From: Oceaniovalibus guishaninsula JLT2003
Lineage (GTDB): Bacteria > Pseudomonadota > Alphaproteobacteria > Rhodobacterales > Rhodobacteraceae
DNA: 64,000 nucleotides
Direction of reading: 5' to 3'
Assembly (NCBI RefSeq): GCF_000299575.1
Contig: NZ_AMGO01000007.1
Location: 1-64,000, forward strand
Each line of letters begins with the position of its first letter. Position 1 is the stretch's first letter. Below, piece by piece: positions 1 to 64,000 of this stretch. The notes under the pieces were generated by a model, which saw only the letters and a program-made list of their open reading frames with translations, searched no databases and was not told where the DNA came from. The position numbers and the translations under genes were made by a program.

Positions 1-1
1 T

Positions 2-25
2 GTCGTCAGCAAGATCCTCGCCTGA
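2..25 (+). CDS. possible 3' end of a plus-strand gene (partial)
   Basis: The first bases can be read as the last seven codons of a plus-strand gene (V-V-S-K-I-L-A) closed by TGA at 23-25. A hairpin follows ten bases later. No function can be assigned. The frame is inferred only from the stop codon lying just ahead of a terminator-like structure. Confidence 0.25.
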   Translation, partial: VVSKILA

Positions 26-34
26 GAAGGACAA

Positions 35-59
35 GGGGCGCCGGAATGTCCGGCGCCCC
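35..59. terminator. hairpin, probable bidirectional terminator
   Basis: A perfect 10-bp stem (GGGGCGCCGG / CCGGCGCCCC) with a 5-base loop. It sits between the end of the unseen plus-strand gene and the end of the convergent DUF892 gene. Neither side carries a long T tract, so it may act as a shared weak terminator or an mRNA-end stabiliser. Confidence 0.6.
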
Positions 60-85
60 TGTTCGACCGTTTTCACGGAAAAAGG

Positions 86-580
86 TCAGACCGCCTGCTT
101 GTTGACGGTCTGCGTGGCTATGGCGGTCATATGGCGATCGCCTTCATAATTCTGTTCCAGGGCTTCCTGAAGAATGGCCGCGTCGCCGTCCAGATCCAGC
201 CTGTTGGCGAAGGCCGCCAGACAGCCGTATCCCGCAATCGCATAGTGAACCATGCGCTGATACTGGGTGATGATCATCGCGTCGCGCACGTCCGGGCTGC
301 CGAATTCGGCGTCGAGGGCATGGGCCTTGGCTTCGCGCACCAGACCTTCCATGCCCTTGCAATGCTCGCCCGTCGGGTCGATGCCGTGATCCGCGCATAG
401 CTTCTGAAGCTGATCCATCCCTTTGCTGATACCGTTCACGCCGGCATTCAGCGCCTCGACCAACTCCTTGTCGTCGGCTGCCTTGGCAAGTTTGCCGGTC
501 GCGTCCAGCGACTGCTTGCACGCCGAATACATGTCCTGAAGCTGATCGAGATATACGTCCTTCAGCGAATTCATCGCCAT
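86..580 (-). CDS. DUF892 (YciE/YciF-type) ferritin-like protein
   Basis: A 164-residue all-helical protein of the DUF892 family, which is related to ferritin-like four-helix bundles and to the stress-induced E. coli YciE/YciF proteins. The first helix carries the family pattern Y-L-D-Q-L-Q-D-M-Y, and an A-x-A-H-A-L-D segment lies near residue 95. Members are thought to act in general stress, but their chemistry is not established. The start was set at the ATG at 580 because AAGGAGAC lies just upstream. A longer reading frame would run through the tRNA-Trp gene. The gene converges on the hairpin at 35-59 and diverges from tRNA-Trp. It appears to be transcribed alone. Confidence 0.85.
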   Translation of the reverse strand: MAMNSLKDVYLDQLQDMYSACKQSLDATGKLAKAADDKELVEALNAGVNGISKGMDQLQKLCADHGIDPTGEHCKGMEGLVREAKAHALDAEFGSPDVRDAMIITQYQRMVHYAIAGYGCLAAFANRLDLDGDAAILQEALEQNYEGDRHMTAIATQTVNKQAV

Positions 581-652
581 ACCGGTCTCCTTCGCGGCTG
601 TTGAAAATCCGTTGGCCAACGTGCCCTGGGGATCGAAGTTCCGGCGCGACGC

Positions 653-681
653 TTGACCCTGAACCTGCCAGCAAGTAATCC
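653..681 (+). promoter_or_regulatory. promoter of tRNA-Trp
   Basis: TTGACC at 653-658 and TAATCC at 676-681, separated by exactly 17 bases, form a good sigma-70-type promoter. The -10 element ends 12 bases before the tRNA, so transcription would start about six bases ahead of the mature 5' end. Confidence 0.7.
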
Positions 682-693
682 CCGGATCGGCAT

Positions 694-769
694 AGGGGTT
701 TAGCTCAGTTGGTAGAGCATCGGTCTCCAAAACCGAGGGTCGTGGGTTCGAGTCCCTCAGCCCCTGCCA
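694..769 (+). tRNA. tRNA-Trp (anticodon CCA)
   Basis: A 76-base cloverleaf. The acceptor AGGGGTT pairs with AGCCCCT, the anticodon stem is TCGGT/ACCGA with loop CTCCAAA (anticodon at 727-729), the T arm is canonical, and the CCA end is encoded at 767-769. A tRNA-Trp just ahead of secE-nusG is a classic bacterial arrangement. Confidence 0.97.
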
Positions 770-776
770 ATCGCGA

Positions 777-1130
777 TTACGACGCGCAGCCGTCATCCTT
801 GGCGGGATCGTGCCCCCAGTTCATCAGCGAATAGCGCCAGTCGGAATTGGCCATATCCTCATCCGGGCCTCCCTGAGCACAGTGTCGCTTGATGTAGCCG
901 ACGACCTTGGCCATGTGATCCCAGTCATCGTCGGTCAGGTCGGCCTTGTTGGTGCGCTTGATCTTCACGATCCGCCGCCCTGACGCGTGTCCCGTCGATT
1001 CGCCTGACCCCTCCTTCTGACCGACCTGCTTGCTCTCGTCGGTCTCCAGCCAGTCCTCGATTTCCTTGGGGGCCATGTTGACCAGATCGCCCCATTCGTC
1101 CCAGATTTCGTCGTGCGATTTCGATGACAT
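777..1130 (-). CDS. DUF3140 family protein
   Basis: A 117-residue acidic and basic soluble protein that fits the DUF3140 family. It has an N-terminal block D-E-I-W-D-E-W-G-D-L-V-N-M and a central K-I-K-R-T-N-K-A-D-L-T-D-D-D-W segment, and ends with a W-R-Y-S-L-M-N-W-G-H-D-P segment. The biochemical role of the family is unknown; it is typically a small stand-alone gene. GGGAGGA precedes the chosen ATG at 1130, and the longer upstream frame has no ribosome-binding site. The gene lies between tRNA-Trp (convergent, 7 bases away) and secE (divergent, 112 bases), so its promoter region is shared with secE. Confidence 0.75.
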   Translation of the reverse strand: MSSKSHDEIWDEWGDLVNMAPKEIEDWLETDESKQVGQKEGSGESTGHASGRRIVKIKRTNKADLTDDDWDHMAKVVGYIKRHCAQGGPDEDMANSDWRYSLMNWGHDPAKDDGCAS

Positions 1131-1189
1131 CGGATCCTCCCTCGTCACGGAAAACGGCAGTCGTGGATTGCGGGTTCCGGTGTTGCGGC

Positions 1190-1218
1190 TTGAAACCGGC
1201 GGACGCAACGCGTAGGTG
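1190..1218 (+). promoter_or_regulatory. candidate promoter of secE-nusG
   Basis: TTGAAA at 1190-1195 and TAGGTG at 1213-1218 are separated by 17 bases and lie 24 bases before the secE start codon. The -35 is good but the -10 is poor, so this is tentative. Confidence 0.3.
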
Positions 1219-1242
1219 CAACCGACCGAGAAGGAACCGCGC

Positions 1243-1443
1243 ATGGCGACCAGGACCAATCCGCTTCAGTTCATCCAGCAGACCCGCGCCGAGATCGCCA
1301 AGGTCGTCTGGCCGACCCGGCGCGAGGTGTTGCTGACGACCGTGATGGTGTTCATCATGGCGACCCTGACGGCGGTGTTCTTCTTTGCGGTCGATTTCAT
1401 CATCCGGCAGGGTCTGCAATTCATCCTGACGATGTTCGGCTGA
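1243..1443 (+). CDS. secE: preprotein translocase subunit SecE
   Basis: The small inner-membrane clamp subunit of the SecYEG protein-export channel. The 66-residue product is the usual single-span form: a short amphipathic N-terminus with the conserved core E-I-A-K-V-V-W-P-T-R-R-E (about residues 16-27), then one membrane helix ending near the C-terminus. The ATG at 1243 is preferred over a GTG at 1216 because it has AAGGAA upstream and gives the normal family length. nusG follows 162 bases later in the same direction, the standard secE-nusG pairing. Confidence 0.95.
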   Translation: MATRTNPLQFIQQTRAEIAKVVWPTRREVLLTTVMVFIMATLTAVFFFAVDFIIRQGLQFILTMFG

Positions 1444-1605
1444 CGGGGTGCCCCGCGGCCCTTGCCATTGAGCGGGGCGGACGATAACAGGGCGCTGGTT
1501 TTCGGACCGGGGCGCGCGGCGATTCGGCATGCGCGCTCGTGTCCGCGAAGCAGGCAGCCCGCGCTGCCGTGATTGCAAGAAACTCGACGAAGGACAGGCG
1601 CAGAC

Positions 1606-2139
1606 ATGGCCAAACGGTGGTATTCGGTAAGCGTGCTGTCGAACTTCGAGAAGAAGATCGCCGAACAGATCCGGTCCGAGGTTTCCGAGAAGGGACTCGA
1701 GGACGAGATCGACGAGGTTCTCGTTCCGACCGAGGAGGTGATCGAGATCCGGCGCGGCAAGAAAGTGACGACGGAACGTCGTTTCATGCCCGGTTACGTG
1801 CTGGTGCATATGGAAATGAGCGATCGCGGCTTTCATCTGATCAGCCAGATCAACCGCGTGACCGGTTTCCTGGGTCCGCAGGGCCGCCCCATGCCGATGC
1901 GAGACGCCGAGGTGCAACAGATCCTCGGCCGCGTTCAGGAGGGCGAGGAAGCGCCGCGCACCCTGATCTCGTTCGATACCGGCGAGAAGGTGAAGGTGAC
2001 GGACGGCCCCTTCGAAGGTTTCGACGGCATGGTCGAAGACGTGGACGAGGACGCGCAGCGTCTGAAGGTCAGCGTGTCGATCTTCGGCCGGGCGACCCCG
2101 GTGGAGCTGGAATACACTCAGGTTTCCAAGCAGATCTGA
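1606..2139 (+). CDS. nusG: transcription termination/antitermination protein NusG
   Basis: A 177-residue NusG, which binds the RNA polymerase clamp through its N-terminal domain and Rho or ribosomal protein S10 through its KOW domain. The N-terminus [12 protein letters not shown] is typical of the NGN domain (to about residue 110). The C-terminal KOW motif is visible as [13 protein letters not shown] (about residues 127-139). The start is at 1606, preceded by AAGGACAG. An upstream in-frame extension (to 1573) lacks family similarity. The 162 bases between secE and nusG show no gene. Confidence 0.97.
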
Positions 2140-2234
2140 GGTTCGACGTGGGAGGGGCGACCCGAACCACGGCATAGCCCTTCGGGGCCCATGTAGGGCG
2201 GACAGCGATCCGCCGCGAAGAAGGAGAAGGCCAG

Positions 2235-2660
2235 ATGGCCAAGAAGAAGATCGGCAGCCTCAAGCTGCAAGTAAAGGCGGGGCAGGCCAATCCTTCGCCG
2301 CCCGTCGGCCCGGCGCTGGGTCAGCGCGGCATCAACATCATGGAATTCTGCAAGGCGTTCAACGCCCGCACGCAGGAGATGGAGACCGGCGCGCCGACCC
2401 CGGTGGTCATCACCTATTATCAGGACAAGTCCTTCACGATGGACATCAAGACGCCGCCGGCGTCCTATTACCTGAAAAAGGCCGCCAAGGTGACATCCGG
2501 GTCCAAGACCACCGGCCGCAGCAATGTCGGCAGCGTGTCGCTCAAGCAGGTGCGCGAGATCGCCGAAGCGAAGATGAAGGATCTCAACGCCACCGACGTC
2601 GAGAGCGCGATGAAGATCATCGTCGGATCCGCGGCGTCCATGGGTATCGAGGTGAAGTGA
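2235..2660 (+). CDS. rplK: 50S ribosomal protein L11
   Basis: L11 binds the GTPase-associated centre of 23S rRNA and forms the base of the L7/L12 stalk. It is also needed for the stringent response. The 141-residue product has the expected length. It has the N-terminal proline-rich helix region ([13 protein letters not shown], residues 22-34) and the C-terminal RNA-binding domain from about residue 70. AAGGAGAAGG precedes the ATG. The stop overlaps the rplA start (TGATG), so the two genes are translationally coupled. The 95 bases after nusG probably carry an internal promoter or leader. Confidence 0.98.
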
Positions 2661-3358
2661 TGGCAAAGCTGGGAAAACGCGCGCAGGCCGCCCGCAAGGC
2701 CGTCGAGGGGAAATCGAACCTGACGGTCGAGGAAGCCGTGGCGCTGGTTAAGGCGAATGCCAGTGCCAAGTTCGACGAAACCGTCGAGATTGCGATGAAT
2801 CTGGGCGTCGATCCGCGCCATGCGGACCAGATGGTTCGTGGCACGGTGAACCTGCCCAACGGCACCGGCAAGGCCGTCCGTGTGGCGGTCTTCGCGCGCG
2901 GCGCCAAGGCCGAGGAGGCCGAGAAGGCCGGGGCCGACATCGTGGGCGCCGAGGATCTGATGGAACAGATCCAGGGCGGCAAGATCGACTTCGACCGTTG
3001 CATCGCGACGCCGGACATGATGCCGATCGTCGGGCGTCTGGGCAAGATTCTGGGTCCGCGCAACCTGATGCCGAACCCCAAGGTCGGAACGGTGACGATG
3101 GATGTGGCCGAGGCGGTCGAGGCCGCCAAGGGCGGTCAGGTGCAGTTCAAGGCCGAGAAGGCCGGCGTTATCCATGCAGGCATCGGCAAGGCATCCTTCG
3201 ATGAAGCCAAGCTGGTCGAGAACATCCGCGCCTTCGTCGAGGCCGTGGGGCGCGCCAAACCGACGGGCGCCAAGGGCACCTACATGCGGCAGGTCGCGCT
3301 GACCTCGACCATGGGGCCGGGCGTGACCGTCGATGTGGCCAGCGCCACCGGCAACTGA
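2660..3358 (+). CDS. rplA: 50S ribosomal protein L1
   Basis: L1 forms the mobile L1 stalk that helps release deacylated tRNA. In many bacteria it represses its own rplK-rplA mRNA. The 232-residue protein carries the signature [20 protein letters not shown] near residues 122-141 and the typical N-terminus with V-E-E-A-V. The ATG at 2660 overlaps the rplK stop codon. An alternative GTG at 2657 would add one residue and is less likely. The structured leader of rplJ begins right after the stop. Confidence 0.98.
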
Positions 3359-3649
3359 ACGGCAAGAAAAGAGGTGTCGGGGTTTGCAATTCCCGGCGCG
3401 TCATACTAGAGAGCGCACGGCGGGGGACCGGATTCGGTGCCCCGTCTTTCGTCCGAGACGGCGGGTGGTTCTTCGGAACCTCAATATCCTGCCATAGACG
3501 GGAAACAGCCGGATCTTCCTGAGGGTTCCTTGGGTCGTTTGTCTTTCCCCGTTCAGTAAGGACTTCGGCGCCCGTTCGTGGGGCCGAGCATGAGCCGAGA
3601 GGATCTTCCTCTCAATGGCGGGGTATCCCGCCAGAACTTGGAGTGAACT
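3359..3649 (+). promoter_or_regulatory. structured leader of rplJ-rplL (probable L10 leader)
   Basis: The 291 bases ahead of rplJ hold no gene but several strong hairpins. These are GGTTC-TTCG-GAACC at 3467-3480, a 7-bp stem GAGAGGA/TCCTCTC at 3597-3613, and GGCGGG/CCCGCC with a 4-base loop at 3617-3632, just before the GGAG ribosome-binding site. An imperfect GGGG...CCCC hairpin lies at about 3423-3443. In other bacteria an mRNA leader at this place is bound by the L10(L7/L12)4 complex to repress translation. I infer the same autoregulation here from position and structure, not from a motif search. Confidence 0.6.
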
Positions 3650-4168
3650 GTGGATAGAGCCCAGAAAGAGAAAGTGGTCGAGGAACTCGGCCAGATCTTC
3701 GAAAGCTCTGGCGTCGTGGTGGTTGCACACTACGCGGGTCTCACGGTCGTCGAGATGCAGGATCTGCGGTCGCGCATGCGTGCGGCAGGTGGATCCGTGC
3801 GTGTTGCCAAGAACAAGCTCGCCAAGATCGCCCTTGAAGGCAAGCCGGGCGCAAGCATCGGCAAGCTTTTGACGGGCATGACTGTCCTGTCCTATTCCGA
3901 AGACCCGGTGGCTGCGGCCAAGGTGGCGGACGAATACGCGAAGTCGAATCCGAAATTCGAGATTCTCGGCGGCGCGATGGGCGAGACGGCATTGGATGTC
4001 GCCGGTGTGAAGGCCGTCGCACAGCTGCCCAGCCGCGAGGAGCTTATCGCTTCGGTGGTTGCGTGTATCGGTGCGCCTGCCAGCAGCATCGCCGGTGCCA
4101 TCGGCGCGCCTGCCAGCAACATCGCCAGCATCCTTTCGACGATCGAGGAAAGGGCGGAAGCCGCCTGA
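3650..4168 (+). CDS. rplJ: 50S ribosomal protein L10
   Basis: L10 anchors the L7/L12 dimers to the ribosome. The 172-residue product begins at a GTG (3650) with the family start [12 protein letters not shown], placed 6 bases after GGAG. The core [10 protein letters not shown] and L-R-x-x-M-R-A-A-G-G-S segments (about residues 25-50) match the family, and the C-terminal helix that carries L7/L12 dimers is present. Two near-repeats, [11 protein letters not shown] and [11 protein letters not shown], sit at about residues 141-162. rplL follows after 60 bases. Confidence 0.97.
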
Positions 4169-4228
4169 TCCCCGTGGACCAATCGCAATCGCGATGTCGG
4201 AATACACCTTAACGAACTGGAAACCAAA

Positions 4229-4609
4229 ATGGCCGATCTGAAGAAACTCGCCGAAGAGATCGTGGGTCTGACCCTTCTCGAAGCGCAGGAACTGAAAACC
4301 ATCCTCAAGGACGAATACGGCATCGAGCCCGCCGCCGGCGGCGCGGTCATGATGGCGGGCCCCGCGGGCGATGCCGGCGGTGCCGCCGCCGAGGAGCAGA
4401 CCGAGTTCGACGTGATCCTGAAATCTGCCGGTGCGCAGAAAATCAACGTCATCAAGGAAGTCCGCGCCATCACCGGTCTTGGCCTGAAAGAAGCCAAGGA
4501 TCTGGTCGAGGCCGGCGGCAAGGCCGTCAAGGAGCAGGTCTCCAAGACCGAAGCCGAAGACATCAAGTCCAAGCTCGAAGCGGCCGGGGCCGAAGTCGAA
4601 CTGAAGTAA
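4229..4609 (+). CDS. rplL: 50S ribosomal protein L7/L12
   Basis: The stalk protein that recruits and activates translational GTPases. It has 126 residues, with the N-terminal dimerisation and L10-binding helix ([12 protein letters not shown]), an Ala/Gly-rich hinge around residues 35-52, and the C-terminal factor-binding domain with T-E-F-D-V-I-L and [21 protein letters not shown] terminator-type hairpin follows 33 bases after the stop. This suggests that much of the rplJL transcript ends before the glycosyltransferase gene. Confidence 0.98.
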
Positions 4610-4642
4610 GGGCCGCTTCCGCACTGCGGTGCGGGCGGTTGC

Positions 4643-4674
4643 GCGGGGCCGGTCCATCGGCCCCGCTTGCATTT
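4643..4674 (+). terminator. terminator after rplL
   Basis: A 9-bp perfect stem GCGGGGCCG / CGGCCCCGC with a 6-base loop (4643-4666), followed by the T-rich stretch TTGCATTT. It lies upstream of the glycosyltransferase start. This makes the ATG at 4629 unlikely as that gene's start and places an attenuation point inside the ribosomal/RNA polymerase cluster. Confidence 0.7.
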
Positions 4675-4691
4675 CTGGCGGAGCGGGCACC

Positions 4692-5786
4692 TTGACCGAT
4701 CGGACATACTACTTCGCGATCGTCGAGACGCTGGAAGTATACGGAGGGTTGAACATCCTCTTCGATTTCATGTCCGTTCTTCAAGCCGGCGGCTATCGGG
4801 TCGCGCCCCTGTATCGGTCCCGGTATTACCGTTATCCTTTCGCCCCCTTCGATGGGCCGGCCTTCTACAGTCCTGATCTGCCCGGACGGGTCGAACCGTG
4901 GTATCGTTATCGCGGCGGGATCGCCCAGAAGCGGGCACGGGTCCGCAACATGGCACGGGGTTTCAAGCCGAACGCTTTGGCCAAGATACGGCAGAGCGAT
5001 GTGCTCGTCGTGCCGGATTTCGCCTATGATCGCTATGCCGCTGCGTTTCCCGACATGGAAATCGTGGTGATGGTGCAGAACGTCGTCGGTTTTCTGCGTC
5101 CGTGGTTGCGTGACAACCAGGGCGGCGACCGAATCCTCGACCGTGCCAGATTGCTGGTCTGCATATCCCAGGTTTGCGTCGATGTTGCGCAGACGTTGGT
5201 CCCTGCGGAGCGGTGTGCCGCACTTCACCTGCCGGTCGCCTCGCCCGAATTGACCTATACCCCTGAAAAGAAGATGCAGATTGCCTATATGACCCGGAGG
5301 CGCAGCCAGGAGGTGGATTTCGTCACGACGATGTTGCGCGCCATGCCCGAGATGCGCGATGTCGAGTTTGTGAAGATCGAGAACATGTCTTTGAACGAGG
5401 TGCATCTGGTCATGCGGGATGCGCTCGTCTACCTGTCGTTTTCCGAACGGGAAGGTTTCGGTCTTCCTCCGGCCGAAGCGATGTTGGCAGGTTGTATCGT
5501 GGTCGGTTATACGGGCGTCGGTGGCAACGAATATTTCGACGAGACGACGGGGATCGTGATCGAGGATGGCGATGTCGTGTCGTTCGCGCGCGCCGTGGCG
5601 GCTGTTGTGAAGGAATATCGCGTCGATCCGACGCGTCTGGACCGGATGCGGCGGGCAGCCTCGCGTAGTCTGGCGCAAAGATATGACAGGGACGCATCGC
5701 ATCGGCAATTGCTGGACATCTGGCACAAGCTCGACGCATCGCTCGATGCGGACCGTATTGACGAAAGGGTAGCGATTTCCGCGTGA
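4692..5786 (+). CDS. glycosyltransferase, group 4 (GT-B) type
   Basis: A predicted sugar transferase of the GT4-like GT-B fold. The 364-residue protein opens with an N-terminal Rossmann-like domain including Y-G-G-L-N. The C-terminal domain carries the nucleotide-sugar-binding E-x7-E signature as S-E-R-E-G-F-G-L-P-P-A-E-A-M (about residues 251-264), then G-T/G-V-G-G-N-E-Y-F. Substrate and acceptor are not predictable; a role in surface polysaccharide is the usual one. I chose the TTG at 4692 because GGAG lies upstream and because the ATG at 4629 precedes the terminator hairpin. Its location between rplL and rpoB is not the standard arrangement. Two 60-base samples (4741-4800, 5041-5100) count at 55% GC, against 58% and 70% in two rpoB samples, so foreign origin is possible but not shown. 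Confidence 0.85.
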   Translation: MTDRTYYFAIVETLEVYGGLNILFDFMSVLQAGGYRVAPLYRSRYYRYPFAPFDGPAFYSPDLPGRVEPWYRYRGGIAQKRARVRNMARGFKPNALAKIRQSDVLVVPDFAYDRYAAAFPDMEIVVMVQNVVGFLRPWLRDNQGGDRILDRARLLVCISQVCVDVAQTLVPAERCAALHLPVASPELTYTPEKKMQIAYMTRRRSQEVDFVTTMLRAMPEMRDVEFVKIENMSLNEVHLVMRDALVYLSFSEREGFGLPPAEAMLAGCIVVGYTGVGGNEYFDETTGIVIEDGDVVSFARAVAAVVKEYRVDPTRLDRMRRAASRSLAQRYDRDASHRQLLDIWHKLDASLDADRIDERVAISA

Positions 5787-5806
5787 GACAACCTATGGCT
5801 TGAACC

Positions 5807-5902
5807 GACCTTGCCAAGCGCATCCGCGGGATGCGTTTCGCAAGGTCCGGCGATCGCATCGGGCGGGGCGTTCTGGGATGCGCCCCTCGGATGGATGCGA
5901 TC
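5807..5902 (+). promoter_or_regulatory. two strong hairpins in the rpoB leader
   Basis: The 191 bases before rpoB hold two stem-loops in a row. The first (5807-5846) pairs GACCTTGC with GCAAGGTC, and inside an internal loop CGCATCC with GGATGCG. The second (5852-5902) pairs GATCGCATC with GATGCGATC (9 bp perfect) and encloses a GGGGCG/CGCCCC hairpin. Neither is followed by a T tract. They could be an RNA processing site, an attenuator or a binding site for feedback control of rpoBC. The function is inferred from position only. Confidence 0.5.
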
Positions 5903-5977
5903 CGACCTCTACAGGGGATGCCCGCCGTCGACCCAACGGCCGGCAGCCCCGCACAGGACTGAAGGACAACACTCCAA

Positions 5978-10123
<4,146 letters not shown>

Positions 10124-10175
10124 GGCCACCGGCCTCGCTCACCCTTCCTTCGGCACCCCTTTCTAAGGACAAGAG

Positions 10176-14420
<4,245 letters not shown>

Positions 14421-14443
14421 GCGCCGATGCACTGAAACCGAAA

Positions 14444-14469
14444 GGCCCCCGCGATGCGGGGGCCTTTTT
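14444..14469. terminator. terminator of rpoBC, shared with sitD
   Basis: A perfect 9-bp stem GGCCCCCGC / GCGGGGGCC with a 3-base loop, followed by TTTTT on the plus strand. On the minus strand the stem is followed by TTTCGGTTT. It therefore also serves the convergent sitABCD operon, which ends 22 bases away. Confidence 0.92.
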
Positions 14470-14491
14470 CGTCAGGCCAGACGGCTGCGGT

Positions 14492-15340
14492 TCATACGCT
14501 GCCGCGTGCGGCGGTCCGCGATGTGCGATGCGTGATCGCCAGACGGCGTAGGAAGGCGGCGATGAAGATCGCGGTCAGCACCAGAACGATCGTTGCTGCC
14601 GGCGCGCTGTCGATGAAAAAGCTGGCATAGGTTCCCGCCAGCATCCCGCCAAGACAGACCGCCACCGACACCACCAGCATCCAGCCAAAGCTGCGCACTG
14701 TCAGGAAGGCGATGGCGCCAGGCGTCACCAGCAGCGCCACGGCAAGGATCAGCCCGGTCGAGGACAGGGTGGAAACGATGGTTAGCGACAGCGCGCCGAG
14801 CAGTCCGTAATGCAGCAGCCCGACATGCAGACCCGATGCCTGCGCCTGCGCCGGATCGAAGGCATGCAGCAACAGGTCGCGCCACTTCAGCACCAGCATC
14901 AACGAAACGACCGCCCCGATCAGCCCCGACGTCCACAAGTCGCGGGCCCCGACCCCCAGCATGTTGCCGAACAGGACATGGTCCAGATGCTCGTTCGTCG
15001 TGATCGAGGTGTAAAGGACGATGCCCACGCCGAACATGCCCGAAAAGACCACGCCCATGACCGTGTCCTGCTTGACCCGGCTGTTGCGCGACAGAAATCC
15101 CGTCGCCAGCGCGCAGGTCATCCCCGCCGCGAACGCGCCGACGATCAACGGCAGTCCCAACATCCAGGCCAGCACGATGCCCGGCAGCGTCGCATGGCTA
15201 ACCGCATCGCCCATCAGCGCCCAGCCTTTCAAAACCATATAGCACGACAGCAGCGCGGTCGGCGGCGCGACCAGCAGGCAGATCCAGAAGGCGTTCTGCA
15301 TGAACGGAAACTGGAAGGGCAGCAGCAGTGTGTCGATCAC
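14492..15340 (-). CDS. sitD: manganese/iron ABC transporter permease SitD
   Basis: An integral membrane permease of the ABC-3 family for manganese or ferrous iron. The 282-residue product has about eight predicted membrane helices and the family features C-Y-M-V-L-K-G-W-A-L-M-G-D-A-V-S-H-A and L-L-V-T-P-G-A-I-A. It starts at a GTG (15340) that overlaps the stop of sitC (GTGA), which indicates translational coupling. A longer minus-strand frame continues upstream but only overlaps sitC in another frame. SitC and SitD presumably form a heterodimeric channel driven by SitB. Confidence 0.93.
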   Translation of the reverse strand: MIDTLLLPFQFPFMQNAFWICLLVAPPTALLSCYMVLKGWALMGDAVSHATLPGIVLAWMLGLPLIVGAFAAGMTCALATGFLSRNSRVKQDTVMGVVFSGMFGVGIVLYTSITTNEHLDHVLFGNMLGVGARDLWTSGLIGAVVSLMLVLKWRDLLLHAFDPAQAQASGLHVGLLHYGLLGALSLTIVSTLSSTGLILAVALLVTPGAIAFLTVRSFGWMLVVSVAVCLGGMLAGTYASFFIDSAPAATIVLVLTAIFIAAFLRRLAITHRTSRTAARGSV

Positions 15341-16227
15341 GGCCGCAGATCCCTCGCTGCCGGTTCGGTTCCGGGTGTCGCCAGCACTCGCTGGGCCCGG
15401 CGCCGTGCGGCCAGCATTCCGTGCTTCGGCGCCAGCACCACCGCCACCAGGAAAATCAGCGTCTGAAGCGTGACGATGATGCCCCCCGTCGCCCCGTCGA
15501 GGAAATAACTGGCATAGGCCCCCAGAAAGCTGGTGATCGTTCCGATCAGGACAGAGACCACGATCAGCCGCGGAAAGCGGTCGCAAAGCAGATAGGCGGT
15601 AGCCCCCGGCGTGACCACCAGCGCGATCACCAGAAACGCGCCGACCGTCATCATCGCCGCGACGATAGCCGCCGACAGCAGGATGAAGAACATCGCCTTC
15701 AGCACGTCGGGGCGCAGGCCGATGGTGCGGGCATGGTTTTCGTCGAAGAAGACAACCGTCAGATCGCGCCATTTCGTCAGCAGCACCCCCAGGCTGACGA
15801 AGCCGATGATCGCCAGTTGCAGGGTGTCGCCCGGTGTGATCGCCAGGATGTTGCCCATGATGATCGTCTGGATGCTGACCGACATCGGCGACAGTGACAC
15901 CATGAACAGCCCCAGTCCGAAGAATGCGGTGAAGATGATGCCGATGATGACGTCGATCTTTAGTCCCGACCGCCCCGACAGGAACAGCATCGACCCCGCC
16001 GCAAGGCCCCCGGCGACAAAGGCGCCCAAGGCAAAGGGAAGTCCGAGAATATAGGCCCCCGCGACGCCCGGCACGACCGAGTGGGAAAGCGCATCGCCGA
16101 TCAACGACCAGCCTTTCAGCATCAGATAGCACGACAGGAACGCGCAGACGCCGCCCACAAGCGCCGACACCCACATCGCGTTGAACATATAGCTATAGGT
16201 GAAGGGTTCGGTCAGCAGATCGATCAT
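15337..16227 (-). CDS. sitC: manganese/iron ABC transporter permease SitC
   Basis: The partner permease of SitD, 296 residues, with about eight membrane helices. It carries the ABC-3 hallmark [18 protein letters not shown] near residues 33-50, the cytoplasmic K-W-R-D-L-T-V coupling region and V-V-T-P-G-A-T-A-Y. The ATG at 16227 overlaps the sitB stop by four bases (ATGA). The C-terminus is a short charged tail (R-R-R-A-Q-R). Metal specificity (Mn2+ against Fe2+) cannot be told from the permease alone. Confidence 0.94.
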
Positions 16228-17174
16228 GTTCCGCCCGTGCTGTCCGTGTCTCTGTCCGGTGCGGCTTCGTTCCCGGTTTCGCGCAGAACGCGGTCGACCG
16301 CCGGCCGGGGCGATCTCTTTTCGCCGTAATGCACGAAGGGCCGCTCGTCGTCGGTGATGATACGCACTTCGCGCGGGTCGTCGTCGTCATGCAGATCCGC
16401 GCCGCCCAGCGTGAAATGCCGCAGCACACCCCCAAAGGCCCGCTCCAGGTTGTCGCGGGTGAAGATGGCGGCTGTCGGGCCATGCGTGAGCACCGTGCCC
16501 TTGATCAGGATCGTCCGGTCGCAGAATTCGGGGACCGATCCCAGATTGTGGGTCGAAACCAGCATCACGCGGCCTTCGTCCCGCAATTCGCGCAGCAGCC
16601 CGATGATCTGTTCTTCGGTCTTCACGTCGACGCCGGTGAAGGGTTCGTCCAGCAGGATGACCTGACCGTCCTGTGCCAGACTGCGCGCCAGAAAGACGCG
16701 CTTGCGCTGCCCGCCCGACAACTCGCCAATCTGGCGGTGACGGAAATCCTGCATGCCGACGCGCCTCAGCGCCTCGTTCACAGCATCGCGGTCGGCCTGT
16801 CGGGCACGGCGCAGGAAGCCCATATGCCCGTAGCGGCCCATCATCACCACGTCCTCGACCAGCACCGGAAAGGCCCAGTCCACTTCCTCGGCCTGCGGAA
16901 CATAGGCGACGAGGTTCGCGGCCAGCGCTTGCTTGACGGTCATGCCCAGCAGCGAAATCTCGCCCTGCGCGGCGGGGACGAAGCCCATGATCGCCTTGAA
17001 CAGCGTCGACTTGCCCGATCCGTTCACTCCGACAAGCGCCGTGATCGTGCCGCGCGGAATGGCGAAGCTGGCATCGTGCAACGCGGTATGCCCGTTGCGA
17101 TAGGTCACGGTCACGCCGCATGCCCGGATCCCGCTGCCTTCGGCGTCCGGGGCCTGTTGCACGTCAGTCGCCAT
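16224..17174 (-). CDS. sitB: manganese/iron ABC transporter ATP-binding protein SitB
   Basis: The cytoplasmic ATPase of the metal importer. The 316-residue protein has Walker A G-V-N-G-S-G-K-S at about 49-56, the ABC signature L-S-G-G-Q at 152-156 and Walker B V-I-L-L-D-E-P at 172-178. It also has an extra charged C-terminal tail of roughly 60 residues beyond the nucleotide-binding domain. The ATG at 17174 overlaps the 3' end of sitA by 11 bases. No better start with a ribosome-binding site is seen upstream. Confidence 0.94.
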
Positions 17175-18075
17175 CGGGGGCCAGCGCGTCGGCGATGGTC
17201 TGCGCATCGACGCGCAACAGGTCGAGATAGGTGGGCACGGGTCCGTCCGCATCGCTGAGGCTGTCGACATAAAGCATGCCGCCATATTCGGCGCCCGTCT
17301 CGCGCGCGACCTGCTTGGCGGGGGCCTGATTGACCGTGGATTCGCAGAAGACGGCGGGGATGTCGTTGTCGCGGACCGTGTCGATGACAGCGCGCACCTG
17401 CTGCGGCGTGCCGGTCTGGTCCGCATTGATGGGCCAGAGATACGCTTCCTTCAGCCCGAAATCCCGCGCCAGATAGCTGAACGCCCCCTCGCAACTCACC
17501 AGCCAGCGCCGGTCCTCCGGCAGTGCCCTGATCCGGTCGCGCAACGGGCCGACCGTGTCGCGGATGCGCTGCTTGTAGGTTTCCGCGTTGGCCGCATAGG
17601 CATCCGCGTTGCTTGGGTCATGCTCCGACAGGGCGTCGCGGATGTTGTCCACATAGACCAGCGCATTGTCTAGCCCCATCCAGCCATGCGGATTGGGCGC
17701 CCCTTCGTATTCGCCTTCCGCAATCGAGATGGGGTCGATCCCGTCCGTCAGGATCGCGGACGGCATGTCGCCGAGATTGGCGATGAACTGCTCGAACCAG
17801 CGTTCCAGATTTAAGCCGTTATACAGGATCAGATCGGCATCGGATGCGCCGACGATATCCTGCGGCGTCGGTTCATAGCCGTGGATCTCGGCACCGGGTT
17901 TGGTAATCGACACAACCTCTGCCGCGTCGCCGGCGACGGCCTGGGCCATGTCCCGAAGAATGGTGAAGGTCGTGACGACCTTGAACGGCTCGGCCTCCCG
18001 AGCGGCGGCGGCTGTGGCCAGAACGGCGGCAAGGGCGACGAATGCCGATAGACGAACTGGTTTCATTCTGTCCAC
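17164..18075 (-). CDS. sitA: manganese/iron ABC transporter substrate-binding protein SitA
   Basis: The periplasmic receptor (cluster A-I, ZnuA/PsaA-like) that hands Mn2+ or Fe2+ to SitCD. The 303-residue precursor has a signal peptide to about residue 25 (A-T-A-A-A-A-R). The four expected metal ligands are present: H65 (E-I-H-G-Y), H130 (P-N-P-H-G-W), E196 (S-C-E-G-A-F) and D271 (Y-V-D-S-L). It lacks the long His-rich loop of zinc receptors, which supports Mn/Fe. The start is either GTG 18075 (GGGAG six bases upstream, chosen) or ATG 18066. It is the first gene of sitABCD, with a dyad operator candidate just upstream. Confidence 0.93.
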
Positions 18076-18111
18076 CGGAAACTCCCGCTCTGCCGACCGA
18101 CCTAGTGTGAA

Positions 18112-18126
18112 TGCGAAGCAGTCGCA
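18112..18126 (-). promoter_or_regulatory. candidate metalloregulator operator upstream of sitA
   Basis: A perfect inverted repeat TGCGA-N5-TCGCA, 37 bases before the sitA GTG. On the minus strand it overlaps a TTGCGA that could be a -35 element. In Rhodobacterales the sit operon is known to be controlled by the Fur-family manganese regulator Mur. That this dyad is its site is inferred from position and symmetry only. Confidence 0.45.
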
Positions 18127-18148
18127 AGTGTCAAGCGATCGGCCCCGG

Positions 18149-19228
18149 TTACGAGCTGTCGACCTTCGGGCTTACCTCGTCATCCTCCAGCACATCCTGA
18201 ACGTAAAGCATCTGCACCAGCACCATCACCGACAGCATCAGCGGCGTGGCGATCAGCAGCCCGATGAAGCCGAACATCACCCCGAAGGCAAGGATCGCAA
18301 GGACGCTGAGCGCCGGGGGAAGCGAGACGGCGCGCTTCTGGATGAGCGGCATCAGCACGTTGCCTTCCAGTTGCTGCACCGCGATGAAGACCACCGCCGT
18401 CCAGATCGCGTCTGAAGGTTCGTTCGCAAAGGCGATCAGGATTGCCGGGACGGCCGAAATGAATGGGCCGACATACGGGATGAAGTTCGTGATGCCCGCG
18501 ATCAGCCCCAGCGTCACCGCCAGCGGCACCCCGATCAGCCATAGGCCAAGCCCGGTCAGGACCGCGACGAAGGCCATGTCCACCATCTGCCCCAGCAGCC
18601 AGAACCACAGGTTCTGCCCCAGCGCATCCAGCACTTCGCCCGCCCTGTCGCGGTGCTGTCTTGGCACCAGGTGCAGCACGCCGCGCCGATAGAGCCCCGG
18701 ATTGACGGCAAGAAAGACAGCCACCGAAACCAGGACGACGATGTTGGTGGCCGCGCTGATGACCGTCGATAGCGTTCCGCCGATCGCGCCGAAGACGTTC
18801 CAGTCCGTGCCGTCCCTGGGATCCGGCAACTGCCGCAGCACGAAGTCGCCCCAGGACTGGTTCTGCAACATGCTTTCGATGTCGCGGATTGTTTCGGGCA
18901 GGATCTGCGCGATCTGACCCATCTCGGACGCGATACGCGGTCCCAGCGTCATGAAGAAGGCGACGATCACCGCGATGACAGTCAGCACGACCGCGATCAC
19001 GCCGACTGTCGGAGACAACGGCGTGTGGCGTGCAAGGGCGTTGGCCGCGTGGCGCAGCAGAACCGCAATCAATACGCCGGCGAATGCCAGCAGGGCAACG
19101 AAGGAAAGTTTCCAGAATGCCATCGCCAGAACGACAATCGCGATCACCATGATCGCGCTTCGCACCGCCGCCGGATAGACGAAGGGCGTGCGGCGCGCGG
19201 GGCCTGTGCCCCTCATTCCGTCGTGCAT
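18149..19228 (-). CDS. AI-2E/PerM family membrane protein
   Basis: A polytopic inner-membrane protein of the AI-2E (PerM) family, 359 residues with about seven or eight hydrophobic helices. The family core is visible in the C-terminal half (G-I-T-N-F-I-P-Y-V-G-P-F-I-S-A-V-P and Q-Q-L-E-G-N-V-L-M-P-L-I-Q-K-R), followed by G-x-x-F-G-F-I-G-L-L-I-A-T-P. Members have been linked to autoinducer-2 export or Na+/H+ exchange, but the substrate cannot be deduced. The start at 19228 (M-H-D-G-M) is a choice; 19216 is also possible. It is one of two AI-2E genes within 6 kb. Confidence 0.82.
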   Translation of the reverse strand: MHDGMRGTGPARRTPFVYPAAVRSAIMVIAIVVLAMAFWKLSFVALLAFAGVLIAVLLRHAANALARHTPLSPTVGVIAVVLTVIAVIVAFFMTLGPRIASEMGQIAQILPETIRDIESMLQNQSWGDFVLRQLPDPRDGTDWNVFGAIGGTLSTVISAATNIVVLVSVAVFLAVNPGLYRRGVLHLVPRQHRDRAGEVLDALGQNLWFWLLGQMVDMAFVAVLTGLGLWLIGVPLAVTLGLIAGITNFIPYVGPFISAVPAILIAFANEPSDAIWTAVVFIAVQQLEGNVLMPLIQKRAVSLPPALSVLAILAFGVMFGFIGLLIATPLMLSVMVLVQMLYVQDVLEDDEVSPKVDSS

Positions 19229-19325
19229 CGAATGGGGTCCGGCTTTGCGTTTCTTCTGACGGTCATCGGGGCGTCCCTGACTTGCTTGCCAAGCCGAACA
19301 CCCGAGGGATGCCGTTGGGTTCCGG

Positions 19326-20873
19326 TCAGAGCAACCATTCCACTGGCAGCCAGCCGATGACCGTGATCGCTGCATTGCGCAACGGACTGCCGCCGGGTTC
19401 CGACGTCAGCGGGGCCGCGCCGGGGTCCGAGGGGTCGGTCCAGATCAGCTTGCCGTCCAGCCGCTCGACCCGCCACGCCATGCCGTCAAGGCCCCTGTCG
19501 AACCTCTCGTGCGCGCCGCGTGCCAGATCGGGGCTCTCGATCAGCAGTCCCATTTCGGTGTTCAAGGTGGTGGATCGAGGGTCGAAATTGAACGATCCGA
19601 CGAAGATCCGTTCGGCATCGACGGCGAATGTCTTGGCGTGCAGGCTGGACCCCGACGATCCGAACGGCCCAACCTTGTCGCGCGGGGTGATGGATGCTGC
19701 CTGACGACGCAACTCGTAAAGTTCGACCCCCGCATCGAGCATCGCCTCGCGCCGTTTGGAATAGCCCGCATGAACAGGCAGCACATCGGTCGCTTCCAGC
19801 GAATTGGTCAGGATCCGCACCCGCGCGCCGCGCTGTTCCAGCCGGGTGAAGGCATCGACGCCGGCCTTGGTGGGCACGAAATAGGCCGAGACGGCATCGA
19901 AGCGCTGCTCGATCTCGCCCACGGCACCCTTCAGGCGCACGGCCAGCAAATCCTCGCGCGGGACGGCGCCCTGACCCTTGGCCGGATCGTCGCTGAACAG
20001 CCTGACATCGGTCCATTCCATCCCCAGATCGCCCTGCACCAGTTCCTCCACGATATGGGACGCGCCTAGCAGGCCGCGATATTCCGCCATCTGCGGATCA
20101 TCGCGGAGTTCGGCCAGCCGCGCACCGATGGCATCGGTGGTATCCGCCGGCGGAACGACCTGCGATGCAGGGTGGACGGAAGGGCTGTTCCAGTAGCGGT
20201 CGAAATCGGCAGAGACTTGCGGCACCACCCGTCCCGCAGCCAGCACATCCAGATCGACATAAAGCGCCGTAGGGCCGGTATCGAAGTATTCGTCGCCCAC
20301 ATTGCGGCCGCCGGTGACGGTGACATGCCCGTCCACCGTGAAGGACTTATTGTGCATCCGGCGGTTCAGCCGGAAGAAGTCGAAGGCGAAGGACGCCATC
20401 TTGAGCGTCCCTCGCAGGTTGAAGGGGTTATAGATCCGCACCTCGGCCATCGGATGCGCATCCAGCGCGACGATCTGGCGGTCCATGCCCGACGTGCCGT
20501 TGTCGTCCAGCAGCAACCGCACTCGCACCCCGCGATCCGCCGCACGTTTCAGGGCATCGAGCAGCAGCATCCCGGTCAGATCGTCGTGCCAGATGTAATA
20601 TTGCGCGTCGATGGATTTCACCGCGACATCGGCCAGGACCATCCGGGCGGCGAACGCATCGGCGCCGGTTCGCAAGGGGGCGATGCCTGTCTTGCCTTCG
20701 TGGCGTGCCGTTCGTTCCCGCAGCGCATCCGCCAGCGGTCCGGTCTGGGCGGCGGGCAGGGCGGTGGTGGCAAGCGCGCGGTTGGGCGGGATGGCGAACA
20801 CCGCGCGCGCGGCGACGATCGCCACCGCGATCAGGACGACCGCCAGACCCAGGTATTTCAGCACGATCAGCAT
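19326..20873 (-). CDS. phospholipase D family protein (cardiolipin synthase-like)
   Basis: A membrane-anchored phosphatidyl-transferase or phospholipase D-type enzyme. The 515-residue protein has an N-terminal hydrophobic anchor (residues 3-28). It has two complete HKD motifs: H174-x-K176-x4-D181 (M-H-N-K-S-F-T-V-D) and H411-x-K413-x4-D418 (L-H-A-K-T-F-A-V-D), each followed by the typical G-G-R-N or G-S-F-N segment. The layout resembles ClsC/YmdC-type cardiolipin synthases more than secreted phospholipases. It starts 22 bases after the gcd stop and may be the last gene of that operon. Confidence 0.88.
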   Translation of the reverse strand: MLIVLKYLGLAVVLIAVAIVAARAVFAIPPNRALATTALPAAQTGPLADALRERTARHEGKTGIAPLRTGADAFAARMVLADVAVKSIDAQYYIWHDDLTGMLLLDALKRAADRGVRVRLLLDDNGTSGMDRQIVALDAHPMAEVRIYNPFNLRGTLKMASFAFDFFRLNRRMHNKSFTVDGHVTVTGGRNVGDEYFDTGPTALYVDLDVLAAGRVVPQVSADFDRYWNSPSVHPASQVVPPADTTDAIGARLAELRDDPQMAEYRGLLGASHIVEELVQGDLGMEWTDVRLFSDDPAKGQGAVPREDLLAVRLKGAVGEIEQRFDAVSAYFVPTKAGVDAFTRLEQRGARVRILTNSLEATDVLPVHAGYSKRREAMLDAGVELYELRRQAASITPRDKVGPFGSSGSSLHAKTFAVDAERIFVGSFNFDPRSTTLNTEMGLLIESPDLARGAHERFDRGLDGMAWRVERLDGKLIWTDPSDPGAAPLTSEPGGSPLRNAAITVIGWLPVEWLL

Positions 20874-20895
20874 ACGGCCCCCGCTGCGCGGTATC

Positions 20896-23415
20896 TCATT
20901 CCGGCAGCGTATAGGCGATCACCGCATCGCCCAGCTTGGTGCCGATATAGTTGTGCCCGCCCGCGATGACGACCAGGTATTGCCGCCCGTCGCGGCCCAG
21001 ATAGGTGGCCGGCGTCGCCTGACCGCCGGCGGGAAGCCGCGCGCGCCACAGCGTTTCGCCCGTGGCCAGGTCGTAGCCGCGCACGTAATAATCGGCTTGT
21101 CCCGACAGGAAGGCCAGCCCGCCCCCCGTCACGATGGGGCCGCCGATGCCGGGGATCCCCGTCTCGAACGGCAGCGGGACGGGCGACATGTCGCGCACCG
21201 TGCCGTTGACATGCTGGTAAATCGTCTCGCCGGTCGTCAGATCCACGCCCGCGACATAGCCCCAGGGCGGCTGCTGGCAGGGCAGCCCCAGCTTCGACAT
21301 GAAGGGCTTGAGAACCGCGGCATAGGGGGCGCCGAACATCTCGTTGCCAAGGGGCGCACCTTCGCGGGACACAATGGTTTCCAGGTTGTCGGGCCGGGGC
21401 GTCAGGGTCGAGACGAAACCGAGATAGACGGGCATGGCGAAGGCCATCTGCCGGACCGGATCGACCGCAACACCGCCCCAGTTCAGCACCCCGAAGCTGC
21501 CCGGATGGGTCAGCGTGCCGTTGACGCTGGGCGGGGTGAAGCGGCCTTCGTAGGTCATTTGGTGAAAGTCGATCCGGCAGAGCATCTGGTCGATGGGTGT
21601 CAGCCCCCACATCTGCGCGCCGGTCACGTAATCGGGCGCGAAGGATATGGCTGAAACGGGTTGCGTAGGGGCAGGCCGCTCGCCCGGCACGGCATTCTGA
21701 GATACCGGCACCTCCGTCACCGGCAGAACCGGCTCGCCTGTCCGGCGGTCCAGCACGAACACCTCGCCCTGCTTGGTGGGCTGCACCAGTGCAGGCACGG
21801 TTTCGCCGTCGATGGTCAGATCGACCAGGCTGGGCTGCGCGGGCACGTCGTAGTCCCAGATGTCGTGATGCACGGTCTGGTAGACCCACTCGACCGCCCC
21901 GGTGGAGGCGTTCAACGCCAGCACCGAGTTGCCGTATTTCTCGTCATTCTCGGTGCGGAAACCGCCATACTGGTCCGGCGATCCGATCCCCATGGGCAGA
22001 TACGCCAAGTTCAGGTCGGGATCGTAACTTGCCACGCTCCAGCTGTTGGGGACGTTCTGGGTGAACACCTGGCCTTCTGGCAGGGGCGAGGGGCCGTCGG
22101 GATTGCCTGGATCGAAGGTCCAGGTCATCCGCCCGGTGCGGATGTCGAAAGCCCGGATCGCGCCCGAGGGCAGTTCGGTGGACAGGTTGTCGTTGACGCT
22201 GCCGCCGACGATCACGACCTCGTCCGTCACCAGCGGGGGCGAGGTCGAATAATAGGCGGTCGGCGACACGTTGGGCATGCCGATCCAAAGGTTCACCGTG
22301 CCGTCGTCGCCTCCGAAACCGGGGCAGATCGTGCCCGTCTCGGCGCTGACCGCGATCAGCCGCGCGTCGCGCGTGGGCAGGAAGATACGACGCAGGCAAT
22401 CGGCGCGGATCGGCGAAGGCTCTGTCGGGGCATCGTCGCTGACCACCGGGTTGGGATGGCCCGCCTCGGCTGTGCCGGCGACGATGTTCTGCGCCACGCC
22501 CGCCGCCTCGACGGTCACGCCGTCCATGCTGGCGCGGATCAGCCTCGCGGCTTCGCGCTTGTCCGGCAGGGGGGCATCCGACACTTCCCATCCCAGATCG
22601 GTCGCGTCGTGATAGCTGAGGCCCCGGCAGGTCGCATAGGTCGAAAGCTGCGGCACGAGGCCGGTCAGCGTGGGGCTGAACCGCCAGCGTTCGTTGCCGG
22701 TGACGGGATCCAGCGCGATGATCTCGCTTTTCGGGGTGCACAGATACATCGTGTCGTCAACGATCAGCGGTGTGGATTCCAGCGCGGTGCCCGGCAGGTC
22801 CACATGCACGTCGCCCGCATGGTATTCCCACGCAACCTCCAGTTCGGCCACGTTTTCGGGCGTGATCTGCGCCAGCGGCGAATAACGCTGGCCATAGGGC
22901 GTGCGCCCATAGGACGCCCATTCGCCGTCATCGACATAGGGATCGGCCAGCGGCGCCTGCGACATGCGCGCGGGTTCCAGCCGTCCCGGCATGTCATAGG
23001 GTTGCGTCACCATGGACACCGCCGCCACGACGACCGCGATGCCGATGGAAGCCAGCATCAGCATCCCCTCGATGCCATAGCCGCGAAAGGCCTGTGTGCC
23101 CCGATGCAGCGAATGCACCATCGGCGGCAGCAGCAACAGCAGTCCCAGCACGATGATCAGACCACCCCGCGGCGCAAGACCCCACCAGTAAAGCCCGACC
23201 TCCCACAGACCCCATCCCAGCGCGAAAAGGATCGCAATGCCGTAGACGACCAGCCCGCCTTTGCGCCGCCCATACATCAGCAGCGCCGACAGCAGCAGCA
23301 GCGCGCCCAGCACGATGTAGCCCCAGGTGCCACCAAGCGATGCCAGCCAGACACCCCCAACGGCCAGGATGGCCCCCAAGGCCAGCACGAGTGTCGACAG
23401 GATGATGCGCGTCAT
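20896..23415 (-). CDS. gcd: membrane-bound PQQ-dependent glucose dehydrogenase
   Basis: A quinoprotein that oxidises glucose (or related aldoses) to gluconolactone in the periplasm and passes electrons to ubiquinone. The 839-residue product has five N-terminal membrane helices (about residues 1-140) and then an eight-bladed propeller with PQQ-type repeats (G-E-L/T-L-W-R; D-P-V-T-G-N-E-R-W-R). The Gcd marker D-V-H-V-D-L-P-G-T-A-L-E-S-T-P is near residue 205. It is slightly longer than E. coli Gcd (about 796 residues). The ATG at 23415 overlaps the stop of the AI-2E gene (ATGA). No PQQ biosynthesis genes lie in this window. Confidence 0.92.
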   Translation of the reverse strand: MTRIILSTLVLALGAILAVGGVWLASLGGTWGYIVLGALLLLSALLMYGRRKGGLVVYGIAILFALGWGLWEVGLYWWGLAPRGGLIIVLGLLLLLPPMVHSLHRGTQAFRGYGIEGMLMLASIGIAVVVAAVSMVTQPYDMPGRLEPARMSQAPLADPYVDDGEWASYGRTPYGQRYSPLAQITPENVAELEVAWEYHAGDVHVDLPGTALESTPLIVDDTMYLCTPKSEIIALDPVTGNERWRFSPTLTGLVPQLSTYATCRGLSYHDATDLGWEVSDAPLPDKREAARLIRASMDGVTVEAAGVAQNIVAGTAEAGHPNPVVSDDAPTEPSPIRADCLRRIFLPTRDARLIAVSAETGTICPGFGGDDGTVNLWIGMPNVSPTAYYSTSPPLVTDEVVIVGGSVNDNLSTELPSGAIRAFDIRTGRMTWTFDPGNPDGPSPLPEGQVFTQNVPNSWSVASYDPDLNLAYLPMGIGSPDQYGGFRTENDEKYGNSVLALNASTGAVEWVYQTVHHDIWDYDVPAQPSLVDLTIDGETVPALVQPTKQGEVFVLDRRTGEPVLPVTEVPVSQNAVPGERPAPTQPVSAISFAPDYVTGAQMWGLTPIDQMLCRIDFHQMTYEGRFTPPSVNGTLTHPGSFGVLNWGGVAVDPVRQMAFAMPVYLGFVSTLTPRPDNLETIVSREGAPLGNEMFGAPYAAVLKPFMSKLGLPCQQPPWGYVAGVDLTTGETIYQHVNGTVRDMSPVPLPFETGIPGIGGPIVTGGGLAFLSGQADYYVRGYDLATGETLWRARLPAGGQATPATYLGRDGRQYLVVIAGGHNYIGTKLGDAVIAYTLPE

Positions 23416-24506
23416 GGATCGGGATACCTTTCGGGAATCAGGGCGGCCCCCTGGACCACCGCGATACGGTCCGCCATCAGGATGGCGAAGGGTTGCGTCG
23501 GCGCGAAGGCCGACAGGACGATGGATACCATCGACGTCAAGGGCACGGCCAGCAGCGCGCCGGGCAGGCCCCAAAGCGCAGACCAGACCGCCAGCGAAAC
23601 CAGCACGACGAACGGGCTGAGGTTCACGCGCCGTCCGATCAGGCGCGGCTCCAGCACCGACCCGACCCAGACCTGCGCCGTGGTCAGCAACGCCGCCAGC
23701 AGAAGCGTCCATTCCAGATCGCCGAATTGCAGCGCCGACAATCCCACCGGGAACGCCACGCCGACGAGGGATCCGAAATAGGGAATATAGTTCAGCAGTC
23801 CGATCACCAGCGCCCAGAACAATGGAAAGTCGATGCCCATGCCCCAGAGGATCGCGAACGAGATCGTCCCGAGAATGACGTTCACCAGCGTCTTGATCGC
23901 CAGATAATCGCCGATGCGGCGGTTCACGTCACGGATGATCGCCTCGGTCTTGGCGGCGTCCACCGGGTCGCGCACGGCCGCGGACAGCTTGGCCGCGAAA
24001 CCCGCGCGCTCGGCCATCAGGAAGGCGGAATAGACGATGACCAGAAAGACCGAGGCGCCCATGGTGGTGATGCTGAACAGCGCCGTGTTGATGACGGTCT
24101 GAAGCGAAAAGCGCCCGAAGGTGGCGGCGCGGATCGTCTGCCAGTCGGGCCGTTCGTCCAGACCGAAGGCGTCGGCACCCTGGGCGACCAGCCTTTCGAT
24201 ATTGGCCTGATAGCCGGGGGCCTGCGCGACGATCTGGCTGATCGTCGCCACGACGACCCCCAGCAGCAGGACGACGACGGCCGTGAAGGCCAGCAGGACC
24301 AGAAACCGGCGAAAGGCACCGGGAAAGGTGCGCAGCACCGGCATCCGTCCCAGCGCGTCCGACGCGCTGGTCAGGATATAGACGGCGATGATCGCGGCCA
24401 GGATCGGCAGCAGCACCGGCTTGCCGATGATCAGCAGGAACCCCCCCAGCACCACCAGCAGCGCCGCGTTGACCAGCGTGCCCAGCGAATTGCGCTCGAC
24501 CCTCAT
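23412..24506 (-). CDS. AI-2E/PerM family membrane protein, gcd operon
   Basis: A second AI-2E-family protein, 364 residues, with membrane helices grouped at the N-terminus (residues 8-48, 68-92) and in the C-terminal half. The family signature appears as L-L-N-Y-I-P-Y-F-G-S-L-V-G-V-A-F-P near residues 240-255, followed by V-L-E-P-R-L-I-G-R-R-V-N-L-S-P. It is coupled at both ends by ATGA overlaps, with the DUF2955 gene upstream and gcd downstream. This ties its role to that operon. Substrate unknown; it is clearly diverged from the other AI-2E protein at 18149-19228. Confidence 0.87.
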   Translation of the reverse strand: MRVERNSLGTLVNAALLVVLGGFLLIIGKPVLLPILAAIIAVYILTSASDALGRMPVLRTFPGAFRRFLVLLAFTAVVVLLLGVVVATISQIVAQAPGYQANIERLVAQGADAFGLDERPDWQTIRAATFGRFSLQTVINTALFSITTMGASVFLVIVYSAFLMAERAGFAAKLSAAVRDPVDAAKTEAIIRDVNRRIGDYLAIKTLVNVILGTISFAILWGMGIDFPLFWALVIGLLNYIPYFGSLVGVAFPVGLSALQFGDLEWTLLLAALLTTAQVWVGSVLEPRLIGRRVNLSPFVVLVSLAVWSALWGLPGALLAVPLTSMVSIVLSAFAPTQPFAILMADRIAVVQGAALIPERYPDP

Positions 24507-25525
24507 GGCGCGACCGGCGCCGGGCCGCGCCAGCGCGTCAACGCATCCAGAAGCGCGACCGACATCGCGGCCGCGAAGGCGCCCGTCAGCGTCAGCACGA
24601 TGCGTGTAAATGTCGCATAGCCCGCCTCCTGCGTCGAAAGGGCGCCCGCCACCAGCGCCAGCGTCACCGAGAATCCGTATTGGTAAACCATGCTGGGATG
24701 CGGCCCGTCCAGCATCTTGCTGCCGAAAAACAGCCCCGTCAGGAACAGCAGGCCCAGCAGCATGGGCAGATGCGGCGATATCGTGTAAAGCCACAGAACC
24801 AACATCGCGGCCCCGCCGCCGTAGAGCGTCGCGCGCACCCGCTGCCGCGCTTCCCAGAAAACGGCGCGGCGGGTGGGAAAGACCAGCACCATCGCGGCGA
24901 TCACCGCCATCATCATGTCGGTCGGCTGCATCACCGAATAAAGCCAGAAGCTGAGGCCCAACAGAACCGTCGCGCGAATGGCGGCGCCGACCTCGACGCT
25001 GCCCGAAGTGGGAACGGGCGCATCGACATGGATCAGGTCGGTGCGCGGGGGAAACAGCAGATAGACCAGCGGCGCCAGCACCAGCGCCACCAGCGATGCC
25101 TGTAGAAACCCGTCGCGCATCGTCTCGACCAGGGCGGTTCCATGCATTCCCATCACCGACATCAGCACGGTGATGACGACGATCAACATTCCTGCCTGCG
25201 CGCCCGTGCGCAGGATCAGGCGAAAGCCCCAGAAATAGGCCAGCCACATCGCGCCCATGTAGATCAGCGGGACGGGACGCAGCCATTCGACCAGCCAGGT
25301 CATCGCGACAGCCAGAACGGCCATCGCCACCGGCCCGCCTACGGCGCGCACGACGTTCAGTCTGCGCCGCTGGGACGCAATCAGCCCCAAGGGCAGGGCG
25401 GCGATGATCGCGGGCAGGCCAGGGTCGAGCAGCGGGATTGCCAGATAGGCCAGCGTGCCCACCGCCGCGATCCGCACCGCCCAAAGCGGATCCTCGTTCA
25501 CATCCGGGCGGGGGGTGACATACAT
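24503..25525 (-). CDS. DUF2955 (FUSC-like) membrane protein
   Basis: A 340-residue polytopic membrane protein of the DUF2955 family, related to the fusaric acid resistance/AaeB group of transporters. It has two sets of about five hydrophobic helices separated by a hydrophilic stretch near residues 160-180. DUF2955 genes are typically paired with an HlyD-type adaptor, as here: the adaptor gene ends 9 bases upstream of this start. The protein would supply the inner-membrane channel of an export system. The substrate is unknown. The stop overlaps the AI-2E start (ATGA). Confidence 0.82.
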   Translation of the reverse strand: MYVTPRPDVNEDPLWAVRIAAVGTLAYLAIPLLDPGLPAIIAALPLGLIASQRRRLNVVRAVGGPVAMAVLAVAMTWLVEWLRPVPLIYMGAMWLAYFWGFRLILRTGAQAGMLIVVITVLMSVMGMHGTALVETMRDGFLQASLVALVLAPLVYLLFPPRTDLIHVDAPVPTSGSVEVGAAIRATVLLGLSFWLYSVMQPTDMMMAVIAAMVLVFPTRRAVFWEARQRVRATLYGGGAAMLVLWLYTISPHLPMLLGLLFLTGLFFGSKMLDGPHPSMVYQYGFSVTLALVAGALSTQEAGYATFTRIVLTLTGAFAAAMSVALLDALTRWRGPAPVAP

Positions 25526-25534
25526 CGCGCGCCT

Positions 25535-26641
25535 TCAGTGCAGATAGCTGGTCCAGGACCGCACGCGCTGCAACCCCCGCGCCAGCAGAGCGATCGGGTT
25601 CGCGGTGCCTTCGGTCAGGATCAACGCATGCACCTTGCCGCCCACACGGATCGAGCGTGGCCAGTCCGCGACGTTCTGCGCCAGTTCGATGCGCACGGGG
25701 ATGCGGCGCGCGGGCTCGAACCAGCGGTTCGTGGGCTGATTGACGACCAGTCCCCCCTGCGCCGTGCGCCCCGGATTGATGCCCCAGGCGATGCTTTGCA
25801 CCTTGCCGTCGAAGATCATGCCGGGTGCCGCGTCGAACAGCAATTGCGCGGGATCGCCGGGGCCGACCCGCTGCAACTGGTTTTCGCGCAGATCGACGGT
25901 GATCCAGGCCGCCTCGGCGTCGATGAAGGTCAGCGCCGGCTGGCCCGCGCCGATGAATTGCCCTTCGGCCAAAGTCACGTTTGTTACGACACCGTCATGC
26001 GGCGCGGCTATAGTGGTCGAGGCCAGATCGTATTGCGCGCGTTCCAGTTGCGCCTGCGCCGCCGCTATGGCGGGATTGTCGGCGCCTTCCGAGCCAAGCT
26101 GGGCACGCGCGCTTTCCAGATTTGCCTCGGCCGTGCTCAACCGCGCCTCGGCATCCGCGACCTGGTTGCGCGCGGCGTCGCCCTGCGCGGTCGAGGCGAT
26201 GCCGCGTTCTTCCAAGCGGAAGGTGCGGTCGGCATCGGCCAGAACCGAATCGAGGTTGGTGCGCGCCTGCGTCACCGCCGCCTGGGCGGCGACCAGCGAC
26301 GCGCTGGATGCCTCGATGCCCTGCGTGGCGCTGGCAAGGTTCGCTTCGGCCTGCCGCACGGCCAATTCGAACGGACGCGGATCGAGCGTGAAAAGCGGAT
26401 CGCCCGCGCGCACGAATGCATCGTCCGCGACCGTCACAGATGTCACTTCGCCCGAAACGCGCGGCGCGATCTGCACGACATGCGCCGAGACGATGCCGCG
26501 CGACGACGCGGGCGCCAGGCGATCAGTCAACGCGTATAGAACCGCCAGAACCGCCAGCAGAACCAGCACGAGAATAGAGATTCTGCGCGCCGGGTTGCGG
26601 GCTGGCTTCGGGCCCATTGCAGGTTCGTCTGTTACGCTCAT
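25535..26641 (-). CDS. HlyD/EmrA-type periplasmic adaptor (membrane fusion) protein
   Basis: A membrane fusion protein that links an inner-membrane pump to the outer membrane. The 368-residue product has one N-terminal anchor helix (about residues 21-41). A biotinyl-lipoyl half (A-P-R-V-S-G-E-V-T-S-V near residue 60) is followed by a long Ala-rich coiled-coil hairpin (about residues 95-210). The second lipoyl half is A-P-H-D-G-V-V-T-N-V, then a beta-barrel with R-V-G-x-x-V. It is the natural partner of the DUF2955 protein encoded 9 bases downstream. Confidence 0.9.
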   Translation of the reverse strand: MSVTDEPAMGPKPARNPARRISILVLVLLAVLAVLYALTDRLAPASSRGIVSAHVVQIAPRVSGEVTSVTVADDAFVRAGDPLFTLDPRPFELAVRQAEANLASATQGIEASSASLVAAQAAVTQARTNLDSVLADADRTFRLEERGIASTAQGDAARNQVADAEARLSTAEANLESARAQLGSEGADNPAIAAAQAQLERAQYDLASTTIAAPHDGVVTNVTLAEGQFIGAGQPALTFIDAEAAWITVDLRENQLQRVGPGDPAQLLFDAAPGMIFDGKVQSIAWGINPGRTAQGGLVVNQPTNRWFEPARRIPVRIELAQNVADWPRSIRVGGKVHALILTEGTANPIALLARGLQRVRSWTSYLH

Positions 26642-26675
26642 GCCCGGCTATCCTTCTGTCACGCGCGCAGAGGCG

Positions 26676-27062
26676 TTAGTTCCCCAGATAGGTCGAATAG
26701 CCGTAGGGGCTGACCAGCACCGGCACGTGATGATGGCGGTCCGTGTCCGAAATGTCGAACATGACCGCGATCTGCGGAAAGAACGGCGCATCGCCGAGCG
26801 CGTCGTACCCCGACAGATCGAACGTCAGCCGGTAAAGCCCCGATGTGGCGTCGATGCCGAACCCCTCGACCCGGCCGTTATCCTGCGTGGTGCCGGTGCC
26901 CAGCTGCGTCCAGTCGCCGTCCCGCTGCATGTCCAGCGTCACCGGAATGCCGCTGCCGCCCTGGCCGGTCGAAATGTTCAGAACGTGGGTCGATATATCT
27001 TCGGCCTTGGCCATTCCAGCAGTCGTGGCAATCGCGGCGGTGGCAAATAGAATACGAAGCAT
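26676..27062 (-). CDS. uraH: periplasmic 5-hydroxyisourate hydrolase-like (transthyretin-like) protein
   Basis: A transthyretin-like protein; the family hydrolyses 5-hydroxyisourate in purine (urate) degradation. The 128-residue precursor has a clear signal peptide (M-L-R-I-L-F to A-K-A, residues 1-20), so it acts in the periplasm. Catalytic-type residues H26 (S-T-H-V-L-N), R64 (N-G-R-V) and H112 (H-H-H-V-P) are present. The C-terminal signature Y-R-G-S, used as a hallmark of hydrolases, reads Y-L-G-N here (125-128), so activity is uncertain. No other urate-pathway gene is nearby. It lies 34 bases ahead of the HlyD gene and may lead that operon. Confidence 0.82.
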   Translation of the reverse strand: MLRILFATAAIATTAGMAKAEDISTHVLNISTGQGGSGIPVTLDMQRDGDWTQLGTGTTQDNGRVEGFGIDATSGLYRLTFDLSGYDALGDAPFFPQIAVMFDISDTDRHHHVPVLVSPYGYSTYLGN

Positions 27063-27086
27063 GCGGTGTCCTTTCGCGCTTTACCA

Positions 27087-27128
27087 TGCCGAACACGCCC
27101 GGCGCAGGATTGTTCGGCACGACCGAAC
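27087..27128 (-). promoter_or_regulatory. cluster of three GTTCGG half-sites upstream of uraH
   Basis: Two interlocked perfect inverted repeats lie 25-66 bases before the uraH start: TGCCGAACA (27087-27095) with TGTTCGGCA (27111-27119), and GTTCGG-N5-CCGAAC (27112-27128). The three half-sites alternate in orientation, as expected of a dimeric or tetrameric repressor operator. No regulator gene is adjacent, so the binding protein is unknown. Confidence 0.5.
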
Positions 27129-27201
27129 GAAATCCTTCAGGATACGGAATTTGGCCGAAAGAACGGGGATTGCAGCGCAACGCGAACCCCGCGGGACGTG
27201 T

Positions 27202-27786
27202 TCAGCGCCGCCGGTCGCGCCGGCTGCTCATCGGCTGGAAGGCAACGCTGACATGCGCCTCGCAATAGGGTTTACCCGCTTGCACGCCCAGCCCGCAGAA
27301 CCAGAAATCCGCCGTGGCCGGATCGCCGATAGGCCATTTGCAGGTGCGTTCGGTCAGCTCCATCAGGCTTATGCGTTTGCTGGTCTTTTCGACCTCGCGG
27401 ACGCTGGCGAGCGTTTCGGGGCTGATCTCGTTGGCGGAAGGCTGCGGCGGCAGGGGCTGGCCTGCGGGAATGATCTGCCGGCGCGCGGCGGTCAGGGGCG
27501 GCGGCGCGGCCGATTGCGTCGATGGTATCTCGCGCTCTTCCTCGACGGGGTCTTCCGTCGCGACGACCTCGACGACAGGCTCGGCGGGCACGGCCGCTTC
27601 TTCCAGTTCGGTCTCGCCTTCGCCCTCGGGGGCGCCGCCCGCGCGGTTGCTCAGGCCCAGCCTATGCACCTTGCCGATAACGGCGTTGCGCGTCACGCCG
27701 CCCAACGTCTTGGCGATGGCGCTGGCCGACTGGCCCTCGCCCCACATCTTCTTCAGTGTTTCGACACGTTCGTCGGTCCAGGACAT
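27202..27786 (-). CDS. gcrA: GcrA cell cycle regulator
   Basis: GcrA is an alphaproteobacterial transcription factor that works with sigma-70 at promoters carrying methylated GANTC sites (CcrM methylation) to drive S-phase genes. The 194-residue protein has the conserved N-terminal DNA-binding part M-S-W-T-D-E-R-V-E-T-L-K-K-M-W (1-15) to V-I-G-K-V-H-R-L-G-L-S (to 46). An acidic Pro/Glu-rich linker (about 50-100) leads to the conserved C-terminal block C-K-W-P-I-G-D-P with F-W-F-C-G and Y-C-E-A-H. Its closeness to argD-argF is a familiar arrangement in this family. Confidence 0.95.
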   Translation of the reverse strand: MSWTDERVETLKKMWGEGQSASAIAKTLGGVTRNAVIGKVHRLGLSNRAGGAPEGEGETELEEAAVPAEPVVEVVATEDPVEEEREIPSTQSAAPPPLTAARRQIIPAGQPLPPQPSANEISPETLASVREVEKTSKRISLMELTERTCKWPIGDPATADFWFCGLGVQAGKPYCEAHVSVAFQPMSSRRDRRR

Positions 27787-27964
27787 CGCATTCCCCGCAA
27801 ATCGTCGGACGGATCAAGGCCGCCGCATCCCTTGGCAGCGGCGCACCGCACGGCGCGCATAACGGCACCGGGTTGAGTTTTTCCGCAGACACCTATTCTA
27901 GTCACCCGGACGCCCGATACAAGGCGCACCGCGCGCATCGCCGCGCCAGACCTTGGGAAACCGC

Positions 27965-28816
27965 ATGAACCAGCCGATGACGCAAAGCCGCCAAGGCACC
28001 CCGTCCCGTCCCGCCAAGCCGGCGCCCGCCGGCATGGGGGTGCGCCGCTTCGGACGGTGGAACATGCTGGGCCTCTATACCCTGGCGCAGCGCGAGATGC
28101 GGCGCTTTTTGGCCGTCTGGACGCAGACGCTGGCCGCGCCGCTGATCACGGCAGGGCTGTTCCTCGCCGTATTCGCCCTGGCCATCGGTCCGGCGCGCGG
28201 CGACGTGATGGGCGTGCCCTTCATCCAGTTCCTCGCCCCCGGCATCCTGATGATGACGGTGATCCAGAATGCCTTTGCCAACACCTCGTCGTCGATCATG
28301 ACAGCCAAGGTGCAGGGCAACATCGTCGACACGCTGATGCCGCCCCTGTCCCCGGCCGAGCTTTTGCTGGGCTATCTGGCCGGTGCCATCGGGCGCGGGC
28401 TGTTCGTGGCGGTTCCCATCGGCATCGCCACCGCGTTCTTTCTGGGCGGCGTGGCGCATCCGTTCTGGGCATTGATATACGTGGTTCTGGGATCGGCCTT
28501 CATGGGGGGCGTCGGCATCCTGACGGCCATCGTCGCCACCAAATTCGACCAGCAGGCCGCGATCTCGAACTTCATCATCCAGCCGCTCAGCTTCCTTTCG
28601 GGCACCTTCTATTCGATCGAGGCGCTGCCGCGGCCTATCTACTTCGCCACTCACGCAAATCCGGTGTTCTACCTGATCGATGGCGCGCGCTATGGCTTCA
28701 TCGGACGCTCGGACAGTTCGCCCTGGCTGGGGCTGGGTGTCTGCGCGCTGGCCACCGCGCTGGTTCTGGCGCTGGGCTGGCACTGGTTCCGAAGCGGCTA
28801 TCGGATGAAGGAATGA
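27965..28816 (+). CDS. ABC-2 type transporter permease
   Basis: An ABC-2 family permease of 283 residues with six predicted helices after a basic Pro-rich cytoplasmic N-terminus. The family signature falls near residues 195-230 (Q-P-L-S-F-L-S-G-T-F-Y-S-I-E-A-L-P). Such permeases export polysaccharides, lipids or drugs together with a separate ATPase, but none is encoded next to it: gcrA lies upstream on the other strand and argD downstream. The ATG at 27965 was preferred to a TTG at 27953, although neither has a strong ribosome-binding site. Confidence 0.87.
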   Translation: MNQPMTQSRQGTPSRPAKPAPAGMGVRRFGRWNMLGLYTLAQREMRRFLAVWTQTLAAPLITAGLFLAVFALAIGPARGDVMGVPFIQFLAPGILMMTVIQNAFANTSSSIMTAKVQGNIVDTLMPPLSPAELLLGYLAGAIGRGLFVAVPIGIATAFFLGGVAHPFWALIYVVLGSAFMGGVGILTAIVATKFDQQAAISNFIIQPLSFLSGTFYSIEALPRPIYFATHANPVFYLIDGARYGFIGRSDSSPWLGLGVCALATALVLALGWHWFRSGYRMKE

Positions 28817-28980
28817 CGCTGGACAGGACGAATGGTGCGCGCTACCGCTGCGTCATGGACACCGTGCAAGCCATCGACCTCCGACGCCGACGCTGAACAG
28901 GCGTCCCGCCGTCCGTCCCGTCGTTGACACCTTGCCGCCCCTTGCCCACCAATGGGGCTGTCGCTTCCCCGGAGCTTGCC

Positions 28981-30159
28981 ATGATCCCGTCCATCCTGCC
29001 CACCTATAATCGCGCGCCGCTGGCCTTCACCGAGGGGCAGGGCGCCTGGCTTACGGCCGAGGACGGCACGCGCTATCTGGATCTGGGTGCCGGCATCGCC
29101 GTCAACGCGCTGGGCCACGCCAACCCCGATCTGGTCGCCGCCCTGACCGAGCAGGCGGGGCGGCTCTGGCATACGTCCAACCTCTATCGCATCCCCGCGC
29201 AGCAGCGGCTGGCCGACCTGCTGGTCGAACACACCTTCGCCGATACCGTCTTCTTCACCAATTCCGGCACCGAAGCGTGCGAACTGGCGGTCAAGATGGC
29301 GCGGAAACACTGGCATGACAAAGGCCGGGACCGCACCACCATCGTCGCCTTCGGGGGCAGCTTTCACGGACGCTCCGCCGCCGGAATCGCAGCCGCCGGC
29401 TCCGCGAAGATGACAAACGGGTTCGGCCCGCTGCTTCCCGGCTTCGTCCAGCTTCCGTGGGGCGATCACGACGCGCTGCGCGCCACGCTCGACGATACCG
29501 TTGCCGCCGTGCTGATCGAACCCGTGCAGGGCGAAGGCGGCATCCGCCCCTTACCCGACCAATGCCTCAAAGGCCTGCGCGATCTTTGCGACACCCACGG
29601 CATCCTCCTGATCCTGGACGAGGTGCAGTGCGGCATGGGTCGCACGGGCCGCCTGTTCGCGCATGAATGGGCCGGCATCGCGCCAGACATCATGATGGTG
29701 GCCAAGGGCATTGGGGGGGGGTTCCCGCTGGGCGCGGTGCTGGCGACCGAGGATGCCGCGTCCTGCATGACCGCCGGCACCCATGGATCGACCTATGGCG
29801 GCAACCCGCTGGCCTGCGCCGTCGGCGCGCGGGTGATGGAGATCATGACGGCCGACGGCTTCCTCGACGACGTGCGCCGCAAGGCCGCAGGGTTTCGCCA
29901 ATCGCTCGAAGGACTGGCCGCCGCGCATCCCGATATCATCGACCATGTGCGCGGATCGGGCCTGATGCTGGGACTCAAGCTGCATGTCGCGCCCGCGGAG
30001 TTCGTTGCCGCCGGATACGCGCAATACCTGCTGACCGTGCCGGCCGCCGACGATGTGGTGCGCCTGCTGCCGCCACTGACGATCACGGGGGACGAACTGG
30101 CCGAAGGCATCCGCCGCCTCGACCGGACAGCCGCGGCCCTGCGCCGCGATGCCGCCTGA
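28981..30159 (+). CDS. argD: acetylornithine aminotransferase
   Basis: A PLP-dependent class III aminotransferase that converts N-acetylglutamate semialdehyde to N-acetylornithine in arginine synthesis, and often acts on succinyl-diaminopimelate too. The 392-residue protein has the phosphate-binding F-F-T-N-S-G-T-E-A-C (91-100), the PLP-ring aspartate in I-L-D-E-V-Q (D213) and the Schiff-base lysine K242 (M-V-A-K-G-I-G-G-G-F). The ATG at 28981 has CCGGAG upstream. A G9 run (29713-29721) encodes the loop after K242. argF follows 54 bases later, so the two form an arginine operon. Confidence 0.95.
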   Translation: MIPSILPTYNRAPLAFTEGQGAWLTAEDGTRYLDLGAGIAVNALGHANPDLVAALTEQAGRLWHTSNLYRIPAQQRLADLLVEHTFADTVFFTNSGTEACELAVKMARKHWHDKGRDRTTIVAFGGSFHGRSAAGIAAAGSAKMTNGFGPLLPGFVQLPWGDHDALRATLDDTVAAVLIEPVQGEGGIRPLPDQCLKGLRDLCDTHGILLILDEVQCGMGRTGRLFAHEWAGIAPDIMMVAKGIGGGFPLGAVLATEDAASCMTAGTHGSTYGGNPLACAVGARVMEIMTADGFLDDVRRKAAGFRQSLEGLAAAHPDIIDHVRGSGLMLGLKLHVAPAEFVAAGYAQYLLTVPAADDVVRLLPPLTITGDELAEGIRRLDRTAAALRRDAA

Positions 30160-30213
30160 TCCTTCATCTTTCTTCAAATACCCCCTTTTCCCGACCTGCA
30201 ATCAGGCGACCCA

Positions 30214-31119
30214 ATGTCTCATTTCCTCGACATCGACACCACGCCGTCGGCCGATTTGCGCGCCATCATCGACGCCGCGCGTGCGATGAAGGACGCGCGC
30301 GGCGCCCGCCCGCGCGGGACGCCCGACGACGCACAGCCGCTGGCGGGCCGCATGGTCGCGCTGATCTTCGAGAAGCCGTCCACCCGCACCCGCATCAGCT
30401 TTGACGTGGGGGTGCGCCAGATGGGCGGGCAGACGATGGTGCTGTCTGGAGCCGACATGCAGCTCGGCCACGGCGAAACCATCGCCGACACCGCCCGCGT
30501 GCTCAGCCGCTATGTCGATCTCATCATGATCCGCACGTTCGAGGAGCAGACGTTGCTCGACATGGCCGAACATGCCGACGTGCCGGTCGTCAACGGCCTG
30601 ACCAACCGCAGCCATCCGTGCCAGATCATGGCCGACGTGATGACGTTCGAGGAACATCGCGGTCCGATCGCGGGCAAGCGGGTGGTCTGGTCCGGGGACG
30701 GCAACAACGTCTTCGCCAGCTTCGCCCATGCCGCCGGGCAATTCGGGTTCGACCTGACCTTCACAGGCCCCCCCCCACTCGACCCCGATCCGGCGCTGGA
30801 TGGCCTTTACAGAATCGAGCGCGATCCGCGAAAGGCGGTCGAGGGGGCCGACCTGGTCGTGACCGACACCTGGGTCAGCATGCACGATCCCCAATCCGCG
30901 CGCGAACGCCGGCACAACCAGTTGCGCGGCTATCAGGTGAACGAGGCGCTGATGCAGCGCGCCAATCCCGACGCGCTTTTCATGCACTGCCTGCCCGCGC
31001 ACCGTGAAGACGAAGCGACCAGCGCCGTCATGGACGGCCCCCACTCGGTCATCTGGGACGAGGCCGAGAATCGCCTTCACGCGCAAAAGGCCATCCTGCG
31101 GTACTGTCTGGGCGTCTGA
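30214..31119 (+). CDS. argF: ornithine carbamoyltransferase
   Basis: It makes citrulline from ornithine and carbamoyl phosphate. The 301-residue product carries the carbamoyl-phosphate site S-T-R-T-R (56-60), H-P-C-Q (134-137) and the ornithine loop H-C-L-P-A-H-R (258-264), which identifies it as OTCase rather than aspartate transcarbamoylase. It is co-directional with argD and probably in the same transcript. A C9 run lies at 30768-30776 within codons for T-G-P-P-P-L. The following 157 bases before the end of hrpB carry no convincing gene or terminator. Confidence 0.97.
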
Positions 31120-31276
31120 CCCGCGCTAAGCCTCCGCGTCCTCGTCCACAGCCCTCCCACCCCGCCGGCGGCAGCCGCGTCCGCCTTGGCCGGCCGGATG
31201 CAGATGGTAGTCGGGAACGCCTTCCCTGCCGCCATGGACGACGCGCCGTGCAAGATGCTGCGAAAGCGGTAAAGGT

Positions 31277-33667
31277 TCACGTCCCCCGCCGTTTGGCGCG
31301 CAGGGTCGGTTCGGCCTGCGTCGGATCGTCCGGCCAGGGGTGGCGCGGATAGCGGGCGCGCATGTCGCGGCGCACATCGGCATAGCTGCCTGTCCAGAAG
31401 CCCGGCAAATCCATCGTCACCTGCACCGGCTTGCTACCCGGCGACAGCAGAACGATGCGCAAAGGCCGGCCCGCCACCTGCGGGTGGGTCGTCATCCCGA
31501 ACATTTCCTGCACGCGCACGGCAATCTGCGGGGCATCGCCGTCGTAATCCACCGCGATCCGCCGCCCCAGCGGGGTTTCGATATGCCCCGGCACCTCGCG
31601 ATCCAGCCGCTGCATCTGCGCATGGTCCAGTCGCGCGCGTAGGGCGGGCAGCAGATCGAACCGCTTCCAGTCGCCCGCGCTGCGCATACCGTCCAGCCAG
31701 GGCAGCAGCCAGTCTACGGCACTGTCCAGCAGCGCCGCTTCAGTCGTGTCGAACAGATTGCCCGCCAACGCCACGCGGGCCAGGAACCGTCGCGCTGCGG
31801 GGTCGGGGGCAAGTCCCAGTTCACGCACCCCGATCAGCATGGCCCGCGCAACCGCATCGGCAGGCGCGTCGGCCCAGGCCCGGTCGTCGAGAACGATGCT
31901 TCCCAGCCGCTCCTGCCGGCGGGCGATCACCCGTCCGTCGCGTCGCGACCACTCGCAGACATCGTGCCAGTCAATGTGGCCGCCCAGCACCGTCCGCAAG
32001 GCGCCCTCGGCGATGGGCAGGGCCGCGCGGATGCGGGCCGCGCGCGGGTCGCCGTCGGTATCCGTCACGACCAGCAGCCGCGCGGATGACAGGGGATCGG
32101 TCGCATCCATCACCGCCTCCTTGCCGCCCGAAAGCAGCCAGCGCGGCGCATCGCCCGCTCGCCGCAGCGCGACGCGGTCCGGATAGGCCAGCGCCGCCAT
32201 CTGCGCCGGATCCAGTCCGGCGCGCGCCTTGCCCGCCAGCCGTCGCAATCGCGCGGCATCCGTGCGGATCCGCTTGGCCACGCCCGAGGGCACCCCGAAG
32301 GCGCCCGGATCCCGGAGGGCCCGCAACCGCAGCGTCAGATCGGCGCCCCGATCGCGCAGGATGTCGCGTTCTGACAGCAGCGCCGCTAGATCGGCTGCAT
32401 CCGGCCCGGCGACCCGAAGCATGTGCGCCAGCCGCGGGTGCACCGGCATCGCGGCCATGGCCCGACCGGCAGCGGTGGCATGCCCGTCCGCCAGTGCGCC
32501 CAGATCCTCCAGCAGCGCGCGCGCCCCGGCCAACGCGCTTTCGGGCGGCGGGGTCAGGAAGGGCAGGGCGGCGGCATCGTTCGCGCCCCAGATCGCCAGC
32601 TCCAGCGCCAGCCCCGCCAGATCGGCCGTCTCGATCCCGGCCGGCGGATAGGCGGGCAGCGCGCCGTCCTGCCCGCGCGTCCAGAGGCGATAGCACACCC
32701 CCGGCGCCACCCGTCCCGCGCGCCCCGTGCGCTGCGCGGCCTCGGCGCGGCTGACGCGCTCGGTCACAAGCCGGGTCATGCCGCTGCCGGGATCGAACCG
32801 TGCCCGCCGCGCAAGGCCGCCGTCCACCACCACACGAACATCCTCGATGGTCAGCGCGGTTTCGGCGATGGCGGTGGCCAGCACGACCTTGCGCGCCCCG
32901 CCGCCCGCGATGGCTGCGCGCTGGTCCGCAAAGGGCATCGCCCCGAAAAGCGGCCGCACAGCCGCCGCGACATCCAGCAGGCGCGCGACGCGCCGGATCT
33001 CGCCCTCGCCCGGCAGGAACGCCAGCACGCCGCCATCCGTTTCGTCCACCGCACGGGCGATCAGGGCGGCCATTGCCGCGTCCCATCGCCGGCCTTCCGG
33101 CAGCGGCCGGTCCAGCCACCGCTCCTCGACCGGGAACATGCGGCCGGTGCTGGTGATCAGCGGGGCGTCCAGCATCGCGGCGACCGGTTGCGCATCCAGT
33201 GTCGCCGACATCACGATCACCGCCAGATCGGGCCGCAGCGCCTGCCGTGCTTCCCAGACCAAGGCCAGCGCCAGATCGGCGTCGAGGCCGCGCTCGTGAA
33301 ATTCGTCGAAGATGACGCAACCGATGCCATCCAGACCCGGATCGGCCTGCACCATGCGGATCAGCAGCCCTTCGGTCACGACCTCGATCCGGGTCGCTGC
33401 TGAAACCCGCGCGTCGCCCCGCATGCGATAGCCGACCGTTCTGCCCACCGGCTCGCCCAGCGTCTCGGCCATCCGCTCGGCCGCGGCGCGGGCGGCCAGC
33501 CGGCGCGGTTCCAGCATCACGATGCGCCCCGCGATCCGGTCGAGCAGCGCCAGCGGCACGCGTGTCGTCTTGCCAGCGCCCGGCGGCGCCTGAAGCACGG
33601 CGCGGCCCTGTGCGCCGATCGCCTCGCGCAATTCTGGCAGGACATCGTCTATTGGCAGCGGCGTCAT
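31277..33667 (-). CDS. hrpB: ATP-dependent helicase HrpB
   Basis: A DEAH-type RNA helicase-like protein of the HrpB family, 796 residues. The Walker A motif is A-P-P-G-A-G-K-T (27-34), motif II is D-E-F-H (121-124) in I-F-D-E-F-H-E-R, and motif III is S-A-T. The conserved C-terminal HrpB domain ends with the family's L-S-P-G-S-K-P-V-Q-V-T-x-D-L-P-G-F-W. The cellular role of HrpB is not settled. The start at 33667 (M-T-P-L-P-I-D-D-V-L-P) matches the family; an ATG at 33697 would add ten residues. meaB is divergent, with a short shared promoter region. Confidence 0.92.
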   Translation of the reverse strand: MTPLPIDDVLPELREAIGAQGRAVLQAPPGAGKTTRVPLALLDRIAGRIVMLEPRRLAARAAAERMAETLGEPVGRTVGYRMRGDARVSAATRIEVVTEGLLIRMVQADPGLDGIGCVIFDEFHERGLDADLALALVWEARQALRPDLAVIVMSATLDAQPVAAMLDAPLITSTGRMFPVEERWLDRPLPEGRRWDAAMAALIARAVDETDGGVLAFLPGEGEIRRVARLLDVAAAVRPLFGAMPFADQRAAIAGGGARKVVLATAIAETALTIEDVRVVVDGGLARRARFDPGSGMTRLVTERVSRAEAAQRTGRAGRVAPGVCYRLWTRGQDGALPAYPPAGIETADLAGLALELAIWGANDAAALPFLTPPPESALAGARALLEDLGALADGHATAAGRAMAAMPVHPRLAHMLRVAGPDAADLAALLSERDILRDRGADLTLRLRALRDPGAFGVPSGVAKRIRTDAARLRRLAGKARAGLDPAQMAALAYPDRVALRRAGDAPRWLLSGGKEAVMDATDPLSSARLLVVTDTDGDPRAARIRAALPIAEGALRTVLGGHIDWHDVCEWSRRDGRVIARRQERLGSIVLDDRAWADAPADAVARAMLIGVRELGLAPDPAARRFLARVALAGNLFDTTEAALLDSAVDWLLPWLDGMRSAGDWKRFDLLPALRARLDHAQMQRLDREVPGHIETPLGRRIAVDYDGDAPQIAVRVQEMFGMTTHPQVAGRPLRIVLLSPGSKPVQVTMDLPGFWTGSYADVRRDMRARYPRHPWPDDPTQAEPTLRAKRRGT

Positions 33668-33725
33668 GTTCTTGCCATAGCTTGCCGGGCTGGACATTTA
33701 CAGCCGCGCACGGTGCAATCGGGCC

Positions 33726-34721
33726 ATGCCCGACGACACTGCATTCGACCCGCTGACAGAACCGCTACTTTCGGGCGACCGCCGCGCGCTGGCCCGTGCG
33801 ATCACGCTGGTCGAATCGACGCGGCCCGAGGATCGCGCCCGTGCCGCCGCCCTGCTGCAATCGGTGGCCGATCCGGGCCGCCGCACCCTGCGCATCGGCC
33901 TGTCGGGCACCCCCGGCGTCGGCAAATCGACCTTCATCGAGGCATTCGGCACCATGCTGACAGGGGCAGGGCACCGCCTCGCCGTGCTGGCGGTCGATCC
34001 CAGCAGCACCCGGTCGGGCGGCTCGATCCTGGGGGACAAGACGCGGATGGACCGGCTGGCGCGCGACCCGAACGCCTTCATTCGCCCCTCGCCCAGCCAG
34101 ACCGAACTCGGCGGCGTCGCCCGCCGCACCCGCGAGGCGATCGCGCTGGTCGAGGCGGCGGGCCACGACATCGTGCTGGTCGAAACCGTGGGCGTGGGGC
34201 AATCCGAAACGCTGGTCTCGCGGATGACCGACCTCTTTGTGCTGCTGCTGGCGCCTGCGGGCGGGGACGAGTTGCAGGGGGTGAAGCGCGGCATCATGGA
34301 AGCGGCCGACATCGTGCTGGTCAACAAGGCCGACGGCGATCTGGCCACGCAGGCCCGGCGCACCTGCGCCGACTATGCGGGCGCTCTGCGTCTGATGCGC
34401 AAGAGACCGGGCGATGCGCCCGATTTTCCCTGCGCGATGACCGTCTCGGCCGTCACCGGCATGGGTATCGACGCCGCCTGGAACGCCATGCAGGCACTGG
34501 CCCGCCATCGGCGAGAAAGCGGTCTCTGGGACCGGACCCGTGCCGATCAGAACCGTCACTGGTTCGAGGAGGCCGTGCGTCAGGGGCTGATGGCGCGGTT
34601 GACCGCCGATCCGGCACTTGCCGCGCGGATGGACGATCTGGGCGCCCGCGTCGCGCGCGCCGAATTGCCCGCGACCGCCGCCGCGATGGTGCTGCTGGAC
34701 GATCTGGCGTCCGGGCCTTGA
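33726..34721 (+). CDS. meaB: MeaB/ArgK-type G3E GTPase (methylmalonyl-CoA mutase chaperone)
   Basis: A P-loop GTPase that protects and reloads the B12 enzyme methylmalonyl-CoA mutase. The 331-residue protein shows G-T-P-G-V-G-K-S (61-68), the E-T-V-G-V-G-Q-S switch region (153-160) and the guanine-specific N-K-A-D (200-203). The usual [16 protein letters not shown] block is near residue 90. The mutase itself is not in this window. A promoter for rpmB overlaps its stop codon. Confidence 0.93.
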
Positions 34722-34746
34722 CCGCACGCGCCGCCGGGCGTATTGC
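34718..34746 (+). promoter_or_regulatory. promoter of rpmB
   Basis: TTGACC (34718-34723) and TATTGC (34741-34746), separated by 17 bases. The -35 element overlaps the meaB stop codon, and the promoter lies 87 bases before the rpmB start. Confidence 0.55.
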
Positions 34747-34833
34747 GCGCGAACCGTATCGCCCGGCATCCGCTCGGGCTGGCCCCTATTGCGCGCCCGC
34801 CCCGGCGTGGCGCACCAGACCGAGGATGAACCG

Positions 34834-35121
34834 ATGTCGCGCGTTTGCGAACTGACCGGAAAAGGCCCGATGTCGGGCAACAATGTCAGCCATGCCCACA
34901 ACAAGACCCGCCGCCGGTTCCTGCCGAACCTGAACGATGTGTCGCTGATGTCCGAATCGCTGGGCCGCACCGTCAAGCTGCGGATTTCGGCGGCGGCCCT
35001 GCGCACGGTCGATCACAGGGGCGGGCTGGACGGGTTCATGGCCAAGGCCAAGGATTCCGAGCTGTCGGCTAACGCGCTGAAGATCAAGAAGGACATCGCC
35101 AAGGCCCGCACTTCCGTCTGA
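34834..35121 (+). CDS. rpmB: 50S ribosomal protein L28
   Basis: A 95-residue L28 of the longer alphaproteobacterial type. The N-terminus is [20 protein letters not shown], then [11 protein letters not shown]. The ATG at 34834 has GAGGA upstream. The frame can be extended upstream into meaB, but this has no family support. The gene has its own promoter and a strong terminator, so it is probably transcribed alone. Confidence 0.97.
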
Positions 35122-35145
35122 GCCGACCGGATCTTTTAAAGATCG

Positions 35146-35171
35146 AACCCCGCCTTTCAGGCGGGGTTTTT
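35146..35171. terminator. terminator of rpmB, shared with the channel gene
   Basis: Stem AACCCCGCC / GGCGGGGTT with a 5-base loop, running into TTTTT on the plus strand. Just upstream is an additional dyad GATCTTT-T-AAAGATC (35130-35144). The convergent channel gene ends 25 bases further on and can use the same structure. Confidence 0.9.
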
Positions 35172-35196
35172 ATGTTTTGTGGGTCGTGCTGGTGAA

Positions 35197-36234
35197 TTAC
35201 TCGTCCACGTAGCGGCTGACGATGTCCCAGCCGCTTTCGTCGGACAGTGCGGCAAGCAAGGCACGGTTCATCGCATCGCGCAGGGGCGATCCTTCCGCGG
35301 TGGCAAAGCCCACCATGATCGGATCGAGCTGCGTCTCCTCGACCGTAAAGGAATGGCCTTCGCGTCTCAGCGCGTCGCGCAGCACCAGATTGGCGCCTGC
35401 GGCCATTTCGATATCCTCGCCTTCTTCCAAGGCATCGAGCATCGATTCCATATCCGAATAGATGATGATGTTGGCTTCACGGCCGCGCAGGAAGCGTTCC
35501 GACGTGCTGTTCGACACGACACCGACATCCTTGTCGGCAATCTGACTGCGTAAGTTCGAGGCTTCTGCCCCGGCCAGCGTGACGATGGCAGCGGTCAGCG
35601 CGGCGCTGACTGCCAATCCGACCATCATCCACAACATCGCCACCGTCCGGCCCAATGTTGTGATCGGCGCCTTGTCGCCGTAACCGATGGTCGTCAACGT
35701 GACGCCGGCCCACCAGAACCCGTCGCCCAGACCCTGAAGCGGCTTGCGGCTGAACTGGTCCTCGTTCCGCCGGCGTTCCACCAGCCATACGATACCGCCC
35801 ACGATCAGCAGCAGCACCGACATGGTCAGCACGAGGCGAAGGAACTCGATCGAAGCGAACCCCCGCACGACCGACAAGATTTCCGATCGCTGAGGCGCAG
35901 CGAGGCCGAGCGTCGAGGTATGAAAGGGCAACGTCAGATCGACGGCGCGCTCGATCTCTGCGGTGGCATAGACCGGCCCCGCCACGTCGATACGTCCGCC
36001 ATCCAGCGCGTCGGCAACGTCGCGATACGCGATCGGCACGATGTCGTAATCGACATTCTCGCGCTCGGCGATCAGACGCCAGAGCGTCGGCGCCATGCCG
36101 GTCCAGGATCCGTCGGCGGTCAACGTGGCATAGGGCGGCTGTTCGACCATGCCGATGGTGATGCGATCCTGCGCCCAGGCAGGCACGGTCAGGCCGGCCA
36201 GGATAACGGCCAGCGTCGGTAACAGTTTCGTCAT
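35197..36234 (-). CDS. GluR0-like ligand-gated potassium channel (ionotropic glutamate receptor type)
   Basis: A fusion of an extracytoplasmic amino-acid-binding protein and a K+ channel pore, as in the cyanobacterial glutamate receptor GluR0. The 345-residue protein has a signal peptide (1-22) and then the first ligand-binding lobe S1 (23 to about 118). The pore module follows: helix M1 (131-153), re-entrant loop with the full potassium filter T-T-I-G-Y-G-D (181-187) and helix M2 (about 195-220). The second ligand-binding lobe S2 runs from 228 to the end (with D-K-D-V-G-V-V-S-N-S-T-S-E). The ATG at 36234 follows GGAGG. The ligand is not predictable. It stands alone and converges on rpmB. Confidence 0.88.
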   Translation of the reverse strand: MTKLLPTLAVILAGLTVPAWAQDRITIGMVEQPPYATLTADGSWTGMAPTLWRLIAERENVDYDIVPIAYRDVADALDGGRIDVAGPVYATAEIERAVDLTLPFHTSTLGLAAPQRSEILSVVRGFASIEFLRLVLTMSVLLLIVGGIVWLVERRRNEDQFSRKPLQGLGDGFWWAGVTLTTIGYGDKAPITTLGRTVAMLWMMVGLAVSAALTAAIVTLAGAEASNLRSQIADKDVGVVSNSTSERFLRGREANIIIYSDMESMLDALEEGEDIEMAAGANLVLRDALRREGHSFTVEETQLDPIMVGFATAEGSPLRDAMNRALLAALSDESGWDIVSRYVDE

Positions 36235-36301
36235 GCAGTCCTCCAGGTCCAGGCGAACGCATGGGGCCGGGCAGGGTTGCAGGTTCGCCGGGATCGCAAT
36301 G

Positions 36302-37483
36302 TCAGAGCGTTGCAGGCGCGCGACGCTCGGTGCGACGGGCGCGCTCGGTCTCGGATTTGAGCTGACCGCAGGCCGCCATGATGTCCTCGCCCCTCGGAGT
36401 GCGGATCGGGCTGGCATAACCGGCCTTGTAGACGATATCGGCAAAGGCGCGGATGCGGTTGTTGGACGACCGGCGATAGGGCGCGCCGGGCCATTCGTTG
36501 AACGGGATCAGGTTGATCTTGGCCGGGATCCCTTCGATCAGCTTCACCAGCCTGCGCGCGTCGTCGTCGCTGTCGTTGATCCCATCCAGCATGACGTATT
36601 CGAACGTGATCCGTTCCGAATTGCTGAGCCGGGGATAGGCCCGCAGCGCATCCAGCAGCGACTCGATGTTCCAGCGTTTGTTGATCGGCACCAGCCGGTC
36701 GCGCACATCGTCGGTGGTCGCGTGGAACGACACGGCCAGCAGACAGCCGATCTCGTCGGCGGCACGCGCGATCTCGGGGACCACGCCGCTGGTCGAAAGG
36801 GTGATGCGGCGGCGCGACAGGCTTATGCCTTCGGGGTCCATCGCGATGCGCATGCCATCGCGGACGGCTTCGAAGTTATAAAGCGGCTCGCCCATTCCCA
36901 TCAGCACGATGTTGGACAGAAGCCGCGTTTCGTCCTTGGGGTTGCGGCCGGGTTCGGGCCATTCGCCCAGATCGTCGCGCGCGACCATGATCTGACCGAC
37001 GATCTCGGCCGGGGTCAGGTTGCGCACCAGACGCTGCGTGCCTGTATGGCAGAACGAGCAGGTCAACGTGCAGCCGACCTGGCTGGAAATGCACAGCGTG
37101 CCGCGCCCTTCCTCGGGGATGTAGACAGTTTCGACCTCGTGACCGCCGGCAATGCGCAGCAGGTATTTGCGGGTGCCGTCGGCGCTGACCTCGCGCCGCA
37201 CGACCTGCGGAACCTCGATAACGAAGTGATCGGCCAGCATCGCGCGATAGGGCTTGGCAAGGTTCGTCATCGCCTCGAACTCGCGTACGCCTTTCTGGTA
37301 GATCCATTGCCAGACCTGCCCCGCCCGCATCTTTGCCTGACGCTCAGGCGTGCCGGCCGCGATCAGGGCGTCGCGCAGTCCGTCGCGCGTCAGCCCGACA
37401 AGATTGGTCGACCCGTCCGTCGCCACGGGCTTGCGCGGCAGGGTGAGCACGTCTTGCGTGATGGGTGTGGCAGGCGCCGTCAT
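36302..37483 (-). CDS. rlmN: 23S rRNA (adenine2503-C2)/tRNA (adenine37-C2)-methyltransferase RlmN
   Basis: A radical-SAM enzyme that methylates C2 of A2503 in 23S rRNA and A37 in some tRNAs. The 393-residue product has the iron-sulfur motif C138-x3-C142-x2-C145 ([13 protein letters not shown]), the resolving cysteine C372 near the C-terminus, and [10 protein letters not shown]. All key residues are present. The start at 37483 (M-T-A-P-A-T-P) gives normal length. It lies between the channel gene and otsA, on the same strand but with 61-67 base gaps, so co-transcription is uncertain. Confidence 0.96.
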
Positions 37484-37544
37484 GGCAGTCTTCGGCAAAT
37501 ACGCATTGGCGGCATATAGCGCCGGCGCGTCGGCATTGGAAGGG

Positions 37545-38945
37545 TCAGCCGCCCGCATCGACCGACAGGCCGGGTCCGCGCACGTCACCCAGGGCCCGAA
37601 GGAAGTTGGCTGACCATTCGGCGATGTCATGCTCGAACACGTTGGCGCGCGCTTCGACATGACGCGCGCGCCTTTCCTCGCGGCTCATCGTCAGGGCGCG
37701 GCCGATCGCCTCGGCCATCTGCGAACGATCGTAGGGATTGACCATCACCGACGATTTCAACTGTTCCGCCGCCCCCGCGAACCGCGACAGGATCAGCACG
37801 CCCGGATTGTCGGGATCCTGGGCGGCGATGTATTCCTTGGCGACCAAGTTCATGCCATCGGCCAAGGGCGTCACCATCGCGGCATCGGCGGCCCTGAAAA
37901 GCGGTGCCAGAACCTCGCGCGGGATGTTGCGGTGCAGATAGCGGATCGGCGTCCAGTCAAGCTCGGCATGCTTGCCGTTCACGGCCCCCGCGATCTGTTC
38001 TAGCTCGGCCCGGATTTCCTTGTAGGCTAGGATCTCGGATCGCGACGGTGGCGCGATCTGCAACAGCGTCGCGCGCGGCATGTCCGGTCCGCGCGTGTCC
38101 AGATAGCTTTCGAAACCGCGCAGCCGATGGGGGATGCCCTTGGAATAATCCAGCCGATCCACGCCGATCATCAGCTTGGCGCCGCGCCTGTCCGGCCCAA
38201 TCAGGTCGCTGCCGTCGATGGCGACGGACGCTTCGGCGAATTCCTGCGGCGCGATGCCGATGGGGAAGCTGGCGATACGGAAGCGCCTGTCGGCATAGCT
38301 GACCATGCCATCGGGCAACAATTCGCCGCGCGGCGCCCGTCGGATCGCGGCAAGGAAGGACGCCACATCGGACTGGCTTTGCAGGCCTACCAGATCGTGC
38401 GCGGCCATCCATTGCAAGAATGCCTCGGGCTGGGACAGCGCTTCGAGGTCGGTATGCGTCGGGAAGGGGATGTGCAGGAAGAACCCCATCGTCACATCGA
38501 CGCCCAATTCGCGCAGACAATGCGCCAGCGGCAGGAAATGATAGTCGTGGATCCACAGCCGGTCGTCAGGACGCAGCAGATCCTTCAGAAGCCCCGCGAT
38601 CCGGCGGTTCACCCGCATATAGCCTTCGCGGTATTCGGGACGGAAATCGATAAGATCAGACCGCCGATGACATAGCGGCCACAACACGCCGTTCGAATAT
38701 CCGAGATAGTACTCGTTCCGGTCGGCGGCGGTCAGATCGAAGGACAGCTTGGTATAGCCGTCGGCGGGATGCTCGACAAGATGGTCGCGCGGCGTCTCGA
38801 CCACCTCCTCGGCCGCGCCGACCCACAGGCCGCCCGAACCGCGCAGCGCGTCGTCCAACGCCACGACCAGTCCGCCGGCGGGGGGCTTGGACAGCGGAAT
38901 CCGGTTGGAGACGACGACCAGGCGCCCCTTACCTTCGTCGCTCAT
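37545..38945 (-). CDS. otsA: trehalose-6-phosphate synthase
   Basis: A GT20 glycosyltransferase that joins UDP-glucose and glucose-6-phosphate to trehalose-6-phosphate, an osmoprotectant precursor. The 466-residue protein shows V-V-V-S-N-R (10-15), the W-I-H-D-Y-H substrate loop (131-136), the UDP-glucose-binding [10 protein letters not shown] (261-270) and [10 protein letters not shown] near residue 365. The ATG at 38945 overlaps the otsB stop (ATGA), so the pair is translationally coupled with otsB first. Confidence 0.95.
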
Positions 38946-39703
38946 CTTGCGCCGCTCCAGCGCGCAAGCAGCGCATGGACGGCGGCGACATCGCGCAGGC
39001 GCAGCGGTGCGACGGTGGGGCCGGGGCCGACCTTGATAGCCATGCCGCCGGTTTGCAACGCCGCCTCCATCGCCGGTTCGTCGGTCAGATCGTCGCCGAT
39101 CATGACCGCGCGGTCGGCTGCCGTGTCCTGCATGGCACGCCGCAGGCCGGCGCCCTTGTTGGCGTCTGCGGGACGAATCTCGTCCGCCATCTTGGACGGA
39201 TGCAGGTCCAGATCGTTTTGATTGGCGAGCATTTCCGTCAGCCTGGCGCGCACCTCGTCCGTCCGTTCGGGCGCGGCGCGGTAATGGACGACGACGCCGG
39301 TTGCCTTGTCCTCGACCAGCAGGCCGGGCCGGGTCGCGGCCCAATCGTGCAGTTCCGCCTTCATGCGGGACAGGCGCGGATCGTCAGCGAAGGCGTGCGG
39401 CTGGATCGTGCCGCGCTGCCGCCTTTCCGCCCCGTGCCCGCCGACCATGTCCAGCCCGGTGCCGGGCAGCATGCGTTCCAGATCGGCCAGTCCACGGCCC
39501 GACAGCAACGTCGTTCCGCCGCCGAATACCTGATCCAGCCTCAACAAGAGCGGTGCCAATTGCGCTTCCACCCGGACCGCATCGGGACGGTCGGCCAGAT
39601 CCACCAGAACGCCGTCGAAATCCAGAAACAGCGCCGTCCGGCCGAATTCCGGCATCGGAATGTCTTCGGGACGGTCATAGCGTTCTGGTGCGTCTTCCGG
39701 CAT
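38942..39703 (-). CDS. otsB: trehalose-6-phosphate phosphatase
   Basis: A HAD-superfamily phosphatase that releases trehalose. The 253-residue protein has the nucleophile motif D28-F-D30-G (F-L-D-F-D-G-V-L-V-D), motif II L-L-S-G-R (67-70), K184 in D-A-N-K-G and motif IV G-D-D-L-T-D-E (203-209). A short acidic N-terminal extension (about 20 residues) precedes the catalytic domain. It is the promoter-proximal gene of otsBA. The synthase and phosphatase together make this a complete OtsAB trehalose pathway. Confidence 0.93.
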   Translation of the reverse strand: MPEDAPERYDRPEDIPMPEFGRTALFLDFDGVLVDLADRPDAVRVEAQLAPLLLRLDQVFGGGTTLLSGRGLADLERMLPGTGLDMVGGHGAERRQRGTIQPHAFADDPRLSRMKAELHDWAATRPGLLVEDKATGVVVHYRAAPERTDEVRARLTEMLANQNDLDLHPSKMADEIRPADANKGAGLRRAMQDTAADRAVMIGDDLTDEPAMEAALQTGGMAIKVGPGPTVAPLRLRDVAAVHALLARWSGAR

Positions 39704-39760
39704 CGGATCCTCGGGCTGATATGGACGGACAACGCCGGGACAGCGAGATTGGTTGCCGTT

Positions 39761-40678
39761 TCAGCGCGTCGTGAGGCCCGTCTCCTCGGGCTGGCCCAGC
39801 ATCAGGTTCAGCGCCTGCACGGCCGCGCCCGACGCGCCCTTGCCCAGATTATCAAGCTGCGCGTAAAGCACCGCCGTTCTAAGATCGTCGTCGCCGCCGA
39901 CATGCAGCCGCATCAGGTTCGTGCCGTTCAATTCCGTCGGATCGAGGCGCTTGGGCGCGGGGCCGTCCGCCACCTCGACGAACTGGGCATCGGCATAGCG
40001 GTCGGCCAATGCGCTACGCAGACGCGCGATGTCGCCCGGCCCTACGGCCATCGGGATCTGAACGATCATCCCTTGCGCGAAATTGCCGACCGAGGGCGAA
40101 AAGACCGGCCGGCGCGACAGCCCGCCATGCTGCATGATTTCCGGCAGATGCTTGTGATGCTGATCGGTTCCATAGACGAACAGCGGGGGCGCGGTATCCG
40201 CCTCGAACTCGGCGATCATGGCCTTGCCGCCACCGCTGTAGCCGCTGACGGCATTGATACTGACGGCCGCGTCGGGTGCGACGAGACCCGCATCGACAAG
40301 CGGTCTCAGCAGCGCGATCGCCCCGGTGGAATAGCAGCCGGGGTTGCTGACCCGGTCGGCCGCCGCGATCGTGCGCCGTTGGTCCGGGGTCAGCTCGGCG
40401 AAACCGAAAACCCAGCCCTCGGCAATGCGATGGGCGGTGCTGGCGTCGATCAGGCGGACATCGTGGCCTTGGACGGCCTTCACGACTTCGCGCGCCGCGT
40501 CGTCGGGCAGGCAGAGGATCGCCACGTCGGCGGCGATGCACGCCTCGAGCCGCGCCGAGATGTCCTTGCGCCGATCATCGGACAGCGAGATGAGGTCGAT
40601 GTCGGACCGCCCGGCCAGCCGCTGGCGAATTTGCAGGCCGGTGGTTCCGACCTCGCCGTCGATGAAGACGCGTGCCAT
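39761..40678 (-). CDS. argC: N-acetyl-gamma-glutamyl-phosphate reductase (type 2)
   Basis: It reduces N-acetylglutamyl phosphate to the semialdehyde in arginine synthesis, just before the ArgD step encoded at 28981-30159. The 305-residue product is the shorter ArgC2 type. It has V-F-I-D-G-E-V-G-T-T-G-L-Q-I at the NADP site (4-17), the catalytic cysteine C115 in S-N-P-G-C-Y-S-T-G and a Q-H-H-K-H-L-P-E-I segment with the proton-accepting histidine. The start is the ATG at 40678. It begins 7 bases after the ialB stop, so the two probably share a transcript. Confidence 0.95.
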   Translation of the reverse strand: MARVFIDGEVGTTGLQIRQRLAGRSDIDLISLSDDRRKDISARLEACIAADVAILCLPDDAAREVVKAVQGHDVRLIDASTAHRIAEGWVFGFAELTPDQRRTIAAADRVSNPGCYSTGAIALLRPLVDAGLVAPDAAVSINAVSGYSGGGKAMIAEFEADTAPPLFVYGTDQHHKHLPEIMQHGGLSRRPVFSPSVGNFAQGMIVQIPMAVGPGDIARLRSALADRYADAQFVEVADGPAPKRLDPTELNGTNLMRLHVGGDDDLRTAVLYAQLDNLGKGASGAAVQALNLMLGQPEETGLTTR

Positions 40679-40685
40679 GTCCCGG

Positions 40686-41213
40686 TCAGCCGGCGCAGCG
40701 CTTCTGCGCCTCGTCCAGCGCTGCGGTGAAGCCAAACAGGCTGAACGTGTCCATCGTCTGGGTGCCGCGAGCGGAACGCGCGGTGAGTTGTGCATCCGCC
40801 CCGCGTTTCATCGCCGCGACGATCTGCGCATCGTCGGATTCCGACGTGGGCCACGCCCATTCGCCATCCGTGAACAGATCGAAGCTGCTGTCGCCTATCT
40901 GCAACGTCACGGTCGAACCGTCGGCGAAGGGATACCCACCCGTGAAGGACACGACGCCGCGCACGTCGTCACCGGGGCGGAAGGTGACGAAAAGCCGGAT
41001 GTCGCCCCGCTGCACCGACACGACCTGTCCGTCGCGGGTATTGACCGTGGTCGTCGGCGCCGAGACGCTGAAACACTCGGTCGGGTCGCTGGCGACGAAG
41101 ACCGACCAAGCCGTTTCGACGGCAACCCGATTGGTGACTTCCCCCTGTGCCAGCGCCGGGCCGGTTCCCAGGGTCGCCAGAAGCAGGGCAACCATAGTCT
41201 TCGTCGCTGTCAT
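40686..41213 (-). CDS. invasion-associated locus B (IalB) family protein
   Basis: A 175-residue secreted protein of the IalB family, named after a Bartonella invasion factor but widespread and probably envelope-related in free-living Rhodobacteraceae. The signal peptide spans about residues 1-22 (cleavage at A-L-A-Q). The mature part contains W-S-V-F-V-A-S-D-P-T-E-C-F and a second cysteine near the C-terminus that could form a disulfide, plus I-G-D-S-S-F-D-L-F and W-A-W-P. GGAGG precedes the ATG at 41213. It leads argC in the same direction. Confidence 0.85.
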   Translation of the reverse strand: MTATKTMVALLLATLGTGPALAQGEVTNRVAVETAWSVFVASDPTECFSVSAPTTTVNTRDGQVVSVQRGDIRLFVTFRPGDDVRGVVSFTGGYPFADGSTVTLQIGDSSFDLFTDGEWAWPTSESDDAQIVAAMKRGADAQLTARSARGTQTMDTFSLFGFTAALDEAQKRCAG

Positions 41214-41390
41214 TCGTTCGTGCCTCCAGATGGGTATCGGCCGGTCCGTCAGCGGCCCCTCGGGCGGGCCGGGCGGGCATGTGGCCGCGATTAGCGTCTT
41301 GCGCGCGGACCCTACCGGCAAATAGCTGTCAGGCGAAAGACCCGCGCGCGAAAAATTGCCGGGCTGACCCAGTTGTGAAAGGACGCTTCG

Positions 41391-42380
41391 ATGACGGCAC
41401 CCCATACGATGGTCGAGGTCTGGCGCGGTCCGTTGCTGGAATCCTTTCATGCCGGTCATGCAGTCGTCTGCGATGCCGACGGCCGGGTGCGCCATGCGTG
41501 GGGCGATGCGGATGCGATCGTCTATCCCCGTTCGTCGTGCAAGATGATGCAGGCTTTGCCGATGGTCGAATCCGGCATCGTGCTGCCGTCCGAGCGGTTG
41601 GCGCTGGCCTGCGCCTCGCATCAGGGTGCCCCGCTGCATGTGCGGGCCGTGGGCGAATGGCTGACCGATCTGGGGCTGTCGGACGCCGACCTGCGCTGCG
41701 GCGCCGAAGTGTCGCGCGATCCCGACCTGCGCGAGGCGATGATCCGTGACCGCGAACGGCCGCAGCAGGTCCATAACAACTGTTCCGGCAAACATGCGGG
41801 CTTTCTGACCTTCGCGCAGGCGACGAAGGCCGGGCCGGATTACGTCGATCCCGACCATCCCGTGCAGCGCGCCGTGCGCCAGTCGTTCGAGGAGGTGACG
41901 GGCGAGGACAGTCCCGCCTATGGGATCGACGGGTGCTCGGCCCCCAATTTCGCCACGTCGATATCGGGGCTGGCGCGTGCGATGGCGCGTTTCGGCGCCG
42001 CACGGGAAGGGCAGGGCGCGCGCCAGACCGCGATGGCACGGTTGCGCGGCGCGATGACCGCCCATCCTGATCTGGTAGCCGGCGAGGGGCGGGCCTGCAC
42101 CGAATTGATGCGCGCGACGGGTGGCAGGGTGGCGATCAAGACCGGCGCCGAAGGCGTGTTCGTGGCGATCCTGCCCGAACAGGGGCTTGGCATCGCGCTC
42201 AAGATCGTGGACGGCGCGACGCGTGCCTCCGAGGCCGCCATCGCGGCGCTGCTAGTCCATGCGGGCGCGCTCGATGCCGGGCATCCGGTCGCAAGGCGGT
42301 ATCTGGCCATGCCCATCGTCAACCGGGCCGGGCGCGAGGTGGGCGTCGTGCGCCCTTCGCCAAGGTTTCCGGGGCGCTAG
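41391..42380 (+). CDS. L-asparaginase, ReAV (Rhizobium etli inducible) type
   Basis: A class 3 asparaginase with a serine beta-lactamase-like fold, unrelated to the E. coli enzymes. It hydrolyses L-asparagine to aspartate and ammonia. The 329-residue protein has the S-x-x-K dyad at S48 and K51 (P-R-S-S-C-K). It also has S76 in A-S-H-Q-G, zinc ligands C131 and K134 (H-N-N-C-S-G-K-H-A-G-F) and C182 (I-D-G-C-S-A-P-N), and K250 in A-I-K-T-G-A-E-G-V-F. These line up with the residues I recall for Rhizobium etli ReAV. It converges on the LysR gene with a 4-base overlap of the stops. Confidence 0.92.
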   Translation: MTAPHTMVEVWRGPLLESFHAGHAVVCDADGRVRHAWGDADAIVYPRSSCKMMQALPMVESGIVLPSERLALACASHQGAPLHVRAVGEWLTDLGLSDADLRCGAEVSRDPDLREAMIRDRERPQQVHNNCSGKHAGFLTFAQATKAGPDYVDPDHPVQRAVRQSFEEVTGEDSPAYGIDGCSAPNFATSISGLARAMARFGAAREGQGARQTAMARLRGAMTAHPDLVAGEGRACTELMRATGGRVAIKTGAEGVFVAILPEQGLGIALKIVDGATRASEAAIAALLVHAGALDAGHPVARRYLAMPIVNRAGREVGVVRPSPRFPGR

Positions 42381-43276
42381 AAGCTGGTTTCCATCCACCG
42401 CACGAAGGTTTCGACCAGTTCGGAATGGTTCCTGCGGTCCGAGACAAGGATGTAGTGCCGTTCCCTCGGTTTCAGCGGCGGCAGGTCCAGCACGGTCAGC
42501 CGCCCGTCGGCCAGCGTCCGTTTCAGCAGGCCCGTCCAGCCAAGCGCGATTCCCTGGCCGTCCATCGCGGCATAGATCGCGTCCGAATAGTTCGAGAACC
42601 GCAAGGCCGCGCCGCCGAACGGGCCGGTCCAGCCGCTGCGGCGCAGCCATTGCGACCAGCCCAGCCAACTGGGTTCCGGTTCGGCGCTTTCGATCAGCGT
42701 CAGGTCGCGGCGGCGGGCCAGATCCTCGATTCCTACGCCGTGAAGGCCCGAGGCGACCGACGGCGCCGCGACCGGCACCAGCACCTCGCGCAGCGATCCC
42801 ACCACCCGCATGCCGCGAAAGGGCGGATGCCCATAGCGCACAGCCACGTCGATGCGGGTGTCGTCGGGCGCGTTCCAGGTATCTTCGGAAATCACCCGCA
42901 GGCCCGTATGGGGGGCCAGTTCGCGGAAGGACGACAAGACGGGCAGCAGGCGAAAATGGCCGAAGGCCACGGACACGGCAATCGTCAGCATCGTGTCTGG
43001 CGCGCGCAGCGCTTCGACCGCATCGGCCAGACCGTCGAAGGATTGGCCCACCGCCTCGAACAGACGGCGTCCGGCATCGGTCAGCCTGACCCGCCGCGTG
43101 GTGCGGTCGAACAGCGGCCGTCCCAGTTCGGTCTCCAGCGCCTTGATGCGGCGGCTGACGGCGGCCTGCGTCACGCCCAGTTCGTCCGCGGCGCGGGTGA
43201 AGCTTTCGCGCCGCGCCGCCGCCTCGAATGCGGTCAGGGTGCCGAGGCTGGGAATGTTGCGGCGCAGACGATGCAT
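42377..43276 (-). CDS. LysR-type transcriptional regulator (GcvA-like)
   Basis: A LysR-family regulator, 299 residues, whose winged-helix N-terminus (L-T-A-F-E-A-A-A-R-R-E-S-F-T-R-A-A-D-E-L and V-S-R-R-I-K-A-L-E) resembles GcvA. The C-terminal effector-binding domain is complete. The ATG at 43276 is family-like; an extension to 43315 is possible. It is divergent from the betaine demethylase operon with a 130-base shared region, the usual layout for a LysR activator and its target operon. I infer it regulates that operon, probably with the methylated substrate or a breakdown product as ligand. Confidence 0.9.
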   Translation of the reverse strand: MHRLRRNIPSLGTLTAFEAAARRESFTRAADELGVTQAAVSRRIKALETELGRPLFDRTTRRVRLTDAGRRLFEAVGQSFDGLADAVEALRAPDTMLTIAVSVAFGHFRLLPVLSSFRELAPHTGLRVISEDTWNAPDDTRIDVAVRYGHPPFRGMRVVGSLREVLVPVAAPSVASGLHGVGIEDLARRRDLTLIESAEPEPSWLGWSQWLRRSGWTGPFGGAALRFSNYSDAIYAAMDGQGIALGWTGLLKRTLADGRLTVLDLPPLKPRERHYILVSDRRNHSELVETFVRWMETSF

Positions 43277-43406
43277 GACGGCACGCTCCCCGCGAACCGG
43301 ATCGCCGCGATCCATGACCGCAGCGTATGAATGACGGCGATCTTTGTGCAGTTGTTGGAACGTTGCGTCAAGATACGGTGGATCCGTTCGAATAAGGATC
43401 GACGCG

Positions 43407-44684
43407 ATGCTTGATTCCCTTGCCCCCCTGTCCGCCGATGCCGATGTCGCCGCCCTTCTGGCGGCCCGCAGGCCGGGCCATACGCTGCCGGCCGAGCTCT
43501 ATACCGGGCAGGCGGCGTGGCTGGCCGATTGCCGGATCATGTTCGGCCGCCACTGGATTTCGGTCGGGGTGGCCTGCGACGTGCCCGAACCGGGCGACGT
43601 GATCGCCCTCGACATCGGCCCGTCCTCGATCGTTATCCTGCGCGACGACAACGACGAATTGCGCGCCTTTCACAACGTCTGTTCGCATCGCGGGGCCAAG
43701 CTGGTGCCGGCGGGCCGTTCGGTGGTGGGCAAGCTGGTCTGCCCCTATCACCAATGGACCTACGATCTGGATGGCACGCTGGCGCTGGCGCCCCATATGG
43801 GCATGGATTTCGACCGCGCGCTGCATCACCTCAAGCCTGTGGCCCTGCGCGATGTGGGCGGATTGCTGTTCGCCTGCCTATCCGACGATCCCCCTGCGGA
43901 TATCGACGATCTGGCGGCCGTGATGGAGCCGCGGCTGGCCCCCTACGATCTGCACGACACCAGGGTCGCGTTCGAGCAGGACCTGATCGAGGACGGCAAC
44001 TGGAAGCTGACGATGGAGAACAACCGCGAATGCTATCACTGCGCGTCGAACCATCCCCAACTCAGCCTGTCGTTCCATGCCGCCGATTTCGGCTATGACC
44101 CCGATGGGCTGACCGAGACCGAGCGCGCCGAATCTGACGCGCTGGCCGACGCCTATCGCCGCCACGGCGAGCATTGGCAGGCCGAGGGGCTGCCCTACGA
44201 GGCTGTCGAGCATACCGTCGGCCACGCCACCAACTTCCGCACCCAGCGACTGATCATCGCCGGTCTGGGCGAAAGCCAGACCCCCGATACCCGCGCGGCC
44301 AGTTCGGTGCCGCTGGGCCAGGCCGGGCGGCCCTGGATGGGCGACATGCATCTGTGGGGCCACAATTCCTGGAACCATGTCATGTCGGACCACGCCGTCG
44401 TGATCGCCGCCTATCCGGTGGCGCCCGACAAGACGCTCGTTCGGACGAAATGGCTGGTGCACAAGGATGCGGTCGAGGGCGAGGATTACGACCTCGACAA
44501 CCTGACCGCCGTCTGGAAGGCCACCAATGCCGAGGACGCGCATCTGGTCTCTCTCGCCCATCGGGGCGTATCGCAGATGGGCTATCGGCCCGGCCCCTAT
44601 TCGCGCTTTACCGAACGCGCGCTGGAGGATTTCGCCACCTGGTATGTCGAGCGCATGGCCGCCAACGGCTACGGCACCGATTGA
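43407..44684 (+). CDS. gbcA: Rieske-type N-demethylase, oxygenase component (GbcA-like)
   Basis: The oxygenase component of a two-part Rieske monooxygenase that removes a methyl group from a quaternary amine as formaldehyde. GbcA acts on glycine betaine; close relatives act on stachydrine or carnitine. The 425-residue protein has the [2Fe-2S] ligands C92-x-H94 and C112-x2-H115 (C-S-H-R-G and C-P-Y-H-Q-W), and the mononuclear iron site with N-R-E-C-Y-H-C-A-S-N-H-P (H211, H216). The ATG at 43407 has AAGGA upstream. The stop overlaps the reductase start (TGATG). Sequence motifs fit GbcA best, but stachydrine demethylase cannot be excluded. Confidence 0.87.
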   Translation: MLDSLAPLSADADVAALLAARRPGHTLPAELYTGQAAWLADCRIMFGRHWISVGVACDVPEPGDVIALDIGPSSIVILRDDNDELRAFHNVCSHRGAKLVPAGRSVVGKLVCPYHQWTYDLDGTLALAPHMGMDFDRALHHLKPVALRDVGGLLFACLSDDPPADIDDLAAVMEPRLAPYDLHDTRVAFEQDLIEDGNWKLTMENNRECYHCASNHPQLSLSFHAADFGYDPDGLTETERAESDALADAYRRHGEHWQAEGLPYEAVEHTVGHATNFRTQRLIIAGLGESQTPDTRAASSVPLGQAGRPWMGDMHLWGHNSWNHVMSDHAVVIAAYPVAPDKTLVRTKWLVHKDAVEGEDYDLDNLTAVWKATNAEDAHLVSLAHRGVSQMGYRPGPYSRFTERALEDFATWYVERMAANGYGTD

Positions 44685-45721
44685 TGCCGGATTGGACGAC
44701 ACGGCCCCGGCGCCGGTTTGCGCCGGGCCGCTGGGGAACGCTGATTTGCCGCGCCGCATGGGACGAGGCGCCGGGCGTGCGCAGCTTTCTTCTGGTGCCC
44801 GAGGATGGCAGCCGGGTCGAACACGATCCGGGCCAGTTCATGACCTTCCGTATTGAAACCGCGACAGGCACCATCGAACGCTGCTACACGATCGCGTCCT
44901 CGGCGGCGCGCGACGGCGGGATCGAGATCACGGTCAAGCGCCAGCCCGGCGACGGGTCGGGCGTTTTGCACGACACGCTGACACCCGGCGCGACGATCGA
45001 GGCGTTCGGTCCTTCGGGCCGGTTCGGCCCCGCATCATGGCCCGATGACCGCTATGCCCTGATCGCGGCAGGCAGCGGTGTGACACCGATGCTGTCGATC
45101 CTGCGAACGGCGGCCGATCGCGGCCTGAACCCGGACGTGGTGCTGGTGCAGGTCGCGCCGACCCCGGACGACCTGATCGCGGCCGACGACATCGCCCGGC
45201 TGACGCGTATCCTGCCGGGCCTGTCGCATCTGCGGCTGACCACACGGCAGGCGGGCGGAGCGCGCCCCACGGGCGATACGATTGCCCGCATCGTGCCCGA
45301 CATGGCCAGCCGGACGGTCCTGTGCTGCGGGCCCCAACCCTTCATGGAAATGGTCCGCGAAACGGCGCGCGTGGCCGGCGTGCCCCCCGAACGCTATGGC
45401 GAGGAGAGTTTCGACTTCACCTCGCCCGAAATCGTCGTCTCGTCCGGCGCCGAGGCGACGCTGAGGCAGATCACCTTTTCACGCAGCGGCAAGACGTTCC
45501 AATGCGCCGAGACGACGCCGATCCTGACGGCGGCCAGGGCGGCGGGATTGCCGATGCCGTCCTCGTGCACGCGCGGGCTTTGCGGCACCTGCAAGACCTT
45601 CAAGCATTCGGGCGAGGTCGTGATGGCGCATGATGGCGGCATCCGCCAGCGCGAGATCGACCGCGGTTTCATCCTGCCCTGCGTCAGCCGTCCGCTGACC
45701 GATATCGTTCTCGACTGCTGA
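44684..45721 (+). CDS. gbcB: ferredoxin-NADH reductase component of the Rieske N-demethylase (GbcB-like)
   Basis: It supplies electrons from NAD(P)H to the oxygenase. The 345-residue protein is built as an FAD domain (R-C-Y-T-I-A-S-S, 66-73), an NAD domain (A-A-G-S-G-V-T-P-M, 128-136; C-G-P-Q-P-F) and a C-terminal plant-type [2Fe-2S] ferredoxin with C295, C300, C303 and C333 (C-T-R-G-L-C-G-T-C). The start codon overlaps the gbcA stop, so equal amounts are likely to be made. It is followed 11 bases later by the flavin oxidoreductase gene. Confidence 0.9.
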   Translation: MPDWTTRPRRRFAPGRWGTLICRAAWDEAPGVRSFLLVPEDGSRVEHDPGQFMTFRIETATGTIERCYTIASSAARDGGIEITVKRQPGDGSGVLHDTLTPGATIEAFGPSGRFGPASWPDDRYALIAAGSGVTPMLSILRTAADRGLNPDVVLVQVAPTPDDLIAADDIARLTRILPGLSHLRLTTRQAGGARPTGDTIARIVPDMASRTVLCCGPQPFMEMVRETARVAGVPPERYGEESFDFTSPEIVVSSGAEATLRQITFSRSGKTFQCAETTPILTAARAAGLPMPSSCTRGLCGTCKTFKHSGEVVMAHDGGIRQREIDRGFILPCVSRPLTDIVLDC

Positions 45722-45732
45722 AAGGCGCCGCC

Positions 45733-47790
45733 ATGCTGGATTCCGCTTCGACCGACCCGCTGCTGCAACCTTACCGGCTGAAGCATCTGGTGCTGAAGAA
45801 CCGCGTGATGACGACCAGCCACGAACCGGCCTACCCCGAGGACGGCATGCCGAAGGCCCGCTATCGCGCCTATCACGCCGAACGTGCTAGGGGCGGCGTC
45901 GCATTGGCGATGACGGCCGGTTCCGCCGCTGTCAGCCGCGACAGCCCGCCGGTCTTCAACAACATCCTCGCCTATCGCGACGACGTGGTGCCGTGGATCC
46001 GCGAACTGACCGATGCCTGCCACGAACATGGCTGCGCGGTCATGATCCAGCTGACCCATCTCGGCCGCCGCACGACGTGGAACAAGGGCGACTGGCTGCC
46101 GTCCGTGTCGCCCGGCCCGCACCGCGAACCGGCCCACCGCGCCTTTCCCAAGGTGCTCGAGGATTGGGACATCGCCCGCATCGTCCAAGACTACGCCGAT
46201 GCCGCCCAGCGGATGCAGGCCGGCGGCATGGACGGTATCGAGTTGCAGGCCTACGGGCACCTGATGGACCAGTTCTGGTCGCCGCTGACGAACCGGCTGG
46301 ACGGGCCCTACGGCGCGGATACGCTAGAAAACCGCCTGCGCTTCACCTTCGACGTGCTGTCCGCCATCCGCAGGCAGGTCGGCCCCGACTTCATCGTCGG
46401 CATCCGTTATACGGCGGACGAGACGCAGCCGGGCGGCATCACCGCAAAGGACGGCATCGAGATGTCGAAAATGCTGCGCGATACGGGCATGGTGGATTTC
46501 CTGAACGTCATCCGCGGCCGCATCCATACCGACCCGGCGATGACCGACGTGATCCCCATCCAGGGGATGCGCAGCGCCCCGCATCTGGATTTCGCGGGCG
46601 AGGTGCGGCGCGCCACCGGCATGCCCACCTTCCACGCCGCACGCATCCAGGACGTGGCCACCGCCCGCCACGCCATCGCGGCGGGGCTGCTCGACATGGT
46701 CGGGATGACACGCGCGCACATGGCCGATCCGCATCTCGTGCGGAAGGTCGTCGAAGGGCGGGAACACGATATCCGCCCCTGCGTCGGCGCGAATTACTGC
46801 CTCGACCGCATCTATCAGGGGGGCGAGGCCTTGTGTCTGCACAATGCCGCCACCGGCCGCGAATCGACCATGCCGCACGAGATCCCCAAGGCCGCCACGC
46901 GGCGGCGGATCGTCATCGTCGGCGCCGGTCCGGCGGGGCTGGAAGCCGCGCGTGTCGCCGCGGCGCGCGGGCATGACGTGACCGTGCTGGAAGCCGCGGA
47001 CGCGCCCGGTGGCCAGGTCCGCCTGACCGCCCGCTCGCCCCGCCGGGCCGAGATGATGGGCCTGATCGACTGGCGCGTGTCCCAGTGCGAGGCGGCGGGC
47101 GTCATCCTCCGCTACAGCACCTGGGCAGAGGCGGACGATGTGACCGCGCTGTCCCCCGAGGTCGTGATCGTTGCCACGGGCGGCATGGCCAACACCGTGC
47201 TGTACGAGACGGGAGAAGAGCAGCCGCATGTCGTCACAAGCTGGGACATCCTGTCAGGCGATGTCCTTCCCGGCGGCCGCGTCTTGATCTATGACGAGGC
47301 AGGCGACCATGCGGGGTTGCAGGCTGCCGAGGTCGCGCTGAAGTCGGGTGCCAAGGTCGAAATCATGACCCCCGACCGCACCTTCGCGCCCGAGGTGATG
47401 GCGATGAACCTGACGCCCTACATGAGGGCCTTGCAGCACGACGACGTGACCTTCACCATTGCCCGCCGTCTCAAGGCCGTCGAACGGAACGGCAACAGCC
47501 TGCGCGCGATCATCGGCACCGACTATTCAGACCGTCATACCTACGCGGATTACGACCAGATCGTCGTGAATTACGGCACCTTTCCGCTGGACGATCTCTA
47601 TTTCGACCTGCGCGACGCATCGTCGAACGGCGGCGCGGTCGATCACGACGCCCTGATCGCCGGGCGACCGCAAACCATCCGCACAAACCCGGCCGGCACC
47701 TATCAGCTCTTTCGCATCGGCGACGCCGTCTCCGCCCGCAACACCCACGCCGCCGTGTACGACGCCCTGCGATTGATGAAGGATCTCTAG
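45733..47790 (+). CDS. dgcA: DgcA-like NADH:flavin oxidoreductase / N-methyl amine demethylase
   Basis: A two-domain FMN/FAD iron-sulfur enzyme of the trimethylamine dehydrogenase/2,4-dienoyl-CoA reductase family. Relatives are dimethylglycine demethylase DgcA and N-methylproline demethylase. The 685-residue product has an N-terminal TIM-barrel FMN domain (to about 350), a cysteine cluster R-P-C-V-G-A-N-Y-C with L-C-L-H-N near 350-375, and a C-terminal FAD part starting with V-I-V-G-A-G-P-A-G (about 394). With the two Rieske genes just upstream it would carry out the second demethylation of the same substrate. No DgcB partner or sarcosine oxidase gene is visible next to it. Confidence 0.85.
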   Translation: MLDSASTDPLLQPYRLKHLVLKNRVMTTSHEPAYPEDGMPKARYRAYHAERARGGVALAMTAGSAAVSRDSPPVFNNILAYRDDVVPWIRELTDACHEHGCAVMIQLTHLGRRTTWNKGDWLPSVSPGPHREPAHRAFPKVLEDWDIARIVQDYADAAQRMQAGGMDGIELQAYGHLMDQFWSPLTNRLDGPYGADTLENRLRFTFDVLSAIRRQVGPDFIVGIRYTADETQPGGITAKDGIEMSKMLRDTGMVDFLNVIRGRIHTDPAMTDVIPIQGMRSAPHLDFAGEVRRATGMPTFHAARIQDVATARHAIAAGLLDMVGMTRAHMADPHLVRKVVEGREHDIRPCVGANYCLDRIYQGGEALCLHNAATGRESTMPHEIPKAATRRRIVIVGAGPAGLEAARVAAARGHDVTVLEAADAPGGQVRLTARSPRRAEMMGLIDWRVSQCEAAGVILRYSTWAEADDVTALSPEVVIVATGGMANTVLYETGEEQPHVVTSWDILSGDVLPGGRVLIYDEAGDHAGLQAAEVALKSGAKVEIMTPDRTFAPEVMAMNLTPYMRALQHDDVTFTIARRLKAVERNGNSLRAIIGTDYSDRHTYADYDQIVVNYGTFPLDDLYFDLRDASSNGGAVDHDALIAGRPQTIRTNPAGTYQLFRIGDAVSARNTHAAVYDALRLMKDL

Positions 47791-47855
47791 GGGGAGGGGA
47801 AGATCTTTAGTAAATGGGCCTTTGCTGGACCGGTGAACGGGGGTGTGCGGTCAGG

Positions 47856-47945
47856 TGGCGGAGGGCGTGGGATTCGAACCCACGGTACGCTTGCACGTAC
47901 GCCGGTTTTCAAGACCGGAGCATTCGACCGCTCTGCCAGCCCTCC
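47856..47945 (-). tRNA. tRNA-Ser (anticodon TGA)
   Basis: A 90-base class II tRNA on the minus strand. The acceptor GGAGGGC pairs with GCCCTCC, there is a long variable arm (CGTACG type stem), the anticodon loop CTTGAAA carries TGA at 47909-47911, and the CCA end is encoded at 47856-47858. Confidence 0.96.
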
Positions 47946-47955
47946 GAGCGGCCCA

Positions 47956-47983
47956 ACTATGCCGTCCGGGGGCTGGGCCGCAA
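47956..47983 (-). promoter_or_regulatory. candidate promoter of tRNA-Ser
   Basis: On the minus strand, TTGCGG (47978-47983) and CATAGT (47956-47961) are separated by 16 bases and end 10 bases before the tRNA 5' end. Both elements are moderate matches. Confidence 0.4.
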
Positions 47984-48114
47984 GACGGTTGTCGGTCTGC
48001 GGCGATCGGGCGGTCGCCGCTTATCTGTTCCCGGATGAGATGCCAGATTGCCGTGGAACGATCCGCTGCCGCCCTCGTTGGGCAGACGAACGCGAAACAC
48101 CGAAGGAGAATTTT

Positions 48115-48579
48115 ATGCGATTTCTTGCCACCACAGCCGTCGCCCTGACCGTCGCCGCGACCGGCGCCATGGCGCAGGACGTTGTCCGCGTCGATCCGAT
48201 GACGATGGAAGCCGACGCGCTTTACAGCATGCAGGGTCAGCTGATCCGCACCCGCGACATTACCGGCGGTGACATCTATACGTCGAACGAAGCCCATGAC
48301 GAGATGAGCTGGGGCTACGAGGGCGTTTATGACGGCGTCGGGGCCGACTGGAACGATATCGGCGATATCGAGGACATCATCCTTTCGACCGACGGTCAGA
48401 TGATCGGCGTCGTGGCCGAGATCGGCGGATTTCTCGACATCGGCGACAAGCACGTGATGATCCCGCTGAAGGATGTCAGCCTCGTGCCCGTGGACGATGC
48501 CAACTATGCGCTGATCACGCGGTATAACGAGGAGCAGCTCGAGCAGCTTCCGGGGATCGACGAAGGCTGGTGGGACTGA
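48115..48579 (+). CDS. secreted PRC-barrel domain protein
   Basis: A 154-residue exported protein with a signal peptide (1-20, ending A-M-A-Q) and a PRC-barrel-like core: W-N-D-I-G-D-I-E-D-I-I-L-S-T-D-G-Q-M-I-G followed by K-H-V-M-I-P-L-K-D-V. PRC-barrel domains act as protein- or RNA-binding modules; secreted ones in Rhodobacteraceae have no firm function. GAAGGAGA precedes the ATG at 48115. It has its own terminator and is divergent from tRNA-Ser, so it is monocistronic. The acidic mature chain ends in G-W-W-D. Confidence 0.82.
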   Translation: MRFLATTAVALTVAATGAMAQDVVRVDPMTMEADALYSMQGQLIRTRDITGGDIYTSNEAHDEMSWGYEGVYDGVGADWNDIGDIEDIILSTDGQMIGVVAEIGGFLDIGDKHVMIPLKDVSLVPVDDANYALITRYNEEQLEQLPGIDEGWWD

Positions 48580-48602
48580 TCCCTCCAACCGCTATCAAGG
48601 GG

Positions 48603-48626
48603 AAGGGGGCCGTGTGCCCCCTTTTT
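48603..48626. terminator. terminator of the PRC-barrel gene
   Basis: Stem GGGGGC / GCCCCC with a 5-base loop and flanking AA/TT, followed by TTTTT on the plus strand. The convergent small gene ends at 48626, inside the T run, and probably uses the hairpin too. Confidence 0.85.
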
Positions 48627-48952
48627 CATGGCAGGCGCAGGCCGCCCTTGCCAAGCCGGGTCGCATTGGCGCGGGTCTTTCGCGCAATGGGCCTGAGGGC
48701 GGCGGTGGCGATCTGATCGGGCCGCTTGCCGGACAGGAACGCGCGGTTCGCCGCACTGGCGGCGGATTGCATGGCGGCGACCTTTTCCGACACCATGCGC
48801 GTGTTTTCCGAGGCGCTGACCGGCCAAAGCCCCGCCATGCCGCACAAGCGCATCGCGATCACCGCCTGCGCCTGCGCCATCATCGTCGTCGTCGCGATGC
48901 CGAGCCGCATCAGGTCGAGCGGGGTCGGATAGGCGTTCGCGTTATGGGGCAT
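48626..48952 (-). CDS. small 'antifreeze'-annotated family protein of Rhodobacteraceae
   Basis: A 108-residue protein of a family I know from Rhodobacteraceae, often labelled 'antifreeze protein' without evidence. The conserved core is A-Q-A-V-I-A-M-R-x-x-G-M-A-G-L-W with S-E-N-x-R-M-V-S-E-K, followed by G-K-R-P-D-Q-I-A-x-A-A-L-R-P and a basic tail. The hydrophobic helix near residue 25-45 suggests amphipathic, phasin-like behaviour, but no role is established. The start at 48952 (M-P-H-N-A) gives the family length; a longer frame to 49057 is unlikely. Confidence 0.65.
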   Translation of the reverse strand: MPHNANAYPTPLDLMRLGIATTTMMAQAQAVIAMRLCGMAGLWPVSASENTRMVSEKVAAMQSAASAANRAFLSGKRPDQIATAALRPIARKTRANATRLGKGGLRLP

Positions 48953-49070
48953 GGGGTGGCCGATCCTTGTGATGATCGCAGGACATGCGGCTTTCCGGCG
49001 GTCCGCGTCAAGCGCCGACAGCCGCGCATAGGCATGACGGTGTGTCGGCTTTTGCAAGCGAATGGGGTGG

Positions 49071-49253
49071 TTATTCGTCGATGTGCCGGGCCTCGTCCAC
49101 CAGCATCACGGGAATGCCGTCGCGGACGGGGAAGGCCAGACCGGCGGATTTGCTGACCAGTTCCTGCCGGTCTGCATCCCATGACAGGGGTCCGTGGGTC
49201 CTGGGGCAGACCAGCGCTTCCAGCATGCGGGGGTCGAAGGGTTTTGCGGTCAT
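49071..49253 (-). CDS. Trm112/UPF0434 family small protein
   Basis: A 60-residue Trm112-like protein (UPF0434/YcaR). The family start [14 protein letters not shown] lies at residues 10-23, followed by [20 protein letters not shown]. The Trm112 fold activates methyltransferases in eukaryotes and archaea; the bacterial role is not well defined. The ATG at 49253 overlaps the stop of the LON-domain gene (ATGA), so the two are translationally coupled. Confidence 0.88.
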
Positions 49254-49894
49254 TGCATCCGGCTTTCGTCGCTGCCCGTATGCAGGGCAAACTCGATCAG
49301 CGTCACCAGCGTCTCGCGCCGGGTCGTCAGTGTCGGCGCTTCGAGAAGGGCCTGCTTGTCCTCGGCCTGGAAGGGGCAAAGCATGGATAGGGCGTTGATC
49401 AGCAGCTCGTCCTCGGCATCGCTCAGGCTGTCCCAGTCGGTCTTCAGTTCCTCGGCATCGAAATAGCGGTTCAGAAGGGTCAGGAACTGCTTGCGGTCGA
49501 ATCCGGGGTCGCGCTCGGCCGGGCCCAGATCGCGCTCGAACCCGTCGAAGGACACGTCGCATTTGCGGTAGGGGGTAAAGCCGTTGACCTCGGCCCTCAC
49601 GCGGAAGCGCGAGACGCCCGAGAGCGTGATCATATACCGCCCGTCCTCGGTTTCCGAAAACGCCGTCAGGCGTCCCGCGCAGCCGATGGAATGCAGCCGT
49701 GCGCTGGCCCCGCCCGGAACCTCGCGCGGCTGGATCATGCCGATCAGCCGCGATTCGGTCTTCATGCAATCCTCGACCATCGCCAGATAGCGCGGCTCGA
49801 AGATGTGAAGCGGCAACCGGCCGCGCGGCAGCAGAAGCGCGCCCGGCAGCGGAAAAACCGGGATGGTCGTGGGCAGATCGGCAACGTTGAACAT
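49250..49894 (-). CDS. LON peptidase N-terminal (substrate-binding) domain protein
   Basis: A stand-alone LON-SB domain protein of 214 residues without the AAA+ ATPase or protease domains of Lon. The N-terminus [26 protein letters not shown] and the C-G-A/A-G-R-L-T-A core are typical. Its function is unknown but the gene is widely conserved. I used the ATG at 49894 rather than a GTG at 49897. It lies 40 bases downstream of the thioredoxin gene, so the set trx, LON-SB, Trm112 reads as one operon. Confidence 0.9.
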
Positions 49895-49934
49895 CACTGG
49901 CAGTTAGGCCGTCCGGCCCGACAGGCAAACGCCT

Positions 49935-50846
49935 CTAGACGAATATCATCGACGACAGCCTGCGGCGTCCCCGAAGCACCAGCGGATCCTTGGCGGGCAG
50001 GGCATCGAAGACGGTGAAAAGCTGCGCTCTGGCAGCGCCGCCGTTCCAGTCCCGGTCCCGGCGGAACAGTTCCAGCAATTCGTCGATGGCGGCTTCGGTA
50101 TCTCCATGGGCCAGCAAAGCGGTCGCCAAATCGTAGCGGGCCTGATGGTTGTCGGGATCGGCCTCGACAGCCGCCCGCAGATCGTCCACCGGGCCGGCAT
50201 CGGCCGCTTGCCGGGCAAGGACAAGCTGGGCATGCGCGGCTTCGAGTTCGGGGGCGTGCGCAATGGACGCATCGGCACCGTTCAGGATCGCCTCGGCCTG
50301 ATCGAGATCGCCGAGCGCGATATGCGCGCGCACCAGCCCGCCATAGGCGGCGGGATGGTTCGGTTCCTCGCCCAGGATCGCGGCGAAGGTCTGCGCGGCA
50401 TCCACGGCCGCCCCTTCGGCCAGCATCGCATCGGCCGCGGCGACCGCAACGTCAAGGCCGCCGCTGGCATCGCCACCCGACATCTTGACCAGGCGATCGA
50501 CGAAGGCGGCGATCTCGGACTGGGGCACGGCCCCCTGGAAGCCGTCGACGGGCTGGCCCTTGAAAAACGCATAGACGGTCGGGATGGACTGGATCCGCAA
50601 CTGCGCCGCGATCTGCTGGGCCTGATCCACGTCGATCTTGACCATCCGCACCGCGCCCTTCGCGGCGGTCACGGCCTGTTCCAGCATCGGTCCCAGCGTC
50701 TTGCACGGTCCGCACCAGGGCGCCCAGAAATCGACGATGACGGGGACCGTCTGGCTGGCATCGACCACGTCGGTCATGAACGTGGCTTCCGACCCGTCCT
50801 TGATGATGTCGTCGGCCGGCGCGGCCTTCTGTCCCAGTTCCAGCAT
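49935..50846 (-). CDS. thioredoxin-TPR fusion protein (CnoX/YbbN-like)
   Basis: A 303-residue protein with a thioredoxin domain (to about 125) carrying the redox motif W-C45-G-P-C48 and then tetratricopeptide-like helical repeats, the layout of CnoX (YbbN). CnoX is a chaperedoxin that shields substrates from oxidation during hypochlorous stress and passes them to GroEL or DnaK. An intact C-G-P-C suggests it also retains reductase activity, unlike E. coli CnoX. The start at 50846 (M-L-E-L-G-Q-K) is chosen; 50867 would add seven residues. Confidence 0.9.
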   Translation of the reverse strand: MLELGQKAAPADDIIKDGSEATFMTDVVDASQTVPVIVDFWAPWCGPCKTLGPMLEQAVTAAKGAVRMVKIDVDQAQQIAAQLRIQSIPTVYAFFKGQPVDGFQGAVPQSEIAAFVDRLVKMSGGDASGGLDVAVAAADAMLAEGAAVDAAQTFAAILGEEPNHPAAYGGLVRAHIALGDLDQAEAILNGADASIAHAPELEAAHAQLVLARQAADAGPVDDLRAAVEADPDNHQARYDLATALLAHGDTEAAIDELLELFRRDRDWNGGAARAQLFTVFDALPAKDPLVLRGRRRLSSMIFV

Positions 50847-50911
50847 GGCAAAGCCCTTTATCCGCATTCGTTATCACAGATGGCGCATCGTCCCCATCCT
50901 TGCAAGGCGCG

Positions 50912-51694
50912 CTAAAGGTCGAAGCTGGCCATGACCGGCACATGGTCGGATGGCTGGTCCCATCCCCGGACGGGGCGCAGGACGCGGCTGGAATGGGCGG
51001 CGGCGGCGATGTCGGCGCTGGCCCAGACGTGATCCAGCCGGCGGCCCTTGTCGGCCCTGTCCCAGTCGGGCGACCGATAGGACCACCAGGAATAGAGCGG
51101 CCCCGCGGGAATGTCGGCGCGCGTCACGTCCACCCAGGCGCCGGCCTCCTGCGTCTCGCCCAGCGCCGCGACCTCGACCGGGGTGTGGCTGACGACCTTC
51201 AGCAACTGGCGGTGCGACCAGACATCGTCCTCGCGCGGCGCGATGTTCAGATCGCCCACAAGGATTGCGCGGTGCGGCCGGTCCGCCCGGAACGCGTCGC
51301 GCATGGCGGCGAGATAGTCGAGCTTCTGGCCGAACTTCACGTTCACCTGGCGGTCGGGCACATCGCCCCCGGCGGGGACGTAGTGGTTGTGGATCGTGAC
51401 GCCGTTTTCCAGCCGCGCGGCGATGTGGCGCGCATGGCCGAGCCCCGCGTGATCCTCGGCCCCGGCCTCGGCGATGGGCAGGCGCGACAAGATGGCGACG
51501 CCGTTATAGCCCTTCTGGCCCCGCGCGACCGCATGACCGTATCCCAGCGCCGAGAAATCGGGCAGCTTGTCCACCGGCGACTTGCATTCCTGCAGGCACA
51601 GCACATCCGGCGCTTCCTCGCGAAGAAAGCGTTCGACCAGCCCGGCGCGCAGCCGGACCGAGTTGATGTTCCAAGTGGCCAGGGTGAAGGGCAT
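50912..51694 (-). CDS. xthA: exodeoxyribonuclease III
   Basis: An AP endonuclease and 3'-5' exonuclease for base-excision repair. The 260-residue protein shows W-N-I-N-S-V-R (8-14), metal ligand E36 in L-Q-E-C-K, the active-site D148 and N150 in G-D-L-N-I-A-P, and the C-terminal S-D-H-V-P-V with the catalytic histidine. It is the normal length for the XthA type. It starts 112 bases after the DUF533 stop on the same strand. Confidence 0.95.
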   Translation of the reverse strand: MPFTLATWNINSVRLRAGLVERFLREEAPDVLCLQECKSPVDKLPDFSALGYGHAVARGQKGYNGVAILSRLPIAEAGAEDHAGLGHARHIAARLENGVTIHNHYVPAGGDVPDRQVNVKFGQKLDYLAAMRDAFRADRPHRAILVGDLNIAPREDDVWSHRQLLKVVSHTPVEVAALGETQEAGAWVDVTRADIPAGPLYSWWSYRSPDWDRADKGRRLDHVWASADIAAAAHSSRVLRPVRGWDQPSDHVPVMASFDL

Positions 51695-51806
51695 GCGGCG
51701 CCTCGTCAGATCGGAAAGCGCCGGACCCTAGTGGCCGCCCGACGCGCCGTCCAGCCCGCTGGGCGATGCGGGCGCGGCGCCCCCTGTCCTGTCGGCTTTC
51801 GCGCCG

Positions 51807-52568
51807 TCAAAGCGTGTAGAGCGGGGGTTTGTTATGCGCCTCGTGGATGGCATTGACCGTCGCCTTGTCCAGCGACAGACCTTCGGCCAGGGCATGCAGA
51901 TACTCCGCCTCGGCGCGGTTGTCGGGTTCGATGGCCAGGACGCTGGCGGTATAGACTTCGACCTCGTGGCCCTTGGGCACGTCGCGGGCCAGGGCCTCGG
52001 CATCGACGGGGGCGGCCATCTGCTGTTCGACGAACGCGGTCTCGTCCGGGTCGCTATCGCCGATCACGGCCATCAGCGCCTCTCGCTCCTTGGGGTCGAT
52101 CTCGCCATCCGCGCGGGCGGCCTGGATCATCGCGCGGATCATCAAGCCAGCGGTGTTTTCCTCCTCGGGGGTGTCGACGGGCGTTTCGCGTGTCGTGTCG
52201 AGCAACCCGCGCATTCTGCTGGCCCCGGTTGCGCCGCCCGCCGCGCCCGCCAGCCCGCCCAGCAAACCGCCGAGGCTGCCGGCACCCTGGCCTTGGACAT
52301 TGCCGGTCATCCCGGCCTCGCTCGCGCCGGTCGGCCCCGCGATGCCCAGCGATCCCAGCAGATTGCCGAGGCCCCCGGCGCTCGACCCGCCGGAACCGCC
52401 GATGCGGCCGATCATGCCGCCAAGGCCGCCGCCGGCACCGCCGCCGCGTTGCCCCTCGGCCAGCTTGCGCTTCACGCCCTCCATTCCGCCGGCGTCGCGG
52501 AACGCCTGAACGCCCTTCGCCGCGGCGAATGCCAGCGCCATCTTCACAGCCATCTTCTTCAGCGACAT
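51807..52568 (-). CDS. DUF533 (TerB-like) protein with glycine-rich region
   Basis: A 253-residue protein with a short helical N-terminus (M-A-V-K-M-A-L-A-F-A-A-A-K-G), a low-complexity Gly-rich stretch (about residues 41-115) and a C-terminal TerB-like helical domain. That domain has M-I-R-A-M-I-Q-A-A-R-A-D-G-E-I-D-P-K-E-R-E-A-L and A-E-A-E-Y-L-H-A-L-A-E-G-L. DUF533 proteins are often membrane-associated and stress-related, but their activity is unknown. GGGAGC precedes the ATG at 52568. It lies 52 bases downstream of the antiporter gene in the same direction. Confidence 0.85.
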   Translation of the reverse strand: MSLKKMAVKMALAFAAAKGVQAFRDAGGMEGVKRKLAEGQRGGGAGGGLGGMIGRIGGSGGSSAGGLGNLLGSLGIAGPTGASEAGMTGNVQGQGAGSLGGLLGGLAGAAGGATGASRMRGLLDTTRETPVDTPEEENTAGLMIRAMIQAARADGEIDPKEREALMAVIGDSDPDETAFVEQQMAAPVDAEALARDVPKGHEVEVYTASVLAIEPDNRAEAEYLHALAEGLSLDKATVNAIHEAHNKPPLYTL

Positions 52569-52620
52569 CCCGATGCTCCCTTTCGCGTGATCGTCGAAGG
52601 GCAGATAGGGGCCGGCGCGT

Positions 52621-53877
52621 CTAGCTTCCAGTCGCGGGCCCCGGATCGGCGGCGATCCTTCGCGCAAGAGTGCCCACGGTCAGGCCCTGCACGACGATCG
52701 AGAAGACGACGACGATATAGGTGCTGGTCAGGATCAGCGGCGTCCATTCCGTTTCTGGCAGCGACAGCGCCAGGGCGACCGAAATGCCGCCCTTCAGCCC
52801 GCCCCATGTCATCACCCGCACGACGCCATTCTCGAATCCGCGAAAGGGGCGCAGCAGCAGAACCGGGATCAGCACCGCCGTCAGACGCGCGACCAGCGAC
52901 AGGATCACCGCGGCAAGTCCTGTCAGGACCGTGTCGCCGTCGAAGACGATGGCGAACACCTCGATACCGATCATCAGGAACAGGACGGCATTCAGGATCT
53001 CGTCGATCAGCCGCCAGAAACCGTCGACATAGCGGCGCGTCTCGGCGCTCATGCCCCGACGCGCGCCGACATCGCCGATCAGCAGGCCCGCGCAGACCGC
53101 CATGATCGGGGCCGAGACGCCCAGCGCCACGGCCAGCTCGTAACCGCCGAAGGCCAGTCCCAGCGTCAGCAGCACCTCGAGCGAATAATCGTCGATCAGC
53201 CGCATCAGACGGAACGTGGCGAATCCCAGCACAAGGCCCAGCACGGCGCCCCCCACCGCTTCGCGCAGGAACAGCGTCGCCGCCGCCGAAAGGCCGGACG
53301 CATGGTGTTCGGGGGTCGGCACGGCCATGCCGATCAGGATCAGGAAGACGACATAGCCGACCCCATCGTTGAACAGCGATTCGCCCGCGATCTGCGTTTC
53401 CAGCGACCTGGGCAGATCGGCCTGCCGCAACACGCTGAGCACCGCGACGGGATCGGTGGGCGAAATCAGCGCGCCGAAGACCAGCGCCAGCAGCAGGGGC
53501 ATTCCCGTGACCCAGCTGAACCCGATTCCGACGACCAGTGTCGAAAGCGCCACGCCCAGCGTCGCCATCAGCAGCACGACGGGCCACTCGGCGCGCAGAT
53601 CCTCGATCTTGACATGCAGCGCCCCGGCGAACAGCAGCAGGCCCAGCATTCCGTCCAGCAACGAGCGCGAGAACTCGATGTCGCGGACCGTTTCGCGCAC
53701 GGCGTCGTCCAGCATCAGACCGGGGAACAGCGTGCCCACCGCCAGCAGCAAGATCGAGGCCAGAAGCGACACGATCAGAATGCCGATCGACGACGGCAGC
53801 CGCAGGAAGAGGTAATTGATCGACCCGAACAGCCCCGCCAGCACGATCAGCGACGACGCGATCTGAAGAACGCTCAT
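52621..53877 (-). CDS. Na+/H+ antiporter, CPA1 family
   Basis: A cation:proton antiporter of 418 residues with about 11-12 membrane helices and only a very short cytoplasmic tail. The CPA1 ion site is intact: S-P-T-D-P-V-A-V-L (139-147) and G-E-S-L-F-N-D-G-V-G with the key aspartate D171. It would exchange Na+ (or K+) for H+ in pH and salt balance, which fits with the trehalose and betaine genes of this window. Absence of the long tail sets it apart from eukaryotic NHE types. Confidence 0.92.
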   Translation of the reverse strand: MSVLQIASSLIVLAGLFGSINYLFLRLPSSIGILIVSLLASILLLAVGTLFPGLMLDDAVRETVRDIEFSRSLLDGMLGLLLFAGALHVKIEDLRAEWPVVLLMATLGVALSTLVVGIGFSWVTGMPLLLALVFGALISPTDPVAVLSVLRQADLPRSLETQIAGESLFNDGVGYVVFLILIGMAVPTPEHHASGLSAAATLFLREAVGGAVLGLVLGFATFRLMRLIDDYSLEVLLTLGLAFGGYELAVALGVSAPIMAVCAGLLIGDVGARRGMSAETRRYVDGFWRLIDEILNAVLFLMIGIEVFAIVFDGDTVLTGLAAVILSLVARLTAVLIPVLLLRPFRGFENGVVRVMTWGGLKGGISVALALSLPETEWTPLILTSTYIVVVFSIVVQGLTVGTLARRIAADPGPATGS

Positions 53878-53905
53878 CCTGCGGGCCTCATCGTGGCAGG
53901 GGGGA

Positions 53906-53979
53906 TGGAGCGGGCGAAGGGAATCGAACCCTCGTCGTAAGCTTGGGAAGCTTCTGCTCTGCCATTGAGCTACGCCCGC
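53906..53979 (-). tRNA. tRNA-Gly (anticodon CCC)
   Basis: A 74-base tRNA on the minus strand. The acceptor GCGGGCG pairs with CGCCCGC, the anticodon loop TTCCCAA carries CCC (53945-53947), the T arm is GAGGG/CCCTT, and TCCA closes the 3' end at 53906-53909. The first pair of the anticodon stem is a G/A mismatch. Confidence 0.95.
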
Positions 53980-53989
53980 GTCGGGTTTC

Positions 53990-54018
53990 GATTAGGCCGG
54001 TTGCGGCCGTCCCGTCAA
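53990..54018 (-). promoter_or_regulatory. promoter of tRNA-Gly
   Basis: On the minus strand, TTGACG (54013-54018) and CTAATC (53990-53995) are separated by exactly 17 bases. The -10 lies 10 bases before the mature tRNA 5' end. Confidence 0.65.
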
Positions 54019-54107
54019 GGCGGCTTCGCGCCGTGGCGCGACGAAAGCGCCGCTTGCAGGGCGTGCCTTGCGCGCCTAGGTTCGAGGCAACACGAATGGA
54101 GGGCGGC

Positions 54108-55223
54108 ATGACGCCCAAGCGTCCCACAGGTGCGGGCGCGTTCCCTGCAACGGTCGAGCCGTCCGGCACCACCAGACCCGATCCGGCCGCGCTCTATGCC
54201 GCGCTGGATCTCGGCACGAATTCGTGCCGGATGCTGGTTGCCCAACCCAAGGGCAGCCAGTTTCACGTCGTGGACAGCTTTTCCAAATCCGTCCAGCTGG
54301 GTCTGGGGCTCGAGGCGACGGGCAGGCTCAGCCGCACGTCGATGGGCCGCACGATCCAGGCGTTGCGGATCTGTCAGGACAAGCTGCGCAAGCATTCGGT
54401 CGCGCGGATGCGGCTGGTGGCCACCGAAGCGTGCCGCCGGGCCAGCAACGCCCAATCCTTCATCGAAGGCGTGCGCCGCGAAACCGGCCTGTCCATCGAG
54501 GTGATAGAACCCGAGGAGGAGGCGCGGCTGGCCGTGGTCAGTTGCGCCCCCCTGGTCAGCGTGCGCACCGAGCAGCTGCTGGTTGTCGATATCGGCGGCG
54601 GATCGACCGAACTGGTCTGGATCGACCTGACCAGCGTGCCGCGCCGCGACAGGCCGCGCGCCATCATGCGGCTGCACAAGGGGTTCCGCCCCGCCGAGGG
54701 CTCACCGTTTCCGGCGGCGCGTGTGGTGGACTGGATCAGCGTCCCGCTGGGCGTGGCCACCTTGCGCGAACAGTTTGACGACGTGAAGAACGACGCCGCC
54801 CGCTTCGCCCTGATGAGCTGGTATTTCGAGGAGAACCTGGCCAGCTTCTCCCCCTACGCGAAAGAGCAGAAGCGCGAAGGCTTCCAGATCATCGGGACCA
54901 GCGGCACCGTCACGACCGTCGCCGCGTCGCATCTGGGGCTGCGCCGCTACGACCGGAACCGGGTGGACGGTCTGCGGATGACATCCGATCAGATCGACGC
55001 GGTGATCCGCGATTATCTGACGCTGGGGCCGGAAGGGCGGCGGACCGATCCGCGGATCGGACGGGACCGCCACACGCTGATCATGTCCGGCTCGGCGATC
55101 TTGCAGGCCCTGCTGCGGGTCTGGCCGACCGACCGGCTGTCCGTCGCGGATCGCGGACTTCGAGAAGGGCTGCTTTACGCGCAGATGTCCGCAGACGGCG
55201 TGCTGGAAGACAGCCGGGACTGA
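54108..55223 (+). CDS. exopolyphosphatase / guanosine pentaphosphatase family (Ppx/GppA)
   Basis: An ASKHA-fold phosphatase that degrades polyphosphate or converts pppGpp to ppGpp. The 371-residue protein has the phosphate-1 loop A-A-L-D-L-G-T-N-S-C-R (31-41) and phosphate-2 loop V-V-D-I-G-G-G-S-T-E-L (about 156-166). Only the short two-domain core is present, without the C-terminal HD-like domains of E. coli Ppx; this is normal in alphaproteobacteria. The ATG at 54108 has GGAGGGCGG upstream. Substrate choice between polyP and pppGpp cannot be told. rlmE follows 26 bases later. Confidence 0.9.
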   Translation: MTPKRPTGAGAFPATVEPSGTTRPDPAALYAALDLGTNSCRMLVAQPKGSQFHVVDSFSKSVQLGLGLEATGRLSRTSMGRTIQALRICQDKLRKHSVARMRLVATEACRRASNAQSFIEGVRRETGLSIEVIEPEEEARLAVVSCAPLVSVRTEQLLVVDIGGGSTELVWIDLTSVPRRDRPRAIMRLHKGFRPAEGSPFPAARVVDWISVPLGVATLREQFDDVKNDAARFALMSWYFEENLASFSPYAKEQKREGFQIIGTSGTVTTVAASHLGLRRYDRNRVDGLRMTSDQIDAVIRDYLTLGPEGRRTDPRIGRDRHTLIMSGSAILQALLRVWPTDRLSVADRGLREGLLYAQMSADGVLEDSRD

Positions 55224-55249
55224 CATGCGGGAACTGAAAGGATGACCGG

Positions 55250-55984
55250 GTGACGAATGGCGGCAAACCGAAGGCCGGCAAGACCAGCGGACGCGGTCAG
55301 CGCGACCTGAAGGTCAAGGTGCGCACCGCGCGGGGCCGCAAGCTGTCCTCGACGCTGTGGTTGCAGCGGCAGTTGAACGATCCCTACGTCAAGAAGGCGC
55401 AGGCGCAGGGCTTCCGCGGGCGCGCCGCGTTCAAGATCCTGGAACTGGACGACCGCTTCCGGTTCCTCGTTCCCGGCGCGCGCGTCGTCGATCTGGGTTG
55501 CGCGCCCGGTGGCTGGTGTCAGGTCGCGGTCGAGCGTGTCAATGCGCTGGGCCTGCGGGCCGGCAAACGGCAGGGCCGCGTCCTCGGGATCGACCTGCAG
55601 GAAGTCGAGCCGATCGCGGGGGCCGAGCTGCATGTGCTGGACTTCATGTCCGACGGTGCGGACGCGCAGGTGAAGGATTGGCTGGGCGGCGGCGCGGATG
55701 TGGTGATGTCCGACATGGCCGCCGCATCGTCGGGCCACAAGCAGACCGATCATCTGCGGATCGTCGCGCTGTGCGAGGCCGCCGCGGCGCTGGCTTTCGA
55801 CGTTCTCGACGACGGCGGCACTTTCGTCGCCAAGGTGCTGGCCGGCGGGGCCGAGGGCGATCTGCAAAAGCTGCTGAAACAGCGGTTCGCCAAGGTGTCG
55901 AACGTCAAGCCGCCCGCCAGCCGGGCCGACAGTTCTGAAAAGTATGTGGTTGCCACCGGCTTTCGCGCCACCCCCGCACCCTGA
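55250..55984 (+). CDS. rlmE: 23S rRNA (uridine2552-2'-O)-methyltransferase RlmE
   Basis: The FtsJ/RrmJ methyltransferase that modifies U2552 of 23S rRNA late in 50S assembly. The 244-residue protein has a Lys/Arg-rich N-terminal extension (1-32), the SAM motif [11 protein letters not shown] (79-89) and the full K-D-K-E catalytic tetrad K62, D155, K195 and E230. It starts at a GTG (55250) after AAAGGA. It is probably co-transcribed with the upstream ppx/gppA gene. The sensor kinase gene converges, with only 4 bases between the two stops. Confidence 0.94.
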
Positions 55985-55988
55985 CCAA

Positions 55989-57305
55989 TCAGCGGGCCAG
56001 CACCAGATCCGCCTTCAGCCCGCCAAGCCGTGCCGACCGGTCCAGCCGCAATGTGCCGCCATGCTGGCGCGCGATGTCCATTGCGATCGACAGGCCCAGG
56101 CCGACCCCGCCGCCGCGGTCCTGATTGCGCGCCGCATCTAGCCGCAGGAACGGGCGCATCGCGTCGTCCCGGCGCTCGGGCTCGATCCCCGGCCCGTCAT
56201 CCTCGACCGTGAAGACGATCGTGCGGGCGCTGGCCCTGACGGACAATTCGGCCCGGCTGCCGTACCGCACGGCATTGCCGATCAGGTTCTCCAGCGCCCG
56301 CGTCACCGCCAGCGGCCGCAATTGAACCGGGCCATCGGTTTCGCACGCGGCCAATGTCACGTCCTGCCCGGCGCGGTGGGCATTCTCGGCCAGATCGCGC
56401 AGAAGCTGGGCCGGATCGACCTCGGCCGGATCGTCGAGACTGCCTTCGCGCGCGAAGTCCAGGAACGCGTCCAGCATCGCCTGCATCTCGGCCACGTCGC
56501 GCTGCATCGCCGCCGCATCCGCATCGTCCAGCATCGACAGGCCCAGCTTCATCCGGGTGAGGGGGGTGCGAAGATCGTGACTGACCCCCGACAGCATCAG
56601 CATGCGCTGTTCGATCTGACGCTCGATCCGGGTCCGCATGTTCAGAAACGCCGAACCGGCTGCGCGCACCTCGGTCGCGCCGGCGGGGCGATAGGGAACG
56701 ATCCGCCCCTTGCCGAACGCCTCGGCCGCGTCGGCCAGGCGCTTGATCGGACGCAGCTGATTCTTCAGGAACAGATAGGCGATCACCGTCATCAAAAGGC
56801 TGGTCACAAGCATCAGCACCAGCAACTGATGCGGATTGGACGCCGAGACGCGCCTGCGGTCGATATCGAAGGCCAGCGTGCCGTTCGCCGTCGGCACGCT
56901 GAGAAGGACGCGCCGATGCTGCGATTCAAGGTCGATGCCGTCCACCGCCCCCAGCTTGTCGCGCAGGGTCTCGATCACCAGACGGCCGGACAGATCGAAC
57001 GCCTCGCGCCTGTCCCCGGCGACCGGCGCCGCGGCAAGCCGCGCGTTGAGTTGCAGATCGTCCGCCACCGGCCCCATGGCGTCGCGCGCCGCCGCCGGGT
57101 CCGGGGCCGCGTCGGCCAGCGCCACGACATGCCGCAGGTCGAGCGCCAGGCTGGCCGTCATCTGCGCCGTCACGTCCTCGTAAAGGCGCTGGATGAAGAC
57201 CACCGACACGACAAGCTGGATGCCCACCACCGGCAGAAGCAGGATCAGCGCCGCCCGGCTGTAAAGCGACCGTGGCAGATAGCGTCGGGGACCGGGGAAT
57301 GACAT
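55989..57305 (-). CDS. sensor histidine kinase (EnvZ-like)
   Basis: A membrane histidine kinase of 438 residues. It has two membrane helices (about 18-40 and 160-181), a periplasmic domain of roughly 120 residues between them, and a HAMP domain (about 182-235). The dimerisation histidine is H243 in S-H-D-L-R-T-P-L-T-R-M-K. The catalytic domain has an N box (N-L-I-G-N-A-V-R-Y-G), D-D-G-P-G-I and G-G-V-G-L-G-L-S-I. The layout resembles EnvZ. No response regulator gene is adjacent: the neighbours are rlmE (convergent) and a hydrolase (divergent), so its partner must lie elsewhere. The start at 57305 is chosen. Confidence 0.9.
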   Translation of the reverse strand: MSFPGPRRYLPRSLYSRAALILLLPVVGIQLVVSVVFIQRLYEDVTAQMTASLALDLRHVVALADAAPDPAAARDAMGPVADDLQLNARLAAAPVAGDRREAFDLSGRLVIETLRDKLGAVDGIDLESQHRRVLLSVPTANGTLAFDIDRRRVSASNPHQLLVLMLVTSLLMTVIAYLFLKNQLRPIKRLADAAEAFGKGRIVPYRPAGATEVRAAGSAFLNMRTRIERQIEQRMLMLSGVSHDLRTPLTRMKLGLSMLDDADAAAMQRDVAEMQAMLDAFLDFAREGSLDDPAEVDPAQLLRDLAENAHRAGQDVTLAACETDGPVQLRPLAVTRALENLIGNAVRYGSRAELSVRASARTIVFTVEDDGPGIEPERRDDAMRPFLRLDAARNQDRGGGVGLGLSIAMDIARQHGGTLRLDRSARLGGLKADLVLAR

Positions 57306-57342
57306 GATACCGCAATAGGGCAGGGCCGGAGGGGGCGGAAGG

Positions 57343-58227
57343 GTGTTGCAACGGGTGACAAAGCTTGAACCGGGATTGCGTCGCGTGCTCGCGCCCAACC
57401 CGTCGCCGATGACGCAGGCCGGAACCAACACCTATCTTCTGGGGGGCGACGATGGCCTTGCCGTGATCGACCCCGGCCCGGACGATTCCGTGCATCTCGA
57501 CCTGGTGATGCGCACGATAGGCCGCGCCCGCGTCAGCCATATCCTCGTCACGCATTCGCATCTCGACCATTCCGCGATGGCGCCCCGCCTCGCGGATCGC
57601 ACGGGCGCCCCGGTCCTGGCATTCGGATCCCCCGAGATGGGCCGCAGCCCCCGGATGGCGCAACTGGCGACGACCATGCCGCTGGGCGGGGGCGAGGGTG
57701 CCGACACCACGTTCCGCTGGGATCGCCGGCTCGAGGACGGCGCGATCGTCGAGGGCGCGGAATGGACGCTGCGGGTACTGTGGACGCCGGGCCATTACGG
57801 CAATCACCTCTGTTTCGCATGGAACGACCGCATCTTCACCGGCGATCTCGTCATGGGATGGGCCACATCCATCGTGTCGCCGCCCGACGGCGACATGGCG
57901 CAGTATCTCGCCTCTTGCGAAAGGCTGGCGCGGCAATCCGCTTCGGTCCTGTTTCCCGGTCACGGCGATCCCGTCACCGATCCCGCGGACCGGATCGCGT
58001 GGCTGATCGCACACCGCAAGGCGCGCGAAGCGCAGGTCCTGAAGCATCTGCGCGGCGGCCCCGCCGACGCAGAAACGCTGGCCCGCGCGATCTATACCGA
58101 TACGCCCGCCGCCCTGATCCCCGCCGCGACACGCAATGTCCTGGCGCATCTGCTCGACCTGCACGAACGCGGCCGCGTCGCCGCCGACCCGCATCCCGGC
58201 CCGACAGCCTCATTCGCCCTGCGCTGA
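57343..58227 (+). CDS. MBL-fold metallohydrolase (LACTB2-like)
   Basis: A metallo-beta-lactamase-fold hydrolase of 294 residues with the zinc motif T-H-S-H-L-D-H (70-76), further ligands in P-G-H-Y-G-N-H and F-T-G-D-L-V, and a C-terminal helical winged domain typical of the LACTB2/RNase-like subgroup. It could be a ribonuclease or thioester hydrolase; the substrate is unknown. It starts at GTG 57343 after a GGAGGGGG stretch. The divergent promoter region with the sensor kinase is only 37 bases long. Confidence 0.85.
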   Translation: MLQRVTKLEPGLRRVLAPNPSPMTQAGTNTYLLGGDDGLAVIDPGPDDSVHLDLVMRTIGRARVSHILVTHSHLDHSAMAPRLADRTGAPVLAFGSPEMGRSPRMAQLATTMPLGGGEGADTTFRWDRRLEDGAIVEGAEWTLRVLWTPGHYGNHLCFAWNDRIFTGDLVMGWATSIVSPPDGDMAQYLASCERLARQSASVLFPGHGDPVTDPADRIAWLIAHRKAREAQVLKHLRGGPADAETLARAIYTDTPAALIPAATRNVLAHLLDLHERGRVAADPHPGPTASFALR

Positions 58228-58252
58228 CCCCCATCTTTATCCCTCACCCCTC

Positions 58253-58281
58253 TGGACGCCCCGCCGCACCCTTGCTATAGG
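58253..58281 (+). promoter_or_regulatory. promoter of tRNA-Asn
   Basis: TGGACG (58253-58258) and TATAGG (58276-58281) with a 17-base spacer; the -10 ends 12 bases before the tRNA. Confidence 0.55.
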
Positions 58282-58292
58282 GCGGTCGGTTT

Positions 58293-58367
58293 TCCGGCGT
58301 AGCTCAGCGGTAGAGCAGTTGACTGTTAATCAATTGGTCGTAGGTTCGATCCCTACCGCCGGAGCCA
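58293..58367 (+). tRNA. tRNA-Asn (anticodon GTT)
   Basis: A 75-base tRNA. The acceptor TCCGGCG pairs with CGCCGGA, anticodon stem TTGA/TCAA encloses loop CTGTTAA with GTT at 58325-58327, and CCA is encoded at 58365-58367. Confidence 0.97.
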
Positions 58368-58445
58368 ACAATTCCTGAAGCATTGACAGTGTAAGCCCAT
58401 TGCGGACCGTCGTGGCCTTGCTGGTAGACCGATCCTGTTGGGGCG

Positions 58446-59708
58446 TCATCGGGGTGGCGCGGCCATGGGTGGCACGGTGCCCCAAGTCGGACGCGTATAG
58501 GGGAAAAACCGTTTCAGGCGGCCGATGGGCGCTTCGTAGCAGCGGAAGCTGAGGGCGGCGACGAGGATCGTCGCCGCGATGACCACGACGGTCTGGAAGG
58601 TATGCGCGGTATCGGTCAGGTCGGCGACGGTCCGGCGGAAAGCCATCAGGACGAACGGGTGCAGCAGGTAGATGCCGAAGCTGATCCGGCCGATGAAGAC
58701 AAGCGCGGGCCGACGCAGCGCCGTGGCGAGGGGCGCAAGCCTGCCGTCCAGCAGCAGCGCGATGAGGGCGGCATAGCAGATCGCCTCGGCCGTGGGGAAG
58801 ACGACCCAGAACGGTCTGTAAAGGATTTGCATGTTATGAAGGACGAGGGCCGCCCCCGCGACGATGAGGGCGATGGCAGGAACCGTGCGGCGCAAGTGCC
58901 GCGTCATCGGAGGGATGTTCGTCCATCCGCAGCGGGTCATGGACAGGAACGCGCCCGCCGCCAGCGCATCGGTATGCGACAGCAGATAACCGGGTTGCTG
59001 TTGAAATCCCACGGCGAAGACGGCGGCCCTGCATACCGGCGCGACGGCGATCAATGCCAGCGTCAGCGGGACAAGCAGGCGGATCGGCACGAACAGGACG
59101 GCCAGTGGCCAGAGCAGATAGAACTGCTCCTCGACGGCGAGGGACCAGAAATGCCCGGCGGGAGGATAGAGCAGCGGGCCGGTCGCCAGATCGCCGGCCC
59201 AGATCGCGCCGGGCAGGTTCGACAGAAACACCGCGTGATAGCCCAGAACGCCGCCGGCGCCCGCCCCGTCGAAAACCGCGATGGCCAGCACGACGAAGTA
59301 ATAGAGCGGGAAGATCCGCAGAAAGCGCCGGATGTAGAAGGCGGGAAGGACGCCGCGCCATCCGTCCGTTTCCGCATGGCGGCGGCAGTCGATCAGGATG
59401 CTGGTGATGAGAAAGCCGCTGAGGACGAAGAACAGTTGCACGCCCATATGGCCGAACGGCGCCCGGTCCAGAACCGCCTGGACGACCGGACCGCCCCGGA
59501 AATGCGCCGCGAGCACGGCAAGGACCGCGATCGCGCGCAGGCCGTCGAGTTCGGGCACATAGCCCAGCGCGCCGGCGCGCTTGGTCAGTTCGGGGGGGGG
59601 GGAAGGGGGCTGAAGCGGACAAACGGGGGTTATCTGTAAAGGATTTGGTGCAATGGACGGGTCTGATGCTTCGGAAGTAACCACGGGTTGAACGTCCAGG
59701 CAACGCAT
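58446..59708 (-). CDS. OafA-type membrane acyltransferase (acyltransferase 3), candidate phase-variable
   Basis: A polytopic acyltransferase-3 protein (420 residues, about ten helices), of the kind that O-acetylates LPS O-antigen or other surface glycans. The family start is Y-V-P-E-L-D-G-L-R-A-I-A-V-L-A-V (50-65), with a putative active histidine in L-A-A-H-F (H69), then L-F-F-V-L-S-G-F-L-I-T and S-L-A-V-E-E-Q-F-Y-L-L-W-P. The 49 residues before the domain are unusual and include an 11-base C run on the coding strand (codons 36-39). Slippage there would switch the reading frame. The start at 59708 is the only in-frame ATG and lacks a clear ribosome-binding site. It is divergent from livH. 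Confidence 0.85.
   Translation of the reverse strand: MRCLDVQPVVTSEASDPSIAPNPLQITPVCPLQPPSPPPELTKRAGALGYVPELDGLRAIAVLAVLAAHFRGGPVVQAVLDRAPFGHMGVQLFFVLSGFLITSILIDCRRHAETDGWRGVLPAFYIRRFLRIFPLYYFVVLAIAVFDGAGAGGVLGYHAVFLSNLPGAIWAGDLATGPLLYPPAGHFWSLAVEEQFYLLWPLAVLFVPIRLLVPLTLALIAVAPVCRAAVFAVGFQQQPGYLLSHTDALAAGAFLSMTRCGWTNIPPMTRHLRRTVPAIALIVAGAALVLHNMQILYRPFWVVFPTAEAICYAALIALLLDGRLAPLATALRRPALVFIGRISFGIYLLHPFVLMAFRRTVADLTDTAHTFQTVVVIAATILVAALSFRCYEAPIGRLKRFFPYTRPTWGTVPPMAAPPR
59592..59602. repeat. homopolymer of 11 G (C11 on the coding strand)
   Basis: An uninterrupted G11 tract within the 5' part of the acyltransferase gene, followed two bases later by a G5 run (59605-59609). It is the longest homopolymer I noticed in the window; runs of 8 or 9 occur in rpoC, argD and argF. 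Confidence 0.9.
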
Positions 59709-59763
59709 CGCAGGCGTTGCGCATCATTCCGCTTGATCCGTGGCGGCGGGGCCGCAATGATGC
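59700..59763. promoter_or_regulatory. two dyads in the divergent acyltransferase/livH region
   Basis: GCAACGC-N7-GCGTTGC (59700-59720) covers the acyltransferase start codon, and GCATCATT (59721-59728) pairs with AATGATGC (59756-59763) across 27 bases. They abut each other and lie within the 89-base divergent region. They may be operators or mRNA structures; no clear -35/-10 pair was seen. Confidence 0.35.
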
Positions 59764-59797
59764 CGGACAGGGCCCGTCAGAGGCCGGGGAGGATCAC

Positions 59798-60784
59798 ATG
59801 CCGGACCAGGTGCTGTTCGCCATCGAGGTGACGCTGAACGGGCTTATGGCCGGCGTGCTTTACGCGCTGGTGGCGCTGGGCTTCGTCCTGATCTTCAAGG
59901 CGAGCGGCATCTTCAACTATGCGCAGGGCGTGATGGCGCTGTTTGCGGCGCTGACGCTGGTGGGGATCATGGAAGGGCAGGTGCCCTTCGGGCATCTGAT
60001 CAATTCGATATTCGGCACCGACATCCACGGCTTCGGCTGGCAGGTGCCGGCGCTGCTGGCCATCGTGCTGACGGTTCTGGTAATGATCCTGTTCGCCTGG
60101 GCGGTGAACTGGCTGGTGCTGCGGCATCTGGTCGGGCAAGAGCCGATCATCCTGTTCATGGCGACCATCGGGCTGGCCTATTTCCTGGAAGGGCTGGGCG
60201 ACATGATGTGGGGCGCCGACATCAAGACGCTGGATGTCGGGCTGCCGCAGGGACTGAACACCTGGATCGACGAGACGACGTTCGACATGTTCGGTTACGG
60301 GTTCTTCATCGACAACCTCGATCTTTCGGCGACGGTGGTGGCGGCGCTGCTGGTGGCGGGGCTGGTGCTGTTTTCGCAATACACCAAGCAGGGCCGCGCG
60401 CTGCGGGCGGTGGCCGACGATCACCAGGCGGCGCTGTCGGTGGGCATCGGGCTGAACTGGATCTGGGTGCTGACCTGGTCCATCGCCGGGTTCGTGGCGC
60501 TGGTCGCGGGGATCATGTGGGGGGCGAAGTCGGGGGTGTCCTTCTCGCTCAGCCTGATCGCGCTGAAGGCGCTGCCGGTGTTGATGCTGGGGGGCTTCAC
60601 CTCGATCCCCGGCGCGATCGTCGGCGGGCTGATCATCGGGGTGGGCGAGAAACTGTTCGAGTTCACGGTGGGCGGCATGATCGGCGGGGCGACGGAAACG
60701 TGGTTCGCCTATATGCTGGCGCTGGTCGTGCTGGTCTTTCGGCCGCAGGGCCTGTTCGGCGAAAAGATCATCGAGAGGGTCTGA
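59798..60784 (+). CDS. livH: branched-chain amino acid type ABC transporter permease (LivH-like)
   Basis: An inner-membrane permease of the LivH family, 328 residues with about eight helices. The N-terminus is G-L-M-A-G-V-L-Y-A-L-V-A-L-G-F-V-L-I-F-K. The EAA-type loop is T-K-Q-G-R-A-L-R-A-V-A-D-D-H-Q-A-A, then M-L-G-G-F-T-S-I-P-G-A-I-V-G-G. GGGGAGGA precedes the ATG at 59798. This subgroup of LivHM systems often takes up organic acids or amides rather than leucine, so the substrate is open. No ATPase gene lies upstream, since the acyltransferase is divergent. Confidence 0.92.
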   Translation: MPDQVLFAIEVTLNGLMAGVLYALVALGFVLIFKASGIFNYAQGVMALFAALTLVGIMEGQVPFGHLINSIFGTDIHGFGWQVPALLAIVLTVLVMILFAWAVNWLVLRHLVGQEPIILFMATIGLAYFLEGLGDMMWGADIKTLDVGLPQGLNTWIDETTFDMFGYGFFIDNLDLSATVVAALLVAGLVLFSQYTKQGRALRAVADDHQAALSVGIGLNWIWVLTWSIAGFVALVAGIMWGAKSGVSFSLSLIALKALPVLMLGGFTSIPGAIVGGLIIGVGEKLFEFTVGGMIGGATETWFAYMLALVVLVFRPQGLFGEKIIERV

Positions 60785-60845
60785 CGGGACCGGGCCGGGC
60801 AGTCGCCGCGTTGCCGGGTTGTGAGGATTGCACGAGGAACGCGCG

Positions 60846-61040
60846 ATGCGGTGGTATGGATTAATCGGAACGCTGGGACTGGCGGGCGGCATGACGGCGG
60901 GGCTTCTGGCAATCACGGCGCCGACATGGGCGGGGCTGATCGGCTGGGGCATCGCCATGGTGGTCTGTCTGGCGGGCGCGCTGTGGTCGGTGCGCAAGCT
61001 GCGGCAGGTGCGCTGGAAGAAGCTGATCGTCGAGGAATGA
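60846..61040 (+). CDS. small two-helix membrane protein in the liv operon
   Basis: A 64-residue predicted membrane protein with two hydrophobic helices (about residues 5-26 and 31-48) and a basic C-terminal tail (V-R-K-L-R-Q-V-R-W-K-K-L-I-V-E-E). I do not recognise a named family. GAGGAA precedes the ATG at 60846. It sits between livH and livM on the same strand, so it is presumably made with the transporter and could be an accessory subunit. An in-frame start 18 bases upstream (60828) is possible. Confidence 0.6.
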   Translation: MRWYGLIGTLGLAGGMTAGLLAITAPTWAGLIGWGIAMVVCLAGALWSVRKLRQVRWKKLIVEE

Positions 61041-61046
61041 GCTGAC

Positions 61047-61427
61047 TTGGAACGATCCGAACCTCTGCGGCCGACCTGCCATTGCGGCGCGTGCGAATTG
61101 CACGTGACGCCGACGGACGGTCTGGCGAACGCGCGTCGTCGCGCCTGTTCGTCCCGCCGCAGGCGGGGTGCGATGAACGCGACGGTCAGGAACGGCGATC
61201 TGCGCGGCGCCGCGCTGGTGCTTCACCGGCTCGAGACCGGGGTGGCCCGGCGTCGGTTCTGCCATATCCGCGGAATATACACCCATCACCGCCGCCGGTC
61301 GGATCCGGGTGAATACGGCATCAATGTCGGCGGGCCGGAGGGCGTCAATCCGCGCCATCCGGGCCCCGTGCCGTGGAGCGACGGGATCAACCATCCGTCC
61401 GATGCGATCAGCGAAAGGGCCAACTGA
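61047..61427 (+). CDS. degenerate GFA-family (Mss4-like) protein, zinc ligands lost
   Basis: A 126-residue protein recognisable as a GFA (glutathione-dependent formaldehyde-activating enzyme-like) domain by C-H-C-G-A-C-E-L (11-18), G-I-Y-T-H-H-R-R-R-S-D-P-G-E-Y-G-I-N-V-G (76-95) and W-S-D-G-I-N-H. The usual C-x-C-x2-C reads R32-A-C34-S-S-R37, the C-x2-C reads C72-H-I-R75, and the cysteine expected at 96 is glycine. Zinc binding is therefore doubtful. It starts at TTG 61047 after GAGGAA and its stop overlaps the livM start (TGATG). It could be a decaying gene kept for translational coupling, or a repurposed fold. Confidence 0.6.
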   Translation: MERSEPLRPTCHCGACELHVTPTDGLANARRRACSSRRRRGAMNATVRNGDLRGAALVLHRLETGVARRRFCHIRGIYTHHRRRSDPGEYGINVGGPEGVNPRHPGPVPWSDGINHPSDAISERAN

Positions 61428-62503
61428 TGCTTTACCGCGAGGCGGGCGATTTCAAGACCAGCTATGCCGCCGACAGCCAGACCTTTCCGCTGCGGCTGGA
61501 CCGGTGGGGATACTGGATCATTCTGGCGGTGGCGGTGTTCGTGGTGCCGCTGGTCATCAACGATTACTGGGTCAACGCGATCTTCCTGCCCTTCCTGATC
61601 TACGCGATCGCGGCGTTGGGGCTGAACATCCTGACGGGCTATTGCGGGCAGGTCAGCCTGGGGACGGGCGGATTCATGGCGGTGGGGGCCTATAGCTGCT
61701 ACAAGCTGATGACCTCGTTTCCCGACATCAACATCGCCATCCATGTCGTGCTGTCGGGGTTCATCACGGCGGCGGTCGGGATGCTGTTCGGGCTGCCGTC
61801 GCTGCGGATCAAGGGCTTCTATCTGGCGGTGGCGACGCTGGCGGCGCAGTTCTTCCTGACATGGCTGTTCAACCGGGTGCCGTGGTTCTACAACTATTCC
61901 GCGTCGGGCCAGATCACCGCGCCCGAGCGCACGCTGGCCGGATTCCGCATCACCGGGCCGGAAACGCAGGCCTGGGCGACCTATCTGTTCTGTCTGGCCT
62001 TCCTGATCGCCAGCGCGTGGATCTGCCGTAACCTGACGCGCGGGGCGATGGGGCGGCGGTGGATGGCGATCCGCGACATGGACATCGCGGCCGAGATCAT
62101 CGGCGTCAACCCGCTGCGCGCCAAGCTGTCGGCGTTCGGCGTGTCGTCCTTCTTCGTCGGCATCGCGGGCGCGCTATTCTTCGCCGTCTATCTGGGCGCG
62201 GTCGAGGCGAACGAGGCGTTCGGCATCAACAAGTCGTTCCTGGTGCTGTTCATGGTCATCATCGGCGGCCTGGGCAGCATCTTCGGCAGCTTCGCGGGGG
62301 CGGCGTTCCTGGTGCTGCTGCCGGTGGCGCTGAAGGTGCTTGGATCGGACCTGCTGGGGATGCCGACGGATCTGGTGGCGCATCTGAACCTGGTGATCGT
62401 CGGCGCGCTGATCATGTTCTTCCTGATCGTCGAGCCGCACGGTCTGGCGCAGATGTGGCGGCTGACGAAGGAAAAATTGCGGCTTTGGCCGTTCCCGCAT
62501 TAG
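61427..62503 (+). CDS. livM: branched-chain amino acid type ABC transporter permease (LivM-like)
   Basis: The second permease of the importer, 358 residues with about nine helices. A cytoplasmic N-terminal segment of about 26 residues comes first, then A-L-G-L-N-I-L-T-G-Y-C-G-Q-V-S-L-G-T-G-G-F (LivM signature, about 65-85). The EAA loop R-W-M-A-I-R-D-M-D-I-A-A-E-I-I-G-V-N is near 217, with G-G-L-G-S-I-F-G-S-F-A-G-A-A towards the end. The ATG at 61427 overlaps the stop of the GFA-like gene. The substrate-binding protein gene follows 67 bases later. Confidence 0.92.
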   Translation: MLYREAGDFKTSYAADSQTFPLRLDRWGYWIILAVAVFVVPLVINDYWVNAIFLPFLIYAIAALGLNILTGYCGQVSLGTGGFMAVGAYSCYKLMTSFPDINIAIHVVLSGFITAAVGMLFGLPSLRIKGFYLAVATLAAQFFLTWLFNRVPWFYNYSASGQITAPERTLAGFRITGPETQAWATYLFCLAFLIASAWICRNLTRGAMGRRWMAIRDMDIAAEIIGVNPLRAKLSAFGVSSFFVGIAGALFFAVYLGAVEANEAFGINKSFLVLFMVIIGGLGSIFGSFAGAAFLVLLPVALKVLGSDLLGMPTDLVAHLNLVIVGALIMFFLIVEPHGLAQMWRLTKEKLRLWPFPH

Positions 62504-62570
62504 GATCGTCTTCACGCCGGTCGGATAGGCCGGAAATCAAGAAGTCCCGCAGGGGACACAGGGAGGAAGA

Positions 62571-63854
62571 ATGAAGAAGTCGCTTACCACGATGGCGCTG
62601 GGCCTGACGCTGGCCGCGGGGCCGGCGCTGGCCGATCTGACGATCCCGGATCTGAGCTATCGGACCGGGCCTTATGCCGCCAGCGGCATCCCCTATTCGG
62701 ACGGATACCAGGACTATTTCACGCTGATCAACGAACGCGACGGCGGCGTCGGCGGCGAAAGGCTGAACCTGATCGAGTGCGAGACAGGCTATAACACCGA
62801 AAAGGGCGTCGAATGCTATGAGGCGACCAAGGGGCAGGGCGCGCTGCTGTATCAGCCGCTGTCCACCGGGATCACCTATCAGCTGATCCCCAAGGCCAGC
62901 GCGGACGGCATTCCGATTCATACGCTGGGCTATGGGCGCACCAGCGCGAAGAACGGCAAGGTGTTCGAATGGGTGTTCAATTACCCGGCGAATTACTGGG
63001 ACGGCGCATCGGTCGCGGTCAAGCATATCCTCGATGAGAACGACGGCGACATCAGCGACAAGACCATCGCCCTGCTGTATCACAACAGCGCCTTCGGCAA
63101 GGAGCCGATCCGCACGCTGGAGGAGTTGAGCGAGAAGCACGGATTCACCTTCACGCAACTGCCGATCGAGCCGCCGGGGCAGGAGCAGAAGTCGCAATGG
63201 CTGCAAATCCGCCGCGACCAGCCCGATTACGTCATCCTGTATGGCTGGGGGGTGATGAACCCCGTCGCCATCCAGGAAGCCGCCAATGTCCGCTATCCGA
63301 TGGACCAGATGATCGGCATATGGTGGGCCGGGTCCGAGAACGACGTGGCCCCGGCCGGCGCGCGCGCAGACGGCTACAAGGCGCTGGCGATGCATGCGGT
63401 GAACGCGGATTTTCCCATCTACGACGACTTGCAGACCTATGTCGTGGACAAGGGGCTGACTGCGGGCGCGGGCGACCAGTTGGGCAGCGTTCTTTATAAC
63501 CGTGGGCTTTATTCCGCGGTGCTGGCGGTCGAGGCGATCCGCAAGGCGCAGGAACTGGCCGGCACGTCCGACATCACCCCAGCGCAGATGCGCGACGGGA
63601 TGGAGGCGCTGGAGATGACCGAGGAGCGGATGACCGAACTCGGGCTTCCGGGGTTCGGCCCGTCCTTCAAGGTGACGTGCGAGAATCACGGCGGCGACGG
63701 TCTGGGCGCGATTTCCCAATGGGATCACGAGCGTGGCACGTTCGAGCTGATCACCGACTATATGCAGAGCGATACCGAGGTTCTGGACCCGCTGATCGAG
63801 GAAGACAGCCTGGCCTATGCCGAGGAAAACAACATCGATCTGCGCTGCCAGTGA
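62571..63854 (+). CDS. periplasmic substrate-binding protein of the LivHM-type transporter
   Basis: A type I periplasmic binding protein (Leu/Ile/Val-BP family), 427 residues, with a signal peptide (1-21, A-G-P-A-L-A-D). The mature start L-T-I-P-D-L-S-Y-R-T-G-P-Y-A is followed by the two-lobed fold (G-I-P-Y-S-D-G-Y-Q-D-Y; H-N-S-A-F-G-K-E-P). From memory, such binding proteins with LivHM occur near acyl-CoA ligase genes in Rhodobacteraceae, so a carboxylic-acid ligand is plausible but not shown. A good AGGGAGGAA ribosome-binding site precedes the ATG. The C-terminus ends with I-D-L-R-C-Q. Confidence 0.9.
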   Translation: MKKSLTTMALGLTLAAGPALADLTIPDLSYRTGPYAASGIPYSDGYQDYFTLINERDGGVGGERLNLIECETGYNTEKGVECYEATKGQGALLYQPLSTGITYQLIPKASADGIPIHTLGYGRTSAKNGKVFEWVFNYPANYWDGASVAVKHILDENDGDISDKTIALLYHNSAFGKEPIRTLEELSEKHGFTFTQLPIEPPGQEQKSQWLQIRRDQPDYVILYGWGVMNPVAIQEAANVRYPMDQMIGIWWAGSENDVAPAGARADGYKALAMHAVNADFPIYDDLQTYVVDKGLTAGAGDQLGSVLYNRGLYSAVLAVEAIRKAQELAGTSDITPAQMRDGMEALEMTEERMTELGLPGFGPSFKVTCENHGGDGLGAISQWDHERGTFELITDYMQSDTEVLDPLIEEDSLAYAEENNIDLRCQ

Positions 63855-63856
63855 CG

Positions 63857-64000
63857 ATGGCGGCCCGTCCCTTCCGGGGGCGGGCCATCCGCGCCCCGAT
63901 GGCCGCGATCTGTGCGGCGCTGCTGCTGGGGGCGTGCGACCTGACGCGGCCCCCGTCGCGGCAATGCGTGCTGCCCGGCGCGGCGCTGGCGCAGGCGGGG
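63857..64000 (+). CDS. putative lipoprotein, N-terminal part (cut by window end)
   Basis: An open frame starting 2 bases after the binding-protein stop and running off the window. It contains a lipoprotein signal, L-L-L-G-A-C, with the lipidated cysteine at residue 27 from the ATG at 63857 or residue 13 from the ATG at 63899. The second start gives a more normal signal length. Neither start has a clear ribosome-binding site. A hairpin GGCCCG/CGGGCC (63862-63886) lies between the two starts and could attenuate transcription after the liv genes. The mature sequence is too short to identify. Confidence 0.5.
   Translation, partial: MAARPFRGRAIRAPMAAICAALLLGACDLTRPPSRQCVLPGAALAQAG

Follow-up and report, generated by a model that had tools for sequence, protein, structure and literature searches.

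The window, a stretch of 64,000 nucleotides from Oceaniovalibus guishaninsula JLT2003, carries on its minus strand (35,197–36,234) a gene whose product is probably, though with only moderate confidence, a K+ channel of the GluR0 type that stands alone and carries a sensor re-tuned away from ordinary alpha-amino acids. The protein would most likely form a K+-selective homotetramer, with its two-lobed sensor (S1 and S2) in the periplasm and its pore loop entering the membrane from the cytoplasm. By homology with GluR0, closure of the clamshell on a ligand outside the cell would pull the pore open and let K+ flow, and that ligand would be a small molecule other than an ordinary alpha-amino acid. 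The likely role of such a channel is to conduct K+ rapidly when an outside cue arrives and so alter turgor or membrane potential, with K+ uptake presumably left to TrkH, which has three matches in the host genome. Re-tuning of the sensor is favored because both ligand anchors have disappeared while the clade to which the protein belongs keeps conserved positions of its own and shorter linkers. Another ligand is favored because an alpha-amino acid would be left without its usual contacts (Arg, Asp, Ser/Thr89, and Tyr308).

The reading frame runs from an ATG at 36,234 to a stop codon at 35,199–35,197 and encodes 345 amino acids, with a Shine-Dalgarno-like GGAGG (36,240–36,244, minus strand) located 5 bases 5' of the start. 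The frame is intact, and the chain, as a preliminary description of this DNA had stated, carries a signal peptide, probably of the Sec type (residues 1–21; 36,172–36,234, minus strand), recognized by eye from a hydrophobic window ending in AWA-Q. The same description had proposed a periplasmic binding domain split by the pore, which is borne out by an SBP_bac_3 match at residues 25–342 (E = 1.2e-13) that encloses an Ion_trans_2 match at residues 140–219 (E = 2.7e-15). Its suggested profile search succeeded for the solute-binding model but fell short for the ionotropic receptor model, as Lig_chan reached 28.9 bits against a cut-off of 30.8 bits. The single chain has the order S1-M1-P-loop-M3-S2, as in GluR0-type channels, with all segments on the minus strand: the S1 clamshell half (residues 24–118; 35,881–36,165) and the S2 half (residues 232–343; 35,206–35,541), both assigned from domain match, alignment, and model; the M1 helix (residues 129–153; 35,776–35,850), from a hydrophobic window and the model; the pore helix and selectivity filter (residues 165–187; 35,674–35,742), from sequence, domain match, and model; and the M3 helix (residues 193–226; 35,557–35,658), which includes an invariant Thr214-Ala215, from conservation and the model. 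Hydrophobic windows occur only at the signal, 119–155, and 191–226, and the length, hydrophobic segments (signal, M1, and M3), and secondary structure leave neither an amino-terminal domain nor an M4 helix.

The complete K+ filter that had been reported at residues 181–187 is present as TTIGYGD (35,674–35,694), matching the TxxGYGD pattern, and LTTIGYGD or ATTIGYGD occurs in all 27 members of the clade. In the AlphaFold monomer (mean pLDDT 90.6), M1 (129–153) is followed by a pore helix (165–180), the filter loop, and M3 (193–226), so the predicted two-helix pore with the filter loop between its helices withstood the structural check. The ligand core of the protein has the GluR0 fold, and GluR0 cores are its best structural matches, which upholds the GluR0-like architecture of the earlier account. 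Sequence and predicted model together demonstrate the channel architecture, the filter, and the clamshell fold. Judging from the sequence comparisons, chance is excluded as the source of this layout, because full-length proteins of the same layout occur in named genomes (up to about 52% identity) and because Ion_trans_2, SBP_bac_3, and Lig_chan were all matched at E ≤ 0.001 in 18/18 scanned clade members. The mean number of Lys and Arg residues in the clade is 4.5 in the M1-P loop versus 1.9 and 2.0 in the outer flanks, a bias that, like the signal-peptide-like start, fits a sensor outside the cell and a pore loop entering from the cytoplasm.

The gene stands alone, as previously described, being the sole Ion_trans_2 match in the 2.9-Mb host genome and lacking a conserved neighborhood. 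It is flanked by rpmB (plus strand), itself preceded by meaB, and by rlmN (36,302–37,660, minus strand), the same-strand neighbor upstream, and the 67-base gap between rlmN and the channel gene makes their co-transcription possible. Farther upstream past rlmN lie otsA, otsB, and then an N-acetyl-glutamyl-phosphate-reductase-like gene, named from its semialdehyde-dehydrogenase domains; the trehalose-phosphate synthase and phosphatase genes occupy 37,545–39,703 (minus strand), directly upstream of rlmN. A terminator-like hairpin (35,145–35,169, plus strand) lies 3' of rpmB, past the 3' end of the channel gene, and is not significant on its own (one observed versus a mean of 0.6 in shuffles), and a search for sigma-70-like promoters in 35,000–36,600 found none. 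Among the loci examined, rlmN sits beside the channel gene only in the window and in a Tropicimonas locus (and its duplicate). Across 22 clustered loci, shared neighbors were found mostly inside Jannaschia and gave no hint of a ligand, although this clustering is blurred by long antisense reading frames in high-GC DNA. GGDEF/EAL (cyclic-di-GMP) genes are located near the channel gene in Palleronia marisminoris (L042, 1475–4624 and 6375–7844) and Altericroceibacterium (L068, 473–1372). A candidate partner subunit in the host genome, encoded on contig C54 and the only weak extra SBP_bac_3 match with a long reading frame, proved on translation to be an ordinary binding protein and not a channel.

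For phylogenetic analysis, 139 loci were collected, 53 of which were dropped as short or pore-only matches; removal of 15 identical sequences from the 86 full-length or nearly full-length proteins left 71. A maximum-likelihood tree of these proteins, built with the trait columns left out, assigns the window protein to a 27-member clade with support of 100/95. Named members are Tropicimonas, Limimaricola, Citreimonas, Jannaschia, Pseudoroseicyclus, Oceaniglobus, Palleronia marisminoris, and an alphaproteobacterial MAG, together with further Rhodobacteraceae and, as outliers beyond that family, Parvularcula, Aurantimonas, Altericroceibacterium, and Neolewinella (Bacteroidota). The clade is over-represented in these counts, since named relatives (at least 80 matches) were retrieved via the clade motifs GDGFWWA and LTTIGYGD. 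In the family sample, 101 of 394 genomes matched at E ≤ 1e-20, and GluR-like genes are not rare in Rhodobacteraceae; the eight genomes that matched at E ≤ 1e-100 all carry clade members, whose distribution is patchy. The best 30 loci from the 101 matching genomes were read, and most non-K+-type loci among these belong to a class with VVNGGFEER or a similar sequence at the filter; this class keeps the Arg and Asp anchors (e.g., L013–L015 and L129–L139) and is possibly common across Rhodobacteraceae.

In the class sample, composed mostly of one genome per group, 5/385 genomes matched at E ≤ 1e-40, and the window's own genome was the only one with a clade member (0/384 otherwise). Of the other four, one locus has Arg, Asp, and the K+ filter (L142), one has Arg and Ser without the filter (L143), and one has Arg and Asp with a non-K+ filter (L145). 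The fourth genome (G538, contig C64) carries three GluR-like genes in tandem (L144, L146, and L147), and the two that were read have neither the K+ filter nor the ligand anchors. These class-sample loci show that anchors have also been lost outside the 71-protein tree. None of the eight family genomes with a clade member has a second GluR-like match at E 1e-20, which argues for a homomer without a glutamate-binding partner. Mutual exclusion of channel types within the genus was considered and rejected: three genomes have the clade type, six the canonical type, five neither, and none both (14 genomes), a distribution that is not significant (hypergeometric probability of about 0.15 by our own estimate). 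Mobile carriage was likewise discarded, as plasmid matches fall below 32% identity and the one that was read, from a Rhizobium tumorigenes plasmid (L150), lacks the filter while keeping both anchors, Arg and Asp. This plasmid gene (1896–3017), annotated as a transporter substrate-binding protein, has TQASTGH at the K+ filter site. An IMG/VR contig (L149, 3001–3945) encodes a clade-like channel with MTTIGYGD and with Glu and Asn at the anchor positions, closest to that of Neolewinella (L050).

The sensor of the window protein has Ile94 (35,953–35,955, minus strand) in place of the Arg that binds the alpha-carboxylate and Ala281 (35,392–35,394, minus strand) in place of the Asp that binds the alpha-amine. 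Clade counts and two alignments support both placements, an 18-member clade profile against the GluR0 crystal sequence agreeing with a separate alignment of the ligand-binding-domain halves; a one-residue gap near 86–87 makes the placement of Ile94 less secure than the placement of Ala281. Among the 71 proteins analyzed, the alpha-amine Asp is absent from 27/27 clade members and present in 44/44 others, and it changes once on the tree. The alpha-carboxylate Arg is absent from 23/27 clade members (kept in L037, L046, L113, and L115) and kept in 41/44 non-clade proteins (missing in L029, L058, and L121). Loss of Arg alone is not a clean mark of the clade, because four members keep it and because it changes six times on the tree. 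Partial anchor loss also occurs in non-clade K+-filter proteins of Leptolyngbya (L058) and genome G166 (L121), which retain Asp and have Gly or Asp in place of Arg. Within the clade, position 281 is occupied by Ala, Pro, Asn, Ser, Gly, Glu, or Thr, and position 94 by Leu, Ala, Arg, Ile, Val, Gly, Met, or Ser.

Other pocket positions (44, 87, 89, 243, and 308) were chosen by reference to the residue names of GluA2. Position 89 is Ser or Thr in 42/44 other proteins versus 3/27 clade members, and position 308 is Tyr in 40/44 versus 0/27, while the clade retains Ser or Thr at 243 in 21/27 and Trp at 44 in 17/27. The clade also has conserved positions of its own, namely Arg53 (27/27), Thr106 (23/27), Thr108 (24/27), Thr301 (23/27), Asp304 (20/27), and Pro305 (25/27), with the Arg at position 53 also present in GluR0 itself. 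The gating linkers are 2–3 residues shorter in the clade: the M3-S2 linker has 26–29 residues versus 30 in 24/25 canonical K+ rows, and the S1-M1 linker has 41 in 24/27 members versus mostly 43 in canonical rows.

In the pairs tested, the clade sensor is under purifying selection, with dN/dS of 0.06–0.37 for S1 and 0.01–0.67 for S2 in nine clade pairs, compared with 0.15–0.38 and 0.07–0.43 in 11 non-clade pairs; the pairs were hand-picked, the method is a simple one, and several dS values exceed 1. Low dN/dS and the clade's own conserved residues therefore suggest that the sensor is maintained with a changed pocket and is not decaying. Comparison at matched pore identity revealed no consistent contrast in sensor evolution between clade and canonical proteins: at 70–80% pore identity the clade sensors are less alike (45/39% versus 54/52%), at 60–70% the two sets are equal, and at 80–90% the clade sensors are more alike. 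A relaxed sensor was rejected on this basis.

Several other readings of the changed pocket have to be weighed against the re-tuned sensor. The clamshell may bind no ligand and act as an assembly and mechanical module, in which case the channel would be constitutive or responsive to tension or voltage. This is compatible with the free variability of positions 94 and 281, and also 89, once the anchors had gone, as well as with the departure of the clade linkers from the fixed canonical length; a 2026 paper (PMC13099474) proposes that GluR0 itself responds to tension and reports that its soluble domains are needed for function. We nevertheless regard a ligand-free sensor as unlikely, given the purifying selection on S1 and S2 in all nine pairs and the new conserved positions near the pocket motifs (Thr106, Thr108, Thr301, Asp304, and Pro305).

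Gating by amino acids, as in Synechocystis GluR0, would require substitute contacts. The preliminary description had proposed a GluR0-like channel that may sense amino acids or osmolytes; its architecture and filter stand, but amino-acid sensing is weakened by the absence of both anchors from the window protein and of Asp from the entire clade. The shared fold and domain order, the GluR0 cores as best structural matches, the retained Ser/Thr at 243 and Trp at 44, and the Arg kept by four members speak for it; the replacement of the anchors by Ile94 and Ala281 and the loss of Ser/Thr89 and Tyr308 speak against it, as does the total conservation of both anchors in Groups 1 and 2 of an earlier survey (PMC2950845). 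Amino-acid gating is accordingly rated as rather improbable, below the ligand-free module. Loss of the anchors could also mark a decaying or non-functional gene, but the intact reading frame with its ribosome site, the perfect K+ filter, the TTIGYGD signature in 27 relatives, and the low dN/dS in the pairs tested make decay very improbable. A re-tuned sensor is the reading we favor.

Ligand-gated K+ channels that combine a solute-binding protein with an inverted pore are regarded as ancestral to the glutamate receptors of animals, and only a few of them have been investigated. The architecture itself has been known since GluR0, and the clade is classed here as a GluR0-type variant outside the "glutamate-sensitive potassium channel" group, because two features of described prokaryotic glutamate receptors, Arg and Asp, fail in the sequences examined. 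No report of prokaryotic glutamate-receptor channels without both anchors was found in open-license PMC papers; the subscription literature could contain one. A clade that keeps pore and clamshell while dropping both anchors shows that the sensor is re-tunable in bacteria, offers a small homomeric system for studying clamshell-to-K+-filter coupling and the natural cues of such channels, and raises the question of whether glutamate receptors were first about glutamate. It also cautions against naming all such genes "transporter substrate-binding protein" or "glutamate-sensitive potassium channel" without distinction. Tentatively, the clade, found mainly in Rhodobacteraceae, may have abandoned the recognition of amino acids, its proteins now acting as homomeric chemosensory K+ channels for a different class of small molecule. 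This would parallel, among prokaryotes, the way insect ionotropic receptors arose, but with a K+ pore where those receptors have a cation pore.

Compared with GluR0 of Synechocystis PCC 6803 (slr1257; 1II5, 1IIT, and 1IIW) and NpGluR0 of Nostoc (2PYY), the window protein has the same S1-M1-P-M3-S2 order and clamshell fold, shares the K+ filter with GluR0, and like both lacks an amino-terminal domain and M4; unlike them, it has Ile94 and Ala281 for Arg and Asp, and the Tyr308-Gly309 motif is replaced. In a separate tree of the ligand-binding domain, which included the trait columns, GluR0 and NpGluR0 fall outside the clade of the window protein, with the GluR0 branch long and its position unsure. 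Canonical relatives with a K+ filter, found both within the genus and beyond it (Palleronia aestuarii L063, with MTTVGYGD, is one example), share about 34% full-length identity and the same layout, but keep Arg and Asp, have longer fixed linkers, and form a separate branch of the tree. A survey of prokaryotic glutamate receptors published in 2010 (PMC2950845) reports that every protein of its Groups 1 and 2 has the Arg and the Asp; Group 1, the "putative glutamate-sensitive potassium channel," has the topology and K+ filter of the window protein, in which both residues are missing. KcsA-type K+ channels share TTIGYGD, the pore helix, and two helices, but have no S1/S2 sensor around the pore and are expected to have the opposite orientation, as PMC13099474 demonstrates for GluR0 versus KcsA; there, GluR0 has both ends outside, and its K+ uptake in E. 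coli depends on the soluble domains and dimer contacts. The plasmid homologues are annotated as solute-binding proteins of ABC transporters, an identity ruled out for the window protein by the inserted membrane pore and by neighbors (rpmB, meaB, rlmN, otsA, and otsB) that include no permease or ATPase genes. Insect ionotropic receptors are eukaryotic, not K+-selective, and have M4, whereas the window channel is bacterial with two helices and a K+ filter. They use co-receptors, whereas the clade genomes sampled (8/8) have no second GluR-like gene. Ligand-binding domains of insect ionotropic receptors lack one or more glutamate-contacting residues, according to PMC2924276, and by analogy with them loss of glutamate contacts can mean new ligands; the likeness would be one of analogy, not kinship.
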